Assembly (NCBI RefSeq): GCF_023370115.1
Contig: NZ_CP097160.1
Location: 682,001-746,000, forward strand
DNA: 64,000 bases
Direction: 5' to 3'
Source: Gulosibacter sediminis
Lineage (GTDB): Bacteria; Actinomycetota; Actinomycetes; Actinomycetales; Microbacteriaceae
Each line of letters starts with the position of its first letter. Positions within the stretch are counted from its first letter, which is position 1. Below are positions 1 to 64,000 of the stretch, one piece after another. Both the position numbers and the translations under genes were made by a program. Under the pieces are notes generated by a model. That model saw nothing but the letters and a program-made list of their open reading frames with translations, was not told where the DNA came from and did no database searches.

Positions 1-1688
1 AAGTCAACGAGCTCGGCGTCGGCGGTGTCCCAGTGCACCCAGCTCAGCTCCGAGTCCTGAGCGTAGGTGTTGTTATTGCCGTTTTGTGTGCGGCCAAGCT
101 CATCACCGTGCAGCAGCATCGGCACGCCCTGCGAGAGCATGAGCGTCGCGATGAAGTTGCGCTGCTGGCGCCCGCGCAACTCGTTGATCGCCGGGTCGTC
201 GGTCGGGCCTTCGACCCCCGAATTCCACGAGCGGTTGTGGCTCTCGCCGTCGCGGTTCTCTTCGCCGTTCGCGTCGTTGTGCTTGTCGTTGTACGACACG
301 AGGTCGCGCAGCGTGAAGCCGTCGTGGGCGGTGACGAAGTTGATGGATGCGACGGGCCGGCGGCCGTCGCGCTGGTAGAGATCGCTCGAGCCGGTGATGC
401 GGGTGGCGAATTCTCCAAGCGTTGCCGGTTCGCCGCGCCAGAAGTCGCGCACGGTGTCACGGTACTTGCCGTTCCACTCGGTCCACAGCGGCGGGAAGTT
501 GCCCACCTGGTAGCCGCCGGGACCAACATCCCACGGCTCGGCGATGAGCTTCGCCTGCGAGACGATTGGATCCTGCTGCACGAGGTCGAAGAAGCTCGAG
601 AGCTTGTCGACGTCATGCAGCTCGCGCGCGAGCGTCGAGGCGAGGTCGAAGCGGAAGCCGTCGACGTGCATCTCGAGCACCCAGTAGCGCAGCGAGTCCA
701 TGATCAGCTGCAGCGAGTGCGGGCTGCGCATGTTGAGCGAATTACCCGTGCCCGTGTAGTCGGTGTAGTACCGCTTGTCGCTGCCCTCGAGCTTGTAGTA
801 GGCCTCGTTGTCGATGCCGCGGAAGCTCAGGGTCGGGCCGAGATGGTTGCCCTCCGCCGTGTGGTTGTATACGACGTCGAGGATCACCTCGATGTTGTTC
901 GCGTGCAGGGTCTTCACCATCGCCTTGAACTCCTGCACCTGCTGGCCGTTGTCGCCGGCCGATGAGTAGTCGCCGTGCGGTGCGAAGTAGTTCAGGGTGT
1001 TGTAGCCCCAGTAGTTGCGCAGGCCCTTCTCGACCAGGGTTGAGTCGTGCACGAACTCGTGCACCGGCATGAGCTCGATCGCGGTCACGCCGAGGTTCTT
1101 GAGGTGGTTGACAACTGAGGGATGCGCGATGCCCGCGTAGGTGCCGCGCATGTCCTCCGGCACATCCGGGTGGAGCTGGGTGAGGCCCTTTACGTGCGCC
1201 TCGTAGATGAACGAGTCGGCGTAGGGCGTGCGCGGGTGGCGGTCGCCGACCCAATCGAAGAAGGGGTTGATGACGACACCCTTCGGCATCGACGCCGCGG
1301 AGTCTTCGTCGTTTCGAGAGTCGGGGTCGCCGAAGTTGTACGCGAACACCGATTGGTTCCACTCGATGTTGCCGTCGATCGCCTTCGCGTACGGGTCGAG
1401 CAGTAGCTTGTTTGGGTTGAAGCGTTGACCGCTCGCCGGGTCGTAGGGGCCGTGCACGCGGAAGCCGTACCGCTGTCCGGGCAGCACCTTGGGCAGGTAG
1501 CAGTGCCAGACAAAGCCGTCACGTTCGTACAACCGCACGCGCGTTTCGACGCCCTCGTCGTCGAACAGACAGAGCTCAACCAACTCGGCGCCCTCCGAGA
1601 AAATCGCGAAGTTCGTGCCCGAGCCGTCATAGGTTGCTCCGAGCGGGTAAGGCGTGCCTGGCCAGCTCTCGATGGTGTCTTGAGTCAC
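1..1688 (-). CDS. glgX: Glycogen debranching enzyme GlgX, C-terminus cut by window edge
   Basis: GH13 isoamylase-type enzyme that hydrolyses alpha-1,6 branches of limit-dextrin glycogen in the cytoplasm. The frame opens at a GTG ([18 protein letters not shown]) and runs uninterrupted off the left edge for about 562 residues, so roughly the last quarter is missing. An N-terminal CBM48-like segment ([16 protein letters not shown]) precedes the barrel. Visible catalytic blocks are GFRFDLA (nucleophile Asp, near residue 344), AEPWD (acid/base Glu, near 381) and TAHDGF (near 450). The GTG start is favoured because a TACGCT -10 box lies exactly 6 nt upstream, as at other leaderless starts here. Family assignment is secure; the separation from trehalose-pathway TreX is by similarity only. 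Confidence 0.93.
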
Positions 1689-1694
1689 GCTGCC

Positions 1695-1700
1695 AGCGTA
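1695..1700 (-). promoter_or_regulatory. -10 box of a probable leaderless promoter for glgX
   Basis: TACGCT on the minus strand, 6 nt before the GTG start of glgX; no Shine-Dalgarno sequence is present between them. Confidence 0.5.
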
Positions 1701-1745
1701 GTGCGCGGGGTCGGCGGCTTCCTGACTCTGCCCAGACGAGCCGCC

Positions 1746-1751
1746 TATCGT
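1746..1751 (+). promoter_or_regulatory. -10 box of a probable leaderless promoter
   Basis: TATCGT lies 7 nt before the ATG at 1759, matching the TANNNT spacing seen at several other genes in this window. Confidence 0.45.
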
Positions 1752-1758
1752 GAGTTGT

Positions 1759-1974
1759 ATGACTGACGCAACCACCGCATCCGAGTCGATCGAACAGGTC
1801 GAGTTCACGGCAGGCAACGTCTCCTTGCCGCTGGGCTACGTGCTCACCGACGGCTATGGCACTCGCTTCCGCCCGAACATCGTCGCGCTGCTGGCCGTGC
1901 TCACGCCGCTCATGGTCGTGTCGGGCTGGGCGGTGCCGCGCATTCTCAAGGCGCTGAAGAAGAAGCGCCGCTAG
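1759..1974 (+). CDS. Small single-pass membrane protein, function unknown
   Basis: A 71-residue protein not recognised as a member of a named family. It has a polar N-terminal half, one hydrophobic stretch ([19 protein letters not shown], about residues 45-63) and a strongly basic tail (KALKKKRR), which predicts an N-out/C-in single-pass protein by the positive-inside rule. The ATG at 1759 is preferred over the one at 1750 because of the -10 box 7 nt upstream. The next gene starts directly after its stop codon, so the two are probably co-transcribed and translationally coupled. Confidence 0.6.
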
Positions 1975-2529
1975 GTGGCGACGCAGCGCACGAGCTGCAT
2001 CCTCGCCATCGATGGTCGCTCGGGCGCCGGCAAGACGACGCTTGCGAGCGATGTCGCCCTCGTGACGGGCGCGCAGCTCGTGCACGTCGAGGACTTCTAC
2101 CCAGGCTGGGGTGGACTCGCCGACGGTGCCGACTACCTCGTGCGCGAGGTGCTCGAGCCCGTGCTTGCGGGTGACGTGGTCGTGCCGCGGCGCTGGAACT
2201 GGCATGCCGACGCGTTCGAACTCGGCGTACCCGTGCATCCCGGGCTCATTGTGGTCGAGGGATGCGGTGCCCTGACGCGCGCGAGCCGACGGCTCGTGAC
2301 CGTGGGCGCGTGGTTTGAGGTCGATGCCGAACTGCGTCACCGTCGCGCCTCACTGCGCGACGGCGATGACGCCTGGTGGGAGGCGTGGCGTCAGCAGGAG
2401 GACACGTTCTACGCGGCCGAGGGCTCGGCCGAACTTGCCGACCTCACACTGCCCGCCGACATCGGCGTCGCCGAGGCGATCGCGGTGCTCGCCGACCACG
2501 GCTGGCCGGCCCCGCAGCGGGTGGCCTAG
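1975..2529 (+). CDS. P-loop nucleoside/uridine kinase-like ATP-binding protein
   Basis: A 184-residue protein with an N-terminal Walker A motif GRSGAGKTT (about residues 14-22) inside LAIDGRSGAGKTTL, as in the uridine kinase/AAA-ATPase group. VHVEDFYPGW follows and resembles the substrate-binding DDFY region of uridine kinases; VVEGCGAL resembles the Walker B strand. It is shorter than canonical uridine kinases (about 210 residues), so the substrate is uncertain. It starts with GTG immediately after the stop of the upstream gene. Its TAG stop lies inside a CTAG tetranucleotide that also supplies the stop codon of the convergent zincin gene. Confidence 0.7.
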   Translation: MATQRTSCILAIDGRSGAGKTTLASDVALVTGAQLVHVEDFYPGWGGLADGADYLVREVLEPVLAGDVVVPRRWNWHADAFELGVPVHPGLIVVEGCGALTRASRRLVTVGAWFEVDAELRHRRASLRDGDDAWWEAWRQQEDTFYAAEGSAELADLTLPADIGVAEAIAVLADHGWPAPQRVA

Positions 2530-2891
2530 CCCCAGCCGAGGTCGTGGAGCTGTGCGTCGTCGATGCCGTAGTAATGCCCGATCTCGTGCACGAGCGTGAC
2601 GTGAATCTCGTGCCGTAGTTCGTCGAGTGAGCTGCAGAACTCGAGCAGCGGTTCGCGAAACAAGATGATGCGGTCGGGCAGCGGGCCCCAGTCGTAGGTG
2701 CCGCGTTCGGTGAGGTCGACGCCGTCGTAGATCCCGAGCATCCAGCCATCTTCGGGGCGATCCTCGACAAGAAAAACGACGTTATCGAGCCCGTCGACCG
2801 CGGCATCTGGCAGGGCATCGAGCTCGGCGAAGACGAGTTGCTCGAAGGCATCCAGGTCGATGTTCGGGAACTCGAGGGGCGCGTCGGGCAT
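2526..2891 (-). CDS. Minimal zincin-like metallopeptidase family protein
   Basis: A 121-residue protein of the small actinobacterial zincin family (PF06262-like). The C-terminal segment HEIHVTLVHEIGHYYGIDD contains the HExxH zinc motif (HEIGH, about residues 106-110) followed by a conserved G-[IL]-[DS]-[DE], which fits the family. There is no signal peptide, so it is cytoplasmic. The physiological substrate of this family is not established. The ATG start is preceded by TAGGCT at 6 nt, a leaderless arrangement. It is convergent with the upstream kinase-like gene, and their stop codons share one CTAG palindrome. Confidence 0.8.
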   Translation of the reverse strand: MPDAPLEFPNIDLDAFEQLVFAELDALPDAAVDGLDNVVFLVEDRPEDGWMLGIYDGVDLTERGTYDWGPLPDRIILFREPLLEFCSSLDELRHEIHVTLVHEIGHYYGIDDAQLHDLGWG

Positions 2892-2897
2892 GACGCC

Positions 2898-2903
2898 AGC
2901 CTA
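2898..2903 (-). promoter_or_regulatory. -10 box of a probable leaderless promoter for the zincin gene
   Basis: TAGGCT on the minus strand, 6 nt upstream of the ATG at 2891. It overlaps the 3' end of the channel gene read in the same direction. Confidence 0.45.
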
Positions 2904-3554
2904 GTGATCGTGCTTGTCAGGCGTCGCTCGCGCGATCGGCGCGCTGAGCTTGAAGTGAATCGCGAGGGTACGGATGAGGAAGCAGACGATCGCGCCGACG
3001 AGTTGTGTCGAGACGCCGAGTAGGCCGTCGAGGTGCCAAATGGCGAATGGCACGACCACGAGGGTGGCGCCGACGAGCGCCGGAATCGCGTAGAGCTCGC
3101 TCGTGAGCACGGTCGGCACCCGGCCGAGCATCATGTCGCGGATCGTGCCGCCGCCGACGGCCGTGATGACGCCAAGGAGCACGGCGGGAATTGGCTCGAC
3201 GCCGAATGCGAGCGCCTTCTGAGCGCCGACGACGCAAAAGAGGCTGAGACCCACCGCGTCGAGCACCTGCACGGTCGAGTTGAGGATGTGGTGGGGCCGC
3301 GCGACGAAGAACGCGATGAGCGCGCCAACGAGCGCCACCGCGAGATAGATCCAGTCGCCAAACATCGCCGGTGGTGTGTCGCCGAGCAGCACGTCGCGCA
3401 CCACGCCACCGCCGGTCGCCGTGATGATGCCGAGCGTGACGACGCCGACAATGTCGAGGCGCACGACACGCGTCGCCGCCATCGCGCCATTCAAAGCGAA
3501 CGCGAAGGTGCCGAGGTAGTCGAAGAGCCTCACGATGAGTTCGGCGGTAGTCAC
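2901..3554 (-). CDS. Trimeric intracellular cation (TRIC)-type channel family protein (YicG/UPF0126)
   Basis: About 217 residues with seven predicted hydrophobic segments arranged as two similar halves, each with a glycine-rich turn (TATGGGVVRDVLLG and TAVGGGTIRDMMLG). These duplicated GGG-x-[IV]-R-D-x-[ML]-L-G motifs are diagnostic of the bacterial TRIC/UPF0126 membrane proteins, which form homotrimeric K+-permeable pores. The GTG at 3554 (VTTAELIVRLFDYLGTFAF) is chosen because it begins just before the first helix; an upstream in-frame ATG at 3593 would add 13 unlikely residues. It is transcribed divergently from gltB. Confidence 0.85.
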   Translation of the reverse strand: MTTAELIVRLFDYLGTFAFALNGAMAATRVVRLDIVGVVTLGIITATGGGVVRDVLLGDTPPAMFGDWIYLAVALVGALIAFFVARPHHILNSTVQVLDAVGLSLFCVVGAQKALAFGVEPIPAVLLGVITAVGGGTIRDMMLGRVPTVLTSELYAIPALVGATLVVVPFAIWHLDGLLGVSTQLVGAIVCFLIRTLAIHFKLSAPIARATPDKHDH

Positions 3555-3689
3555 AGAGCCATGGTCGCACCACCAAGAATGAAGCCCATACATTTAGTGT
3601 GATCTGCGCTCTGTGTAAACTTTCGAACTGTCGGTCGAATCGACGACGTTTCGACCTGCCACAAAACCCAACCCGCAAAGAGGTGAGAC

Positions 3690-8220
<4,531 letters not shown>

Positions 8221-8228
<8 letters not shown>

Positions 8229-9681
8229 CCCGCGTGGATTTCTCAAGGTAACTGAGCGTGAACTGCCGCCGAAGCGACCGGTGGCGGTGCGCATCCTCGA
8301 CTTCAAAGAGGTGCAGCAGATTCAACGTGACGGTGCGGTGCTGCAGCGTCAGGCGGGTCGCTGCATGGACTGTGGTGTGGCGTTCTGCCACCAGGGCTGC
8401 CCCCTCGGCAACCTGATTCCGGAGTTCAACGACCTCATCTGGCGGGGCGAGTCGAAGCTTGCCGCCGACCGGCTCCACTCGACGAATAACTTCCCCGAGT
8501 TCACGGGCCGTCTCTGCCCGGCGCCCTGCGAGTCGTCGTGCGTGCTGAGCATCAACCAGCCCGCCGTCGCGATCAAGTCGATCGAGCAGGCCATCGCTGA
8601 CGACATCGCCGAGAACGGCTGGATGGAGCCGCACGCTCCCGCCCGCCTCACTGGCCAGACGGTCGCGGTTGTCGGCTCGGGGCCCGCGGGTCTCGCGGCG
8701 GCGCAGCAACTGACGCGCGCCGGTCACACCGTCGCGGTGTACGAGCGCGACGACCGCATCGGCGGCCTGCTGCGCTACGGCATCCCCGACTTCAAGCTCG
8801 AGAAGGACCGCATCGACGCCCGCATCGAGCAGATGACGGCCGAGGGCACGCGCTTCCGCACCGGCATCGAGATCGGCCGCGACATGACGTGGCGCCAGCT
8901 GCGCGAGCGCTTCGACGCGGTCGTCGTGGCGACCGGAGCACTGAAGTCGCGTGAGTTGGCAGTGCCGGGGCGCGACATCGACGGGGTGCACACCGCGATG
9001 GAGTACCTCGTGCAGCAGAACCACGCGAGTGCGGGCGACCAGGTCGCCGAGCAGATCTCGGCGAAGGGCAAGCACGTGGTCGTGCTCGGCGGTGGCGACA
9101 CCGGCTCGGACTGCATCGGTACCGCGCACCGTCAGGGAGCCAAGAGCGTGACGAACCTCGCGATTGGCGTGCAGCCACCGAGCGAGCGTCCGGCACACCA
9201 GCCGTGGCCGACGCATCCGAACCTGTTCGAGGTGCAGACGAGCCATGAGGAGGGCGGCGAGCGCAAGTACCTCGCGTCGACCGTCGAGTTCCTCGCGGAC
9301 GACGACGGCAAACTGCGCGCGCTACTCGTGGCCGAGACCGAGATTGTCGACGGCGTGCGCCGCCCGAAGGCGGGCACCGAGCGGGAGATTCCCGCCGAGC
9401 TGTGCCTGCTTGCGCTCGGCTTCACCGGCACCGACGCGGAGTCGCTGCCGGAGCAGCTCAGTGTGACGCTCGAACGCGGCGCAGTGTCGCGCGATGACGA
9501 CTACGCGACCGAGGAGCCTGGCGTATATGTGGCGGGCGATGCCGGTCGAGGCGCGAGCCTCATCGTGTGGGCCATTGCGGAGGGCCGATCAGCCGCGGCC
9601 GCAGTTGACCGCTACCTCACGGGCTCGACGGTGCTGCCCGCGCCGGTGCGTGCGAGTGAGCGGCCGCTGAGGCTCTCGTAG
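8221..9681 (+). CDS. gltD: Glutamate synthase (NADPH) small subunit
   Basis: 486 residues, the full length for GOGAT beta subunits, which pass electrons from NADPH to GltB. The N-terminal ferredoxin-like domain has two Cys clusters, [13 protein letters not shown] (about 47-59) and [10 protein letters not shown] (about 98-107), ligating 4Fe-4S centres. The FAD dinucleotide fold is [10 protein letters not shown] (about 152-161), and the NADPH fold is at GGGDTGSDC (about 290-298). A C-terminal [14 protein letters not shown] flavin-binding block is intact. The GTG start lies within the 3' end of gltB. Confidence 0.96.
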
Positions 9682-9752
9682 TTGGGCGCTCGTTCACCCA
9701 GCATCCTGCCCACTATGGAACAGTGGCGGCCATGGTTGGGGAGCAGCGAGTG

Positions 9753-10262
9753 ATGCGGGGCGGGGTCGCGCTCACCGCGGCCGGCGTCACCGGAGCACCC
9801 TTGGCGGGGTGCACAGGTGATGGTGCGGACAGTGTGGGGAGCGTGACCCCGAGTTACGCCGATGAGATTCACCCGGCGTTGACGACGGAATTGTGGACCG
9901 AGTACTCGGTGGGTGAGGACGAACGCGATGCGTTCGTCGACCGCTACACGTTTCGCGACTCGAGCGAGTTCATTGCCACCGAGGACGACGTCGCGAACCA
10001 GTGGGGCCCGTTGCCCGAACTCGATTTCGGCAGCACGGTCGCGGTGCTCGTGGTGCACGGCACGTGCCACCCGATGAAGGCGGAGTTCGCGACGTCGGGT
10101 GGTGGCGACCTCTTTCTCGAGTTTCGTCCGATCAACCTCGACAACAATTACGACTGCGGGGAAGACCCCCGCGAGGTCGTGTTGTATGAGTTTGCGCTCG
10201 ACGATCTCGGTGTCGATGCAAGCACTAAGGTGAAGTTTGTGGCGGAAGAAGAAGAGGAGTAG
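9753..10262 (+). CDS. Predicted lipoprotein, paralogue of the next gene
   Basis: About 169 residues. A short signal peptide ends in the lipobox LAGC (Cys at residue 20 from the chosen ATG), followed by a low-complexity linker and a globular domain. The ATG at 9753 is chosen for the upstream GGGGAG and for a sensible signal peptide; a GTG at 9723 is also in frame. The C-terminal YEFALDDLGVDASTKVKF closely matches the end of the next gene ([18 protein letters not shown]), and both contain a central V-V-x-x-[GF]-x-C-x-P segment with a conserved Cys. I do not recognise the family; extracytoplasmic and membrane-anchored is the safe statement. Confidence 0.7.
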   Translation: MRGGVALTAAGVTGAPLAGCTGDGADSVGSVTPSYADEIHPALTTELWTEYSVGEDERDAFVDRYTFRDSSEFIATEDDVANQWGPLPELDFGSTVAVLVVHGTCHPMKAEFATSGGGDLFLEFRPINLDNNYDCGEDPREVVLYEFALDDLGVDASTKVKFVAEEEEE

Positions 10263-10265
10263 CCG

Positions 10266-10820
10266 ATGTCGCGTTCTCGCTGGTGGCAGACCGTCGCGGC
10301 GGCCCTTGCGGTGGGAATGCTCGCGGGCTGCGGCGCGGGCGGAGTGCCCGGGCCGAACCCGGCGCCGGGCCCCAGCGACGGTGCGACGACGCAGCTCACC
10401 GAACTCGACCCCGCATCCAAGAGCTACCTCTGGCAGCAGGATGTGGTGGCGGCGCGCAGCGAGTTCGATGCGCTCGTCGCCAACAATGACTTGCCACTGC
10501 TCTTCACCGACGAAGACGGGTGGGAGGCCTGGTGGTCGGATCTGCCGGAAGACCTCCGCGACGAGAGCCTGCAGACGCCAAACCCGGAGTTTGCGAGCGA
10601 AGTGCTCGTCATCGCAAACTTCGGTTCATGCCCGCCGCAGTCGCTGACGTTCGCGACCGACGGCGCGGGGCAAATCGCCTATGACCTCGTCACGAGCGAG
10701 TCGAGCGGCGACGACCAGATGAACTGTGCATGGAGCCCGCAGGCCGTTTACGCCTATGAGTTCTCGCTCGACGACCTCGGTGTCGATTCGGTCGACGACG
10801 TCACTGTTTCGCCGCAGTAG
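10266..10820 (+). CDS. Predicted lipoprotein, tandem paralogue
   Basis: 184 residues. A basic n-region (MSRSRWW), hydrophobic core and lipobox LAGC place the lipidated Cys near residue 22. A Gly/Pro-rich spacer ([14 protein letters not shown]) then leads to a domain with [15 protein letters not shown] and a second Cys in MNCAW, parallel to the Cys pair of the upstream paralogue. It begins 3 nt after the upstream stop, so the two form an operon. The last 20 nt overlap the convergent trhO gene. Function unknown. Confidence 0.72.
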
Positions 10821-11700
10821 CCGCGCACACGGGGTGGGTGGCCGAGCAGTTTTCGCACACTACGAGCCGCTGTTGGCAGGTGTCATCGGCGCAGTTCTGC
10901 AGGCGCGGGGTGGGGGAGTCACAGACGACGCAGCGGCCGATGACCTTGGCGTCGGGCGCGAAGTCGATGTATTGGCGGCCGTCGAACACGGTGAGTGAGC
11001 CCTCCCAGAGCCCGTCGTTGCCGAAGCGCTCGCCGTAGCGCACGATGCCGCCGTCGAGTTGGTAGACCTCCTGGAAGCCGCGATTGATCATGAGCGCCGA
11101 GAGCACCTCGCAGCGCACGCCGCCGGTGCAGTAGGTGACCACGGGCTTGCCCTTGAGGTCGTCGTACTTGCCCGAGTCGAGCTCGCGGATGAAGTCGTGG
11201 GTGGTGACGGTGTCCGGCACCACCGCATCCTTAAACCGGCCGACCGTGGCCTCGGCTGCGTTGCGGCCGTCGAAGAAGACGGCATCGGGCTTCTGCTCGA
11301 GCAGCTTGTGGAGTTCCTCCGGGGCGAGGTGCGTGCCGCCGCCGACGACGCCCTGCTCGTCGACTTCGAGCTCGTCGGGTGTGCCGAACGACACGATCTC
11401 GGGGCGCACTCGCACCGTGAGGCGGGGGAAGTCGAGGCTGAAGCCCTCGTCGTCGAGGCCGGTGCCCTCCGACCACTTCATGTCGACGTCCTTGAACGGC
11501 GCGTACTGCTTCAGCGCGCGCACGTACTTCTTGCACTCCACCACGTCGCCACCGACCGTGCCGTTGATACCGTGCGGCGACACGATGATGCGGCCGCGCA
11601 GCCCGAGTCGCTCGCACAGCGTGTGCTGCCAGAGCCGGATCGCGTCGGGGTCGGCCAGGGGAGTGAAGACGTAATAGAGGAGGATCTTCGGAGTGGCCAT
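10801..11700 (-). CDS. trhO: tRNA uridine(34) hydroxylase TrhO (rhodanese-domain, YceA/UPF0176)
   Basis: About 299 residues. An N-terminal acylphosphatase-like region ([30 protein letters not shown]) is followed by a rhodanese domain with the active-site loop CTGGVRCE (the reactive Cys begins the loop), then [14 protein letters not shown] Cys-rich C-terminus ([25 protein letters not shown]) is typical of the longer actinobacterial/YceA form and probably binds zinc. The family introduces 5-hydroxyuridine at wobble U34 using prephenate-independent O2 chemistry. The ATG at 11700 has TAGAAT 8 nt upstream; an alternative TTG lies at 11709. Confidence 0.88.
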
Positions 11701-11708
11701 AGTCGCCA

Positions 11709-11714
11709 ATTCTA
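11709..11714 (-). promoter_or_regulatory. -10 box for trhO
   Basis: TAGAAT on the minus strand, 8 nt before the ATG. It sits in a 55-nt intergenic space shared with the divergent HAD gene. Confidence 0.4.
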
Positions 11715-11743
11715 CGTTCGCGAGGGCGTTCGCCGCGTATCCC

Positions 11744-11749
11744 TAGACT
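11744..11749 (+). promoter_or_regulatory. -10 box of a probable leaderless promoter for the HAD gene
   Basis: TAGACT lies 6 nt before the GTG start at 11756, with no ribosome binding site between them. Confidence 0.5.
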
Positions 11750-11755
11750 GGGCTG

Positions 11756-12586
11756 GTGACTGCCGCATCCTGGACAACGATCGACCCCGCCGCCACCGAC
11801 ATTCAGCTTGTCGTGTGTGACATGGACGGCACCCTGCTGACGACCGCCGGGCATTTCCCCGAAGGCTTCGACGAGCTGCGTGAGCTCGTGCGGGCGCGGG
11901 GTGTGACGTTCGTGCCCGCGAGCGGTCGCCAGCTTGCGACGCTCGAGCACATGTTTCCCGGGCTTGAGGGTGGCTCGTTCGTCGCCGAGAACGGCAGTAT
12001 CGTCGTGCACAACGGCGAGGTCATCTCGACTACGAGCGTTGACCGCGACACCGTGACGCGAGTGGTTGCCACCGTGCGCGAGGCCGAGGGCTTCGACATC
12101 GGGCTTGTCTACTGCGGCGTGAACGGCGCGTATGTCGAGCGCACTGACGACGCCTTCCTCGCCGAGGCGAGCAAGTACTACGCGAAGTTGGATGTGGTCG
12201 ACGACCTCACTCACGTTGACGACCCGGCGCTCAAGCTCGCGATCTTCGACTTCACGAGCTCGCAGGCGGTGGCGGATGCGCTGCTCGGCGACCTCGCCAA
12301 GTCGCTTCAGGTGGTGGTCTCAAGCGCGAACTGGGTCGACATCATGGTGCCCGGCGTGCACAAGGGGCTCGGCGTGCGGGCCCTGCAGGAGGCGCTCAGT
12401 GTGACTGCCGCGCAGACCGCCGTGTTCGGGGACTACCTCAACGACTTTGACATGATCTCGACCGGCGACTGGTCGTTCGCGATGGCGAATGCCCACCCAG
12501 ACGTGCTCGCCGAGGCGAACTACGTGGCACCAAGCAACGACGAGTTCGGCGTCGTGCGGGTGCTGACGTACTTGCTCTCCAGCTAG
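11756..12586 (+). CDS. HAD-superfamily (Cof-type, class IIB) phosphatase
   Basis: 276 residues. Motif I is CDMDGTLL (nucleophile Asp of DxDGT, about residues 22-28). Motif II/cap transition is VPASGRQL (Ser), motif III is the Lys in GVHKGLGV, and motif IV is GDYLNDFDM (Mg2+ ligands). The alpha/beta C2B cap between about residues 90 and 190 places it with Cof/YbiV-type sugar-phosphate and nucleotide phosphatases. The natural substrate cannot be read from the sequence. The start is a GTG on a likely leaderless transcript. Confidence 0.88.
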   Translation: MTAASWTTIDPAATDIQLVVCDMDGTLLTTAGHFPEGFDELRELVRARGVTFVPASGRQLATLEHMFPGLEGGSFVAENGSIVVHNGEVISTTSVDRDTVTRVVATVREAEGFDIGLVYCGVNGAYVERTDDAFLAEASKYYAKLDVVDDLTHVDDPALKLAIFDFTSSQAVADALLGDLAKSLQVVVSSANWVDIMVPGVHKGLGVRALQEALSVTAAQTAVFGDYLNDFDMISTGDWSFAMANAHPDVLAEANYVAPSNDEFGVVRVLTYLLSS

Positions 12587-12663
12587 GCTGCCCGCAGGTG
12601 TCGGAAAATCGTAGGGCCGGCACGACGACCCGCCTCGGTGCGGACAACTGGATGGAGACCACG

Positions 12664-13506
12664 ATGACCGATCGCGAACCCGGCAGCTTCACCGCCGAAG
12701 AGCTTGCTAGCCCGAGCACCGACGCCGCGACACTCGCGCGGGCCGCCGCTGTGCGCCCCGACCTGTGGTCGGCTATTCTCGCGAACCCGAACTGCTACCC
12801 GGAACTCGGCGACTGGATCCGCCAGCAGCAGGGTGTCCAGAACGTGCCGCCTGCGCAGCAGCAGAACCAGCACGGCCAGCAGCAGGCGCAGCCCGGTCAG
12901 CAGCAGCGCCAGCCCGATCAGCAGCAGGGCCAGTACGGCCAGCAGCAGAACCAGTACGGCCAGCAGCAGGGCCAGCCCGGTCAGCAACAGGGCGGCACAA
13001 ACCAGTTCTTCGATGGTGCTCAGCAGATGGCACAGGGCGCGAAGAGCTTCCTCAACGATGCCGGTCAGCGCGCGAGCAAGCGGGCGAGCGACGACCCGAA
13101 TAGCTTCCTCAACAAGTTCACGTGGGGTCAGGTCGGCGTCGTGATTGCGGCCGTCGTTGGATTCATCGGTCTCTTCTTGCCTGCCGTTTCGGCGAGCGCG
13201 TACGGGTTCAGCGTCTCGGCGAGCTTCATTCAGTCGGGTGACGGCGTGCTGCTGCTGATTCTGTTCCTCGGCACGATCGGCCTCACGATATTCTCGGGCT
13301 ACTCGACGCAGCGACCCGTACTCATCACTTCGTGGGTTGTCGCGCTCATCGCGGGCGTCGTCTCGGTGATCGACGCGATCGCGACCCTGGCAAACGTCGC
13401 CGGCTCCGGCTTCGGACCGGGCCTCGGCATCTTCGTCGTGCTGCTCGTCGGCCTCGCGATCATCGCCGGCACGGTGCTCGACATCATGCAGCGCCGCAAG
13501 GGCTAG
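12664..13506 (+). CDS. Q-rich heptad-repeat protein with C-terminal membrane domain
   Basis: 280 residues. The N-terminus (TLARAAAVRPDLWSAILANPNCYPELGDWI) resembles the actinobacterial variant leucine-rich-repeat segment often found in front of membrane or zinc-ribbon domains. It is followed by six 7-residue repeats of type QQQxQxG plus a partial seventh (nt 12856-12996). After a hydrophilic link come about four hydrophobic helices starting near residue 158 (VGVVIAAVVGFIGLFLP). The ATG at 12664 is chosen because GGAG lies about 7 nt upstream; the frame is open further 5'. No enzymatic motif is visible. It may act as a membrane-tethered, disordered scaffold, but that is inference. Confidence 0.75.
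   Translation: MTDREPGSFTAEELASPSTDAATLARAAAVRPDLWSAILANPNCYPELGDWIRQQQGVQNVPPAQQQNQHGQQQAQPGQQQRQPDQQQGQYGQQQNQYGQQQGQPGQQQGGTNQFFDGAQQMAQGAKSFLNDAGQRASKRASDDPNSFLNKFTWGQVGVVIAAVVGFIGLFLPAVSASAYGFSVSASFIQSGDGVLLLILFLGTIGLTIFSGYSTQRPVLITSWVVALIAGVVSVIDAIATLANVAGSGFGPGLGIFVVLLVGLAIIAGTVLDIMQRRKG
12856..12996 (+). repeat. 21-nt coding tandem repeat (QQQxQxG)
   Basis: Six tandem 21-nt units and a partial seventh, each beginning with CAGCAGCAG or a close variant, encode the heptapeptide QQQ-x-Q-[HPY]-[GD]. The x position varies (N, A, R, G, N, G), so the units have diverged at nucleotide level. Copy-number change between strains is expected for such a tract. Confidence 0.85.
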
Positions 13507-13872
13507 GTCGCTAGTCGATCATGACGATGGCCACGGTCTGCGCGACCGTGGCCATCGTTCGTTTCATCGTGCCCGCAATGGCACCTGCTAAGGCGCACTC
13601 CGCGCATCGCTTCGGCGTGACGAGTACCTCGAAGCGTTGGCCGAATTCTCCGCCTTCCCGGCGTCTTGCTGGGGTCCTGGCCTACAGAGTGAGGTTCCTG
13701 CATAGACAGTTCTCAAACCCCAACTCTGATTCACGACGATCGAGGTCCTCGCATCAAGAAAGCGGCATCAAACCTGGGGCGCTTCACAACCGTGGTACAC
13801 GAGAGCACGCATGGTGCGGCTCCTTCGGTGGGTGGGCTGCCGGCCGGGGGCCGGGTTCGGTGCGGGTCGGTC
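13507..13872. other. Gene-free stretch
   Basis: Between the Q-rich gene and the convergent GlcG-like gene I see only a strong hairpin at its left end and a weak CCGGCC/GGCCGG stem near 13840-13854. Short open frames here lack start signals and codon bias. It marks the left side of the accessory block. Confidence 0.5.
13524..13558 (+). terminator. Strong hairpin terminator after the Q-rich gene
   Basis: A 15-bp perfect stem (ACGATGGCCACGGTC paired with GACCGTGGCCATCGT) with a 5-nt loop, 17 nt after the stop codon, followed by TCGTTTC. The downstream run is weak in T, as is common in actinobacteria. Confidence 0.75.
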
Positions 13873-14283
13873 TCAGAAGGCGCTGGCGGCGGCTTCGGCG
13901 ACGGCCTGGTCTTGGTCACCGGTTCCTCCGCTGACGCCGACGGCGCCGACGACCTGGCCGTCGCGCTCGAGCGGGATGCCACCGGCGAAGATCATCACCC
14001 GACCGTCGTTGGAGGCGTCGATGCCGTAGAACTGCTCACCGGGTTGGGCGAGGTCGCCGAGGTCGTTGGTGGCTGTGTCGAACGCGCGGGCCGTGAAGGC
14101 TTTGTTGATCGAGATGTCGATGCTGCCCAGCCACGCTCCGTCCATCCGTACGTGAGCGACGAGATTGCCGCCGGCATCGACGACGGCGATGTTACTGGGC
14201 TGACCCTGCGTGCTGGATTCAGCTTCTGCTGCCGCGATGACACGTTTGGCGTCGTCCAACGACAATGTAGGAATAGATAGCAT
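13873..14283 (-). CDS. GlcG/HbpS family heme-binding-type protein
   Basis: 136 residues, full length for the family (PF03928). Characteristic blocks are NIAVVDAGGNLVAHVRMDGA (about residues 32-51), SIDISINKAFTARAF and the Gly-rich VGAVGVSGGTGDQDQAVAEAA near the C-terminus. Family members bind heme (HbpS) or accompany glycolate and other oxidation operons. No signal peptide is visible, so it is probably cytoplasmic. A good GGAGC Shine-Dalgarno precedes the ATG. It shares direction with the ABM-domain gene just upstream (131 nt gap) and lies divergent from an AraC regulator, suggesting a small redox- or aromatic-responsive unit. Confidence 0.82.
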   Translation of the reverse strand: MLSIPTLSLDDAKRVIAAAEAESSTQGQPSNIAVVDAGGNLVAHVRMDGAWLGSIDISINKAFTARAFDTATNDLGDLAQPGEQFYGIDASNDGRVMIFAGGIPLERDGQVVGAVGVSGGTGDQDQAVAEAAASAF

Positions 14284-14414
14284 CGCTTGCTCCTTCGAAT
14301 GTGGCGTGCGCTTTGTGACTCGAGCCGCTCCAGAGCCGCCCGTTGGTTTGCCTGTTGAGTTTGTGACAGACAGCGCTCGTGTTGTGCTTCGCGTTGCGAA
14401 CGTGCGTGGGCGGA

Positions 14415-14726
14415 CTACGGGAGCTTGGACGCGAGGACGTCGGCCGCCAGGATCTCGGGTGCTGCGCCGAGGAGGTGCTGGTTGGCCATCAGGGCGGCGA
14501 CGATGGCGCCGTTGGCGTGGGCGTCGCGAGCGGCCTCGTCGGGGAATGCATCGAAGATCCAGAAGGTGTCGGCGTGGGTCCTGACCGCGAACCAGACAAT
14601 CGTTCCTACTTCTTCGTTGGCGAGGGTGACAGCGCCGGCGAGCAGATCGGCGACCGCGTCGTGCTGTCCATCGGCCGCGACGATCTTGGCGACGAAGGCA
14701 TACGGGAGTGATGCGGGTGTGGACAT
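14415..14726 (-). CDS. ABM-domain (YgiN-type) quinol monooxygenase-like protein
   Basis: 103 residues, one ferredoxin-like antibiotic biosynthesis monooxygenase domain. Typical features are the N-terminal FVAKIVAADGQHDAVADLL, the central TIVWFAVRTHADTFWIFDAFPDEAARDAHANG and the closing LLGAAPEILAAD. Such cofactor-free enzymes dimerise and oxidise quinols or aromatic substrates; the substrate here is unknown. A strong AAGGAGAG Shine-Dalgarno lies 8 nt before the ATG. It is probably co-transcribed with the GlcG-like gene downstream and divergent from the AraC gene (107-nt gap), a likely regulator. Confidence 0.82.
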   Translation of the reverse strand: MSTPASLPYAFVAKIVAADGQHDAVADLLAGAVTLANEEVGTIVWFAVRTHADTFWIFDAFPDEAARDAHANGAIVAALMANQHLLGAAPEILAADVLASKLP

Positions 14727-14820
14727 GAGGGACTCTCCTTGACGTCGGGGTTCTTCGTGGGACGAGTTGAGCGTATGACGAGCGAGGGCCGGTGGGGAGT
14801 GGCGTATACGGCAGTATTGC

Positions 14821-14826
14821 TATTGT
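14821..14826 (+). promoter_or_regulatory. -10 box of a probable leaderless promoter for the AraC gene
   Basis: TATTGT is 7 nt before the ATG at 14834. The region just upstream (GGCGTATACGGC) is nearly palindromic and could bind a regulator of the divergent pair. Confidence 0.4.
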
Positions 14827-14833
14827 TTACGTC

Positions 14834-15775
14834 ATGCGTATCGGACTCATCGCGATCGACGGCTGCTTCGGTTCGGCTATCGCGTCGATCATCGACATCG
14901 TGCGGGTGGCCGACGGAGCCCGCGGCGATGTCGACCCGCGGATCGACCCGATCGAACTCGCCATCCTCGGACCGAAACGGCGAGTGACCACGACGGCATC
15001 GATGACCCTGTCGGTGGACCACCCGCTGTCGGAGTCCGGAGAGTTCGACGTGGTCGTCGTCCCTGCGCTTGGAACCCTTACGGCCGCCGCCACCAACGAC
15101 GTCCTCCAGAGCCGAGATGCTCGTTCGGTCATCACCTCGCTCGGGCGCCTCGACGAGGCGACCACCCGGATCGCCGCGGCGTGCACCGGCGTGTTCGCTG
15201 TCGCCGAGACCGGACGGATGCATCATCGGAGGGCGACGACTAGCTGGTTCCTGGGGCCGGAGTTCCTGAAGCGCTATCCGACCGTCGCCCTCGATCTCGA
15301 CACCATGGTCGTGGCCGACGGGAACCTCGTCACCGCCGGCGCCGCGTTCGCCCACATCGACCTCGCGCTCTCACTCGTGCGATCGATCAGCCCCGACCTG
15401 GCCCAACATGTCGCCAAGCTCCTCATCATCGACGAGCGTCCGTCGCAGGCGGCCTTCGTCGCCTACGAACATCTCCGGCACGAGGACCCGATCGTCGTCG
15501 AGTTCGAACGCTTCGTGCGCGCCCGCCTGGACGAACCGTTCAACGTCGCCTCCGTCGCGCAGTCGCTCGGCACCAGCCGGCGCACCCTCGAACGACGAGT
15601 CCGTGCGGCGCTCAACCTCACTCCGCTCGGCTTCGTCCAACGGCTTCGCATCGAACGAGCTCGGCACCTCTCAGCAACCACGGACTTCACCTCCGCCGAG
15701 ATCGCGCTACGGGTCGGCTACGCGAACGCCGAGACTCTGCGCTCCCTCCTGCGCAGGGAGCGACGCCGTTCCTGA
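14834..15775 (+). CDS. GlxA-type AraC-family regulator (DJ-1/PfpI domain plus HTH)
   Basis: 313 residues. The N-terminal two thirds form a DJ-1/PfpI-like fold (MRIGLIAIDGCFGSAIASIIDIVRVAD at the start; VVVPALGTL; AACTGVFAVAETG with the nucleophile-elbow-like Cys). The C-terminal AraC domain has two HTH units, VASVAQSLGTSRRTLERRVRAA and SAEIALRVGYANAETLRSLLRRE. This architecture is usual for activators of neighbouring catabolic or stress genes. The ATG at 14834 is chosen as the DJ-1 domain begins at once and a -10 box sits 7 nt upstream. The likely target is the divergent ABM/GlcG pair. Confidence 0.88.
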   Translation: MRIGLIAIDGCFGSAIASIIDIVRVADGARGDVDPRIDPIELAILGPKRRVTTTASMTLSVDHPLSESGEFDVVVVPALGTLTAAATNDVLQSRDARSVITSLGRLDEATTRIAAACTGVFAVAETGRMHHRRATTSWFLGPEFLKRYPTVALDLDTMVVADGNLVTAGAAFAHIDLALSLVRSISPDLAQHVAKLLIIDERPSQAAFVAYEHLRHEDPIVVEFERFVRARLDEPFNVASVAQSLGTSRRTLERRVRAALNLTPLGFVQRLRIERARHLSATTDFTSAEIALRVGYANAETLRSLLRRERRRS

Positions 15776-16079
15776 CCTATCGCCATGCCTGTAGCCGGTG
15801 TCCTCGCCGGGCGGCACTGATTCCAGGCGATAGTGACTGGCCAGTCGCCCCTGGACGATCTTGGTGACGTGACCCCCTACGTGCTGTGGACTCGCTGACC
15901 CATAGCGTGAGTCATGGACAGCGGCGAGCTGACACAGAATCAAAAGATCACCGCGCTCGGCAACGGAGTGTTGCCTCTGCATGCAGCGACCGCACTGTCC
16001 TTGCTTGCGGCTTGAACCGGTACTGCGCGAGTGAACGTGTCAAGGAATAACACGTGTCGTGCACGGTTGAGGTGAGTGT
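15776..16079. other. Gene-free stretch between AraC gene and crtEb
   Basis: About 300 nt separating two convergent genes. No open frame with a start signal and no long hairpin with a T tract was found by eye. Confidence 0.45.
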
Positions 16080-16955
16080 TCAGGCGTGCACCGCCCACGT
16101 CCAGATCAGCAGCATCGTAACGAGGAAACCGGCGATCTGGTTGAGCCAGAGAAAACGTCGCCAGCCGATCGTGGCCTCTTCGCAGCGTTCGTCCGCCAGA
16201 GATCTGTACTTCCAGATCGTTACGATGTAGGGCAGCACGACGACGGCGGCGAGTGGACCCGGCCACGAGCTGGGCAGCATCACCAGAGCGGCCCCGATGT
16301 AGCCGATCAGCGCGAACCGGGTGGTGCGTCCGGCCCCCAGAAAGGTCGCGACCGAGGCGATGCCGGCGTTGCGATCGGCGATGATGTCCTGCACCGCGCC
16401 GAACGCGTGGGTCGCAATCCCCCACAGGGCGAACGCGAGGATTGTCAGCACAAGCGGAAAGTCCCATGCGGCACCAGCGAGAACAAGGCCGTAGACCGCC
16501 GGCGAGAAAAAGTGCACTGAGCTGGTGACGGAGTCGAGGAATGGCACCTCCTTCCATCGAAACGGCGGGGCCGAGTAGGCGATGACGAAGAACACGCTCA
16601 CGACGAGCACGATGCGACTCGCCGGGTTGCCGATGATCAGCAGCCAGGCGATGAAGGGCGCGCTCGACAGGGTCGCGGCGATCACCGTGGTGCGGTGAAG
16701 ACGCCGATCAAGCACGGCACCCTGCGCGCCTCCCTTGCGTGGGTTGCGCAGGTCGGACTCGTAGTCGAAGACGTCGTTGATGCCGTACATGAGCAGGTTG
16801 TACGGGATCAGGAAGAATACGGCTCCGACCACGAGGGCGATGTCGAGGTGGCGTGTCGTCATCAGGTAGGCGGCAGCGAACGGGAAAGCGGTGTTGATCC
16901 AGCTGATCGGGCGCGATGAGACCAGAATTGCGAGGGGCGTTGCGGAGGTGGTCAT
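16080..16955 (-). CDS. crtEb: Lycopene elongase / C50 carotenoid prenyltransferase CrtEb
   Basis: 291 residues, a UbiA-superfamily integral membrane prenyltransferase that adds C5 units (DMAPP) to both ends of lycopene, giving acyclic C50 flavuxanthin-type products. The first Asp-rich motif is NDVFDYESD (about residues 60-68) and the second is DIIADRNAG (near 190). Eight or nine hydrophobic helices are visible, starting WINTAFPFAAAYL. The ATG overlaps the crtYf stop as ATGA, indicating translational coupling. The length matches characterised CrtEb (about 287). It is the last gene of the operon and is followed by the gene-free gap. Confidence 0.93.
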   Translation of the reverse strand: MTTSATPLAILVSSRPISWINTAFPFAAAYLMTTRHLDIALVVGAVFFLIPYNLLMYGINDVFDYESDLRNPRKGGAQGAVLDRRLHRTTVIAATLSSAPFIAWLLIIGNPASRIVLVVSVFFVIAYSAPPFRWKEVPFLDSVTSSVHFFSPAVYGLVLAGAAWDFPLVLTILAFALWGIATHAFGAVQDIIADRNAGIASVATFLGAGRTTRFALIGYIGAALVMLPSSWPGPLAAVVVLPYIVTIWKYRSLADERCEEATIGWRRFLWLNQIAGFLVTMLLIWTWAVHA

Positions 16956-17260
16956 CGTGTCACCTCTCGGTCGAAGGCGAGAGCACCGACGGCGGGTAGT
17001 CCGAATGCGATCGTGATCGGGTAGGCGAAGTCCTCGATCGGGGCGAGTCCGATGCGCAGACCGCTGACCAGCTGATCGGGGTAGCTGTACAGGTCGGCAG
17101 CGATCATGATGTTGTCGAAGATCGCCGTCAGTACCACCAGCACCACTGCCGTGCACGACGACGCGGCCAGCCGACGCTTCGCCCCTGGTCGCCGCATCGA
17201 GAACCCGACGGCGGTCGCAGCAGCCACAAGGAACGGCAGGCTAATCAGGAAGTACGTCAC
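16952..17260 (-). CDS. crtYf: C50 carotenoid cyclase subunit CrtYf
   Basis: 102 residues, one half of the heterodimeric C50 carotenoid cyclase. Three hydrophobic helices are visible. The conserved PxE motif is in GLAPIEDFAYPITIAF (about residues 72-87). With CrtYe it cyclises the elongated C50 backbone; the ring type (epsilon, gamma or beta) cannot be decided by eye. It overlaps both neighbours by 4 nt (ATGA), as expected for stoichiometric synthesis of a two-subunit enzyme. Confidence 0.9.
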   Translation of the reverse strand: MTYFLISLPFLVAAATAVGFSMRRPGAKRRLAASSCTAVVLVVLTAIFDNIMIAADLYSYPDQLVSGLRIGLAPIEDFAYPITIAFGLPAVGALAFDREVTR

Positions 17261-17598
17261 CGGTCACCACCGTCACTATCAGCCGAGCGCACCCCGATCA
17301 CGCGCTCGAAGACGGCAAACAGCACCAGCGCAAGGTAGGTGAGGAAGGCGAGGAACCCCAGCTCTTCGATGGGCAGGTGCGGCGCGATGTCGACACCCAC
17401 GAACCATGGGCCCGATCCGCGCACGAACACGCCCGTGGCGATGCCCACGATGTCCCAGGCGAGCAGAAACAACCAACCGCCGCCGAGGAGGATGCCGGTG
17501 CGCGCCGGCTGGTGCCACAGCGCTAGCTTCCAGCGGGCGTCGCACGCCATCACACCGGCGGTCGCGGCGACGATGGCTGTCAGGTAGAGGCCAGGCAT
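17257..17598 (-). CDS. crtYe: C50 carotenoid cyclase subunit CrtYe
   Basis: 113 residues with three hydrophobic segments. The signature is IAPHLPIEELGFLAFLTYLALV (PIEE), matching lycopene-cyclase-domain proteins of the CrtYe/LbtA type. The ATG (MPGLYLTAIVAAT) shares one base with the crtI stop (TGATG); longer in-frame extension upstream lies inside crtI and is rejected. The gene order crtI-crtYe-crtYf-crtEb is the same as in the decaprenoxanthin operon of Corynebacterium glutamicum. Confidence 0.9.
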   Translation of the reverse strand: MPGLYLTAIVAATAGVMACDARWKLALWHQPARTGILLGGGWLFLLAWDIVGIATGVFVRGSGPWFVGVDIAPHLPIEELGFLAFLTYLALVLFAVFERVIGVRSADSDGGDR

Positions 17599-19130
17599 CA
17601 GCCAGTTGCCGTCATCTCGGGCATCCGTCCGGGTGATCGATCCCCGCGAATGAGCTTGGTGACGATCTCGGCGGAGATCAGACACATCGGTAACCCGATG
17701 CCCGGTGCCACGTCAGCGCCCACCCTGTAGAGCCCGTCGATTCCACGCACGGTGTTCCGGTCACGGAACATCGCGCTCTGGCGCAGGGTGTGCGCCATGC
17801 CGAGGGCATTCCCGCGCCACGTTCGCAGATCAGTGGCGAAATCCTGGGGCGCGATCGTGCGCCGCACGACGATCCGGTCGGCGAGGTCGGGAATCTGACA
17901 CCACTGCGAGATCTGTTCAATGACGCGGTCTGCGGCGCGCTCGATGCGAGCATCTCCCGTCCCGTCGATTCCGCCACGACCGGACAATGGGTCAGCGGGT
18001 GAGGGAACAAGGACGAAAAGGTTGGTGTGGCCCGGCGGCGCAACGCTGGGGTCAGTGTGCGACGCCGCGCACACGTAGAGCGACGCCGGGTCGGGAAGGT
18101 GGCCGGGTGAGCGGGTGATCGCTTCGAAGTTCGCACGCCAGTCGTCCGTGAACAGCAGCGTGTGATGCGCGAGCTGCTCGATCTCCCCACGCACACCAAG
18201 CAGAAGCAGCAGCGCCCCGGAGCTCGGTGACCGGTCACTTCGTCTGGGTTTGTCGGCCGCACCTTCGAGGAGGTCGTGTTCGAGGTGGTGCAGGTCGGTG
18301 GAGGAGACGACGATCTGCGCTGAATGGTGCGCTCCGTCGGCGAGATCAACGCCGGTGACGGCCCCGTCACGGTGGGCGATGTGCCGCACATCACTGCCTC
18401 GGTGGATGCGCACACCCCGAGTCGTCGCCAGTCGCTCCAGCGCGGAGACGACCGTTCGCATTCCGCCCATCGGGTAGAGGACGCCGTCATCGAGGTCGAG
18501 ATGGCTCATCAGCTGGTACAGCGCGGGAACCTCGTACGGCGAGCCACCTAGGAATACGGCTGGGTATTCCAGCACCTGACGGAGTCGCGGGTCGTGAAAG
18601 CGGTCTTCTACGTGCCCGGCGAGCGTGCGCAGCAGTGCCGGTGCGAGCCGTGGCAGGCTGCGCAGGACCTTCGGATGCCGCAGCACGGCGGCGGTGGAGA
18701 AGCTGTCATAGAGGAAGTGGTCGAGCGCGAGCCGGTAGGCGCTGCCGGCGGATTCGAGGTATGCGTCGAGCCGCGCCCCCGCGCCGGGCTCCATCGATTC
18801 GAACAGCGACGTGGTCTGCGCGCGACCCGTCACGATGTCGAAGGGGTCGTGACCTTCGCTGAACACCCGATACGCCGGGGTGAGGCTCACTAGATCGAGC
18901 TCATCGGCCGCGGTGGTCCCGAGCAGCCGGAAGTAGTGATCGAACACCTCCGGCATCAGGTACCAGCTCGGTCCGGTGTCGAAGCGGAACCCGTCCTGCT
19001 CCCACGTGCCTGCCCGCCCACCTAGTTCGTTGCGCGCTTCGTGCAGGTCGACCTGAAGTCCGCCTTCGGCCAGCAGCGCCGCTGTCGCGAGCCCGGCGAC
19101 ACCGCCGCCGATGACGATCGCCCGGGTCAT
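17598..19130 (-). CDS. crtI: Phytoene desaturase CrtI
   Basis: 510 residues, full length. It opens with the FAD-binding Rossmann motif IGGGVAGLATAALLAEGG and ELGGRAGTWEQDGFRFDTGPSWYLMPE, the typical bacterial CrtI amino terminus. It closes with the conserved YRVGADVAPGIGLPMCLISAE block. It introduces four double bonds into phytoene to give lycopene at the membrane. The start overlaps the crtB stop (ATGA). Confidence 0.95.
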   Translation of the reverse strand: MTRAIVIGGGVAGLATAALLAEGGLQVDLHEARNELGGRAGTWEQDGFRFDTGPSWYLMPEVFDHYFRLLGTTAADELDLVSLTPAYRVFSEGHDPFDIVTGRAQTTSLFESMEPGAGARLDAYLESAGSAYRLALDHFLYDSFSTAAVLRHPKVLRSLPRLAPALLRTLAGHVEDRFHDPRLRQVLEYPAVFLGGSPYEVPALYQLMSHLDLDDGVLYPMGGMRTVVSALERLATTRGVRIHRGSDVRHIAHRDGAVTGVDLADGAHHSAQIVVSSTDLHHLEHDLLEGAADKPRRSDRSPSSGALLLLLGVRGEIEQLAHHTLLFTDDWRANFEAITRSPGHLPDPASLYVCAASHTDPSVAPPGHTNLFVLVPSPADPLSGRGGIDGTGDARIERAADRVIEQISQWCQIPDLADRIVVRRTIAPQDFATDLRTWRGNALGMAHTLRQSAMFRDRNTVRGIDGLYRVGADVAPGIGLPMCLISAEIVTKLIRGDRSPGRMPEMTATG

Positions 19131-19999
19131 GCCGTGACCTCGCGGGCGGTGCCCCCGAACGAGGCGCGCAACGCGATGAGCGCCTTGTGCGAATTGGGCA
19201 CCGAGGCGCGGCCCGATCCTCCTGCTTCCAGGCGTCGTGCAAGTGCCGCGAAGAGCTGATGGGCGGCGACGACAGCACGGCGACAGTCCGGGGGAAGGTC
19301 GGGGATCGCACGGGCGGCGACGTTGAGATCGCGGCGGATGCGATCGAGGGTCGCCGCTCGCACGGTCGCGTCGTCGCCGCCAAGGTAGTCGCGCCCGAGT
19401 ACCTGTCGGTCATGGTCGGCATCGCGCAGGAAGTTGATGTCCTGGAACGCGGCCCCCAGGTGCCGCGCACCTGCCCTGAGATGAGCGGGGGCGGTCAGAG
19501 TGCGGTGTCGTCCGGCGTTCAGGAACACCTGCAGGCACATCAGTCCGACGACCTCAGCAGACCCGTGGACGTACGTTCCGTGCGACGCGGCATCGTGCGT
19601 GGTGACGGTGACGTCGGTGCGCATGGCGTCGAAGAATGGGCGGATCAAACCCTCTTGGATGCCGCATTCTCGCGCGGTGCTCGCGAAAGCGTGGATGATG
19701 AGGTCGGTGCTGAACCCCGATGCAACGGCGGCGATCGTCTCGGACTCGAAGGCATCGACGAGTCGACGCAGCCCGGTCTCGTCCCCTGCTCCGGCGCGAC
19801 CGGGTCCGTCAACGATCTCGTCGGCAATGCGTACCAGAGCGTAGACGGTGCGCACGTGATCACGTACTCGGGGTCCGAGCAGGCGGGTCGCGAGCGTGAA
19901 CGACGTCGAGTAGTGATCGATCACCACCAGCGCAGCGGCACGTGCGACCGCGTCGTAACGCTCGGCATCAGTCGCTTCCCTTCCCAGGGCATCTCTCAT
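19127..19999 (-). CDS. crtB: Phytoene synthase CrtB
   Basis: 290 residues, a squalene/phytoene synthase that condenses two GGPP into 15-cis-phytoene. The Mg2+-binding Asp motifs are DEIVD (about residues 64-68) and NFLRDADHDRQVLGRDYL (near 190-207, the DxxxD of the second site). The HYSTSFTLATRLL segment near residue 29 is also conserved. The ATG overlaps the crtE stop by 4 nt. Confidence 0.95.
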   Translation of the reverse strand: MRDALGREATDAERYDAVARAAALVVIDHYSTSFTLATRLLGPRVRDHVRTVYALVRIADEIVDGPGRAGAGDETGLRRLVDAFESETIAAVASGFSTDLIIHAFASTARECGIQEGLIRPFFDAMRTDVTVTTHDAASHGTYVHGSAEVVGLMCLQVFLNAGRHRTLTAPAHLRAGARHLGAAFQDINFLRDADHDRQVLGRDYLGGDDATVRAATLDRIRRDLNVAARAIPDLPPDCRRAVVAAHQLFAALARRLEAGGSGRASVPNSHKALIALRASFGGTAREVTA

Positions 20000-21027
20000 G
20001 GCATCCGCCCCTCAATCTCGGTCGCGACGTCCTCCACGAGGGCCGCGACGCCGTTCGAGAACGATCGCGCCAGCGAGCGAGCGCTCTCCAGGTGCTGCTC
20101 CACCAGCTCGGCGACCGCATCCCGCGCACCACTGCGCTCGAGTTCCAGCCGCGCATGCCGCAGGGCAACCGGTCCGGTGCGGGCGAGCGCTAACGCTCCC
20201 TCGACCTCCGGCCATGTCGCGGCGCCGCGTGCCAAGGCGACCAGAGGCGTCCGCTTACCCTCGCGTAGGTCGGATCCGGCTTCGCGTCCGGCTTGCGCCG
20301 GAGTACCGAAGGCGCCGATGAGATCGTCGACGAGCTGATACGCGATACCCAGGTGGATGCCGATCCCGGCGAGGTCGCGGTCGTCTTCGCCCCCCGCGCC
20401 GGCCATCAGCGCACCACAGCGCAACGGTGCGGAGAAGGAGTAGGCCGCAGTCTTGTCGGCGGTTATCCGCAGCGCGGCTGCGGAGTCCGTGCCCCCGCGA
20501 GTGGCATCGGCCCATTCGCCGACGGCTGACACCGCGATCGCCTCGTCGAGGTGAGCCACCAGGCGACCTCTGATCGGCGATCGCACATCTGCCGTGAGCA
20601 GGGTGCGCGACGCAGCGTAGAGCAGAAGGTCGCCGACCAGCAGCGCGCCGGCATCGCCCACACGACGGCTCGCGTCCAGGCCCTCTCCCATGCGTCGAGC
20701 GTCCTGGGCAAGGGTGCCGCGCACGTTGAGCACACCGCGGCGACGAGTGTCCTGGTCGATGATGTCGTCGTGCACCACGAACGCGCCGTGCAGGAGCTCG
20801 AACGCCGCGGCGACCTGCCACAGCGCCGCAGGCTCGGGCCGCCGGGTGCTGAACGATCGAAACGAGCGGATGACGAGTTCGGGTCGGAAGCGCTTGCCGC
20901 CGGCGACCGCTGCCCGCATCTGTCCTCGAAGCGTTTCACCCGGTTCACCGGGGAGAGGGAGAGCATCGATGGCGGTCTGCAGCTCCTCTTCGATACGGCT
21001 GCGGTCCGCGTCGGTCAGGCTGCACAT
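19996..21027 (-). CDS. crtE: Geranylgeranyl diphosphate synthase CrtE/IdsA type
   Basis: 343 residues, trans-prenyltransferase. The first Asp-rich motif is VHDDIIDQD (DDxxD, about residues 94-98). The second motif is YQLVDDLIGAFG, in which the last Asp of DDxxD is replaced by Gly, as in many actinobacterial GGPP synthases. GGKRFRPELV (about residue 48) supplies the IPP-binding region. The ATG at 21027 lies 13 nt inside idi. The enzyme provides GGPP for CrtB and, presumably, the signal for the MarR-type regulator. Confidence 0.93.
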   Translation of the reverse strand: MCSLTDADRSRIEEELQTAIDALPLPGEPGETLRGQMRAAVAGGKRFRPELVIRSFRSFSTRRPEPAALWQVAAAFELLHGAFVVHDDIIDQDTRRRGVLNVRGTLAQDARRMGEGLDASRRVGDAGALLVGDLLLYAASRTLLTADVRSPIRGRLVAHLDEAIAVSAVGEWADATRGGTDSAAALRITADKTAAYSFSAPLRCGALMAGAGGEDDRDLAGIGIHLGIAYQLVDDLIGAFGTPAQAGREAGSDLREGKRTPLVALARGAATWPEVEGALALARTGPVALRHARLELERSGARDAVAELVEQHLESARSLARSFSNGVAALVEDVATEIEGRMP

Positions 21028-21545
21028 CGCTGCTCCAACTGGGCGAGCTGCATCACGAACCACGGGCTAAACGCCCACGGCGTCAGTTGCGCGGCGGCGT
21101 GGATGCGACCCGGTTCCGCCCAGACGTGCTCGCATACCTCGTTCGGATCCGGCCTGGGCTCGCCCACGATCGTCGCGCGGAAGACCGGGCAGATCTCGTT
21201 CTCGACGATGCCGCTCGCGTCCAGCGCACGGTAGCGGAAGTCGGGCAGCACCTCCGCGAGATCGTCGAGTTCGACGGACAGCTCCTGCCGCGCACGTCGG
21301 CGGACAGCATCCGCCATCTCTTCACCCGGCGAAGGATGGCCACAGAAGCTGTTTGTCCACACCCCGGGCCAGGCCTGCTTCCCCAGCGCCCGCCGCGTCA
21401 CGAGGAGGCGGCCTGCGGCGTCGATGACGTGGCAGGAGAACGCCAGATGCAGTGGGGTCTGCCGATGATGAACCTCATGCTTGAGCGCGGTCCCGATCGG
21501 CACGCCTGCCTCGTTCAGGAGCACAACCTGCTCACGCGCATCCAT
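21015..21545 (-). CDS. idi: Isopentenyl-diphosphate delta-isomerase, type 1
   Basis: 176 residues, a Nudix-fold metalloenzyme interconverting IPP and DMAPP. The catalytic Cys block is TNSFCGHPSPGE (about residues 65-76). The Nudix-like Glu-rich segment AVRRRARQEL and the family ending WAFSPWFVMQ (Trp) are visible. It is the first gene of the crt operon and ensures DMAPP supply, which CrtEb also consumes. The promoter region contains the CTAG palindrome described separately. Confidence 0.93.
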   Translation of the reverse strand: MDAREQVVLLNEAGVPIGTALKHEVHHRQTPLHLAFSCHVIDAAGRLLVTRRALGKQAWPGVWTNSFCGHPSPGEEMADAVRRRARQELSVELDDLAEVLPDFRYRALDASGIVENEICPVFRATIVGEPRPDPNEVCEHVWAEPGRIHAAAQLTPWAFSPWFVMQLAQLEQRCAA

Positions 21546-21555
21546 TCTGCCCCAA

Positions 21556-21583
21556 TCACTAGATTTTCTAGCAACCTAGCAAA
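21556..21583. promoter_or_regulatory. Putative operator of the crt operon
   Basis: Between divergent idi and the marR gene lies a perfect palindrome CTAGA-TTT-TCTAG (21559-21571). It overlaps two tandem direct repeats, CTAGCAAC and CTAGCAAA (21568-21583). On the idi side the first base of the palindrome is 14 nt upstream of the start codon, so it overlaps the expected promoter and transcription start. The flank TCACTAGAT is repeated in the palindrome upstream of the SDR gene. Confidence 0.65.
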
Positions 21584-21627
21584 GTCGGGTGAATGATGGA
21601 ATAGCCACGCGTGGAGAATGGAGGACT

Positions 21628-22092
21628 ATGCCTGGAATCGAGCCATCTGATCGCGAAGCATTGGTCATGGACGTGCTTCGCGAAGTTCGTGCGTTCGGCG
21701 ATGCACATGACCGCATGAGCAGTGGGATGAAGCACGGGATGGACATGAACATCACCGATGTCGCCACCCTGCGCCTGCTCATCATGCGAAAAGAACAGGG
21801 GCTCGTGGTAACTCCAGCCGACATCGCTCGCCATCTTCGGATCTCCACTGCCTCGACGACGAAGCTTCTTGATCGACTGGTGGAGTCCGGTCACGTGACA
21901 CGCCACCCGCATGCGTCGGATCGTCGTGCTCGCTCGATCGAGTTGACGGATGCCGCTCGCGCGGAGTTCTTCCGGCTTTTCGGTCGGAGGCTCGCCGCCA
22001 TGCGCGCCGTGCTCACGGACTTCACGGATGCCGAGTTGGATGCAGCGCGGCGACTACTGAGCGCGATCGGCGTAGCGATGGACGACGAATGA
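21628..22092 (+). CDS. MarR-family regulator, probable CrtR
   Basis: 154 residues with a winged HTH: VVTPADIARHLRISTASTTKLLDRLVESGHVTRHPHASDRRARSIELT (about residues 55-102), the MarR recognition helix and wing. The ATG at 21628 has GGAGGA 4-5 nt upstream. In C. glutamicum the MarR-type CrtR is divergent from the crt operon and is released from DNA by GGPP and related diphosphates; position and orientation here are the same. Function as CrtR is inferred from context, not from sequence identity. Confidence 0.82.
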   Translation: MPGIEPSDREALVMDVLREVRAFGDAHDRMSSGMKHGMDMNITDVATLRLLIMRKEQGLVVTPADIARHLRISTASTTKLLDRLVESGHVTRHPHASDRRARSIELTDAARAEFFRLFGRRLAAMRAVLTDFTDAELDAARRLLSAIGVAMDDE

Positions 22093-22105
22093 CGGCATCC
22101 TCGCC

Positions 22106-22552
22106 TCAGCTCTTCGGTTCGGACGCCGCGCGTTCCCACAATTCGATGCCTCCGGGAATCGTTCGGAAGATCGGGTGCGGTGATGCGGCGTCCGTCAGCC
22201 AGATCGCCGCGTCATCGGGGCTGCGGGCGCGTAGTTTTTCACCGAGATGCCGCCACTCGAAGTCGAGCTGACCGAGCGTCACCGTTAACGCGACGGCCTC
22301 CGATCCTGGTCGCAGGATCCGCTCGCTGTCGAAACGATAGCCGCGCCGGCGAGCATCGGCGGCGACCCCTTCGAGATAGCAGCCGATGGCCGCGAGCGGG
22401 TCGGGTGCGGCACGGAACCGCAGCAGTTGTGGATGGTGGCGGTAGCCTTTCGTGCGCTCGGCGAGCACCGCCTGGGCGAGGAGCGCCTCACGCCAGCAGG
22501 CGACCAGACCGATCCGGTCGAGGTGCCGAGGATGCAACGACCAGATCCTCAT
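22106..22552 (-). CDS. Pyrimidine dimer DNA glycosylase/endonuclease V family protein
   Basis: 148 residues, the usual length. The N-terminus MRIWSLHPRHLDRIGLVACWREALLAQAVL and GYRHHPQLLRFRAAPDP match the Pyr_excise family (T4 endonuclease V-like), which incises DNA at UV-induced cyclobutane dimers. T4 EndoV uses the N-terminal Thr amine; here residue 2 is Arg, as in many cellular homologues, so activity is not assured. It overlaps the upstream MMPL remnant by 4 nt (ATGA). Its location next to a carotenoid operon fits a light-protection role. Confidence 0.75.
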   Translation of the reverse strand: MRIWSLHPRHLDRIGLVACWREALLAQAVLAERTKGYRHHPQLLRFRAAPDPLAAIGCYLEGVAADARRRGYRFDSERILRPGSEAVALTVTLGQLDFEWRHLGEKLRARSPDDAAIWLTDAASPHPIFRTIPGGIELWERAASEPKS

Positions 22553-22971
22553 GCCAACTCCTCGCTTCGCACTTCGTCAGGCCCGATCGGCGGTGCAGAC
22601 TCTCGGCTCAAACGCGACGGCCACCAGATCGCGCGGGTGATGTCATAGCTCAGCGCGGGCACGAGCAGGCTCCTAACGAGGAAGGTGTTAAGCAGCACAC
22701 CGAACGAGACGATGAACGCGATCTGGACGAGGAAGGGGATGGGGATGATCGAGAGTGCGGCGAACGTCGCCGCCAGCACCAGGCCGGCGGATGTGGTGAC
22801 ACCACCGGTCATGCCAAGCCTGCGCACATCCCACTCACGGATGCCGTGCCGATGGGGTTCCTCGCGCACTCTCGTCACGAGGAAGATACTGTAGTCGATC
22901 CTCAGCGCTACCAGGAACACGAATGAGAACAGCGGCACGGCCGGGTCCGCACCGTGGTTCGGCAGCTTCAC
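22549..22971 (-). pseudogene. Truncated MMPL/RND-family transporter (C-terminal remnant)
   Basis: About 140 residues correspond only to the last transmembrane part of MMPL exporters: GADPAVPLFSFVFLVALRIDYSIFLVTRVREE, MTGGVTTSAGLVLAATFAALSIIP and FGVLLNTFLVRSLLVPAL. Intact members have about 700 residues. Upstream bases (22972-23100) hold no continuation, so the N-terminal two thirds are deleted. In C. glutamicum an MMPL protein is encoded inside the crt operon, so this looks like a relic of a crt-linked transporter. The conserved second Asp pair region GIDY is changed to RIDY. Confidence 0.75.
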
Positions 22972-23097
22972 CTCGGCGCTGCTCGCGCCGGCAGGTCGAG
23001 CACGGCATCCGCCGCACCCGTCAGATTGCTCTTGCCGACGAGGATGTAGGCGGGCTGCCGGACCGCGAGGGCAGCCTGGGTGCGATGGGAACCCACT

Positions 23098-23124
23098 TGT
23101 TTCACTAGATACGCTAGTGAAACA
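23098..23124. promoter_or_regulatory. Long palindromic operator upstream of the SDR gene
   Basis: A perfect inverted repeat with 11-nt arms (TGTTTCACTAG and CTAGTGAAACA) around a 5-nt spacer ATACG. It contains the TCACTAGAT string also found in the idi/marR intergenic operator. It is 44 nt before the preferred GTG start of the SDR gene. Confidence 0.7.
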
Positions 23125-23168
23125 CTATGAGGGAACGAACAGCGGTTCCAATCATCGGAGGTCGCCGC

Positions 23169-24707
23169 GTGGAGCAGAATTCAGACCGCACGTCCGCCCC
23201 GACCGGTGCGGAGCCAGAGTTGCGCGCGCGCATTCCGGCCGACGGTCAACCACCTCTTGCGCTCGTCCTCGGCGCCACAGGATACCTCGGCGGTCGACTG
23301 GTGGCCCGGCTGCTGAACGGCGGCTATCGGGTTCGCGTGCTCGTTCGGCGTCCGGAACGACTCGACGCCTTCTCGTGGGCGGGCCGCGTGGACGTTATCG
23401 TCGGGGATGCCGCAGATGAGTCCGTGATGCGAGCGGCTACCGAAGGCGTACAGGTGCTGTACTACCTGATCCATTCGATGACATCCGGATCGCGATTCGA
23501 GCAGACCGATCGACAGCTTGCACATACGACAGCTCGGACGGCTGCCGAAAGCGGCGTCGGTCGTATCGTGTACCTCGGCGGCTTGCATCCGGATGGGGAC
23601 CTCTCCCCGCACCTGCGCTCACGCGTCGAGGTCGGTCATATCCTTCTGGGAAGCGGCGTCCCCACGCTGGCCCTTCAAGCAGGTGTGGTGATCGGATCCG
23701 GCTCCGCCTCGTTCGAGATGGTCAGACACCTCACGGAGGTGCTGCCGTATATGCCCGCGCCACGTTGGGTGCGAAATCACATCCAGCCGATCGCGGTCCG
23801 CGACGTGCTGCACTATCTGCTCGGCGCCGCCCTCGTGCCGCCCGAGGTCAACGCGGCTATTGACATCGGCGGGCCGGACGTTCTGCGGTACGGCCAGATG
23901 ATGAACGCGTATGCCGTTGAGGCAGGTCTGCACCAGCGACACATCGCCGCGCTGCCGGTGCTGACACCGTGGCTAGCCTCGCACTGGGTGAACCTGGTCA
24001 CCCCGATCCCGCGCTCCATCGCACGGCCCCTCGTCGAATCTCTTCAACATGACTGCGTGGTCCGCGACCGCAGCGTGGATGCGATCATCCCCCCGCCTGC
24101 GGGAGGACTCACTCCCTACCGGCGCGCCGTGCAGCTCGCGCTCGGCCGCATCGATGCCGACTCGATCGAGACGAGTTGGCAGGACCAGGCCGTACTCGGC
24201 GCACCCAGCGACCCGCTGCCGAGCGACCCAGACTGGGCGGGGCGTACCGTTTACACCGACGTGCGGACGGCGCGCACCCGAGCGCCAGCCGAGCAGTTGT
24301 GGGCCGTGATCGCTGGGATCGGCGGCAGCAACGGCTGGTACTCCACGCCGCTACTGTGGTCGCTGCGCGGGTGGGCCGATAAGCTGGCCGGTGGCGTGGG
24401 ACTGTCGCGGGGACGACGCAGCCGTTCTGAGGTGGCAGTCGGCGACGTCATCGACTTCTGGCGTGTCGAGGCACTGGAACAGGGAAGAATGCTACGTTTG
24501 CGCGCCGAAATGCGGGTTCCGGGGCTCGCCTGGCTCGAACTGAGGGCAAGTCCCGAAAGCACCGGGTCGCGCTTCGACCAGCGTGCGGTGTTCTTTCCGC
24601 GCGGACTCGCCGGGCGTCTGTACTGGCTCGCCGTCCTGCCCTTTCACGGGCTCATCTTCCGTGGAATGGCTCATCGCTTCACCGCAGCAGCGGAGGCCGC
24701 AGAATGA
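23169..24707 (+). CDS. SDR-family NAD(P)-binding protein fused to a DUF2867-like C-terminal domain
   Basis: About 512 residues. The N-terminal extended-SDR fold has GATGYLGGRLVARLL (NAD(P)-binding TGxxGxxG, about residues 36-50) and GVGRIVYLGG. The C-terminal 180 residues (from about TVYTDVRTARTRAPAEQLWAVIAGIGG) resemble DUF2867/SRPBCC-like domains (W-S-L-R-G-W-A-D-K-L; VGDVIDFWRVE). A GTG at 23169 is chosen because GGAGG lies 7 nt upstream; an ATG at 23127 is also in frame but abuts the operator. The same two-domain protein is often annotated as an uncharacterised oxidoreductase. Its operator suggests co-regulation with the crt genes. Confidence 0.78.
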   Translation: MEQNSDRTSAPTGAEPELRARIPADGQPPLALVLGATGYLGGRLVARLLNGGYRVRVLVRRPERLDAFSWAGRVDVIVGDAADESVMRAATEGVQVLYYLIHSMTSGSRFEQTDRQLAHTTARTAAESGVGRIVYLGGLHPDGDLSPHLRSRVEVGHILLGSGVPTLALQAGVVIGSGSASFEMVRHLTEVLPYMPAPRWVRNHIQPIAVRDVLHYLLGAALVPPEVNAAIDIGGPDVLRYGQMMNAYAVEAGLHQRHIAALPVLTPWLASHWVNLVTPIPRSIARPLVESLQHDCVVRDRSVDAIIPPPAGGLTPYRRAVQLALGRIDADSIETSWQDQAVLGAPSDPLPSDPDWAGRTVYTDVRTARTRAPAEQLWAVIAGIGGSNGWYSTPLLWSLRGWADKLAGGVGLSRGRRSRSEVAVGDVIDFWRVEALEQGRMLRLRAEMRVPGLAWLELRASPESTGSRFDQRAVFFPRGLAGRLYWLAVLPFHGLIFRGMAHRFTAAAEAAE

Positions 24708-24744
24708 AATAGAGCACATCACCGCAAGCGCTGAGATCGAATCC

Positions 24745-25045
24745 GCAGGCACCGTCGCCGACCGTGCGCGGCAGGTCTCCGTCGTCGGCGGGTGCAGGAT
24801 GCCGCGGACGGGGCGCTGTCCGCGACCGCCACGGTCATCGTCCCCGCCGTTCCCACCTTCTCGATCTGGTGCGTAATCTATCTCGGACTGCTCGGCTACG
24901 CTGGCTGGCAGGAGCTCCCCGCCAAGCCGCACGGGAGAGGCATTGCGGCACGGGATGGTGGATCCTTGCGTCACAACTGCTCAACGCCTCGTGGATTCTC
25001 AGCGTCCAGGCCGGCCTGCCCGGGGCTTCGGATGGCCTGCCGATA
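24745..25045 (+). pseudogene. TspO/MBR (tryptophan-rich sensory protein) remnant
   Basis: Three pieces of a TspO-like protein occur in three successive frames: ADRARQVSVVGG (near 24757), then ALSATATVIVPAVPTFSIWCVIYLGLLGYAGWQELP (24816-24926), then GTGWWILASQLLNASWILSVQAGLPG (24953-25030). The first transmembrane helix is largely deleted between pieces one and two. A frameshift near 24935 separates pieces two and three, and the last helices are missing. FSIW-x-x-IYL and the Trp-rich helix are the recognisable TspO signatures. TspO genes often sit in carotenoid or photosynthesis clusters. Confidence 0.78.
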
Positions 25046-25612
25046 CCTTGGGCGTCTTCACGCCCCTGGTCGGGGTCCGTGTTCCAGCAGAGGGTGTGGC
25101 CGGCCTCAAAGGTCTCCAGCTCGATGAGGTCCGGGCGGACGTCGCGGAGTGCTTGCGAGATTCGGACGGGAACGGAGTCGTCTCGGGCGCCGTGGAGGAT
25201 CAGGGTCGGCGTGGCGAGGTATACGGCTCATGCGGTCCAGTCGAGGGTGAGCCACGGGATTGCGAGCTTCCCTGCTGCGGCGGGTAGTCCACTGCAAGCG
25301 CAGTTGGTCGTGATGACTTCCGCCCAGTTGAGGACCGGTGAAGCGAGGATGAGCGCAGCGATCAGCTCTTCGTGTCGGGGTGGTCGGCGAGTTGGAGGGC
25401 AATGGCGGCACCCATTGACCGGCCGAAAAGCGCGACGCGTTGCGCTCGACGTCGAACGGCGAACCCGATGGCCTCGTCTACACCGTTCGTCTCTGTGCGG
25501 CCGAGGGTTGTTCGGCCGGGTCCGACTCGTGGCCATTCTGCGGTGTTGCGGTAACTGACGACGAGGGAGGTGTACCCGAGTTCAGTTGAGGCGCGGACGC
25601 CGCGGAGGGTGC
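25045..25612 (-). pseudogene. Alpha/beta-hydrolase remnant with nonsense and frameshift mutations
   Basis: Read on the minus strand: LGYTSLVVSYRNTAE, then RVALFGRSMGAAIALQLADHP (nucleophile elbow GRSMG), a frameshift near 25368, and then EELIAALILASPVLNW and LTLDWTA. An in-frame TGA (25228-25230) follows, and after it YLATPTLILHGARDDSVPV (acid Asp) and FEAGHTLCWNTDP (catalytic His). All parts of the catalytic triad can be traced, but no single frame contains them. The N-terminal part is lost where the recombinase remnant begins. Confidence 0.75.
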
Positions 25613-26340
25613 CGACGCGGGGGAGTCCATACGTAAGGCTGACCGGACCGAACTCATGCGGATCATCGAGTACGTCGCCAAGCACTCGACGAACTACTGC
25701 ATCGTCCACAGGGTCGACCGGCTCGCCCGCAACCGTGCCGACGATGTGACGATCCACCTTGCACTCAAGGACGCGGGTGGCGCGCGGGCTGACGACAGCT
25801 GCGACGCCGCGGCGACCTTCTCGGCCCATCGCCAAGCCATCGGTGCACCGGATGTTGACGAACCCGTACTACAAGGGCAGCGTGCGGTACCAAGGTGTCA
25901 CCTATGCCGGAGCGCACGAGGCGATCGTCCCGAACAAGGTGTGGGATTACGTGCAGACCGTGCTCGGTAGGCACCGCTCGCCGCGGACGCAACGCGGGTG
26001 CACGAGCACTACTTGAAGGGCAGGATGTTCTGCGGGCAGTGCGGCTCGCGCCTGATCGTGTGCAACGCCAAGGGCAACTAGGGCACGATCTACCCCTACT
26101 TCGTGTGCGCGAGCCGGCATGGCTGAAGGCGCCGCCGAACTCGCCGACCTCGCGTCCCGGAGGACCCATCGCGAAGGCGAGCAACATAAGCTGCTCCAGG
26201 CCCACTACGCAGGAGCGATCCCGCCCGACCTCCAGAATCGGATCACCGCGTCGCTGCAGACCATCGAGTCCTGGATCGACGAGGACAACGACGTGCGCGT
26301 CGGCTACCGCAACCCGTGCGACGGGCTGAGCGTCCCCGGC
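25612..26340 (+). pseudogene. Degraded large serine recombinase
   Basis: Fragments in order: GESIRKADRTELMRIIEYVAK and CIVHRVDRLARNRADDVTIHLALKDAG (resolvase catalytic domain, C-terminal half); after a deletion and frame change, HRMLTNPYYKGSVRYQGVTYAGAHEAIVPNKVWDYVQ (recombinase domain). A further frame change gives HEHYLKGRMFCGQCGSRLIVCNAKGN, ending at TAG 26079-26081, then GTIYPYFVCASRHG ended by TGA (zinc ribbon Cys residues). The last part is ELADLASRRTHREGEQHKLLQAHYAGAIPPDLQ (C-terminal coiled coil). The catalytic Ser region is absent. It is an inactive relic of an integrative or mobile element. Confidence 0.82.
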
Positions 26341-26402
26341 CTCCATGCCGACGCCCTGAGCTGGTCCGCCCAAGAAAAGAACGAGGGCCAGGTTGGAACC
26401 CT

Positions 26403-26424
26403 GACCAAGGGCGGACCCTTGGTC
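26403..26424 (-). terminator. Hairpin downstream of tRNA-His
   Basis: A perfect 9-bp stem (GACCAAGGG with CCCTTGGTC, loop CGGA) begins 23 nt beyond the 3' end of tRNA-His on the minus strand. It may end the tRNA transcript, or it may belong to the recombinase relic read from the other strand. No T run follows. Confidence 0.45.
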
Positions 26425-26446
26425 GAAAGGTCAAACCTGACCCATT

Positions 26447-26523
26447 TGGGGTGAGTAACGGGGCTTGAACCCGCGACCTCCTGGACCACAACCAAGCGCT
26501 CTACCAGCTGAGCTATACCCACC
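26447..26523 (-). tRNA. tRNA-His (GTG)
   Basis: A complete cloverleaf on the minus strand: acceptor GTGGGTA/TACTCAC (one G-T pair), D stem GCTC/GAGC and anticodon stem-loop CTTGG-TTGTGGT-CCAGG with anticodon GTG. The T arm is GCGGG-TTCAAGC-CCCGT. A G precedes position 1 (the G-1 needed by HisRS) opposite discriminator C73, and CCA is encoded. It sits directly at the end of the recombinase remnant. Confidence 0.93.
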
Positions 26524-26564
26524 ATGTCGCCGCACCGTTCGCGCGGCAACCACACGATCTTACA

Positions 26565-27203
26565 TCACGATTCGAGCAGGGGTGAAAACTCGTCGACGAT
26601 GCTTTTCGAAATCTGCTTGAGCGACTCGGTGTCGGGGCCGGGCGCCGACACGATCATGGCCTGGCGGTAGTAGCGCAACTCGCGAATCGACTCGAGGATG
26701 TCGGCCGCCGCACGGTGGCCGCCGTGCTTCTCTGGCGACTGGAAGTAGATGCGCGGGTACCACCGTCGCGCGAGCTCCTTCAGCGTCGACACGTCGATGT
26801 TCCGGTAGTGCAAGTAGGTGTCGAGTTCAGGCATCTGCTTCGCGAGGAACATGCGGTCGGTACCGATGGTGTTGCCGGCCAGGGGAGCGGTGCGCTCGCC
26901 AGGCACGAACCGCTTGACGTAGTCGAGCACTTGCTGCTGCGCCTCCTCGACGGTGACGCCATTCGGGATCTCTTCCGCGAGGCCCGACGTCTTGTGCATG
27001 TTCGTGACGAACTCACCCATGTTGTCCATGGCCGCCTGCGACGGCTTGATTACGACGTCGAGGCCCTTCGCGTCGAGCACGTTGATCTCGGAGTCGGTGA
27101 CGAACACCGCGATTTCGCAGAGCTCATCGACGCCAATGTCGAGACCCGTCATCTCGCAGTCGATCCACACCATGCGGCCATTTTTGTCACTCGAGGCACT
27201 CAT
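26565..27203 (-). CDS. orn: Oligoribonuclease
   Basis: 212 residues; a DEDDh-family 3'-5' exoribonuclease that degrades 2-5-nt RNA and pGpG to mononucleotides. Motifs: WIDCEMTGLD (D and E, about residues 12-21), NTIGTDRMFL (Asp, near 111) and the HRAAADI motif (His and Asp, near 170). The ATG at 27203 follows TACGAT at 7 nt, a leaderless arrangement; in-frame extensions upstream lack support. Confidence 0.93.
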   Translation of the reverse strand: MSASSDKNGRMVWIDCEMTGLDIGVDELCEIAVFVTDSEINVLDAKGLDVVIKPSQAAMDNMGEFVTNMHKTSGLAEEIPNGVTVEEAQQQVLDYVKRFVPGERTAPLAGNTIGTDRMFLAKQMPELDTYLHYRNIDVSTLKELARRWYPRIYFQSPEKHGGHRAAADILESIRELRYYRQAMIVSAPGPDTESLKQISKSIVDEFSPLLES

Positions 27204-27210
27204 GCAGTTC

Positions 27211-27216
27211 ATCGTA
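27211..27216 (-). promoter_or_regulatory. -10 box of a probable leaderless promoter for orn
   Basis: TACGAT on the minus strand, 7 nt before the ATG of orn. Confidence 0.45.
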
Positions 27217-27273
27217 GTTCCGTGCGGGCCATCTGCCCGTCGGATGTGCATAACTCGCTAGACTGAGATGGTT

Positions 27274-27346
27274 GCCTCCGTAGCTCAGCGGATAGAGCAG
27301 GAGCCTTCTAATCTCTTGGTCGCAGGTTCGATTCCTGCCGGGGGCG
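27274..27346 (+). tRNA. tRNA-Arg (TCT)
   Basis: 73 nt. Acceptor GCCTCCG/CGGGGGC, D stem GCTC/GAGC, anticodon loop CTTCTAA (anticodon TCT, reading AGA/AGG) and T arm GCAGG-TTCGATT-CCTGC; discriminator G, CCA not encoded. The anticodon stem GGAGC/TCTCT is weak: one C-T mismatch closes the loop and a G-T pair lies at the outer end. Confidence 0.9.
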
Positions 27347-27372
27347 CAACTGAGAGACGGAGTCCCGCCGCG

Positions 27373-28845
27373 CTAGAACGGCGCGGGATCATTGATCGCG
27401 TCATAGCTCTGGTCGTCGACGGGTTTGAAGATCGGTCCGACTGGTCTTGGTTCGACGGTGACCCATTCGCCGCGCGGGGTTCGCCACCTGACTTTGCCGC
27501 CACCGAGTTGCTCGCACGCCCACGGACGCTGATGTTTCAGCGTGTGGTGTTTTGGGCAGAGGTGTCCCAGGTTTTCGACATCGGTGTTGCCGCCCGCGGC
27601 CCACGGTTTCGTGTGATCAAGTTCGCTTTGATGTGCGGGTCTGCGGCAGCCCGGGAATAAACACACTTGGTCCCTGGCTTGCAGGAATCTGCGCATCGAT
27701 GGGGTCGGGGTGCGGGTATCGACGGTCAACACGTGCCCGGTGATCGGGTCGGTGAAGATTCGTTGGAAGCACTTCGCCTTTGAGACCATGTCGCGGGCCT
27801 CGGTCATGCTGACCGGCATCATCCCGTTCAGTGTCGCGACATCACGCGGTGCGTCCGGGTTGAGGAGGTTCAGGACCGGGATGACGATGCTCACCGTCGC
27901 GGTCACGCGCGAGTGGCCCTTGGCGTCGTACTCGCGCATGCTCTGCGGCGTCGTGGTGAGGAAGGTCTCGACGAACAGGTCGGCCATCAGCTGGCGCACC
28001 GTGCGGGGGTCTTCGATGAACTCGGCGTCTGCAGCAGAGAGTGCTTCCCCGCGTGCTTGTGCGTCGCGGACGCGGCGCCGGTGTTCGTCGGCCTCGGTCA
28101 CGTGCTCCTCACGGAGCGCTTTGGCTTGCTGCTGCATGAGGTCGTACATCGCGTGGGCCTGCAGCGTTGGGATGTCGGCGGTGATGCGCGACATGCCGAA
28201 CTCGCGGTCCTCGATCTTGACGTGGCGGGCCTGGTATTCGTGCTCGAACGCGGCCTCAAACTCTTCGGCCCCGAGTTCGGCGGCGAGTTTGCGGGCGTAG
28301 GTGTCGGTCGCGGCGACGGTCTCGCCCGTCGCGAACTCGAGCACCTTGGTCGCGTAGTCATCGCGGCGCCCGTCGGGCACGATGCCCGCATGCCGCAACA
28401 GCGCGCGAGCATGCCGCATCGTCACCGCCGCCTCGCGGAGTGGGTCGAGCCACACAACAAAATCGGTACCCAGTCGATGCGCGTCATACGCCCGGTTCAG
28501 GAGCGCGGTGTCGGACTCGTTCGTGTGAATCCCGAACTCCGCCACGATCGACCGCAGGTTCAACCGCAGCAAATCGTCCGGGCTCGCGACCGAGGAACGT
28601 TCCTGCAGTTGCGCGTGCGTCCGGTGCTCTGCGACCGCGTAGGCCTGCGCGAGCCCCATCATCTTCATGTACGCGCCGACTTGTTCAAGTTTCGCCCCGT
28701 TCAACACCATGCCCTCAATCGCCGCGAGCGCGTCATTGAGCCCGTCGGTCTCGGGTGGAGGGGTGGTGCCGTCTGGCCGGTGCTTCGGTGCACGACGCAT
28801 CGGCTCATCAGCATCAGAGCCTGATGGGGGAGTCGTTGCGGTCAT
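27373..28845 (-). CDS. DUF222 / HNH endonuclease (13E12-type) protein
   Basis: 490 residues. An N-terminal DUF222 helical domain is followed by a C-terminal HNH nuclease with CLFPGCRRPAHQSELDHTKPWAAGGNTDVENLGHLCPKHHTLKH (about residues 390-433). The Cys residues and LDH/HH catalytic and zinc positions are complete. The family is expanded in actinobacteria, and the biological target is not known. A GGAGG Shine-Dalgarno lies 9 nt before the ATG. It is convergent with, and 26 nt from, tRNA-Arg, a common insertion point, but no att-like duplication was seen. Confidence 0.87.
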   Translation of the reverse strand: MTATTPPSGSDADEPMRRAPKHRPDGTTPPPETDGLNDALAAIEGMVLNGAKLEQVGAYMKMMGLAQAYAVAEHRTHAQLQERSSVASPDDLLRLNLRSIVAEFGIHTNESDTALLNRAYDAHRLGTDFVVWLDPLREAAVTMRHARALLRHAGIVPDGRRDDYATKVLEFATGETVAATDTYARKLAAELGAEEFEAAFEHEYQARHVKIEDREFGMSRITADIPTLQAHAMYDLMQQQAKALREEHVTEADEHRRRVRDAQARGEALSAADAEFIEDPRTVRQLMADLFVETFLTTTPQSMREYDAKGHSRVTATVSIVIPVLNLLNPDAPRDVATLNGMMPVSMTEARDMVSKAKCFQRIFTDPITGHVLTVDTRTPTPSMRRFLQARDQVCLFPGCRRPAHQSELDHTKPWAAGGNTDVENLGHLCPKHHTLKHQRPWACEQLGGGKVRWRTPRGEWVTVEPRPVGPIFKPVDDQSYDAINDPAPF

Positions 28846-29205
28846 CGGGCGTCACCTCCTCGAAGGTGCGTCAATGCGGGGAACCGTTGTCGTAAGTATA
28901 TACGCATGGAGTCAAGATTGAAGCGCACATACGTTCTAATATTGCCGGCGTGGATGTTCGAGGTTTCGAGCATCCATGGGCCGGTTTTCGACCTAGGTTC
29001 ACTCTCGCACGAGCCACCGACATGCCCTAGGTGGGCCGGTTTCCTGACGGTTTGGTGGCTGGTTTCAGTTCACCGCCACCCTCCGGCATCGGCATGGCTA
29101 TCGTGCAGCGTGGGATGGTGTTGGGTAGCGCCGGAGCCATATCAACGTGACCACGCTCTGCTCACAAGGCTGCGGCCTGGCCAACTCGCAGGCGAGCCCC
29201 GCGAA
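28846..29205. other. Gene-free stretch between DUF222 and TetR genes
   Basis: About 360 nt containing the upstream region of the DUF222 gene (GTATATAC palindrome near 28895) and the 3' flank of the tetR gene. An open frame crosses it but lacks a ribosome binding site and continues antisense to tetR, so it is not called. Confidence 0.45.
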
Positions 29206-29787
29206 CTACCCCGCGGCGATCAACCCGCGCGCCGCATCCAGCGCCCGGGCGGCGTCATCGGGGCTGATTGGCACGATCGCCATGGCGGTAATCACGTGGC
29301 TCGTGCAGGCCTCGGCCAGTGCATCCTGCGATGCGGCGGGTGCGTTGGGAAGAGCGGCGCGCACTCCCGCGGTCATTGCTGCGCGCAACTCCGCGGTATA
29401 GGCGCGGATGGTCTGTGCAACGGCTTCGTCGTGGCTGATCGGCGTGCCGGCAGTGTTGACCAGCATGCATCCGTGCGTCGCCGCCAGCGAACCGCCTCGC
29501 AGCAGTGCGGCGCGCAAGCCGACGAGGTAACTGTCGAGGGCGTCTGTTGAAACTTCAGCGCTGGTCAGTGGCTGCAGTCGCGGCCGGATGATCTCGTCGA
29601 GATAGCTCTCGACTGCTGCATCGAACAGACCGCGCTTCGAGCCAAATGCGTAGTAGATGCTCGAGCGGTTAAGTCCGGTTGCCTGCTCAAGCTCAGTGAG
29701 GGAGGCATTCTCGAAACCGTGCTGCCAGAAGACTGCCCGTGCCGCCCGCACCACCTCGGTGGTGTCAAAGGTTTGGGTGCGACCCAT
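29206..29787 (-). CDS. TetR-family transcriptional repressor
   Basis: 193 residues from the ATG at 29787 (MGRTQTFDTTEV). The N-terminal HTH is AARAVFWQHGFENASLTELEQATGLNRSSIYYAFGSKRGLFDAAVESYL (about residues 12-60), typical of the AcrR/TetR group with the YxxFGSK signature. The C-terminal ligand domain has GGSLAATHGCMLVNTA, also frequent in regulators of flavin or quinone oxidoreductases. It is divergent from a DUF1304/oxidoreductase operon, with a long inverted repeat between them. Confidence 0.9.
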   Translation of the reverse strand: MGRTQTFDTTEVVRAARAVFWQHGFENASLTELEQATGLNRSSIYYAFGSKRGLFDAAVESYLDEIIRPRLQPLTSAEVSTDALDSYLVGLRAALLRGGSLAATHGCMLVNTAGTPISHDEAVAQTIRAYTAELRAAMTAGVRAALPNAPAASQDALAEACTSHVITAMAIVPISPDDAARALDAARGLIAAG

Positions 29788-29802
29788 GATTTCCTCCATT
29801 GC

Positions 29803-29844
29803 GTGAACTGACCGGTTCAGTATATTCTAAACCGGTCGGTTCAC
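29803..29844. promoter_or_regulatory. Putative TetR operator
   Basis: An inverted repeat of two 15-nt arms (GTGAACTGACCGGTT and AACCGGTCGGTTCAC, one mismatch) around a 12-nt AT-rich spacer. It lies 16 nt from the tetR start and 41 nt from the DUF1304 start, so one bound repressor could control both directions. Each arm carries its own ACCGGT core. Confidence 0.75.
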
Positions 29845-29885
29845 TATTGAAAGCGTTAGTCGACGCAAGGGGGAGCAACTTCATC

Positions 29886-30275
29886 ATGGTTATTGCAGGT
29901 CTCGTACTCGCCGGTATCGCGGCGGTCGTGCACGTGTTCATCTTCTATCTCGAGTCGATCGCCTGGACGGGAGCGCTTGCCCGCAAGACGTTCGGCACCG
30001 GCACTGAAGAAGAGGCCGCCGTGCAGAAAGAGCTTGCCTTCAACCAAGGCTTCTACAACCTCTTCCTCGCCATCGCCGTGATCCTCGGCATCATCTTCTA
30101 CGCCGCGGGCCAGCCCGCCATCGGCGCGACCCTCGTCTTCACCGGCGCCGGCTCGATGGTCGCGGCCTCGCTCGTGCTGCTCATCACGAGTCCCGACAAG
30201 GCCGCAGCGGCGCTCAAGCAGGGCGTCATCCCGGCGCTCGGCGTGATCGCCCTCGCCATCGGCGTCGCGCTCTAG
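29886..30275 (+). CDS. DUF1304 family small membrane protein
   Basis: 129 residues with four hydrophobic helices: MVIAGLVLAGIAAVVHVFIFYLESIAW, FNQGFYNLFLAIAVILGIIFYA, IGATLVFTGAGSMVAASLVLL and GVIPALGVIALAIGVAL. The HVxIFYLES-x-x-W and FNQGFYNLFLA motifs are the DUF1304 signatures. Function unknown. The ATG is preceded by GGGGGAG; an upstream in-frame ATG at 29799 would place the start within the operator and is rejected. It is followed after 41 nt by the oxidoreductase, so an operon is likely. Confidence 0.85.
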   Translation: MVIAGLVLAGIAAVVHVFIFYLESIAWTGALARKTFGTGTEEEAAVQKELAFNQGFYNLFLAIAVILGIIFYAAGQPAIGATLVFTGAGSMVAASLVLLITSPDKAAAALKQGVIPALGVIALAIGVAL

Positions 30276-30316
30276 CCCGTCCAACCGCGACCGCACCAAC
30301 AGAAAGCAGGACCTCC

Positions 30317-31339
30317 ATGCCCGCAGCCGTCAGCACCCAGGTTCAACTTGTCGCCCGCCCGCAGGGATGGCCGACGCACGAGGATTTCCGCTACGTCGAG
30401 GTCGAGTACACCGACCCCGAGCCCGGCCAGGTTCGGGTGCGCAACGAGTTCATCTCAGTCGACCCGTACATGCGCGGCCGCATGAACGACGTCAAGAGCT
30501 ACACCCCGCCGTACGTGCTCGGCGAGACGATGACCGGCGGCGCGATCGGCCGCGTTGTCGATTCGACTTCGGATGCGCTGCCCGTCGGCACGCTCGTGCA
30601 GCACGACCTCGGCTGGCGCGACATCGCCCAGGCTGACGCCAGCGCATTCCGCGCTGTCCCCGAGCTGCCGGGTGTGCCGCACTCGGTGCGCATGGGCATC
30701 CTCGGCATGACCGGCATGACCGCCTACGTCGGCCTCACCGCGATCGCCGGCCTCAAGGAGGGCGACACCGTCTTTATCTCGGGCGCTGCCGGCGCCGTCG
30801 GCACCGCCGCGGGCCAGATCGCGCGCCTCCTCGGCGCGAAGCGCGTCATCGGCTCGGCAGGTTCGGCTGAGAAGGTCGCGCTGCTCACCGAGAAGTACGG
30901 CTATGACGCCGCCATCAACTACAAGGATGCGCCGGTCCGCGAGCAGCTGCCCGAGATCGCCCCCGAGGGTATCGACGTCTTCTTCGACAACGTCGGCGGC
31001 GACCACCTCGAGGCCGCGCTCGACGTCATGAACGACGGCGGCCGCATCGCGCTCTGCGGCGCGATCGCCGGCTACAACACCGATGAGAAGCCCGCGGGTC
31101 CCGACAACATGGCAAACATCATCACGCGCGCCCTCTCGCTCAAGGGCTTCACGCTCGGCAGCTACATTCACCTCGCACCCGAGTTTCAGCAGCACATGTC
31201 GAGCTGGTTCGGCGAGGGCAAGATTGCCTACGACGAGACGATCGTCGACGGAATCGACCACTCGGTCGACGCGTTCCTCGAGATGATGCGCGGCGCGAAC
31301 ACCGGCAAGATGCTCGTGCGCATCGACCCGGAGGCCTAA
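30317..31339 (+). CDS. NADP-dependent medium-chain oxidoreductase (CurA/leukotriene B4 dehydrogenase type)
   Basis: 340 residues of the zinc-independent MDR group. DPYMRGRMND and GETMTGGAIGRVV are typical of this subgroup. The NADPH Rossmann motif is SGAAGAVGTAAGQIARLLGAKRVIGSAGS (about residues 155-183), and FDNVGGDHLEAALDVMNDGGRIALCGAIAGYN is the conserved coenzyme region. Such enzymes reduce alpha,beta-unsaturated aldehydes, ketones or quinones. TetR control beside DUF1304 fits detoxification of reactive electrophiles, but the inducer is unknown. Confidence 0.87.
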   Translation: MPAAVSTQVQLVARPQGWPTHEDFRYVEVEYTDPEPGQVRVRNEFISVDPYMRGRMNDVKSYTPPYVLGETMTGGAIGRVVDSTSDALPVGTLVQHDLGWRDIAQADASAFRAVPELPGVPHSVRMGILGMTGMTAYVGLTAIAGLKEGDTVFISGAAGAVGTAAGQIARLLGAKRVIGSAGSAEKVALLTEKYGYDAAINYKDAPVREQLPEIAPEGIDVFFDNVGGDHLEAALDVMNDGGRIALCGAIAGYNTDEKPAGPDNMANIITRALSLKGFTLGSYIHLAPEFQQHMSSWFGEGKIAYDETIVDGIDHSVDAFLEMMRGANTGKMLVRIDPEA

Positions 31340-31345
31340 TCGCCC

Positions 31346-32215
31346 CTAGTCGAGCACCTCCTGCAACTGCTCGGCGGAGAACACCGAGTCGTCGCCGAAC
31401 CAATCGCTGACGGCCGCATCCCAGGTGCCATCCTCGTGGGTGCTCGCGAGCCAGGTGTTCACGGTCGCCGCGAATTCGGCATCGTTGAGCGGCAGCATGT
31501 AGGCGAGGGTCGCGTCGGTGAACGGGTCGTCGGCGTTGACCTCGCAGAGCTCCGGATGCTCGTGGGCGGCCCAGACGACCTCGGGCGCATCGGTGATCAT
31601 GACATCGGCGTCGCCCGCCACGATCTGGTCGAAAATCGTGTTGTTGTCGTCGTAGCGCACGATGTCGGCTTCGGGCGCGTTCTCGTCAGCGAACGCCTCG
31701 TTGGTGCCGCCGACGGGAGTGATGAGCGTGGTGTCGGGCTGGTTCACTTCCTCCAGCTCGTCGAACTCATCCTCGCGTCCGCACGTCGTGATCGCGGCCT
31801 TGCCGCCGACGATGACGGGGTCGCTGAAAGCCACCTGTTCGGCACGCTCGTCGGTGACGGAAATGCCGCCGACCGCGATGTCGCACGAGCTCAGGAAGGT
31901 CGACATGAGGTCAGACCACGAGGTCTTGACCCACTCGAGTTCGACGCCGAGGTTTTCGGCGAGGTCCTCCATGAGGGCGACGTCGATGCCGGTGCGCTCG
32001 CCGGTGTCGGGGTCGTCATAGCTGAACGGTCGATAGTCGCCGGTGTAGCAGGCCTGCAGCACGCCGTCTTCGAGCGCAGCGGACTCGGCCGTGGCAGTGG
32101 CCCCCGCATCCTGGGTCGCCGCGTCCGTCGAGGCGGTGTCGCCGCCAGACTGGCAGCCGGTGAGCGCAAGCGCCGCGATCGCGATCGGCACGAGGTATCG
32201 ACGTGGCTTCTTCAT
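31346..32215 (-). CDS. Amino-acid-type ABC transporter substrate-binding lipoprotein
   Basis: About 289 residues. The signal peptide (MKKPRRYLVPIAIAALALTGC) ends in lipobox LTGC with the lipid Cys near residue 21. A Ser/Thr/Ala-rich linker is followed by an SBP_bac_3 domain: LQACYTGDYRPFSYDDPDTGERTGIDVALMEDLAENLGVELEWVKTSW, SSCDIAVGGISVTDERAEQVAFSDP. These are classical polar amino acid-binding blocks. No permease or ATPase gene is adjacent, so it either serves a transporter elsewhere or acts as a receptor. The ATG at 32215 gives the basic n-region. Confidence 0.88.
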   Translation of the reverse strand: MKKPRRYLVPIAIAALALTGCQSGGDTASTDAATQDAGATATAESAALEDGVLQACYTGDYRPFSYDDPDTGERTGIDVALMEDLAENLGVELEWVKTSWSDLMSTFLSSCDIAVGGISVTDERAEQVAFSDPVIVGGKAAITTCGREDEFDELEEVNQPDTTLITPVGGTNEAFADENAPEADIVRYDDNNTIFDQIVAGDADVMITDAPEVVWAAHEHPELCEVNADDPFTDATLAYMLPLNDAEFAATVNTWLASTHEDGTWDAAVSDWFGDDSVFSAEQLQEVLD

Positions 32216-32339
32216 GCGTGTCTCCTTCGTCACGTAGTGCGGCCGACCCTAGCAAACGACACTTGTCGGCCCGGATGCCCAGCCTCCGCCGAGCGCGAAC
32301 GGCCACCTCGCGTTCGGGCACGGCTGCAAAGCTGAAGGT

Positions 32340-33347
32340 ATGAACCTGCTTCTGCTCGGCGGCACCGCCTGGCTCGGCCACGCGGTCGCCAAAGCCGCCA
32401 TCGGCGAAGGCCACGACGTCACCTGCCTCGCCCGAGGCAGTGCCCCAGCGCCGGAAGGTGCACGCTTCGTGCGGGCCGACCGCGATGCCGACGATGCCCT
32501 GCACGAAGTGAGCGAAGAGCGCTGGGATGCCGTGGTCGACCTCGCGAGCGAGCCCGGTCGGGTGCGCCGCGCGGTGCGCGCCCTCGAGCCCGTGGCTGCC
32601 AAATACGTCTTCGTGTCGAGTTGCAGCGCCTACGCGAGTCACGCGACGATCGGAGCGGACGAGTCGACCGAGCTGCTGCCTGCGCTGGAGGCCGACGCGA
32701 TGGCGAGCATGGAACAGTACGGCGAGGCGAAGGCCGCGTGCGAGCAGGCCGTCCGCCACGCCTTCGGCGAGCGGCGCGCCGCAATCGTGCGGCCCGGGCT
32801 CATTGGTGGCCCCGGCGACCCGACTGGCCGCACGAGTTACTGGGTGCGCCGCTTCGCCGCACCCTCGAACGAAGAGGCGCAGGTGCTCGCGCCCGATACC
32901 CCCGAGCTTCCGACCGCGATCATCGACGTGCGCGACCTCGCCGACTTCATCGTCGCGCTCGCGGCCGGCAGCGCAACTGGCGCGTTCAATGCGCTCGGCG
33001 ACGCGCATCCGCTGCCCGCCCACCTCGACTCCGCCCGCGCCGCCGCCGGCAGCCCGGCCGAGATCGTGGCCGCGCCCGAAGCATGGCTCCAAGACCGCGA
33101 GGTCGCGCAGTGGATGGGCCCGCGCTCGCTGCCGCTCTGGATCGCCGCGCGCGACTGGTACGGCATGAACGCGCGCTCGACCGAGCGGGCCCGCGCGGCC
33201 GGGCTCACGCTGCGGCCGCTCGGCGAGACGCTCACCGACTCGCTGCGCCACGAACTCGAGCACGGCATCCCGAACCCCCACGGCGCGGGCCTGACCGACG
33301 CTGAGGAGCGCGAGCTGCTCGCCGACTTTGCGAACGCCAAGTGGTGA
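32340..33347 (+). CDS. NAD-dependent epimerase/reductase family protein
   Basis: 335 residues of the atypical extended SDR type. The nucleotide-binding N-terminus is MNLLLLGGTAWLGHAVAKAAIGEGHDVTCLARG (GGTxxLG), followed by VDLASEPGRVRRAVRALEP and FVSSCSAYASH. The catalytic Tyr/Lys is likely in EQYGEAKAACEQ (YxxxK is replaced by Y-G-E-A-K, a match). The C-terminus IPNPHGAGLTDAEERELLA is usual in actinobacterial relatives. Substrate unknown. It may form an operon with the small overlapping frame downstream. Confidence 0.83.
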   Translation: MNLLLLGGTAWLGHAVAKAAIGEGHDVTCLARGSAPAPEGARFVRADRDADDALHEVSEERWDAVVDLASEPGRVRRAVRALEPVAAKYVFVSSCSAYASHATIGADESTELLPALEADAMASMEQYGEAKAACEQAVRHAFGERRAAIVRPGLIGGPGDPTGRTSYWVRRFAAPSNEEAQVLAPDTPELPTAIIDVRDLADFIVALAAGSATGAFNALGDAHPLPAHLDSARAAAGSPAEIVAAPEAWLQDREVAQWMGPRSLPLWIAARDWYGMNARSTERARAAGLTLRPLGETLTDSLRHELEHGIPNPHGAGLTDAEERELLADFANAKW

Positions 33348-33541
33348 CGCGCATCGCCATCAACGGCCACGACCTCTCCGAGGAGGTCGAGGGCGACGGC
33401 TCGCTCGAATTGATGAGGCTGCAGCAGACCACGCTCGCCGCCACCCACCGCGTGCACGCCTACGAGCGGGACGCCGTGGACCACTTCGGTGCCGCCGTAT
33501 CGCAGGACGGGATTGTTGGCATGCAGCGAGTGGTGGTCTGA
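33344..33541 (+). CDS. Possible small protein coupled to the epimerase gene
   Basis: A 65-residue frame beginning at a GTG that overlaps the epimerase stop as GTGA. The sequence (VTRIAINGHDLSEEVEGDGSLELM...) is not recognised. Codon composition is compatible with coding, but no homology or motif supports it. It could be a translationally coupled small protein or a chance extension. Confidence 0.35.
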   Translation: MTRIAINGHDLSEEVEGDGSLELMRLQQTTLAATHRVHAYERDAVDHFGAAVSQDGIVGMQRVVV

Positions 33542-33642
33542 CCTGACTCGATGTCGTGGGGGTGGCGGCAGGGATTCTAGGTAAGCGTTGCCTGGGTGAA
33601 AGTTTTCGCGTCAGATGTCGCGCATCGTGCAAAACTAGGCGC

Positions 33643-34455
33643 ATGCGAGAGGCACAGGCAGCGATCATCGAAGCACTCGACGTGAAAGCCGAGATTGACC
33701 CCGGCGCGGAAATTGAAGCCCGCGTCGCATTCCTCCACGACTACGCGGTCGCCACCGGCAGCCACGGCTTCGTGCTCGGCATCTCGGGCGGGCAGGACTC
33801 GAGCCTCGCGGGCCGCCTCGCGCAGCTCGCGGTCGAGCGGCTGCGAGCCGAGGGGCACGACGCCAAGTTCACCGCAGTGCGCCTGCCGTATGGCGTGCAG
33901 GCCGACGAGGCGGATGCGCAGCTCGCCCTCGAGTTCATCCAGGCTGACGACGCGGTCACGTTCAACATCAAGCCCGCCGTCGATGGCCTCGATCACGGCG
34001 CCGATGGTCTCACCTTCGCCGACTTCACTCGTGGCAACTCGAAGGCGCGCACCCGCATGGTCGCGCAGTACGCGATTGCCGCCGAGCGCCGCGCGCTCGT
34101 CATCGGTACCGACCACGCCGCCGAAGCGGTCACCGGCTTCTTCACGAAGTTCGGCGACGGGGCCTGCGACCTCACGCCGCTCACCGGCCTCACGAAGGGG
34201 CAGGGGCGGCAGCTGCTCGAGCACCTCGGCGCGCCCGAGCGGCTCTACCTCAAGCAGCCCACCGCTGACCTGCTCGACGGCACGCCCGGCCGCGCCGACG
34301 AAGACGAACTTGGGCTCAGCTACGCCGACATCGACACCTACCTCACCGGCGGCGAGGTGGCCGACGAGGTCGCCGAGAAGCTCGAGGGCTACTTCTCGCG
34401 CACGCGCCACAAGCGCACCGTGCCGGTGACGCCCTTCGACACTTGGTGGCGCTAG
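33643..34455 (+). CDS. nadE: NH3-dependent NAD+ synthetase
   Basis: 270 residues, the ammonia-dependent short form without a glutaminase domain. It converts deamido-NAD+ to NAD+ with ATP. The PP-loop is [18 protein letters not shown] (SGGxDSS, about residues 46-52). [63 protein letters not shown] and KQPTADL are all conserved. The ATG at 33643 is chosen by homology. AAAACT lies 6 nt upstream, so the transcript may be leaderless. Confidence 0.95.
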
Positions 34456-34462
34456 CCGCGAG

Positions 34463-34705
34463 CTACATGCGCCGTAGCGCGTCGAACGCCTCGTCGAGGT
34501 CGTCAAACGTGCCGAGGTCGAAGAAGCCGCGCCGGTCGGCGGTCATGCGCATGACCGCGACCTCGGCGCCGCGCCGCTCGAGGTAGCCGACGATGGCGCC
34601 GGCTGGCTGCGATACGCGCCAGCGCGTCTCGGTGAGTTGGTGGATGCGCAGGCCCGCGCGTTCGCGGATGAGGTCGGTGGTTCGGGGCAGAAGCGTGACG
34701 GTCAT
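34463..34705 (-). CDS. Small protein of unknown function
   Basis: 80 residues (MTVTLLPRTTDLIRERAGLR...). A clear AAGGGA ribosome binding site precedes the ATG, and G/C third positions are consistent with coding. The sequence has an EtfA-free alpha/beta pattern ending in FDDLDEAFDALRRM. I do not recognise a family. It is convergent with nadE, with only 7 nt between their ends. Confidence 0.6.
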   Translation of the reverse strand: MTVTLLPRTTDLIRERAGLRIHQLTETRWRVSQPAGAIVGYLERRGAEVAVMRMTADRRGFFDLGTFDDLDEAFDALRRM

Positions 34706-34823
34706 TTCGATTCCCTTCGCAATGGCGCCTGCGGCGCCGCGTGCTGCGTACTCGCACGCTAAGCCGAGCCTCCGACACGTTCGCGAGGTCGCTCGCACTT
34801 GGCGGCCGCGCAGCAAGGGCGCC

Positions 34824-34829
34824 TAGCAT
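34824..34829 (+). promoter_or_regulatory. -10 box of a probable leaderless promoter for msrA
   Basis: TAGCAT, 6 nt before the msrA ATG, with no ribosome binding site between them. Confidence 0.5.
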
Positions 34830-34835
34830 TGAGGC

Positions 34836-35360
34836 ATGACTACGACGTACGTTCTTGCCGGTGGCTGCTTCTGGTGCCTCGATGCGGTGTACCGCAATGT
34901 GAAGGGCGTTGAGGACGTCATTTCGGGCTACACCGGTGGCACCGTCGAGCACCCGAACTACGAGCTCGTCTGCACCGGCAGCACCGGCCACGCCGAGGCT
35001 GTCAAGGTCGTGTTCGACGAGTCGGTGATTCCGGGCGACGTCATTCTCGACATGTTCTTCACGCTGCACGACCCCCGCCAGCTCAACCGGCAGGGCAACG
35101 ACATCGGCACGCAGTACCGCTCGGCGATGTTTCCGAGCGACGAAGACCAGTGGGAGCTGTTCGAGGCGGCCGTCGAGCGCGCGAACGAGATGTGGGGCGG
35201 CGGCGTCGTTACCTCGCTCGAAGACGCCGACGTGTTCTACGACGCCGAGGACTACCACCAGGACTTCTTCGCGAAGAACCCCGGTCAGGGCTACTGTCTC
35301 GCGGTCGCCGTGCCCAAGGTGAACAAGGTGCGCGCCGGCTTTACGGAGTGGATGAAGTAA
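34836..35360 (+). CDS. msrA: Peptide methionine (S)-S-oxide reductase
   Basis: 174 residues. The catalytic motif GGCFWC is at about residues 9-14, followed by GVEDVISGYTGG, HAEAVKVVFDE and the GNDIGTQYRS segment, all diagnostic of MsrA. It repairs oxidised methionine in proteins. The last 20 nt overlap the convergent LysR gene. Confidence 0.96.
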   Translation: MTTTYVLAGGCFWCLDAVYRNVKGVEDVISGYTGGTVEHPNYELVCTGSTGHAEAVKVVFDESVIPGDVILDMFFTLHDPRQLNRQGNDIGTQYRSAMFPSDEDQWELFEAAVERANEMWGGGVVTSLEDADVFYDAEDYHQDFFAKNPGQGYCLAVAVPKVNKVRAGFTEWMK

Positions 35361-36273
35361 GCCGCGCCGCCTCGGCCTCGCGCACGACAACGTCGAGCGC
35401 GTCGCGCACGGCCGAGATCGCGGGGTGGCCCTGGCTCGCCTCCCGCGCCGCCGTGAACAGGGTGCGCCTAGGCGCACCCTCGAGTTCGAGCAGCCGCACC
35501 CGCGGCGTCGAGGTGTGCACGAGCGACGGCAGCAGCGCGACCGCGTTGCCCGTTTCGATGAGCCGCACGTGCGCTTGGAGGTCAGCGGTCTCGAACCGCA
35601 CATCCGGTTCGAACCCCGCCAGCCGGCAGGCCTGCTCGGCCCAGTGCCGGGTCGCGGCGCCCTGCGGCTCCATCACCCAGGGCAGCCCAGCCGCATCGGT
35701 GATCGACTCGACCCGGTCGAACTCGGCGACGCCGCTGCCGAGCGGCGGCACCGCAAGCTGGATGCGGTCGGTCGTCAGCGGCACGCGGTCGAGCCCTGGG
35801 ATGTGCCGGGTCGCGTGGTGCGGGTACTGCTCGGCGACGACGAGGTCGAAGCTGCGGGCCCAGGTCTCGCTCAGCGCGGCGCCGGGCTCATACTGCACGA
35901 GTTCGACGCGCAGGTGCGGCGCCGTCTCACGCAGGTGGCGCAGCGCCGCGGGGAACAGCGCGAGCACCGCGGTCTGAAACGACGCGACGCGAATCGTGCC
36001 CGTGATCTCGTCGCCGGCGGAGTGGAGCATCGCTTCGGCGCGCTCGAGGCCGTTGAGCAGGCCCTCGACCTCGCGCACGAGCGACTCGCCCGCGGCGGTG
36101 AACTCGAGTCGCCGGCCCGCCTTGCGCAGCAGCGGCACGCCCGCCTCGCGCTCGAGCAGCGCGAGCTGCTGCGACACCGCCGACGGCGTGTACCGGAGCG
36201 CCTCGGCGACGGCCGCGACGGTGCCGCGGGTGCTGAGCTCCCACAGCAGGCGCAGACGCTTCATCTCGAGCAA
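35341..36273 (-). CDS. LysR-family transcriptional regulator, probable regulator of putA
   Basis: About 310 residues. The N-terminal HTH is RLRLLWELSTRGTVAAVAEALRYTPSAVSQQLALLEREAGVPLLRKAGRRLEFTAAG; the C-terminal effector domain contains IRVASFQTAVLALFPAAL. The TTG at 36273 (encoding LLEMKRLRLL) is preferred because GGGAG lies 6 nt upstream; ATG at 36264 is the alternative. It is divergent from putA (175-nt gap), and proline-responsive regulation of putA is the natural inference. The gene end overlaps msrA. Confidence 0.85.
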   Translation of the reverse strand: MLEMKRLRLLWELSTRGTVAAVAEALRYTPSAVSQQLALLEREAGVPLLRKAGRRLEFTAAGESLVREVEGLLNGLERAEAMLHSAGDEITGTIRVASFQTAVLALFPAALRHLRETAPHLRVELVQYEPGAALSETWARSFDLVVAEQYPHHATRHIPGLDRVPLTTDRIQLAVPPLGSGVAEFDRVESITDAAGLPWVMEPQGAATRHWAEQACRLAGFEPDVRFETADLQAHVRLIETGNAVALLPSLVHTSTPRVRLLELEGAPRRTLFTAAREASQGHPAISAVRDALDVVVREAEAARLTSSTP

Positions 36274-36448
36274 GGTCGACTCCCGTCGAATACAGTAGAA
36301 AAACTGCACCGTAATCGGTACAAGTCGTTACTTTACGTCAAGGTTTCTCGGCGGCACACTTGAGTCAATCCCGGCGACCGCGGGCCAAAGATGGCTTGAC
36401 TCGGCGCCCCATTCATCGAGCCGTGCTCGATCTGTCGAAAGGCCGATT

Positions 36449-39400
36449 GTGCTGTCGCACCCCAACGTGACCCGTGATGTTCGCCCGCAAGACCTCGCCG
36501 ACGAGGTGATCACGCTCGTGCGCCGGTGGCTCGATGAGTCGGCGAAGCAGCCCGTCGACGCCGCTGCCGAACGCCTCGCCGGCGTGCTCCGCGACGAGAA
36601 CGGCCTCGACTTCACCGTCGGCTTCGTCGACGGCGTCGTGCGACCCGAGGACCTCTCGGCCGCCGCCGCGAACCTCGCGAAGCTCACGCCGATCACGCCG
36701 AAGTTCCTCGCGGCACCCCTGCGCGGCGCCATTGGCCTCGGGGGCGCCGCCGGCAAGGTGCTGCCCGGCGTCGTCGTGCCGATCGCGCGCACGGTGCTGC
36801 GCCAGATGGTGCGCCACCTCATCATCGACGCGACCGACGAGAAGCTCGGCCCCGCCATCGCGAAGATCAAGCGCGACGATGTGCGCCTCAACATCAACCT
36901 GCTCGGCGAGGCGATCCTCGGCGACAACGAGGCGCAGCGCCGCCTCGAGGGCACCCACCGACTGCTCGACCGAGACGACGTCGACTACGTGTCGATCAAG
37001 GTGTCGGCCACCGTCGCGCCCCACAACCACTGGTCGTTCGACGAGGCCGTCGACCACATCGAGTCGCAGCTCGTGCCGCTGTTCGAGAAGGCGGCGGCCG
37101 CGACGCCGCGGAAGTTCATCAACCTCGACATGGAGGAGTACAAGGACCTCGACCTCACCATGGCGGTGTTCATGCGCATCCTCGACCGCCCTGAGTTCCG
37201 AAACCTCGAGGCCGGCATCGTGCTGCAGGCCTACCTGCCCGACGCGCTCGGCGCGATGATGCGACTGCAGGAGTGGTCCGCCGACCGCGTCGCGATCGGC
37301 GGGGCGCCCGTCAAGGTGCGCGTCGTCAAGGGCGCGAACCTGCCGATGGAACACGTCGACGCGATGATTCACGGCTGGCCCCAGGCCACGTGGTCGACGA
37401 AGCGCGACAGCGACACGAGCTACAAGGCCGTGCTCGACTACGCGCTGCGCCCCGAGCACGTGCAGCACGTGCGGGTCGGCGTCGCCGGCCACAATCTCTT
37501 CGACGTCGCGCTCGCGTGGCTGCTCGCGAAGGCACGCGGCGCCGAGTCGGGCGTCGAGTTCGAGATGCTGCTCGGCATGGCGACCGGCCAGGCCGAGGTG
37601 ATCAAGCGCGAGGTCGGCTCGCTGCTGCTCTACACCCCGGTCGTGCACCCGAACGAGTTCGATGTCGCGATCGCGTATCTCATCCGCCGACTCGAGGAGG
37701 GCGCGAGCCACGAGAACTTCATGTCGGCCGTATTCGAGCTGCACGACTCGCCGATGCTGTTCGACCGCGAGCGCGACCGCTTCCTCGCCTCGCTCGCCGA
37801 ACTCGAGACCATCACCGGCGACGGCTCGGAGGAGCACTACGCGGTGCCGCTGCCGAACCGACGCCAGGACCGCCGCGAGTTCGACGACGCCGGCCTCGAG
37901 GCGCGCGTCGACGCGTGGACCGCCGGCGGTATCGACGGCTTCCACAACACCCCCGACACCGACCCCGACCTGCCGGGCAACCGAGCCTGGGGCCGCGGCA
38001 TCGCTGAGCGCATGGTCGATTCGCAGCTCGGCACCGAGCTCGTCGGCTCCGCGCGCATCGCCGACGAGGCCGCGCTCGACGAGGTCATCACCCGCGGCGT
38101 CGAGGCCCAGCAGACCTGGCAGGACCTCGGCGTGGAAGAGCGCACGCGCATCCTGCACCGCGCCGGCGAGCGCCTCGAGGCCCGCCGCGCCGAGCTGCTC
38201 GAGGTGATGGGCTCGGAGTGCGGTAAGACGCTCGACCAGGGCGACCCCGAGGTGAGCGAGGCGATCGACTTCGCCCACTACTACGCGAGCCTCGGCCAGG
38301 CGCTCGAGCATGTCGACGGCGCAAGCTATGCGTCGAAGCGCCTCATCGCGGTGATTCCGCCGTGGAACTTCCCGACGGCGATCCCGGCCGGCGGCACCCT
38401 CGCAGCGCTCGCGGCGGGCGCATCCGTCATCTTCAAGCCCGCCTCGGCGGCGGCCCGCACCGGCGCCGTGATGGTCGAGGCACTCTGGGAGGCCGGCGTG
38501 CCCCGCGAGGTGCTGCAGTACGTGCAGTTCGCCGACCGCGGCCTCTCGTCGAAGCTCGTCGCCGACGAGCGCGTCGACCGCGTGATCCTCACCGGCGCCT
38601 ACGAGACTGCGGTGCAGATGCGCGAGCTGCGCCCCGCCCTGCCGATCCTCGCCGAGACGAGCGGCAAGAACGCAATCATCGTCACCCCGCACGCCGACCT
38701 CGACCTTGCGGTGAAGGACGTCGTGAACTCGGCCTTCGGCCACGCCGGCCAGAAGTGCTCGGCTGCGTCACTCGTCGTGCTCGTCGGTTCGGTCGCAAAG
38801 TCGAAGCGCTTCCGCCGCCAGCTGCTCGACGCGGTGAACTCGCTCAAGGTCGGCACCCCCGACCGCCTCGAGAGCCAGATGGGCCCGATCATCGCGGCGC
38901 CGAGCGGCAAGCTGCTGCGCGGCCTCACGACGCTCGGCGAGGGCGAGTCGTGGCTCGTCGAGCCGAAGCCGGTCGAGCACGCCGGCCCGCTCGCGAGCGA
39001 CGCCGACGGCAACGTCAAGCTCTGGACCCCGGGCGTGCGCGAGGGCGTGCGCCGCGGCTCCGAGTACCACCTCACCGAATACTTCGGGCCGATCCTCGGC
39101 ATCATGACCGCCGACACCATCGACGAGGCAATCGACATGGTCAATGAGATCGACTACGGCCTCACCTCGGGCCTGCACTCGCTCGACCGCGGCGACCTCG
39201 CGACCTGGCTCGAGCGCACCGAGGCCGGCAACCTCTACATCAACCGCGGCATCACCGGCGCGATCGTGCGCCGCCAGTCGTTCGGTGGCTGGAAGAAGTC
39301 GGCAATCGGCCCCGGCACGAAGGCCGGCGGCCCGAACTACCTGCACGCGCTCGGCGAGTGGGCGGATGCGCCGGTGACGGCTGCGCCCGCGGCACCCCGC

Positions 39401-40018
39401 CCGCGCGTGGCCGAGTTGCTCGCCGCGGCGGAACGCGCTGGCGTCGCGGGCAGCGACCTCGAGTGGCTGCGCGACGCCGCAAGCTCCGACGCCCACGCGT
39501 GGAACGACGAGTTCGGCATCGCCCGCGACGCGTCGCAGCTCGGCGTCGAGCGCAACCTGCTGCGCTACCGCTCCGTGCCCGTCACGGTGCGCATCGCGGC
39601 CGACGCCGTTCTGCGCGACGCCGTGCGCGTGCTCGCGGCCGCGCTCGCCGCCGAGTCGACGCCGACGGTGTCGACCGCCACCGCGTTGCCCGCCGAAATC
39701 GCCGAGCAGCTGCGCGGCCTCGGCGCCACCGTCGTGGTCGAGGACGACGACATCTGGCGCGGCCGGGTCGCCCGCCTCGCCGCGCAGGATGGGCCGCACG
39801 CCGGGGCGCGCATCCGCCTTGTCGCGGGCGCCTCGCACGCGGCCGAGCACGCCGCGATCACCGAGGCGAGCGCTGGCAAACCCGACATTGCCGTGTACTC
39901 CGGTGACGTCGTTCGCGCCGGGCGGGTCGAAATGCTGCCACACTTGCGTGAGCAGGCGGTCTCCATCACCGCCCATCGATTTGGCACACCGAACCATCTG
40001 TCGGAGGGGCTCATTTAG
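36449..40018 (+). CDS. putA: Bifunctional proline dehydrogenase / P5C dehydrogenase
   Basis: 1189 residues, oxidising proline to glutamate. The proline dehydrogenase barrel covers about residues 90-450 (GEAILGDNEAQRRLEGTHRLL; INLDMEEYKDLDLT; QAYLPDALGAM). The aldehyde dehydrogenase spans about 510-990, with PPWNFPTAIPAGGTLAALAAG, ETSGKNAII (general base Glu) and AGQKCSAAS (catalytic Cys near 769). The C-terminal 190 residues resemble the partial ALDH-fold tail of long PutA proteins. No N-terminal DNA-binding RHH domain is present, so it is not self-regulating. The GTG start has AAAGG 6 nt upstream. Confidence 0.94.
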   Translation: MLSHPNVTRDVRPQDLADEVITLVRRWLDESAKQPVDAAAERLAGVLRDENGLDFTVGFVDGVVRPEDLSAAAANLAKLTPITPKFLAAPLRGAIGLGGAAGKVLPGVVVPIARTVLRQMVRHLIIDATDEKLGPAIAKIKRDDVRLNINLLGEAILGDNEAQRRLEGTHRLLDRDDVDYVSIKVSATVAPHNHWSFDEAVDHIESQLVPLFEKAAAATPRKFINLDMEEYKDLDLTMAVFMRILDRPEFRNLEAGIVLQAYLPDALGAMMRLQEWSADRVAIGGAPVKVRVVKGANLPMEHVDAMIHGWPQATWSTKRDSDTSYKAVLDYALRPEHVQHVRVGVAGHNLFDVALAWLLAKARGAESGVEFEMLLGMATGQAEVIKREVGSLLLYTPVVHPNEFDVAIAYLIRRLEEGASHENFMSAVFELHDSPMLFDRERDRFLASLAELETITGDGSEEHYAVPLPNRRQDRREFDDAGLEARVDAWTAGGIDGFHNTPDTDPDLPGNRAWGRGIAERMVDSQLGTELVGSARIADEAALDEVITRGVEAQQTWQDLGVEERTRILHRAGERLEARRAELLEVMGSECGKTLDQGDPEVSEAIDFAHYYASLGQALEHVDGASYASKRLIAVIPPWNFPTAIPAGGTLAALAAGASVIFKPASAAARTGAVMVEALWEAGVPREVLQYVQFADRGLSSKLVADERVDRVILTGAYETAVQMRELRPALPILAETSGKNAIIVTPHADLDLAVKDVVNSAFGHAGQKCSAASLVVLVGSVAKSKRFRRQLLDAVNSLKVGTPDRLESQMGPIIAAPSGKLLRGLTTLGEGESWLVEPKPVEHAGPLASDADGNVKLWTPGVREGVRRGSEYHLTEYFGPILGIMTADTIDEAIDMVNEIDYGLTSGLHSLDRGDLATWLERTEAGNLYINRGITGAIVRRQSFGGWKKSAIGPGTKAGGPNYLHALGEWADAPVTAAPAAPRPRVAELLAAAERAGVAGSDLEWLRDAASSDAHAWNDEFGIARDASQLGVERNLLRYRSVPVTVRIAADAVLRDAVRVLAAALAAESTPTVSTATALPAEIAEQLRGLGATVVVEDDDIWRGRVARLAAQDGPHAGARIRLVAGASHAAEHAAITEASAGKPDIAVYSGDVVRAGRVEMLPHLREQAVSITAHRFGTPNHLSEGLI

Positions 40019-40090
40019 CCTCCGACGGCCTATCGTCCGACTATCCTGGCCGTGCCGCGGCCGCCCAATAGAGAGAGAAAGGTGACAACG

Positions 40091-41668
40091 GTGTCTGACC
40101 AGGTGTATCTCTACATCGCACTCGGAATCTATTTCGCCGCCATGCTGCTGATCGGCTACCTCGCGTTCCGCCGCACCAGCGACCACGAGGACTACATGCT
40201 CGGAGGGCGCGGCCTGCCCCCGTGGGTGGCGGCGCTGAGCGCCGGCGCCTCCGACATGTCGGGCTGGCTCATCATGGGCCTGCCCGGCGCGATCTTCTTG
40301 AGCGGCCTGCTCGAAAGCTGGATCGCGATCGGCCTGCTCATCGGCTCGTACCTCAACTGGCGCCTCGTCGCACCGCGACTGCGCGCCTACACCGAGGTCT
40401 CGCGCAACTCGATCACGATCCCGAGCTTCTTCGAAAACCGCACGCGCGACCGCTCGCGGCTGCTGCGCACGGTCTCGAGCATCATCATCCTCGTGTTCTT
40501 CACGCTCTACGCGTCGAGTGGGATGGTCGCCGGCGGCAAGTTCTTCGAGTCGGCGTTCGGCGGTGACTACACGCTCGGCATGATCCTCGTCGTGGTCGTC
40601 ACGCTCGCGTACACGCTGTTCGGTGGCTTCCTCGGCGCCTCGCTCACCGACGTCGTGCAGGGCCTCATGATGGTCATCGCGCTCATCGTCGTGCCGGTCG
40701 TCGCGCTGTTCACCATCGGCAACTTCCAAGAGACGACGACGCTCATCACCGAGAACAATCCGGTCGCGCTGTCGCTGTTCGGCGATGGCTCGCTCTCGAC
40801 GTTCGCGGTCGTGATGTTCATCCTCTCGGGCCTCGCGTGGGGCCTCGGCTACTTCGGCCAGCCGCACATCATCGTGCGCTTTATGGCGCTGCGCTCGCCG
40901 CAGGAGGCTGCCTCCGCGCGCCGCATTGGCACGAGCTGGCAGTTCCTTTCGCTCTTGGGTGCGGTCGTCAGCGGCCTCGTCGGCATCGCGTACTTCGCGA
41001 AGTTCGGCGATGGCCCCTCCGACCCCGAGACGGTCGTGCTGCTGCTTTCGCAGGTGCTGCTGCACCCGCTCGTCGCGGGCCTCGTGCTCGCCGCGGTGCT
41101 CGCGGCCATCATGAGTACCTTGTCGAGCCAGCTCATTGTCTGCTCGTCGGCGCTCGTCGAGGACACCTACCGTGCGCTCAAGAAGACCCCGCCGAGCCAG
41201 AAGAACCTGCTCTGGCTGGGTCGCGTCGGCGTGCTCGTGGTCGCGATCATCGCGGGTATTCTCGCGATCAGTCCGAACGACTCGATCCTCGGCCTCGTGA
41301 GCTTCGCGTGGGCCGGCTTCGGCGCCGCCTTCGGCCCGATCGTGCTGCTCAGCCTCTACTGGCGCAAGCTCACGAACTGGGGCGCGCTCGCGGGGATGAT
41401 CGTCGGCGCGGTCGCGGTATTCGTCTACAAGGCGATTGACGCGGCGCTCGGCATCGGCCTCTACGAGCTGCTGCCCGCGTTCATCCTCGCCCTCGCGACG
41501 GCGATGATCGTGAGCATTGCGGCGCCCAAGCCGAACGAGGAGATCGAGCGCGAGTTCACCGAAACCGGCGCGATCGTCGCGATTCGCGACCGCAAGGACG
41601 CCGCGGATGCGGCTGCCGCGCGGGTCGAGGCACGTCGCGTCGCCGCCGAGCAGGCCAAGCGCCAGTAG
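40091..41668 (+). CDS. putP: Sodium/proline symporter PutP
   Basis: 525 residues with 13 expected helices of the SSS family. Na+ and substrate motifs are visible: LPPWVAALSAGASDMSGWLIMGLPGAIFLSG, NSITIPSFFENR and GFLGASLTDVVQGLMM. The GTG at 40091 (VSDQVYLYIAL) is preferred over the GTG at 40082 since AAAGG lies 9 nt upstream of it. It lies 72 nt after putA in the same direction, so uptake and catabolism of proline form one unit. Confidence 0.94.
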   Translation: MSDQVYLYIALGIYFAAMLLIGYLAFRRTSDHEDYMLGGRGLPPWVAALSAGASDMSGWLIMGLPGAIFLSGLLESWIAIGLLIGSYLNWRLVAPRLRAYTEVSRNSITIPSFFENRTRDRSRLLRTVSSIIILVFFTLYASSGMVAGGKFFESAFGGDYTLGMILVVVVTLAYTLFGGFLGASLTDVVQGLMMVIALIVVPVVALFTIGNFQETTTLITENNPVALSLFGDGSLSTFAVVMFILSGLAWGLGYFGQPHIIVRFMALRSPQEAASARRIGTSWQFLSLLGAVVSGLVGIAYFAKFGDGPSDPETVVLLLSQVLLHPLVAGLVLAAVLAAIMSTLSSQLIVCSSALVEDTYRALKKTPPSQKNLLWLGRVGVLVVAIIAGILAISPNDSILGLVSFAWAGFGAAFGPIVLLSLYWRKLTNWGALAGMIVGAVAVFVYKAIDAALGIGLYELLPAFILALATAMIVSIAAPKPNEEIEREFTETGAIVAIRDRKDAADAAAARVEARRVAAEQAKRQ

Positions 41669-41691
41669 GCACCGCCCCACCTTCGCGGTGC
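41669..41691. terminator. Weak hairpin between putP and the histidine kinase gene
   Basis: A 7-bp stem GCACCGC/GCGGTGC with a 9-nt loop right after the putP stop, in a convergent gap of 31 nt; no T run. Confidence 0.4.
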
Positions 41692-41699
41692 GCTCCCGG

Positions 41700-43481
41700 T
41701 TAGTCGATTGGCAACCGGGCGCGCACCGCGAAGCCGTTTCCCCGCTCGGAGCCGGCAGCGAAGGTGCCGCCGAGGGCCTCGGTGCGGCCGCGGAGCCCCG
41801 CAAGGCCGAGCCCTGCGCCCGGGCTCGGTTGCACTGGCCTCGACTCGTCGGGCGACCCATTCACCACCTCGACCTCGAGTGCGTCGGATGCGCGGCGCAG
41901 CTCCACGTGAATCCTGGCGCCGTGCGAGTGGCGCAGCGCGTTACTGATGCTCTCCTGCACGATGCGGAAGGCGGCGAGGGCGACGGTCGCCGGAATCTCG
42001 CGCGCGGCGGCGTCGCCGAGCCCGTCGATGTACTCGACTTCGGCGCCGCTCGCGCGAGAGGATTCGATGAGGTGGTGAAGCTCGGCGAGCGTCGGCTGCG
42101 GGGCGAGCTCGGCGTCGCCGTCGCCGCGCAGCAGCCGCAGCAGGCCACGCATCTCACCGAGGGCACGGCGCGACGAGTCGGCGATGGTGTCGAACTCGTC
42201 GACGACCTCGGGGACGAGGTTGGGCAGCCGATACTTCGCGGTCGTGGCCTGCACGCTCGTCACCGAGAGGCTGTGCGCGACTACGTCGTGGAGCTCCTGC
42301 GCGATGCGGTTGCGCTCCTCAAGCTCGGCCCGCTTGCGCTGCTCCTGCGCTGTCAGTGCGCGCACCTGCTCAATCTCGCCGCGGTTCGAGCGCAGCGTGC
42401 GAGCCACCATCGCGAGCACGGCCACGCCCGCCGCGATCGACGCGAAGGTCGTGAAGTTGGCCAGCGCGCCGCCGGTGCCGCCGCCCGTGCCGATGAGTGC
42501 GCCGGCGAGGCTCGCGCCGCTGAGCACGACCCAAGTGAGCACCGCGAGGTACCAGGGTCGCCGCAGCCCGACGATCGCGATGACGAGCACGCCCGCGACG
42601 ATGCCGGTCGCCGGCACGGGCCACGGCAGCCCGGGCGCCGGGGCCGACGCGAGCGCCGTCGCGAGTAGCCCGATCGCGGCGACGATGGTCGAGGTTACCG
42701 GCAGCCGTACGGCGAGCACGACGGCACCCGCGGTCGCGAGCGCGAGCGCCCCGGCGAGGGCGGCGTGCACGCCATAGATCGCGGCGAGCACCGGCCAGGT
42801 CACGGCGAGCAGCGTCACGCCCGCGATGCCGCCGAGCAGCCACGACCAATCGACCCGGCCGAGCACAAACCTCGTGACGTGCGCGTCGAACCAGGCGAGG
42901 CCGTGCAGCACCGCGGGCAGGGTCGCGAGAAAGGCGAGGCCGAGCACGAGGTTGATGACGATGTCGAAGAGGTTGCCGTCGAACCAGGCCGCGAGCTGCG
43001 CGTCGGGGAACACGAGACCAAACAATTCCGCCATGCTGCCGCCGCCCTCCGGCAGCGACCAGCTCCACACCCAATAGGTGAGGCCGCCGACCGCGACGAG
43101 CGGCCAGCAGAAGGCGAGTAGTCCCGTCGTGAAGCGCAGCGGCATCGTCACGAGCAGCTCGAACACGAGGTCGCGCCACGCGCCGGGGCGGCGCAGCTCG
43201 CGCAGCAGCCCGCCGAATCCCGGCTGCCGCGGCGGCACTTCCTCCTCGGGCACCTCGAGCCCCCATGCCCGCACTCGGCCGCGCGAGCGGTCGGCGAACC
43301 AGGTCGCGAGGCGCAGCGTGATGGGCAGCAGGGCCGCGCCGACCCAGATGATGAACGTGCCGACCGACAGCGAGAACAGCGTGATCAGCGAGGTGAACGA
43401 CGCGAGGGCAAATACGGGGCCGGGCAGGAGGTAAGCAAAGTCGCGACGCAGGGTGGCGGTGGAGTGCTGACGCGATTGCAT
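41700..43481 (-). CDS. NarL-type sensor histidine kinase
   Basis: About 593 residues. The N-terminal half has several transmembrane helices (putative-sensor-type membrane region, e.g. VFALASFTSLITLFSLSVGTFIIWVGAALL). A HisKA_3 dimerisation box ELHDVVAHSLSVTSVQA follows (phospho-His near residue 394), and then a HATPase_c domain with N-box IVQESISNALRHSHG and GLGLAGLRGRTEALGG. The ATG at 43481 starts just before the first helix. It is divergent from the response regulator, with 148 nt between starts. Confidence 0.9.
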   Translation of the reverse strand: MQSRQHSTATLRRDFAYLLPGPVFALASFTSLITLFSLSVGTFIIWVGAALLPITLRLATWFADRSRGRVRAWGLEVPEEEVPPRQPGFGGLLRELRRPGAWRDLVFELLVTMPLRFTTGLLAFCWPLVAVGGLTYWVWSWSLPEGGGSMAELFGLVFPDAQLAAWFDGNLFDIVINLVLGLAFLATLPAVLHGLAWFDAHVTRFVLGRVDWSWLLGGIAGVTLLAVTWPVLAAIYGVHAALAGALALATAGAVVLAVRLPVTSTIVAAIGLLATALASAPAPGLPWPVPATGIVAGVLVIAIVGLRRPWYLAVLTWVVLSGASLAGALIGTGGGTGGALANFTTFASIAAGVAVLAMVARTLRSNRGEIEQVRALTAQEQRKRAELEERNRIAQELHDVVAHSLSVTSVQATTAKYRLPNLVPEVVDEFDTIADSSRRALGEMRGLLRLLRGDGDAELAPQPTLAELHHLIESSRASGAEVEYIDGLGDAAAREIPATVALAAFRIVQESISNALRHSHGARIHVELRRASDALEVEVVNGSPDESRPVQPSPGAGLGLAGLRGRTEALGGTFAAGSERGNGFAVRARLPID

Positions 43482-43629
43482 GAGATTCCTTTTCGTCTGC
43501 GGTGGTCGTGCGTGTCGTGCGCAGGCACCATACGGGCGAATCCACCGCGTGGACGTCACTGTACGGAGTGATCGCGACCGCTACCTTTGGGGGAGCCCGC
43601 GCCCCCGCCGCCGACCTACGCTGGGGAGC

Positions 43630-44334
43630 ATGAAGCAGAACACGGCCGAATCCGGCATCCGCGTGCTCATTGTCGACGATCAGGCGATGGTGCGGCAGGG
43701 TTTCGGGGCGCTGCTCGACGCGCAGGGCGACATGACCGTTGTCGGCAGCGCGGGTGACGGCAGCGAGGCGGCCGCGCTCGTGCGCCGCACACAGCCCGAT
43801 GTCGTGCTCATGGACATCCGCATGCCGAACATGAACGGCCTCGAGGCGACCCGGCAGATCCTCGCGCTGCCGGGGGAGCAGCATCCGCGCGTGATCATCC
43901 TCACGACCTTCGACGCCGACGAGTACGTGTTCGAGGCGATTCGTGCGGGCGCGAGCGGCTTTCTGCTCAAGGACGCGACGGCGGATGCGCTCGTCGAGGC
44001 CGTGCGCGTCGTCGCGGGCGGCGAGGCGCTGCTCGCGCCCGCGATCACCCAGAAACTCATCGCCGACTACGCCGCCCGCCCCGCCGCGCCTCGCGACTCG
44101 GCCCGGCTCAACGACCTCACGGCGCGCGAGCTCGAGGTGATGCAGCGCATCGCGCGCGGCATGTCGAACGCCGAGGTCGCCGGCGAACTGTTCCTTGGCG
44201 AGCAGACCGTGAAGACGCACGTCTCCCGCGTGCTCCAGAAGCTCGGGCTGCGCGATCGAACGCAGCTCGTCGTCGCCGCGTATGAGTCGGGCCTCGTGCG
44301 GGTGGGCGACGCGCCCGACTCGACCCAAAGGTAG
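43630..44334 (+). CDS. NarL/FixJ-type response regulator
   Basis: 234 residues. The receiver domain has the phosphoacceptor Asp62 in VVLMDIRMPNMNG, acidic residues in IVDDQAMVRQG and Lys in FLLKDAT. The LuxR-type HTH is LTARELEVMQRIARGMSNAEVAGELFLGEQTVKTHVSRVLQKLGLRDRTQ (about residues 160-210). It probably pairs with the divergent kinase. GGGAGC precedes the ATG. Confidence 0.92.
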   Translation: MKQNTAESGIRVLIVDDQAMVRQGFGALLDAQGDMTVVGSAGDGSEAAALVRRTQPDVVLMDIRMPNMNGLEATRQILALPGEQHPRVIILTTFDADEYVFEAIRAGASGFLLKDATADALVEAVRVVAGGEALLAPAITQKLIADYAARPAAPRDSARLNDLTARELEVMQRIARGMSNAEVAGELFLGEQTVKTHVSRVLQKLGLRDRTQLVVAAYESGLVRVGDAPDSTQR

Positions 44335-44342
44335 GGTCCTCG

Positions 44343-44360
44343 GCCACCCGATCGGGTGGC
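44343..44360. terminator. Perfect palindrome after the response regulator gene
   Basis: An 18-nt perfect palindrome GCCACCCGATCGGGTGGC starts 8 nt after the stop codon and 57 nt before the acyltransferase ATG. It may be a hairpin terminator or an operator of the acyltransferase gene. Confidence 0.4.
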
Positions 44361-44416
44361 GCGCGCTCCGCGACCGCGGCCATACGTTCCTCGCACATCG
44401 AAACGAGGAGCACCCC

Positions 44417-45763
44417 ATGACCGTCATCACGACGAAGCCCAGCCCACCGCGAGCCAGCCACCGAGACGGCGCGATCGACCTCTTGCGCGCCGCGAGCCTC
44501 ATCACGGTGGTGACGCTGCACTCGCTCATGGTCGGCGCCGAGATCGCGGCGAACGGCGAACTGCGCACGAGCGTCGCGCTCGTGGGCGAGTCGTTCTTCG
44601 TGCCGATCACGTGGGTCACCCAGATGATGCCGCTGTTCTTCATCGCGGGCGGCTTCGCCTCGTTGAGCCAGTGGCGGCGGATGCGCGAGCGCGGCGAGGG
44701 CTGGCGGGCGTATGTCGCGGGCCGCTCGCGTCGGCTCGTCGTGCCCGCCGCCGTGATGATCGCCGTCGTGGGCGTCGCGATCACGTTCGCCGGTGAGCTC
44801 GGCCTCGCACCCGAACTCGTGGGGGAGGCGAGCCTGCGGGCCGGGCAGCCGCTCTGGTTCCTCGCCGTCTATCTCGGCGTCACCGCGCTCGTGCCGGTGA
44901 CGAGCTGGCTGCACGAACACCACCGCGCGGCGACGCTCATCGCGCTCGCCGGCGCCGTCGTCGCGGTCGACGCGCTCGCGGCGGCAACGGGGATGCCTGG
45001 GCTCGCCTACGCGAACCTCGCGTTCGTCTGGCTTTTCGTGCACCAGCTCGGCTACCTGCTGCTCGACGGCGAGGTCGGCCCGGGCGCGCGGGGGAGCGTC
45101 GCGCTGCCCGTAGCCGCGTTCGTCGGCGTGCTGCTCTGCGTCGCGACCGGCGCCTCGGCCGACATGTACGAGAACCTCAACCCGCCGAATGTTGTGCTCG
45201 GGCTCTACGGGGTCGTGTCGTTCGGGCTCGTGCGGCTCGGCAAGCCATGGCTCGATCGCATCGCGGCCAGGCCAGGTGTCGCCCGAGTTTCGGCTGCGCT
45301 CGGTCCTCGCTCGATGACCATGTATCTCTGGCACATGCCGCTCATGCTCACGCTGGTGGGGGTCGGCTTTGCCCTCGGTGCGCCGATGCCCGAGGTGCAC
45401 TCACTCGCGTGGTGGCTCACACGCCTACCGTGGCTCGCGCTGGTCGCGCTGCTCGTGTTCCCGCTGGCCGGGCGGCTCGCGCCGATCGAGCGCTGGACGC
45501 CCCGGCTCGTGCTGCCGACCCCACGCATCGGCGACCGCGCGCTCGCCGCGCTCAGCGTGACCGCCGGCGTCGTCGGCATCGGCGCGGTGCTCGTGCTCGG
45601 CTTCGCGCAGCCGGTCGTCGTGGCCGCGGCGCTCGCCCTGCTCACGATGAGCATCGCGGGTGCCAACCGGCTCACCTCGCCGAAACCCGCAGCTCGCGTT
45701 CAGCCAGCACCGCAACCGGGGGAGCTGTGGATGCGCGGCTTTCCACCGCGCGACGGCCGGTAG
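44417..45763 (+). CDS. Membrane-bound acyltransferase family 3 protein
   Basis: 448 residues. The OafA-type core has the N-terminal signature AIDLLRAASLITVVTLHSLMV (R and H of the RxxA-H motif), with about ten or eleven hydrophobic helices. LVVPAAVMI and SMTMYLWHMPLMLT are further conserved blocks. The family transfers acyl groups to cell-surface glycans or peptides; the acceptor here is unknown. GAGGAG precedes the ATG. Confidence 0.87.
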   Translation: MTVITTKPSPPRASHRDGAIDLLRAASLITVVTLHSLMVGAEIAANGELRTSVALVGESFFVPITWVTQMMPLFFIAGGFASLSQWRRMRERGEGWRAYVAGRSRRLVVPAAVMIAVVGVAITFAGELGLAPELVGEASLRAGQPLWFLAVYLGVTALVPVTSWLHEHHRAATLIALAGAVVAVDALAAATGMPGLAYANLAFVWLFVHQLGYLLLDGEVGPGARGSVALPVAAFVGVLLCVATGASADMYENLNPPNVVLGLYGVVSFGLVRLGKPWLDRIAARPGVARVSAALGPRSMTMYLWHMPLMLTLVGVGFALGAPMPEVHSLAWWLTRLPWLALVALLVFPLAGRLAPIERWTPRLVLPTPRIGDRALAALSVTAGVVGIGAVLVLGFAQPVVVAAALALLTMSIAGANRLTSPKPAARVQPAPQPGELWMRGFPPRDGR

Positions 45764-45874
45764 CTGCGGCGGTCGCCTCGGCCCCGCAAGCTGTGGGTGC
45801 GTCCCGGCGCGGAACCACCACCTCGCACGGCACCTCCGCGCCGGGCCGCGCACACTCTCGAACGAAGGAGCATC

Positions 45875-46324
45875 ATGACCGACCACATCACTCTTACCGG
45901 CACTATCGGCACCGAACCCGAGCTCCGCAAGGTCGGCGCCGGCAACACGATCGACCGCCTCACCTTCCGCCTTGCGAGCTCCGAGCGCCGCCAGAACCGC
46001 GATGGCGAGTGGGAGGACGTGCACACGAACTGGTACTCGGTCACCGCCTTCGGCAAGCTCGCGAACAACGCCAGCGAGGCGCTCGACAAGGGCCAGCGCG
46101 TCATTCTCACCGGCAAGCAGCGCGTGACGACATTCGAGCGTTCTGACGGCTCGACCGGCAACGGCATCGAGGTCATTGCCTCGCACGTCGGCCGCGACCT
46201 CGCCTACGCACAGCGACCCAAGCCGCAGCAGATCGAGACCCCCTCGGCGAGCGAGCCCGAGCCTGCCGGGGCGCAGCCGGCGTGGGCGAATCTTGCCGAC
46301 GCCAAGGTCGAGCCGACGTTCTGA
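45875..46324 (+). CDS. ssb: Single-stranded DNA-binding protein, divergent C-terminal tail
   Basis: 149 residues. The OB fold is complete (ITLTGTIGTEPELRKVG, LTFRLASSERR, NWYSVTAFGKLANNASEALDKGQRVILTGK). After a short Pro-rich linker it ends NLADAKVEPTF, not in the acidic DD[DI]PF tip used by housekeeping SSB to recruit repair partners. It therefore looks like a second SSB paralogue (SsbB-like), active perhaps in natural transformation or stress. AAGGAG lies before the ATG. Confidence 0.9.
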   Translation: MTDHITLTGTIGTEPELRKVGAGNTIDRLTFRLASSERRQNRDGEWEDVHTNWYSVTAFGKLANNASEALDKGQRVILTGKQRVTTFERSDGSTGNGIEVIASHVGRDLAYAQRPKPQQIETPSASEPEPAGAQPAWANLADAKVEPTF

Positions 46325-46509
46325 GTCGGTCATGGCGCTGGTTGCGCAATGTGACGACCAACTGACGCACGGCGGTAACGCGGCGTCAACGTACGACCAT
46401 TTGGCGTTGCGCCGTTGCCCGCGACGCCGGAGCGCTGCGAAGTTCGGTGGCAGTTGCCTCCGCAACCCGCGCGAGGTGACGCCGCCAACAGAAAGAGAGC
46501 GCCACCACC

Positions 46510-47761
46510 ATGTCTGACACCACGCTGACCTCCGCCCCAGACCAACTGCTGAACCGGTGGCAGGATGCCCCGCGTCCTGCCACCGACGCGGATTGGCTCG
46601 CCCGCGCGCAGGAGGTCGCCGATATTCTCGCCGCCGACGCCCTCGAGCGTGACCGCATCGGCGCCGCACCTCACGCCGAGGTCGAACTCCTGAAGGGCGC
46701 GGGCCTCGTCACGGTGCTCGGCCCGCAGGAGCATGGCGGTGCCGGTTTGCAGTGGGAAACCGTGCTGAAAATTGTGCGCATCATCGCCCGCGCCGACGGT
46801 TCCATCGGTCAACTCCTCGGCTACCACTACCTCTGGGCGTGGGCCGTGCGGCTCGTCGGCACCGAGGGCCAAATCGCGGCGGTCGAGGAGCTCTACACCA
46901 CCAACAACTTCTTCTTCGGGGGCGCCGTCAATCCCCGTGACAGCGATCTCACGATCGTCGAAGACGGGAACGAACTCGTCTTCAGCGGCCACAAGTCGTT
47001 CTCAACGGGTGGCCGCGTCGCCGACCTCACCGTGCTCGAAGGCGTGCTTCAGGACACCGAGACGCACATTTTTGCCATTGTGCCCACAGCGCAGGACGGC
47101 ATCGTGTTTGCGGGTGACTGGGACAACCTCGGTCAGCGGCTCACCGAATCTGGCTCCGTCGATATCAACGACGTGCGCGTCGACTGGGCCGGGGGCCGCG
47201 GGCTTCGTCGACAAGGAGTTCCAGCCGCTGGTGTACAACACCCTCAACGTCCCGGCACTCCAGTCCGTGTTCAACAACTTCTATCTCGGCATCGCCGAGG
47301 GCGCGCTCGAGACGGCCGCGGCCTACACCCGCGAGAACACGCGCGCGTGGCCGTTCGGCGGTGAGCACAAGCAGCGTGGCGTCGAGGAGTTCTACGTCCT
47401 CGAGGGGTACGGCGAGCTCGCCTCCAAGCTCTGGGCCGATGCCGCGCTGATCGACCAGATCGACCACGAGATTAGCGAGATCCTGCACGCACCACGCGAA
47501 CAGCTCACCGAGCGCGCTCGCGGCGAGGTGGCCGTGCGCATCGCCGCGGGCAAGCTGCGCATCATCGAGGACGGCCTCGAGGTCGCCACCAAGATCTTCG
47601 AGCTCACCGGCGCCCGCGCCAGCGCGAACAAGGTGGGGCTCGACATCTACTGGCGCAACCTCCGCACCCACAGCCTGCACGACCCCGTCCCCTACAAGAA
47701 GCACGAAGTCGGCATGTATGTCCTCGTCAACGAGATCCCGCAGCCGACCTGGTACAGCTGA
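46510..47761 (+). pseudogene. DszC/SfnB-like acyl-CoA dehydrogenase-family monooxygenase, single frameshift
   Basis: About 417 residues if rejoined. The N-terminal part (46510 to about 47190) and the C-terminal part (to 47761) are in different frames; the change is at a run of five G at 47191-47195. Removing one G restores GAAGFVDKEFQPLVYNT with no other defect. Conserved blocks include GPQEHGGAGLQWETV, IGQLLGYHYLWAWAV and GHKSFSTGGRVADL (FMN-binding). The C-terminal helices are TAAAYTRENTRAWP and ATKIFELTGARA. Relatives are FMNH2-dependent sulfur or sulfone monooxygenases. It is either a true recent frameshift or a sequencing error in a homopolymer. Confidence 0.82.
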
Positions 47762-47877
47762 GACCAAGCAAACGGGCAGCGGCGCAACAGAGGTGGCGGC
47801 CATGACGCTCCAGTAGTGTGGGTGCGTCATGGCCGCTTCCCGGCCATCGCCTCCAGAGAGTCGTTGAAAGGATGCGA

Positions 47878-48339
47878 GTGCGCACGTCTCGTACGCCCGG
47901 CCTGATCCGCCTGCTTGTGACCGCGGCGGCAGCGACCGCCCTCCTCGCGGGTTGTGCCAGCAATGCCGAACCCGAACCGAACGAGACGCAGGCGACGCAG
48001 AGCGCCGAGCCGACGTTTGACCCGAACGGTGGAGCCGAGGCGAACAAGGCCTACTTCGACGCGACGCTCGAGGACATGCTCGCCGACAACGACAAGGCGA
48101 GCTCGCACGACTTCGTCGACACCCTCGCGGATGCGGGCTTCGACAAGTCGAAGATGGAGGTCACGTTCGACAAGACCACCATCGACCTCGACGCCGACTA
48201 CATCATCGTGTCGGTCAAGATGCCCGACGACCAGTGCCTCATTGGGCAGCGCAGCAGCAAGGGGTACGCCTCGATGGTTGCCGAGCCCATGAGCACCGGC
48301 AAGTGCCTCATCGGTAAGACGCAAGACATCGACTGGTAA
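47878..48339 (+). CDS. Predicted lipoprotein (DUF6993-like) upstream of ettA
   Basis: About 153 residues. The signal peptide VRTSRTPGLIRLLVTAAAATALLAGC ends in lipobox LAGC; a Glu/Thr/Gln-rich linker and a compact domain follow (ANKAYFDATLEDML... CLIGQR... CLIGKTQDIDW) with two Cys. The GTG at 47878 has GAAAGG 6 nt upstream; the ATG at 47872 overlaps this site. The domain looks like the actinobacterial DUF6993, but I only infer this by eye. ettA begins 14 nt downstream on its own leaderless promoter. Confidence 0.72.
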   Translation: MRTSRTPGLIRLLVTAAAATALLAGCASNAEPEPNETQATQSAEPTFDPNGGAEANKAYFDATLEDMLADNDKASSHDFVDTLADAGFDKSKMEVTFDKTTIDLDADYIIVSVKMPDDQCLIGQRSSKGYASMVAEPMSTGKCLIGKTQDIDW

Positions 48340-48340
48340 G

Positions 48341-48346
48341 TAGACT
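48341..48346 (+). promoter_or_regulatory. -10 box of a probable leaderless promoter for ettA
   Basis: TAGACT lies 7 nt before the ettA ATG, within 15 nt of the upstream stop codon. Confidence 0.5.
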
Positions 48347-48353
48347 GGAACAT

Positions 48354-50035
<1,682 letters not shown>

Positions 50036-50036
<1 letters not shown>

Positions 50037-50568
50037 TGTCGAGCGGCGCCCAGTGCTGGTCGAGCGGTGACGTCGACGGCGAGCGTCGCTACCACGTGCC
50101 GATTCCGGTGCGCTGGCGCGACCTCGACGGCTACGGTCACGTCAACAACGCGACCATGTTCACGCTGCTCGAAGAGGCCCGTGTGCAGGCGTTCTGGGTG
50201 GTTCCGCCGGAAAGTGGCGAACCACCCAGGCCGCTCGGCGTCGTGAACGCCGGCGCCGACGCCGACACGAACACGCTCATTGCCGCGCAGTCGATCGAGT
50301 ACCGCGCGCCGATTCCGCAGCTGCACCGTCCCCTCGACATCGCGCTGTGGATCAGCGAGATCGGCGCGGCCTCGGCCGAGGTCTCGTACGAGGTGTGGAG
50401 CCCCGTCGGCGACGCCGAGCGCACGCTCTACACCGTCGCGCGCAGCACGATCGTGTTTATCGATGCGGCAAGCGGCCGGCCCCGCCGGCTGACCGAGGCC
50501 GAACGCGCTGCCTGGCGGCCGTACGTCGGCCCCCGGGTCGAGCTGCGCGCCGACAAGAAGCTGCGGGT

Positions 50569-50572
<4 letters not shown>
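50036..50572 (+). CDS. 4HBT-fold acyl-CoA thioesterase
   Basis: 178 residues. The hotdog-fold signature is VRWRDLDGYGHVNNATMFTLLEEARVQAF (about residues 24-52), with the Asp and HVNN catalytic block. IEYRAPIPQLHRPLDIALWISEIGAASAEVSYEVW follows. It starts within the ettA stop and ends in the start of the next gene (ATGA). The substrate acyl-CoA is unknown. Joint transcription with ettA is common in actinobacteria. Confidence 0.87.
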
Positions 50573-52702
<2,130 letters not shown>

Positions 52703-52730
52703 GCCGATTCGCCGCTGCCCGCCAGCCGGG

Positions 52731-52736
52731 TAGGAT
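52731..52736 (+). promoter_or_regulatory. -10 box of the thiBPQ promoter
   Basis: TAGGAT 8-10 nt upstream of the riboswitch 5' end; it fits a start of transcription at about 52743. Confidence 0.45.
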
Positions 52737-52744
52737 GAACGACA

Positions 52745-52835
52745 ACGACAGGGGAGCGCCGAGCGGCGCTGAGAGTGCCACACTGGCAGACCCTCGAACC
52801 TGATCCGGTTAGTACCGGCGAAGGAAGTCGAGTTC
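52745..52835 (+). ncRNA. TPP (THI-box) riboswitch
   Basis: The THI-box aptamer is visible in full: GGGGAGCGCC... GCGCTGAGAGTGCC (P2 and the CTGAGA core), GCAGACCCTCGAACCTGAT (conserved ACCTGAT) and CCGGTTAGTACCGGCGAAGGAAGTC (P4/P5 with the terminal GGGAA-type pairing). It binds thiamine pyrophosphate and controls the thiBPQ operon directly downstream. Confidence 0.93.
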
Positions 52836-52839
52836 TCTC

Positions 52840-52886
52840 CATCCGGGCGCGACATCGCGCGCGGATGCCCTCCATGCGAATGGAGG
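52840..52886 (+). promoter_or_regulatory. Expression platform with SD-sequestering hairpin
   Basis: Two hairpins lie between aptamer and thiB. The first is CATCCGGGCGCG/CGCGCGCGGATG (52840-52867, one mismatch). The second is CCTCCAT-GCGA-ATGGAGG (52869-52886, perfect 7 bp), whose 3' arm contains the GGAGG ribosome binding site of thiB (ATG at 52892). Translation control by sequestering the ribosome binding site is thus likely; the aptamer-platform switching pairing was not determined. Confidence 0.7.
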
Positions 52887-52891
52887 ACACA

Positions 52892-53944
52892 ATGCTACGT
52901 CGATCATCCACCCGACTCACCTCGACCGCGGCCCTCGCGGCGACGGCACTCCTGCTGAGCGGATGCACGCTCGTCGGCGGTACCGGGGCGAACGAGCCGA
53001 GCTCGTCGGCCTCGGGCACCGTGACGATGCTCACGCACGACTCGTTCAACGTGAGCGACGAGCTCATCGCCGAGTTCGAGTCGGCGACCGGCTACGACCT
53101 CGTCATCACCTCGCCCGGCGACGCCGGCGTCGTGACGAGCCAGCTGCTGCTCGCGGGCGACGCCCCGGGCGTCGACGGCGTCTACGGCCTCGACAACTAC
53201 TCGGCGCAGACGGTCATCGACGCCGACGTGCTCGCGCCGTACACCTCGCCAAACCTGCCCGCATCCGCCGGCGCCCTCACGCTCAGCGATGAGCTCACGC
53301 CGATCGACCAGGGACAGGTCTGCGTCAACATCGACCACGAATGGTTCGAAGAGAATGGCGTCGACGAGCCGACGACGCTCGACGACCTCGCCACCGACGA
53401 GTACGCGCCGCTGCTCGCCGTGACGAACCCACTCACCTCGTCGCCCGGCCTCGCGTTCCTCGTCGCCACCGTCGCCGAGTACGGCGACGGCTGGCAGGAC
53501 TACTGGCAGCAGCTGCTCGACGGCGGCGCCAAGGTCGAAGGCAGCTGGTCTGATGTCTACTATGTCGACTTCTCGGGCGCCGAGGGTGAAGGCGAGTTCC
53601 CGCTCGTGCTGAGCTACTCGTCGTCGCCGGCCGAATCGGGCGGCACCACGGGCGTGCTCGAGGCGAGCTGCACGACCCAGGTCGAGTACGCCGGCGTCAC
53701 GAAGGGCGCCGAAAACCCGACCGGCGCGCAGGCCTTCATCGACTTCATGCTGAGCGAAGACTTCCAGCAGGCGCTGCCCGAGTCGATGTACATGTACCCG
53801 GTTGACGACGCGGTCGAGCTGCCGAGCGAGTGGGCGCAGCACGCGAGCCTCGTCGAGGAGCCGCTCGACCTCGACCCGGCCGAGGTCGCCACCAACCGCG
53901 ACGCCTGGCTGGAGGAGTGGAACACGCTGTATGAGGCGAGCTAG
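52892..53944 (+). CDS. thiB: Thiamine ABC transporter substrate-binding lipoprotein
   Basis: 350 residues. The signal peptide (MLRRSSTRLTSTAALAATALLLSGC) ends in lipobox LSGC, and the periplasmic-type TbpA/ThiB domain contains VTMLTHDSFNVSDELIAEFESATGYDLV, VDGVYGLDNY and YSSSPAESG. It captures thiamine or its phosphates outside the membrane. The end overlaps thiP by 14 nt. The upstream TPP riboswitch confirms the substrate class. Confidence 0.93.
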   Translation: MLRRSSTRLTSTAALAATALLLSGCTLVGGTGANEPSSSASGTVTMLTHDSFNVSDELIAEFESATGYDLVITSPGDAGVVTSQLLLAGDAPGVDGVYGLDNYSAQTVIDADVLAPYTSPNLPASAGALTLSDELTPIDQGQVCVNIDHEWFEENGVDEPTTLDDLATDEYAPLLAVTNPLTSSPGLAFLVATVAEYGDGWQDYWQQLLDGGAKVEGSWSDVYYVDFSGAEGEGEFPLVLSYSSSPAESGGTTGVLEASCTTQVEYAGVTKGAENPTGAQAFIDFMLSEDFQQALPESMYMYPVDDAVELPSEWAQHASLVEEPLDLDPAEVATNRDAWLEEWNTLYEAS

Positions 53945-55574
53945 CTGGCTTGCGGGCGCAGTAGTCCTCGCGTTCCTCGCCATATTCTTTGGCTGGCCAG
54001 TGGCCAGCATGCTCTGGCGGGGCATCTCGAGCGACTCTGGCATTGACCTCACCGGCTACGGTGAGGTGCTTGCCAGCGCCCGCACCTGGCAGCTGCTCGC
54101 GAACACGGTCGGCCTCGCCCTCGCCGCCGCGCTCGGCGCGGTCGTGCTGGGGGTGCCGACCGCGAGCATCCTCTATCGCCGCCGAGTGCCCGGTGGAGCG
54201 CTCCTGCGCGGCCTCATCACCGTGCCGTTCGTGCTGCCCACCGTGGTGGTCGGGGTCGCCTTCCGGGCGCTGCTCGGGTCGACCGGCCCCCTCGGGTGGC
54301 TCGGGCTCGACGGCACGACGTTTTCAGTCGTGCTCGCGCTAGTATTCTTCAACGTCGCGGTCGTCGCTCGGCAGGTGGGGAGCTTTTGGCGCGGCCTCGA
54401 CCCGCGCCTCGCCGAGGCGGCCCGCACGCTCGGGGCGTCGCCGACGCGCGCGTTCTGCACCGTCACGCTGCCGCAGCTCATGCCGGCCATCGTTGCCTCA
54501 GCGTGCCTCGTGCTGTTGTTCTGCTCGACCGCCTTCGGCATCGTGCTCACGCTCGGCACGCCAGCGCCCGGCACGCTCGAGACCGAGATTTACACCCAGA
54601 CCACGGTGTTCCTCGACCTTCGCACCGCGGCGGTGCTCTCGACCCTGCAGCTGCTCATCGTCGTCGCGACCCTCGTGGTGTCGGCCCGGCTCAACCGGCG
54701 CACCGAGGCGCGCATCAAGCTGCGCGACAACCCCGAGCTCCCGCTGCGCCGTGGCGACGTTCCGGCCGCGGTCGTCGCCGCGTTCACGGTGTTCGGCCTC
54801 GAACTGCTGCCGCTCGCGACCCTGCTCATCCGCTCGGTGCGCGTCGACGGCGCCTGGAGCCTGCACAACTACGCGGCGCTCTCGAGCAGTGGCGACGGTT
54901 TCTCTGGGGGAGTGACCGTGGTTGAAGCCCTGCAACACTCGCTGCAGGCCGCGGTCGACGCCACCTGGATCTCGCTGCTCTTCGGCATTCCCCTCGCCCT
55001 GCTCCTGTCGCGGCGCGTGCGCGGTGCCGCAGCGGCCGGGCAGCGCGTGCTCGACCTCGCGATCATGCTGCCGCTCGGCGTCTCGGCCGTGACGCTCGGC
55101 TTCGGCTATGTCGTCTCGCTCCAGGCCGTCGCCCCGCAGCTTGCGCACTCCGGCACGCTCGTGCCGCTCGCCCAGGCGGTCGTTGCCCTGCCGCTCGTCG
55201 TGCGCTCGCTCGTGCCGGCGATGCGCGCGATCGACCCACGGCTCCGCGACGCCGCCGCGACCCTTGGCGCAACGCCCTGGCGCATCCTGCGCACTGTCGA
55301 CGGGCCAGTGCTCGCGCGGGCGCTCGGCATCGGCGCGGGCTTCGCGTTCGCGACCTCGCTCGGCGAGTTCGGGGCCACGAGCTTCCTCGCCTCACCCGAG
55401 CGGGCGACCCTGCCCATCCTCATTGCCCGTCTGCTCGGCCGACCAGGCGGCGACAACTACGGCATGGCGCTTGCGGCGTCGGTGCTGCTCGCCGTGATCT
55501 GCGGCACCATGATGCTGCTCAGCGAATACCTGCGCCCACGCTCGGCCCGAACCACGATCGGAGGTGCCTGGTGA
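53931..55574 (+). CDS. thiP: Thiamine ABC transporter permease
   Basis: 547 residues with about 12 helices; it is a fused two-domain permease with two EAA-type loops (LAEAARTLGASPTRAFCTVTLPQLMPAI and LRDAAATLGATPWRILRTVDGPVLARAL). This is the standard ThiP organisation. The ATG at 53931 is inside the thiB 3' end. Confidence 0.93.
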   Translation: MRRASWLAGAVVLAFLAIFFGWPVASMLWRGISSDSGIDLTGYGEVLASARTWQLLANTVGLALAAALGAVVLGVPTASILYRRRVPGGALLRGLITVPFVLPTVVVGVAFRALLGSTGPLGWLGLDGTTFSVVLALVFFNVAVVARQVGSFWRGLDPRLAEAARTLGASPTRAFCTVTLPQLMPAIVASACLVLLFCSTAFGIVLTLGTPAPGTLETEIYTQTTVFLDLRTAAVLSTLQLLIVVATLVVSARLNRRTEARIKLRDNPELPLRRGDVPAAVVAAFTVFGLELLPLATLLIRSVRVDGAWSLHNYAALSSSGDGFSGGVTVVEALQHSLQAAVDATWISLLFGIPLALLLSRRVRGAAAAGQRVLDLAIMLPLGVSAVTLGFGYVVSLQAVAPQLAHSGTLVPLAQAVVALPLVVRSLVPAMRAIDPRLRDAAATLGATPWRILRTVDGPVLARALGIGAGFAFATSLGEFGATSFLASPERATLPILIARLLGRPGGDNYGMALAASVLLAVICGTMMLLSEYLRPRSARTTIGGAW

Positions 55575-56242
55575 CCAAACCGGCACTCGAACTGCGCGGC
55601 GTGACCGTGCGCTACCCCGACGGCAGCACGCCGGTGCGCGATATTGACCTCACGGTCGCCGACGGTGAGGTCGTTGCCCTGCTCGGTGCATCCGGCCTCG
55701 GCAAGTCGTCGCTGTTGCGCGGCATCGCGGGCCTCGAACGCGTCAGCGCGGGTGAGGTGTGGATGCGCGGGGAACTGGTCACCGAGCTGCCCACGCACCG
55801 ACGTGGGTGCGGCATGGTGTTTCAAGACGGCCAGCTGTTTCCCTATCGTTCCGTCGCGAAGAACCTTGCCTATGGGCTCGAGGTTGCGGGCATGCCGAAG
55901 GCGCAGCGCCGCGAGCGCGTCGCGGAGATGCTCGAACTCGTTGACCTGCCCGGTTACGAGGATCGCGCCGTGCAGACGCTTTCGGGCGGCCAGGCGCAGC
56001 GCGTCGCTCTGGCGCGCTCGCTCGCGGTGACGCCGCGTCTCCTGCTCCTCGACGAGCCGCTCTCGGCGCTCGACGCGGACCTGCGGGGGCGACTCGCGGT
56101 CGATCTTCGCAATATTCTGAAATCGACAGGAACCGCCGCGATCTACGTCACGCACGACCGCCAAGAGGCGACGACGATTGCGGATCGCGTGGTCGATCTC
56201 GAAGCACTAGGGCAGCAGCCAGACCGCCGAACGCGCCCGTGA
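55571..56242 (+). CDS. thiQ: Thiamine ABC transporter ATP-binding protein
   Basis: 223 residues. Walker A GASGLGKSS (about residues 38-46), Q-loop MVFQDGQLFPY, signature LSGGQAQRVALARSL, Walker B LLLLDEPLSALDADL and switch His in VTHDRQEA. It is coupled to thiP by a 4-nt GTGA overlap. The C-terminal 31 residues are encoded within the convergent rhomboid gene. Confidence 0.93.
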   Translation: MTKPALELRGVTVRYPDGSTPVRDIDLTVADGEVVALLGASGLGKSSLLRGIAGLERVSAGEVWMRGELVTELPTHRRGCGMVFQDGQLFPYRSVAKNLAYGLEVAGMPKAQRRERVAEMLELVDLPGYEDRAVQTLSGGQAQRVALARSLAVTPRLLLLDEPLSALDADLRGRLAVDLRNILKSTGTAAIYVTHDRQEATTIADRVVDLEALGQQPDRRTRP

Positions 56243-56783
56243 GGTGGCCCTGCCACGAGACTCCAGCGCCCGCCGCGAAGATGCCGGTGAGCATCGCGCC
56301 GCCGTAGAGCAGCACGATGACCACCGCGATGACGCCGAAGAGGAGGCGATGGCGCATCTCGCGGGCAACGAAGACTCGGGTGAGGAGGTAGGCGAAGTAG
56401 CCGAACACGAGCCCCGACGCGCCGACCGTGATGGTGCCCGGCGCCGTCAGGAAGAGGGGACCGAGTGCGCCGATCAGCGCGACGATGAGCGTCACGAGCC
56501 AGAATCGCCGCGCCCCCTCGAGCGCCACGAGCGCGCCGAGCACGAGGAACGGCAGGGAGTTGCCGATGAGGTGATTCCAGTCGCTGTGGAGCAGCGGTGC
56601 GAGCACGATTCCCGGCAACGACGAGAAATCCCACGCCCGAATACCGAAGCGCTCCCATTGACCTGGGAGGATCCGGTCAAAGATCTCGACGAGCCACATC
56701 ACGGCAAGCATCGCGGCCGGAGGAAAAACGGCTGGCCAGCGACGAGGTTTGGGATCGGCGGGGGACAGCTCGTGCGCGCGCAT
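56148..56783 (-). CDS. Rhomboid-family intramembrane serine protease
   Basis: About 211 residues with six helices. The active site dyad is Ser in GASGLVFGYFAYLL (GxSG, near residue 125) and His in WQGHLTGAFGG (near residue 184); the N-terminal HxxxN of the catalytic site is HSDWNHLIGN (near 68). All three positions are intact, so it is predicted active. The ATG at 56783 lacks a visible ribosome binding site. The final 95 nt overlap thiQ on the opposite strand. Confidence 0.9.
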   Translation of the reverse strand: MRAHELSPADPKPRRWPAVFPPAAMLAVMWLVEIFDRILPGQWERFGIRAWDFSSLPGIVLAPLLHSDWNHLIGNSLPFLVLGALVALEGARRFWLVTLIVALIGALGPLFLTAPGTITVGASGLVFGYFAYLLTRVFVAREMRHRLLFGVIAVVIVLLYGGAMLTGIFAAGAGVSWQGHLTGAFGGLAAALVLRDRPRDPQSSSPLGGRA

Positions 56784-56829
56784 GCAGCAAGTCAAGCAGA
56801 ATCGGTTTTTGCATCGGTTCAGGTGTTGC

Positions 56830-56835
56830 TAGTGT
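56830..56835 (+). promoter_or_regulatory. -10 box of a probable leaderless promoter
   Basis: TAGTGT lies 6 nt before the GTG start of the lipoprotein gene at 56842. Confidence 0.45.
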
Positions 56836-56841
56836 CTAGGG

Positions 56842-57435
56842 GTGCAATCGAGGCGAGCAGTGGTGACAGCGTTGTCGGCGCTCGTCGCTGTGTGCCTCAC
56901 CGGGTGCGCCCCGACGCTGTCGAACACCGCGAGTCAATGGAGCGCGGCCGACAGCCAGGAAGAGACGATGGCGACCGAGACGATCTCGATCGCAGCGCTC
57001 CACTGTGACGTCCCGATGAACTGGGAAGACGTGAGCCGCTCGGACGCGACCGAGGTGTATCCCGTCGCCTACTCGAGCACCGACAAGGGAGGTGCGACCT
57101 CGACGCTGCGCTTCTCTCCCGATTATCACAACGCCACGACCGTCGCCGAGGCCGTCTCACAGGTGAGCGCGCCCGACGAGGACGCCGAGACCGAGCACGG
57201 CATCACCGGCTCGACGACGCAGCCCGGCCAGCCGTATCCGGGCGCGGTGACCGCCCGCACCGCCGAGCACTACTTCGCGACCGAGGCCGGCACCGAGATG
57301 GTGACGCACTGGTGGTTCCTCCAGGACGAGAAGACCGGCACGATCTACGCCGTCGAATTCACCGGTGAGGACACCGACGACAGCGTGGCGCTCATCGAAA
57401 CGATCGACTCGTCGATTCGCCTCGGCGACGCCTAA
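56842..57435 (+). CDS. Predicted lipoprotein of unknown function
   Basis: 197 residues from a GTG start. The signal peptide VQSRRAVVTALSALVAVCLTGC ends in a lipobox (LTGC, Cys near 22). A globular extracytoplasmic domain follows (IAALHCDVPMNWEDVSRSDATEVYPVAYSS; TEMVTHWWFLQDEKTGTIYAVEFTG), similar in style to the small PsbP/DUF-type lipoprotein domains. The family is not recognised. Confidence 0.75.
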   Translation: MQSRRAVVTALSALVAVCLTGCAPTLSNTASQWSAADSQEETMATETISIAALHCDVPMNWEDVSRSDATEVYPVAYSSTDKGGATSTLRFSPDYHNATTVAEAVSQVSAPDEDAETEHGITGSTTQPGQPYPGAVTARTAEHYFATEAGTEMVTHWWFLQDEKTGTIYAVEFTGEDTDDSVALIETIDSSIRLGDA

Positions 57436-57464
57436 CACGCACATATCAACAAACCTGCATGCAT

Positions 57465-57494
57465 TCCTCGTGTAGGAGGAGTATGGTCACTCCT
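57465..57494 (+). promoter_or_regulatory. Alternative hairpins in the leader of the alcohol dehydrogenase gene
   Basis: TCCTC(57465-69)/GAGGA(57476-80) and AGGAGT(57477-82)/ACTCCT(57489-94) share bases and cannot both form. They lie 21-50 nt before the ATG. Their role, attenuator or binding site, is speculative. Confidence 0.3.
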
Positions 57495-57514
57495 TTCAGA
57501 AAAGAGGAAAACGC

Positions 57515-58621
57515 ATGCAAATTAGTGCAGCAGTCGTGTCGGCGGCCTCCGCCGACTTTGAAATTCAGACCCTCGACCTCGAGGACCCGCGCGCAGGCGA
57601 AATTCGCGTCAAGCTCGTCGCGACCGGTGTCTGCCACACCGACGCGTTCATCCGCGACGGCGGGTATCCCACGAACTTCCCGGTCGTGCTCGGCCACGAG
57701 GGCGCCGGCATCGTCGAGTCGGTCGGCACCGCTGTCACCTCGGTGAAGCCCGGCGACCGCGTCGTGCTCGGCTTCAACTCGTGCGGTCACTGCGAGAATT
57801 GCCTCGGCGGCAAGCCCGCGTACTGCCTCGAGTTCAACGCCTACAACTTCGGCGGCGGCCGCACCGACGGCTCGAGCGCCATCAGCCGCGACGGCGAGCC
57901 CGTCAGCAGCAACTTCTTCGGCCAGTCGAGCTTCGCCACCTACGCGATCGCCACCGAGCGCAACGTCGTGAAGGTTGACGACGACGCCCCGCTCGAACTG
58001 CTCGGCCCCCTCGGCTGTGGCCTTTCGACCGGTGCCGGCGCGATCATCAACTCGCTCGAGGTCGGCGCCGGCGCGAGCGTGGGCGTCTTCGGCACCGGTG
58101 CGGTCGGCTCGGCCGCGATCATGGCCGCGGCAGCAGTTGGCGCCACCACGATCATCGCGCTCGACCTCAACGACGATCGCCTCGCGCTCGCGAAGGAGCT
58201 TGGCGCAACCCACAGCATCAACTCCGGCAAGGAAGACGTCGAGGCGCGCGTCGCCGAGATCACCGGCGGCCGCGGGCTCGATTTCGTGCTCGACACCACC
58301 GGCGTGCCCGCCGTGACGAGCTCGGCCGCGCCGCTGCTCGCAGTGAAGGGCACCCTTGGCCTCGTCGGTGCCGCGAAGCCCGGCGCCGAGGTGAACTTCG
58401 AGGTGGGCGCCTCGCTCATCAAGGGCTGGTCGTTCAAGACCATCGTCGAGGGCGACGCCGTGCCGCAGGACTTCATTCCGCGCCTCGTGCACCTGTGGCG
58501 CCTCGGCAAGTTCCCGATCGAGAAGATTTCGAAGACCTTCTCGTTCGAGCAGATCAACGAGGCCTTCGAGGCGTCGAAGTCGGGCGAGGTTATCAAGCCA
58601 GTGCTCGTCTTCGAACAGTAA
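57515..58621 (+). CDS. Zinc-dependent alcohol dehydrogenase (aryl-alcohol/class III type)
   Basis: 368 residues. Catalytic zinc ligands: Cys in ATGVCHTDAF, HE in VLGHEGAGIVE. The structural zinc lobe is CGHCENCLGGKPAYC (four Cys). The NAD Rossmann motif is GVFGTGAVGSAAIMAA. The C-terminus IEKISKTFSFEQINEAFE fits NAD(P)-dependent aryl-alcohol dehydrogenases. GAGG lies 7-8 nt before the ATG, and a strong terminator follows. Confidence 0.9.
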   Translation: MQISAAVVSAASADFEIQTLDLEDPRAGEIRVKLVATGVCHTDAFIRDGGYPTNFPVVLGHEGAGIVESVGTAVTSVKPGDRVVLGFNSCGHCENCLGGKPAYCLEFNAYNFGGGRTDGSSAISRDGEPVSSNFFGQSSFATYAIATERNVVKVDDDAPLELLGPLGCGLSTGAGAIINSLEVGAGASVGVFGTGAVGSAAIMAAAAVGATTIIALDLNDDRLALAKELGATHSINSGKEDVEARVAEITGGRGLDFVLDTTGVPAVTSSAAPLLAVKGTLGLVGAAKPGAEVNFEVGASLIKGWSFKTIVEGDAVPQDFIPRLVHLWRLGKFPIEKISKTFSFEQINEAFEASKSGEVIKPVLVFEQ

Positions 58622-58632
58622 GCACCGCACTA

Positions 58633-58674
58633 CGAGCAACGCCCCGGTCGTCAGGCCGGGGCGTTGCTCGTTTT
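58633..58674 (+). terminator. Strong intrinsic terminator after the alcohol dehydrogenase gene
   Basis: A 15-bp perfect stem (CGAGCAACGCCCCGG/CCGGGGCGTTGCTCG) with 8-nt loop, followed by TTTT, starting 12 nt after the stop; it also lies downstream of the convergent globin gene. Confidence 0.88.
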
Positions 58675-58685
58675 CCGCGTGGTGG

Positions 58686-59090
58686 TTATGGCTCGGGCGT
58701 TGGCTCGAATGTGTTCACCATCGCGTGCGCGGCGCGGTCGAAGTAGGCATCCATCGACGAGCGCACCATCGGCGAAAAGCCCATGGTGTCGAGGGCCGCA
58801 CACATGTGTGTGAGCCAGCGGTCGCGCGCGTCGGGGTTCACATGAAATTCGACGTGGCGCATGCGCAGGCGAGGGTGCCCGCGCATCGACGAGTAGGTGG
58901 CCGGCCCGCCGAAGTACTGGCCGAGAAACCGGCTCAGGCGCCAGATTGCCCCCTCGAGGTCGTCGGCCGGGTACATGGGCCAGAGCACCGGATCCTGCTG
59001 CACGCCGTCGTAGAAACGCCGCACGAGCGTTTCGAACGTCGTCATTCCGCCGACTTCGTCATACAGAGTGGGCGCCAACGAATCAGACAT
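58686..59090 (-). CDS. glbO: Truncated hemoglobin, group II (GlbO-type)
   Basis: 134 residues. Group II globin features: YDEVGGMTTFETLVRRFYDGVQQDP, the FLGQYFGGPATYS segment, RHPRLRMRH (written GHPRLRMRHVEF, proximal His F8), and WLTHMCAALD with Trp G8. It probably binds O2 or peroxide. TAGGCT lies 6 nt before the ATG, a leaderless start. Confidence 0.93.
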   Translation of the reverse strand: MSDSLAPTLYDEVGGMTTFETLVRRFYDGVQQDPVLWPMYPADDLEGAIWRLSRFLGQYFGGPATYSSMRGHPRLRMRHVEFHVNPDARDRWLTHMCAALDTMGFSPMVRSSMDAYFDRAAHAMVNTFEPTPEP

Positions 59091-59096
59091 GCCTCC

Positions 59097-59102
59097 AGCC
59101 TA
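59097..59102 (-). promoter_or_regulatory. -10 box of a probable leaderless promoter for the globin gene
   Basis: TAGGCT on the minus strand, 6 nt before the globin ATG. Confidence 0.45.
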
Positions 59103-59137
59103 GCCACAGGGGCACCTATACTCCGGCGGTGACAGGT

Positions 59138-60067
59138 CTAGTCCTCCTCGGTCGGGCGGGGCTCGATGCCGTTGGGGCCGTCGAAGCGCACGAGGTTCAT
59201 TGGCGGCAGCGCGATATTCTCGGCCTTGAGTGCATCCTGGATGCGGGCGCGCAGCTCGCGCTCGACGCTCCAGCGCTCGCCCGGCGAGGTCTTCACCGCG
59301 AGGCGCATGATGACGGCGTCGGCCGAGAGGGTCTGGAGGCCCCACACGCTCGGCTTCTCAAGCAGCTTCATCATCCAGTCGATGTCCTCGTACATGTCGC
59401 TGCCGACCTGCTCAATCACGCGCTGCACGCGCTCGCGGTCCTCCGAGTACGGCACGGGCAGGTCGATGATCGCGCGGTTCCAGCCCTGCGAATAGTTGCC
59501 GACGCGCTGAATCTCGCCGTTGCGCACGTACCAGAGCTGGCCGTAGACGTCGCGCACCTGGGTGACACGAATGCCGACGGCCTCGACCGTGCCGATCGCG
59601 TACTCCATGTCGACGTCGTCGCCGACGCCGATCTGGTCTTCGATCACCATGAACATGCCGTTGAGTACGTCGCCGACGATCTTCTGTGCACCGAAACCGA
59701 GGCCGGCACCGATCGCAGCGGAAAGCACGGTGAGTGACTGGAGGAAGCTCGGGCTGATGACGCCGATGCACCAGAGCACCACGATGATCACGATGACGAC
59801 TGTGAGGATGTTCGACAGCACCTGCCCGATCGTGCGGGTGCGCTGCACGGTGCGCACCGACTCGAGCGGCGAGCGGATCGCGAGCATCTGGGTGTCATCG
59901 ACGCCCCGCTTGCGCTTCACCCCCTCGACGATCTGCCGCACGAAGCGCTTGATGAGCTGCTGCAGCAACCAGTGCGCCACCCAGGCGCCGACGATGATGA
60001 GGATGACCTGCACGAGGGGCCAGAACGGTCCGAGTGCGGCGATGACGTTGTCGAAAAACTCTTGCAT
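59138..60067 (-). CDS. Mechanosensitive channel, MscS family
   Basis: 309 residues. Three N-terminal hydrophobic helices, of which the pore helix is LQSLTVLSAAIGAGLGFGAQKIVGDVLNGMFMVIEDQIGVGDDV (Gly/Ala-rich TM3a and the conserved linker). The MscS beta domain follows (GTVEAVGIRVTQVRDVYGQLWYVRNGEIQRVGNYSQGW). It releases solutes on hypo-osmotic shock. The ATG at 60067 is just upstream of the first helix; longer frames to 60142 lie in the divergent intergenic space. Confidence 0.92.
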   Translation of the reverse strand: MQEFFDNVIAALGPFWPLVQVILIIVGAWVAHWLLQQLIKRFVRQIVEGVKRKRGVDDTQMLAIRSPLESVRTVQRTRTIGQVLSNILTVVIVIIVVLWCIGVISPSFLQSLTVLSAAIGAGLGFGAQKIVGDVLNGMFMVIEDQIGVGDDVDMEYAIGTVEAVGIRVTQVRDVYGQLWYVRNGEIQRVGNYSQGWNRAIIDLPVPYSEDRERVQRVIEQVGSDMYEDIDWMMKLLEKPSVWGLQTLSADAVIMRLAVKTSPGERWSVERELRARIQDALKAENIALPPMNLVRFDGPNGIEPRPTEED

Positions 60068-60150
60068 ATCGCCACCGAGCGTAGGGCGTGAAGCGTGAGA
60101 AATCCTGCAGCGACCGTTACCTCGGGGCAACCTCTGAGCCACGCGCCGTG

Positions 60151-60192
60151 GTTACAATGACGAATTGTTAGGTCACCGGAACATCTTGTAAC
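60151..60192. promoter_or_regulatory. Possible operator region between mscS and the YeiH operon
   Basis: TTACAAT (60152-60158) and ATTGTTA (60164-60170) form an imperfect inverted repeat, and TTGTAAC lies at 60186-60192. TACAAT resembles a -10 for the YeiH side. These elements fall between divergent genes and could be bound by a regulator. Confidence 0.4.
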
Positions 60193-60204
60193 ACAGGAGC
60201 TGCC

Positions 60205-60384
60205 ATGTCCCAGGCGAACCAATCAGGCGACTACGTCGACGTGCCGCCGAGCAACGTCGAAGCGCCGGATGCGCACGGCAAGTTTTCGCTCAACGAAGAC
60301 TGGGCGGCGACCGCCATCGGTCTCGTGATTCTCGGGCTGTGCCTGCTGCAGGTCATCCCCGACATCAAGGGGCTGTTCCTCTAA
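60205..60384 (+). CDS. 59-residue single-pass membrane protein coupled to the YeiH-type transporter
   Basis: A short protein: hydrophilic N-terminus (MSQANQSGDYVDVPPSN), then FSLNEDWAATAIGLVILGLCLLQVIP with one hydrophobic helix, and a short cytoplasmic or external end. AGGAG lies 7 nt before the ATG. Its TAA overlaps the next start codon (TAATG), so translation is coupled to the transporter. This fits a small accessory subunit; no name is known to me. NEDW-x-A is reminiscent of N-termini of YeiH-like proteins. Confidence 0.78.
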   Translation: MSQANQSGDYVDVPPSNVEAPDAHGKFSLNEDWAATAIGLVILGLCLLQVIPDIKGLFL

Positions 60385-61547
60385 TGGCTACCACCAACAC
60401 GAACGCGCCCATCGTCAACGAGGATGCGCAGGAGCAGCCGCAGGGCTCGCCCGCGTGGGGCTTCGCGGGCTTCGTGCTCGTGCTCGTCCTCGCCTGGATC
60501 GTCCAGGTGCTCACGACGAACCTGCCCGACTGGACGGAGGGCACCTGGTTCGGCCAGGTCTCGAAGTCGATCGAGTTCCCCGTCTACGCGATCATCCTCG
60601 GCTTCGCCTTCAACGGCATCCTCTCGCTGCTCGGCATTCGCGACCGCATGTCGGGCGGCTTCCGCACCGAGTTCTTCATCAAGATCGGCCTCGTGCTGCT
60701 CGGCGCCGGCGTCAACGTCACCGTAATTCTCGACATGGGCCTGCCCGCCGTGCTGCAGGCGCTCCTGCTTATCGCGGTCGTCTTCTTCTTCACCTGGTGG
60801 TTCGCCGGCATCATCGGCCTCGAGCCGCACCTGCGCGCGTTGCTCGCCTCGGCGCTCTCGATCTGTGGTGTCTCGGCCGCCGTCGCCGCGGCGGGCGCCG
60901 TGCACGCGAAGAAAGAGCAGCTCGCCTACGTCGCCGGCCTCGTGATCGTCTTCGCGCTGCCCGCGATCTTCCTGCTGCCGTGGCTCGCCGACCTCATGGG
61001 CCTCTCGCCGATCGTCACCGGCGCCTGGATCGGCGGCAACATCGACACGACCGCCGCCGTGACCGCGGCCGGCGCCGTCGCGGGCGACGAGGTACTCCAG
61101 TACGCCTCGATCGTCAAGATGATTCAGAACGCGCTCATCGGCTTCGTCGCGGTCGCGCTCTCGATCTACTTCACGCTGCGCGTCGACCGCCCTGCCGGCG
61201 TGGATGCGATGCGCGTCACCCGCTCGGGCTGGGGCGAGGTCTGGTCGCGCTTCCCGAAGTTCGTGCTCGGCTTCATCGCCGCCTCGCTCGTCGTGTCGAT
61301 GCTCGCCGCAGCATTCCCGGCCGCGCTCGAGGACGGCGCGTGGCTCGACAACGGGATGAGCGCCGCGAAGACGCTGCAGACGGTGTTCTTCACCCTCGCG
61401 TTCGTGTCGATCGGCCTCGAGTTCCGTTTCGGTGCGCTGCGCGACGCGGGCTGGAAGCCGGTGCTCGTGTTCTTCGCCGGCACGATCGTCAACCTCATCG
61501 CGGGCCTCGCGCTGTCGACGCTGCTCTTCGGCGTGCTGTTCCCGTAA
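60384..61547 (+). CDS. YeiH-family putative sulfate exporter (Cons_hypoth698)
   Basis: 387 residues with about ten helices. Signature blocks: EFPVYAIILGFAFNGILSLLGIRDRMSGGFRTEFFIKIGLVLLGAGVNVTVIL, SICGVSAAVAAAGAVHAKKEQLAY and WIGGNIDTTAAVTAAGAVAGDEVL. These match the PF03601 YeiH membrane family, annotated as putative sulfate or taurine-derived sulfonate exporters; transport is not proved. It is in operon with the 59-residue protein and ends at a strong convergent hairpin. Confidence 0.9.
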   Translation: MATTNTNAPIVNEDAQEQPQGSPAWGFAGFVLVLVLAWIVQVLTTNLPDWTEGTWFGQVSKSIEFPVYAIILGFAFNGILSLLGIRDRMSGGFRTEFFIKIGLVLLGAGVNVTVILDMGLPAVLQALLLIAVVFFFTWWFAGIIGLEPHLRALLASALSICGVSAAVAAAGAVHAKKEQLAYVAGLVIVFALPAIFLLPWLADLMGLSPIVTGAWIGGNIDTTAAVTAAGAVAGDEVLQYASIVKMIQNALIGFVAVALSIYFTLRVDRPAGVDAMRVTRSGWGEVWSRFPKFVLGFIAASLVVSMLAAAFPAALEDGAWLDNGMSAAKTLQTVFFTLAFVSIGLEFRFGALRDAGWKPVLVFFAGTIVNLIAGLALSTLLFGVLFP

Positions 61548-61555
61548 CGCTGCGC

Positions 61556-61602
61556 CAACGACGAAGCCCGGCACCCACAGTGGGCGCCGGGCTTCGTCGT
61601 TG
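61556..61602. terminator. Bidirectional hairpin between YeiH-type gene and pepN
   Basis: A 17-bp perfect stem (CAACGACGAAGCCCGGC with GCCGGGCTTCGTCGTTG) with an inner CCCA/TGGG stem, between two convergent genes. Confidence 0.8.
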
Positions 61603-61611
61603 CGGTCGCGG

Positions 61612-64000
61612 CTACTGCGCCGCGGCCTGCACGCGCAGGCAGCGAAGGGTGTCGTCGAGGCCCTCGACGATCATCCGGCGCAGCGCGGCGGGCGCATCCG
61701 CGTTCGCCTCGAGCCAGGCCTCCGCGGCGGTGACGACCTCGTCGCTCGGCAGCGAGGTGGGGTAGAAGCCCTCGATGAGGTCTTCCGCGCTGTGGAAGCT
61801 GCGCGCATCCCAGATGCTGCGCAACTCGGCGAAGTACGGGGCGATGTACGGCGCGACGAGCTGCTCGTCGTCGGCGTGCCAGAAGCCCGCGATCGTGGCG
61901 CGCACAATCTCGTTCGGCTGCTCACTCCCGACCCACACGAGCTCCCACGCCGCGCGCTTCGCGTCGGCGTTCGGGGCGGCGGCGCGGGCGACGGCGGCGT
62001 GCTTGTTGCCGCCCGAGGTCTTGTCCTGCTCGTTGCGGGCAACAATTTCGGCCTCGCCGGCACGACCGCCGGCGACGAGCGCGGTGAGCAGCTCCCAGCC
62101 GAGGTCGGTGTCGATTTCGAGGCCCTCGAACGCGAGGTCACCGTCGAGCAGCGCCTGCACGGCGTCGAGCTGCGCGCCCGTGGCCGCGAAGTCGCCGAAC
62201 GAGCGGACGAACGCGAACTGCGCATCCGAACCCGGCTCGGCGCCCTTCGCGAGCTCGAGCAGGCGGTCGGCCACGCCCTCGACCGTCGCCTGGCGCTGCG
62301 TCTTCGGCGTGAAGCGGCGGGCGGCGACCACGAGCTGGCCGAGCTGCTGACGACGCGTCGTCGACTCGGTCTCGTGCTCGACCGACGTGAGCAGGTGCTG
62401 GATGAAGTCGGCCACGGGCAGCTCGCCGTCGCGCGTCGCATCCCACAGGCTCGCGAGCACCAGGCCACGCGCCATCGGGTCGCTGATGTTCGAGGCGTGC
62501 GCGAGGGCGGTCGCGAGCGACTGCTCGTCGAAGCGGATCTTCGCGTACGCGAGGTCCTCATCGTTGACGAGCACGAGGTCGCCGCGCACCTTGCCGACGA
62601 GCTCGGTCACGTCGGTCTCGGCGCCGTCGACGTCGAGTTCGAGGTGCTCGCGGCGCACGAGGTCGCCCGAGTCGCTGAGGTCGTAGAGGCCGACGCCGAG
62701 GCGGTGCGGGCGCAAGGTCGGGTAGTCGGCGGTCGCCGTCTGCTCGATCACGAACTTCGTGATGACGCCCTCGGCGTCGATCTCGATCTTCGGGCGCAGC
62801 GTGTTCACGCCGGCCGTCTCGAGCCACTTCTGCGACCAGTCCTTGAGGTCACGGCCCGAGGCCGCCTCGAGCTCCACGAGCAGGTCACGCAGCTCGGTGT
62901 TGCCGAACGCGTGCTTCGTGAAGTACGCGTTGACGCCCTTGAAGAACGCCTCGCGACCGACCCAGAAGAACAGCTGCTTGAGCACCGAACCGCCCTTGGC
63001 GTAGGTGATGCCGTCGAAGTTCACCTGCACGTCGTCGAGATCGCGGATCTCGGCGACGATCGGGTGTGTCGAGGGCAGCTGGTCCTGGCGGTACGCCCAG
63101 GTCTTCTCGGAGGCGAGGAAGGTGACCCAGTTGTTCGTCCACTCGGTCGCCTCGGCGGTCGCGAGCGTCGAGATGAACTCGGCGAACGACTCGTTGAGCC
63201 AGAGGTCGTTCCACCAGTTCATCGTGACGAGGTCGCCGAACCACATGTGGCCGAGCTCGTGCAGGATGGTCACGACGCGGCGCTCGCGCACCGCATCCGC
63301 CACCTTCGAACGGAAGACGTACGTCTCGGTGAAGGTGACGCAGCCCGCGTTCTCCATCGCGCCCATGTTGTACTCGGGCACGAACAGCTGGTCGTACTTG
63401 TCGAACGGGTACGGCACGCCGAACTCGCGCTCGTAGAACTCGAAGCCGCGCTTCGTGATGTCGAAGATGTACTCCGGGTCCATGAACTCGCCGAGCGACG
63501 CGCGGCTGAAGACGCCGAGCGGAATCGTGCGGCCGTCCGACGAGGTGAGTTCGTCGGTCCACTCCTGGTACGGGCCCGCGACGAGCGCCGTGATGTAGCT
63601 CGAGATGCGCGCGGTGGTCTCGAACTCCCACTTCGCGACGCCCTCGCCGAGCTCGGTGCGCTGCGCGATCGGCTGGTTCGACACGACCTTCCACGCCGCG
63701 GGCGCGGTCACGGTGAACGCGAACGTCGCCTTGAGGTTCGGCTGCTCGAAGTTCGGGTACATGCGGCGCGCGTCGGGCACCTCAAACTGCGAGTAGAGGT
63801 AGACCTCGCCGTCGGCGGGGTCGACGAAGCGGTGCAGGCCCTCGCCGGTGTTCATGTAGAACATGTCGGCCTCGACGAGCAGCTCGTTGCGCTCGGCGAG
63901 GTTCGGCAGCGCGATGCGCACGCCGTCGGCGTGCTGGGCGGGGTCGAGCGATTCGCCGTTGAGCTCGATGCGGTGCACGGTCTCGGTAATGGCGTCGATG
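61612..64000 (-). CDS. pepN: Aminopeptidase N (M1), N-terminus beyond the right edge
   Basis: At least 795 residues are visible; the first part of the gene lies outside the window. The exopeptidase motif GAMENAG and zinc site HELGHMWFGDLVTMNWWNDLWLNESFAE (HExxH plus Glu) are intact. The M1 C-terminal helical domain (ERAP1_C-like) follows. It releases N-terminal amino acids from peptides. The frame extends upstream past a GTG near 63978, so that GTG is not taken as the start. Confidence 0.94.
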   Translation of the reverse strand, partial: IDAITETVHRIELNGESLDPAQHADGVRIALPNLAERNELLVEADMFYMNTGEGLHRFVDPADGEVYLYSQFEVPDARRMYPNFEQPNLKATFAFTVTAPAAWKVVSNQPIAQRTELGEGVAKWEFETTARISSYITALVAGPYQEWTDELTSSDGRTIPLGVFSRASLGEFMDPEYIFDITKRGFEFYEREFGVPYPFDKYDQLFVPEYNMGAMENAGCVTFTETYVFRSKVADAVRERRVVTILHELGHMWFGDLVTMNWWNDLWLNESFAEFISTLATAEATEWTNNWVTFLASEKTWAYRQDQLPSTHPIVAEIRDLDDVQVNFDGITYAKGGSVLKQLFFWVGREAFFKGVNAYFTKHAFGNTELRDLLVELEAASGRDLKDWSQKWLETAGVNTLRPKIEIDAEGVITKFVIEQTATADYPTLRPHRLGVGLYDLSDSGDLVRREHLELDVDGAETDVTELVGKVRGDLVLVNDEDLAYAKIRFDEQSLATALAHASNISDPMARGLVLASLWDATRDGELPVADFIQHLLTSVEHETESTTRRQQLGQLVVAARRFTPKTQRQATVEGVADRLLELAKGAEPGSDAQFAFVRSFGDFAATGAQLDAVQALLDGDLAFEGLEIDTDLGWELLTALVAGGRAGEAEIVARNEQDKTSGGNKHAAVARAAAPNADAKRAAWELVWVGSEQPNEIVRATIAGFWHADDEQLVAPYIAPYFAELRSIWDARSFHSAEDLIEGFYPTSLPSDEVVTAAEAWLEANADAPAALRRMIVEGLDDTLRCLRVQAAAQ

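Follow-up and report, generated by a model that had tools for sequence, protein, structure and literature searches.

A CTAG-N5-CTAG dyad as the candidate operator of a CrtR-like MarR regulator at the C50 carotenoid operon and epi of Gulosibacter sediminis

In Corynebacterium glutamicum, the MarR-family regulator CrtR (cg0725) is encoded divergently from a C50 carotenoid operon, and its operator lies over the crt promoter (the crtE/crtR promoter); epi and mmpL are located nearby, and an epi homologue adjoins crtR. Approximately 72 residues precede the HTH of this protein (PMC5401885). Under the loose definition of a CrtR homologue, an amino-acid identity of at least 25% to C. glutamicum CrtR is sufficient (PMC7432914). 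The homologues from M. luteus and Pseudarthrobacter chlorophenolicus, both 35% identical to C. glutamicum CrtR, are associated with mmpL and bind to their own upstream region in a GGPP-sensitive manner, and their motif has been described as a 15-bp sequence with a central TTAA (PMC7432914). In Paenarthrobacter nicotinovorans, idi is divergent from the regulator, a classical CrtR (53% identity to the C. glutamicum protein) for which EMSA and GGPP release have been shown (PMC7432914). Published CrtR work is centered on TTAA, in a few species only. In this study, the C. glutamicum reference was locus L159, recognized because the published primers and operator matched it exactly. A primer-match search for the CrtR loci of M. 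luteus, P. chlorophenolicus, and P. nicotinovorans found none; the first two are likened here by description, and the third by layout only.

We analyzed a stretch of 64,000 nucleotides from Gulosibacter sediminis (referred to as the window). A (predicted) MarR-family repressor gene at 21628-22092 on the forward strand encoded 154 amino acids from an ATG with GGAGG; translation could alternatively begin at a GTG (21589), which would add 13 residues. The protein matched Pfam MarR_2 (2.1e-12, from residue 39 of 154) and MarR (3.3e-9), both past the cut-off, and was assigned to the MarR family (winged helix-turn-helix). The reverse strand carried idi (isopentenyl-diphosphate isomerase, NUDIX; 21015-21545) at the head of the operon predicted to be regulated, followed by crtE (GGPP synthase, a polyprenyl synthetase by Pfam; 19996-21063), crtB (phytoene synthase; 19127-19999), crtI (phytoene desaturase; 17598-19130), crtYe and crtYf (C50 cyclase subunits; 17257-17685 and 16952-17260, respectively), and crtEb (lycopene elongase; 16080-16964). 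The names of crtB, crtI, and crtEb came from an earlier note on this DNA together with synteny, with homology between crt loci in the case of crtB; crtYe was assigned by synteny and had no Pfam match, and crtYf matched Pfam Lycopene_cyc.

The window regulator showed 40% identity over 108 amino acids to C. glutamicum CrtR, which places it within the loose definition of a homologue; the classical CrtR proteins of the same family mostly showed roughly 43-60%. In a maximum-likelihood tree, the deep branches of which were weak and the rooting arbitrary, CrtR belonged to a clade of 74 proteins (support 99/97) that excluded the window regulator and its closest homologues (ten proteins, referred to as the window clade). 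Furthermore, the N-terminal part of ~72 residues typical of CrtR was missing, and the TTAA essential to the CrtR operator was absent from the intergenic region (21546-21627). Since the loose definition applied, but these three narrower features (clade, N-terminus, and TTAA) did not, the regulator is labeled CrtR-like, not CrtR; it would resemble CrtR in working, but with a different operator. The earlier note had put the intergenic site in the position of the CrtR site of C. glutamicum. This analogy was borne out by the layout, in which marR is divergent from the crt genes with a candidate operator between them, and did not extend to the regulator, which falls outside the CrtR clade, or to the operator, which lacks TTAA. 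By analogy, a divergent autoregulatory arrangement and a ligand-released repressor would be expected, as in C. glutamicum; the association with mmpL (see below) is shared with the M. luteus and P. chlorophenolicus homologues, the central TTAA of which is not found in the window site.

The perfect palindrome CTAGATTTTCTAG, which the earlier note had located between idi and the MarR gene, was confirmed at 21559-21571; it lies upstream of both genes, 13 bp from the idi ATG (21545) and 56 bp from the marR ATG (21628). The element is more aptly described as TNRCTAG-N5-CTAGYNA, a dyad of 19 bp at 21556-21574 (candidate operator 1, TCACTAGATTTTCTAGCAA, no strand assigned), the core CTAG-N5-CTAG of which is the palindrome. 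In the whole 2.75-Mb genome, the core pattern CTAGNNNNNCTAG occurred in 7 copies versus 311 for the reversed control pattern, which argues against a chance palindrome. Searches of the genome with the conserved-flank 19-mer TNRCTAGNNNNNCTAGYNA and the relaxed form TNNCTARNNNNNYTAGNNA each returned exactly two matches, both inside the window (21556-21574 and 23102-23120). The other five CTAGN5CTAG sites in the genome were rejected as regulon members: their spacers were mostly C/G-rich, they had no T/A flanks, and three of them overlapped ORF ends. A terminator or hairpin reading was also discarded, as none was found.

The second site (candidate operator 2, TCACTAGATACGCTAGTGA; 23102-23120, no strand assigned) was embedded in a longer palindrome, GTTTCACTAGATACGCTAGTGAAAC, 1.5 kb from the first and directly preceding the ATG of epi, with 6 bp to the start codon. 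This gene (23127-24707, forward strand) encodes an NAD(P)-binding NmrA-like/DUF2867 protein by Pfam, recurs as a neighbor of crtR, and is the predicted second target. Since CTAR-N5-YTAG was absent upstream of the examinable epi genes of other genomes (several of these loci were end-clipped), the site before epi looks specific to the G. sediminis genome or lineage, apart from the site of the TTAA type found upstream of C. glutamicum epi. The latter, TATATTAACTCAAGAGTTACTA, lies between cg0726 and epi (L159:2636-2657), and 18 of its 22 bases match the crtE/crtR CrtR site. The expression of cg0726 rises 8-10-fold in a crtR deletion of C. glutamicum, for which a single CrtR site was assumed (PMC5401885); this candidate site would explain the rise.

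The nearest homologues of the window regulator (54-66% identity) were found in Microbacterium sp. ASV49, M. dauci, and seven further genomes of the same family. The idi-crtE-B-I-Ye-Yf-Eb operon was divergent from marR in five of these nine genomes (M. dauci, G354, G244, G380, and G404), and when the window was included, the dyad was present between idi and marR in all six crt-linked members of the clade. The motif search in crt upstream regions of relatives, proposed in the earlier note as a check, was thus passed at five other crt loci. Because the window crt proteins resembled those of the remaining window-clade crt loci more closely than those of classical CrtR loci, the regulator and operon probably travel together. 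In the other four genomes (ASV49, G350, G401, and G079), marR was not crt-linked in the DNA examined, and the dyad was located at an MMPL promoter; in G350 and G401, this was the single CTAGN5CTAG of the whole genome (3.2-3.4 Mb). Further dyads in G354, G244, G404, and G380 directly preceded MMPL, MFS (MFS_1), and TspO-family genes, the exceptions being a tRNA-like chance site (G380), a site within an ORF (G354), and, in G354, G079, and G404, sites neighboring other MarR genes. The TspO/MBR-family gene is that of G404 (L132:3526-3538); in other bacteria, TspO proteins are associated with the regulation of carotenoids. In each of the ten homologous genomes or loci examined, the dyad was accompanied by a window-clade regulator.

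Since the dyad is conserved in the crt upstream regions of relatives, it is very probably the operator through which the adjacent MarR protein, a CrtR-like regulator of a separate clade, would control idi-crt and epi by ligand-released repression. A MarR dimer would bind with one subunit per CTAG arm and block RNA polymerase by covering the idi-crt promoter at its -10 region; on the opposite side, the promoter region of marR would probably be covered as well. By analogy with CrtR, the protein would be released by a hydrophobic ligand, for which GGPP or a related isoprenoid diphosphate is the most likely candidate, and accumulating isoprenoids would then induce epi as well as idi and the crt genes. 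The claim of the earlier note that the MarR protein acts on idi-crtE-crtB-crtI-crtYe-crtYf-crtEb is thus supported, at the level of comparison, by the conserved dyad at the crt loci of relatives. The divergent layout makes control of its own gene, also claimed, plausible; this trait is not conserved, however, as the MMPL-linked relatives had no perfect site at marR. The proposed operator itself required modification, to a core of CTAG-N5-CTAG with T/A flanks, a second site 1.5 kb away at epi, and MMPL, MFS, and TspO-family genes as additional targets in relatives.

GGPP is the best guess for the ligand, because published CrtR homologues, including those linked to mmpL, release DNA with GGPP (PMC7432914, PMC5401885). 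On the other hand, exporters dominate the targets of the window clade, and another lipid-like ligand is therefore a live alternative. It is a distinct possibility, albeit on balance a somewhat doubtful one, that the operator and repressor are as described and that the inducer is a membrane lipid, an exported hydrophobic compound, or a light/oxidative signal, the crt genes having joined an export-stress regulon. Rather than carotenoid genes, the commonest targets in the clade were MMPL/MFS exporters and a gene of the TspO family, and the window protein stands outside the C. glutamicum CrtR clade without its long N-terminus; furthermore, carotenogenesis in C. glutamicum AJ1511 is light-inducible under the control of CrtR, and light-inducible Microbacterium isolates have been reported (PMC6739363). 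The GGPP-dependent release of the mmpL-linked homologues from M. luteus and P. chlorophenolicus (PMC7432914) argues against a different inducer. An MMPL exporter is the commonest partner of the regulator clade, and intact MMPL is the main target in relatives; in the window, it survives only as a C-terminal remnant (~120 of ~735 amino acids; 22549-22971, reverse strand), the position of which beside marR mirrors the MMPL-pdg-marR gene order of G350.

Beyond the window clade, 132 loci with CrtR-like MarR genes were inspected, and the spacing of CTAG-Nk-CTAG peaked at k=5 (31 loci; the next value was 11, at k=0), far in excess of dinucleotide shuffles. CTAR-N5-YTAG was located upstream in 45 of the 123 CrtR-like loci outside the window clade, versus less than one expected by shuffling, and the dyad was also found at the idi/crtR and mmpL promoters of a second family in the same order. 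In two loci of this second family (L168:2007-2038 and L169:1380-1411), the stretch between idi and marR contained a pair of overlapping CTAG-N5-CTAG dyads, which suggests tandem operator binding. Many classical CrtR loci of the family had variants of the CTAG-CCAAG-TTAG type; as only part of the classical loci had the perfect dyad, it was rejected as a feature common to them all. In the recognition helix, ISTASTTKLLDRL, the window clade was nearly identical to the family's classical CrtR-like proteins. With slightly less than even confidence, we propose that a broad group of actinobacterial CrtR-like MarR proteins has CTAG-N5-CTAG as its common operator, and that in this group the sensing of isoprenoids or membrane lipids and the control of MMPL/MFS export would be ancestral, crt operons would have been drawn in, and the TTAA site of C. 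glutamicum would be a diverged form. No report of a CTAG-N5-CTAG operator was found in the literature searched.

Binding of the palindrome by another MarR paralogue or regulator, with the adjacent marR controlling something else, is improbable. CTAG-N5-CTAG did occur beside other MarR genes (L126, L024, L030, and L137); the other MarR matches in the G. sediminis genome itself were weak (E ~1e-6 to 1e-5), however, neither of the two sites was near them, and the constant company of the dyad and the window-clade regulator in ten genomes or loci also speaks against this explanation. Since the dyad at L126 (3501-3513; G354) has an MMPL gene on one side and a different MarR gene on the other, the motif may be common to paralogous regulators.

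When 20 sites were aligned and oriented by target gene, the eight columns of the CTAG arms and the T at -3 were invariant, and A was present at +15 in 19 sites. The spacer was A/T-rich and read T-W-A-N followed by CT (TWANCT), resembling the actinobacterial -10 hexamer, and at several MMPL/MFS sites the dyad ended 4 bp before the ATG, like leaderless promoters. We infer from this resemblance that the spacer may serve as a -10 promoter element; the idi-facing spacer of the window (AAAAT) was the sole one of the 20 without T at the presumed -10 position, and a consensus scan for a sigma-70-like promoter found none. That the sequence is a promoter element only (an AT-rich -10 region) or a chance palindrome is highly improbable. 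Its position at a promoter and its hexamer-like spacer would accord with such an element, whereas the symmetric, invariant arms and flanks, the spacing peak of exactly 5, the extreme genomic rarity, and the sites far from crt, yet before MMPL/MFS genes, would not.

The preferred reading, a MarR operator, converts the palindrome into a 19-bp operator code, drawn from 20 aligned sites and open to testing, for the regulation of carotenoid and MMPL/MFS genes in Microbacteriaceae; the second family of the order is probably covered too. Whole regulons are predicted by this code, with exactly two sites in G. sediminis and exactly one in G350 and G401, and it ties the synthesis of C50 carotenoids to export across the membrane and to epi, a conserved but unexplained gene. 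It reveals no new kind of regulation and could aid the design of isoprenoid biosensors.

Tandem 8-nt repeats (CTAGCAAM), also described in the earlier note, were present as CTAGCAAC (21568-21575) and CTAGCAAA (21576-21583, forward strand). The first copy was the right arm of the palindrome itself, leaving the second as the sole extra half-site. This half-site was not conserved in the nearest crt loci, the tandem was absent from the closest crt loci, and it matched 25 times in the window (with at most 1 mismatch) versus 32.5 expected, which is not significant; the tandem was therefore discarded as a separate element. Adjacent to marR, a pyrimidine-dimer DNA glycosylase gene was found at 22106-22552. 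This gene is a recurrent neighbor of crtR/marR in many relatives, and its position indicates a possible link to photoprotection.
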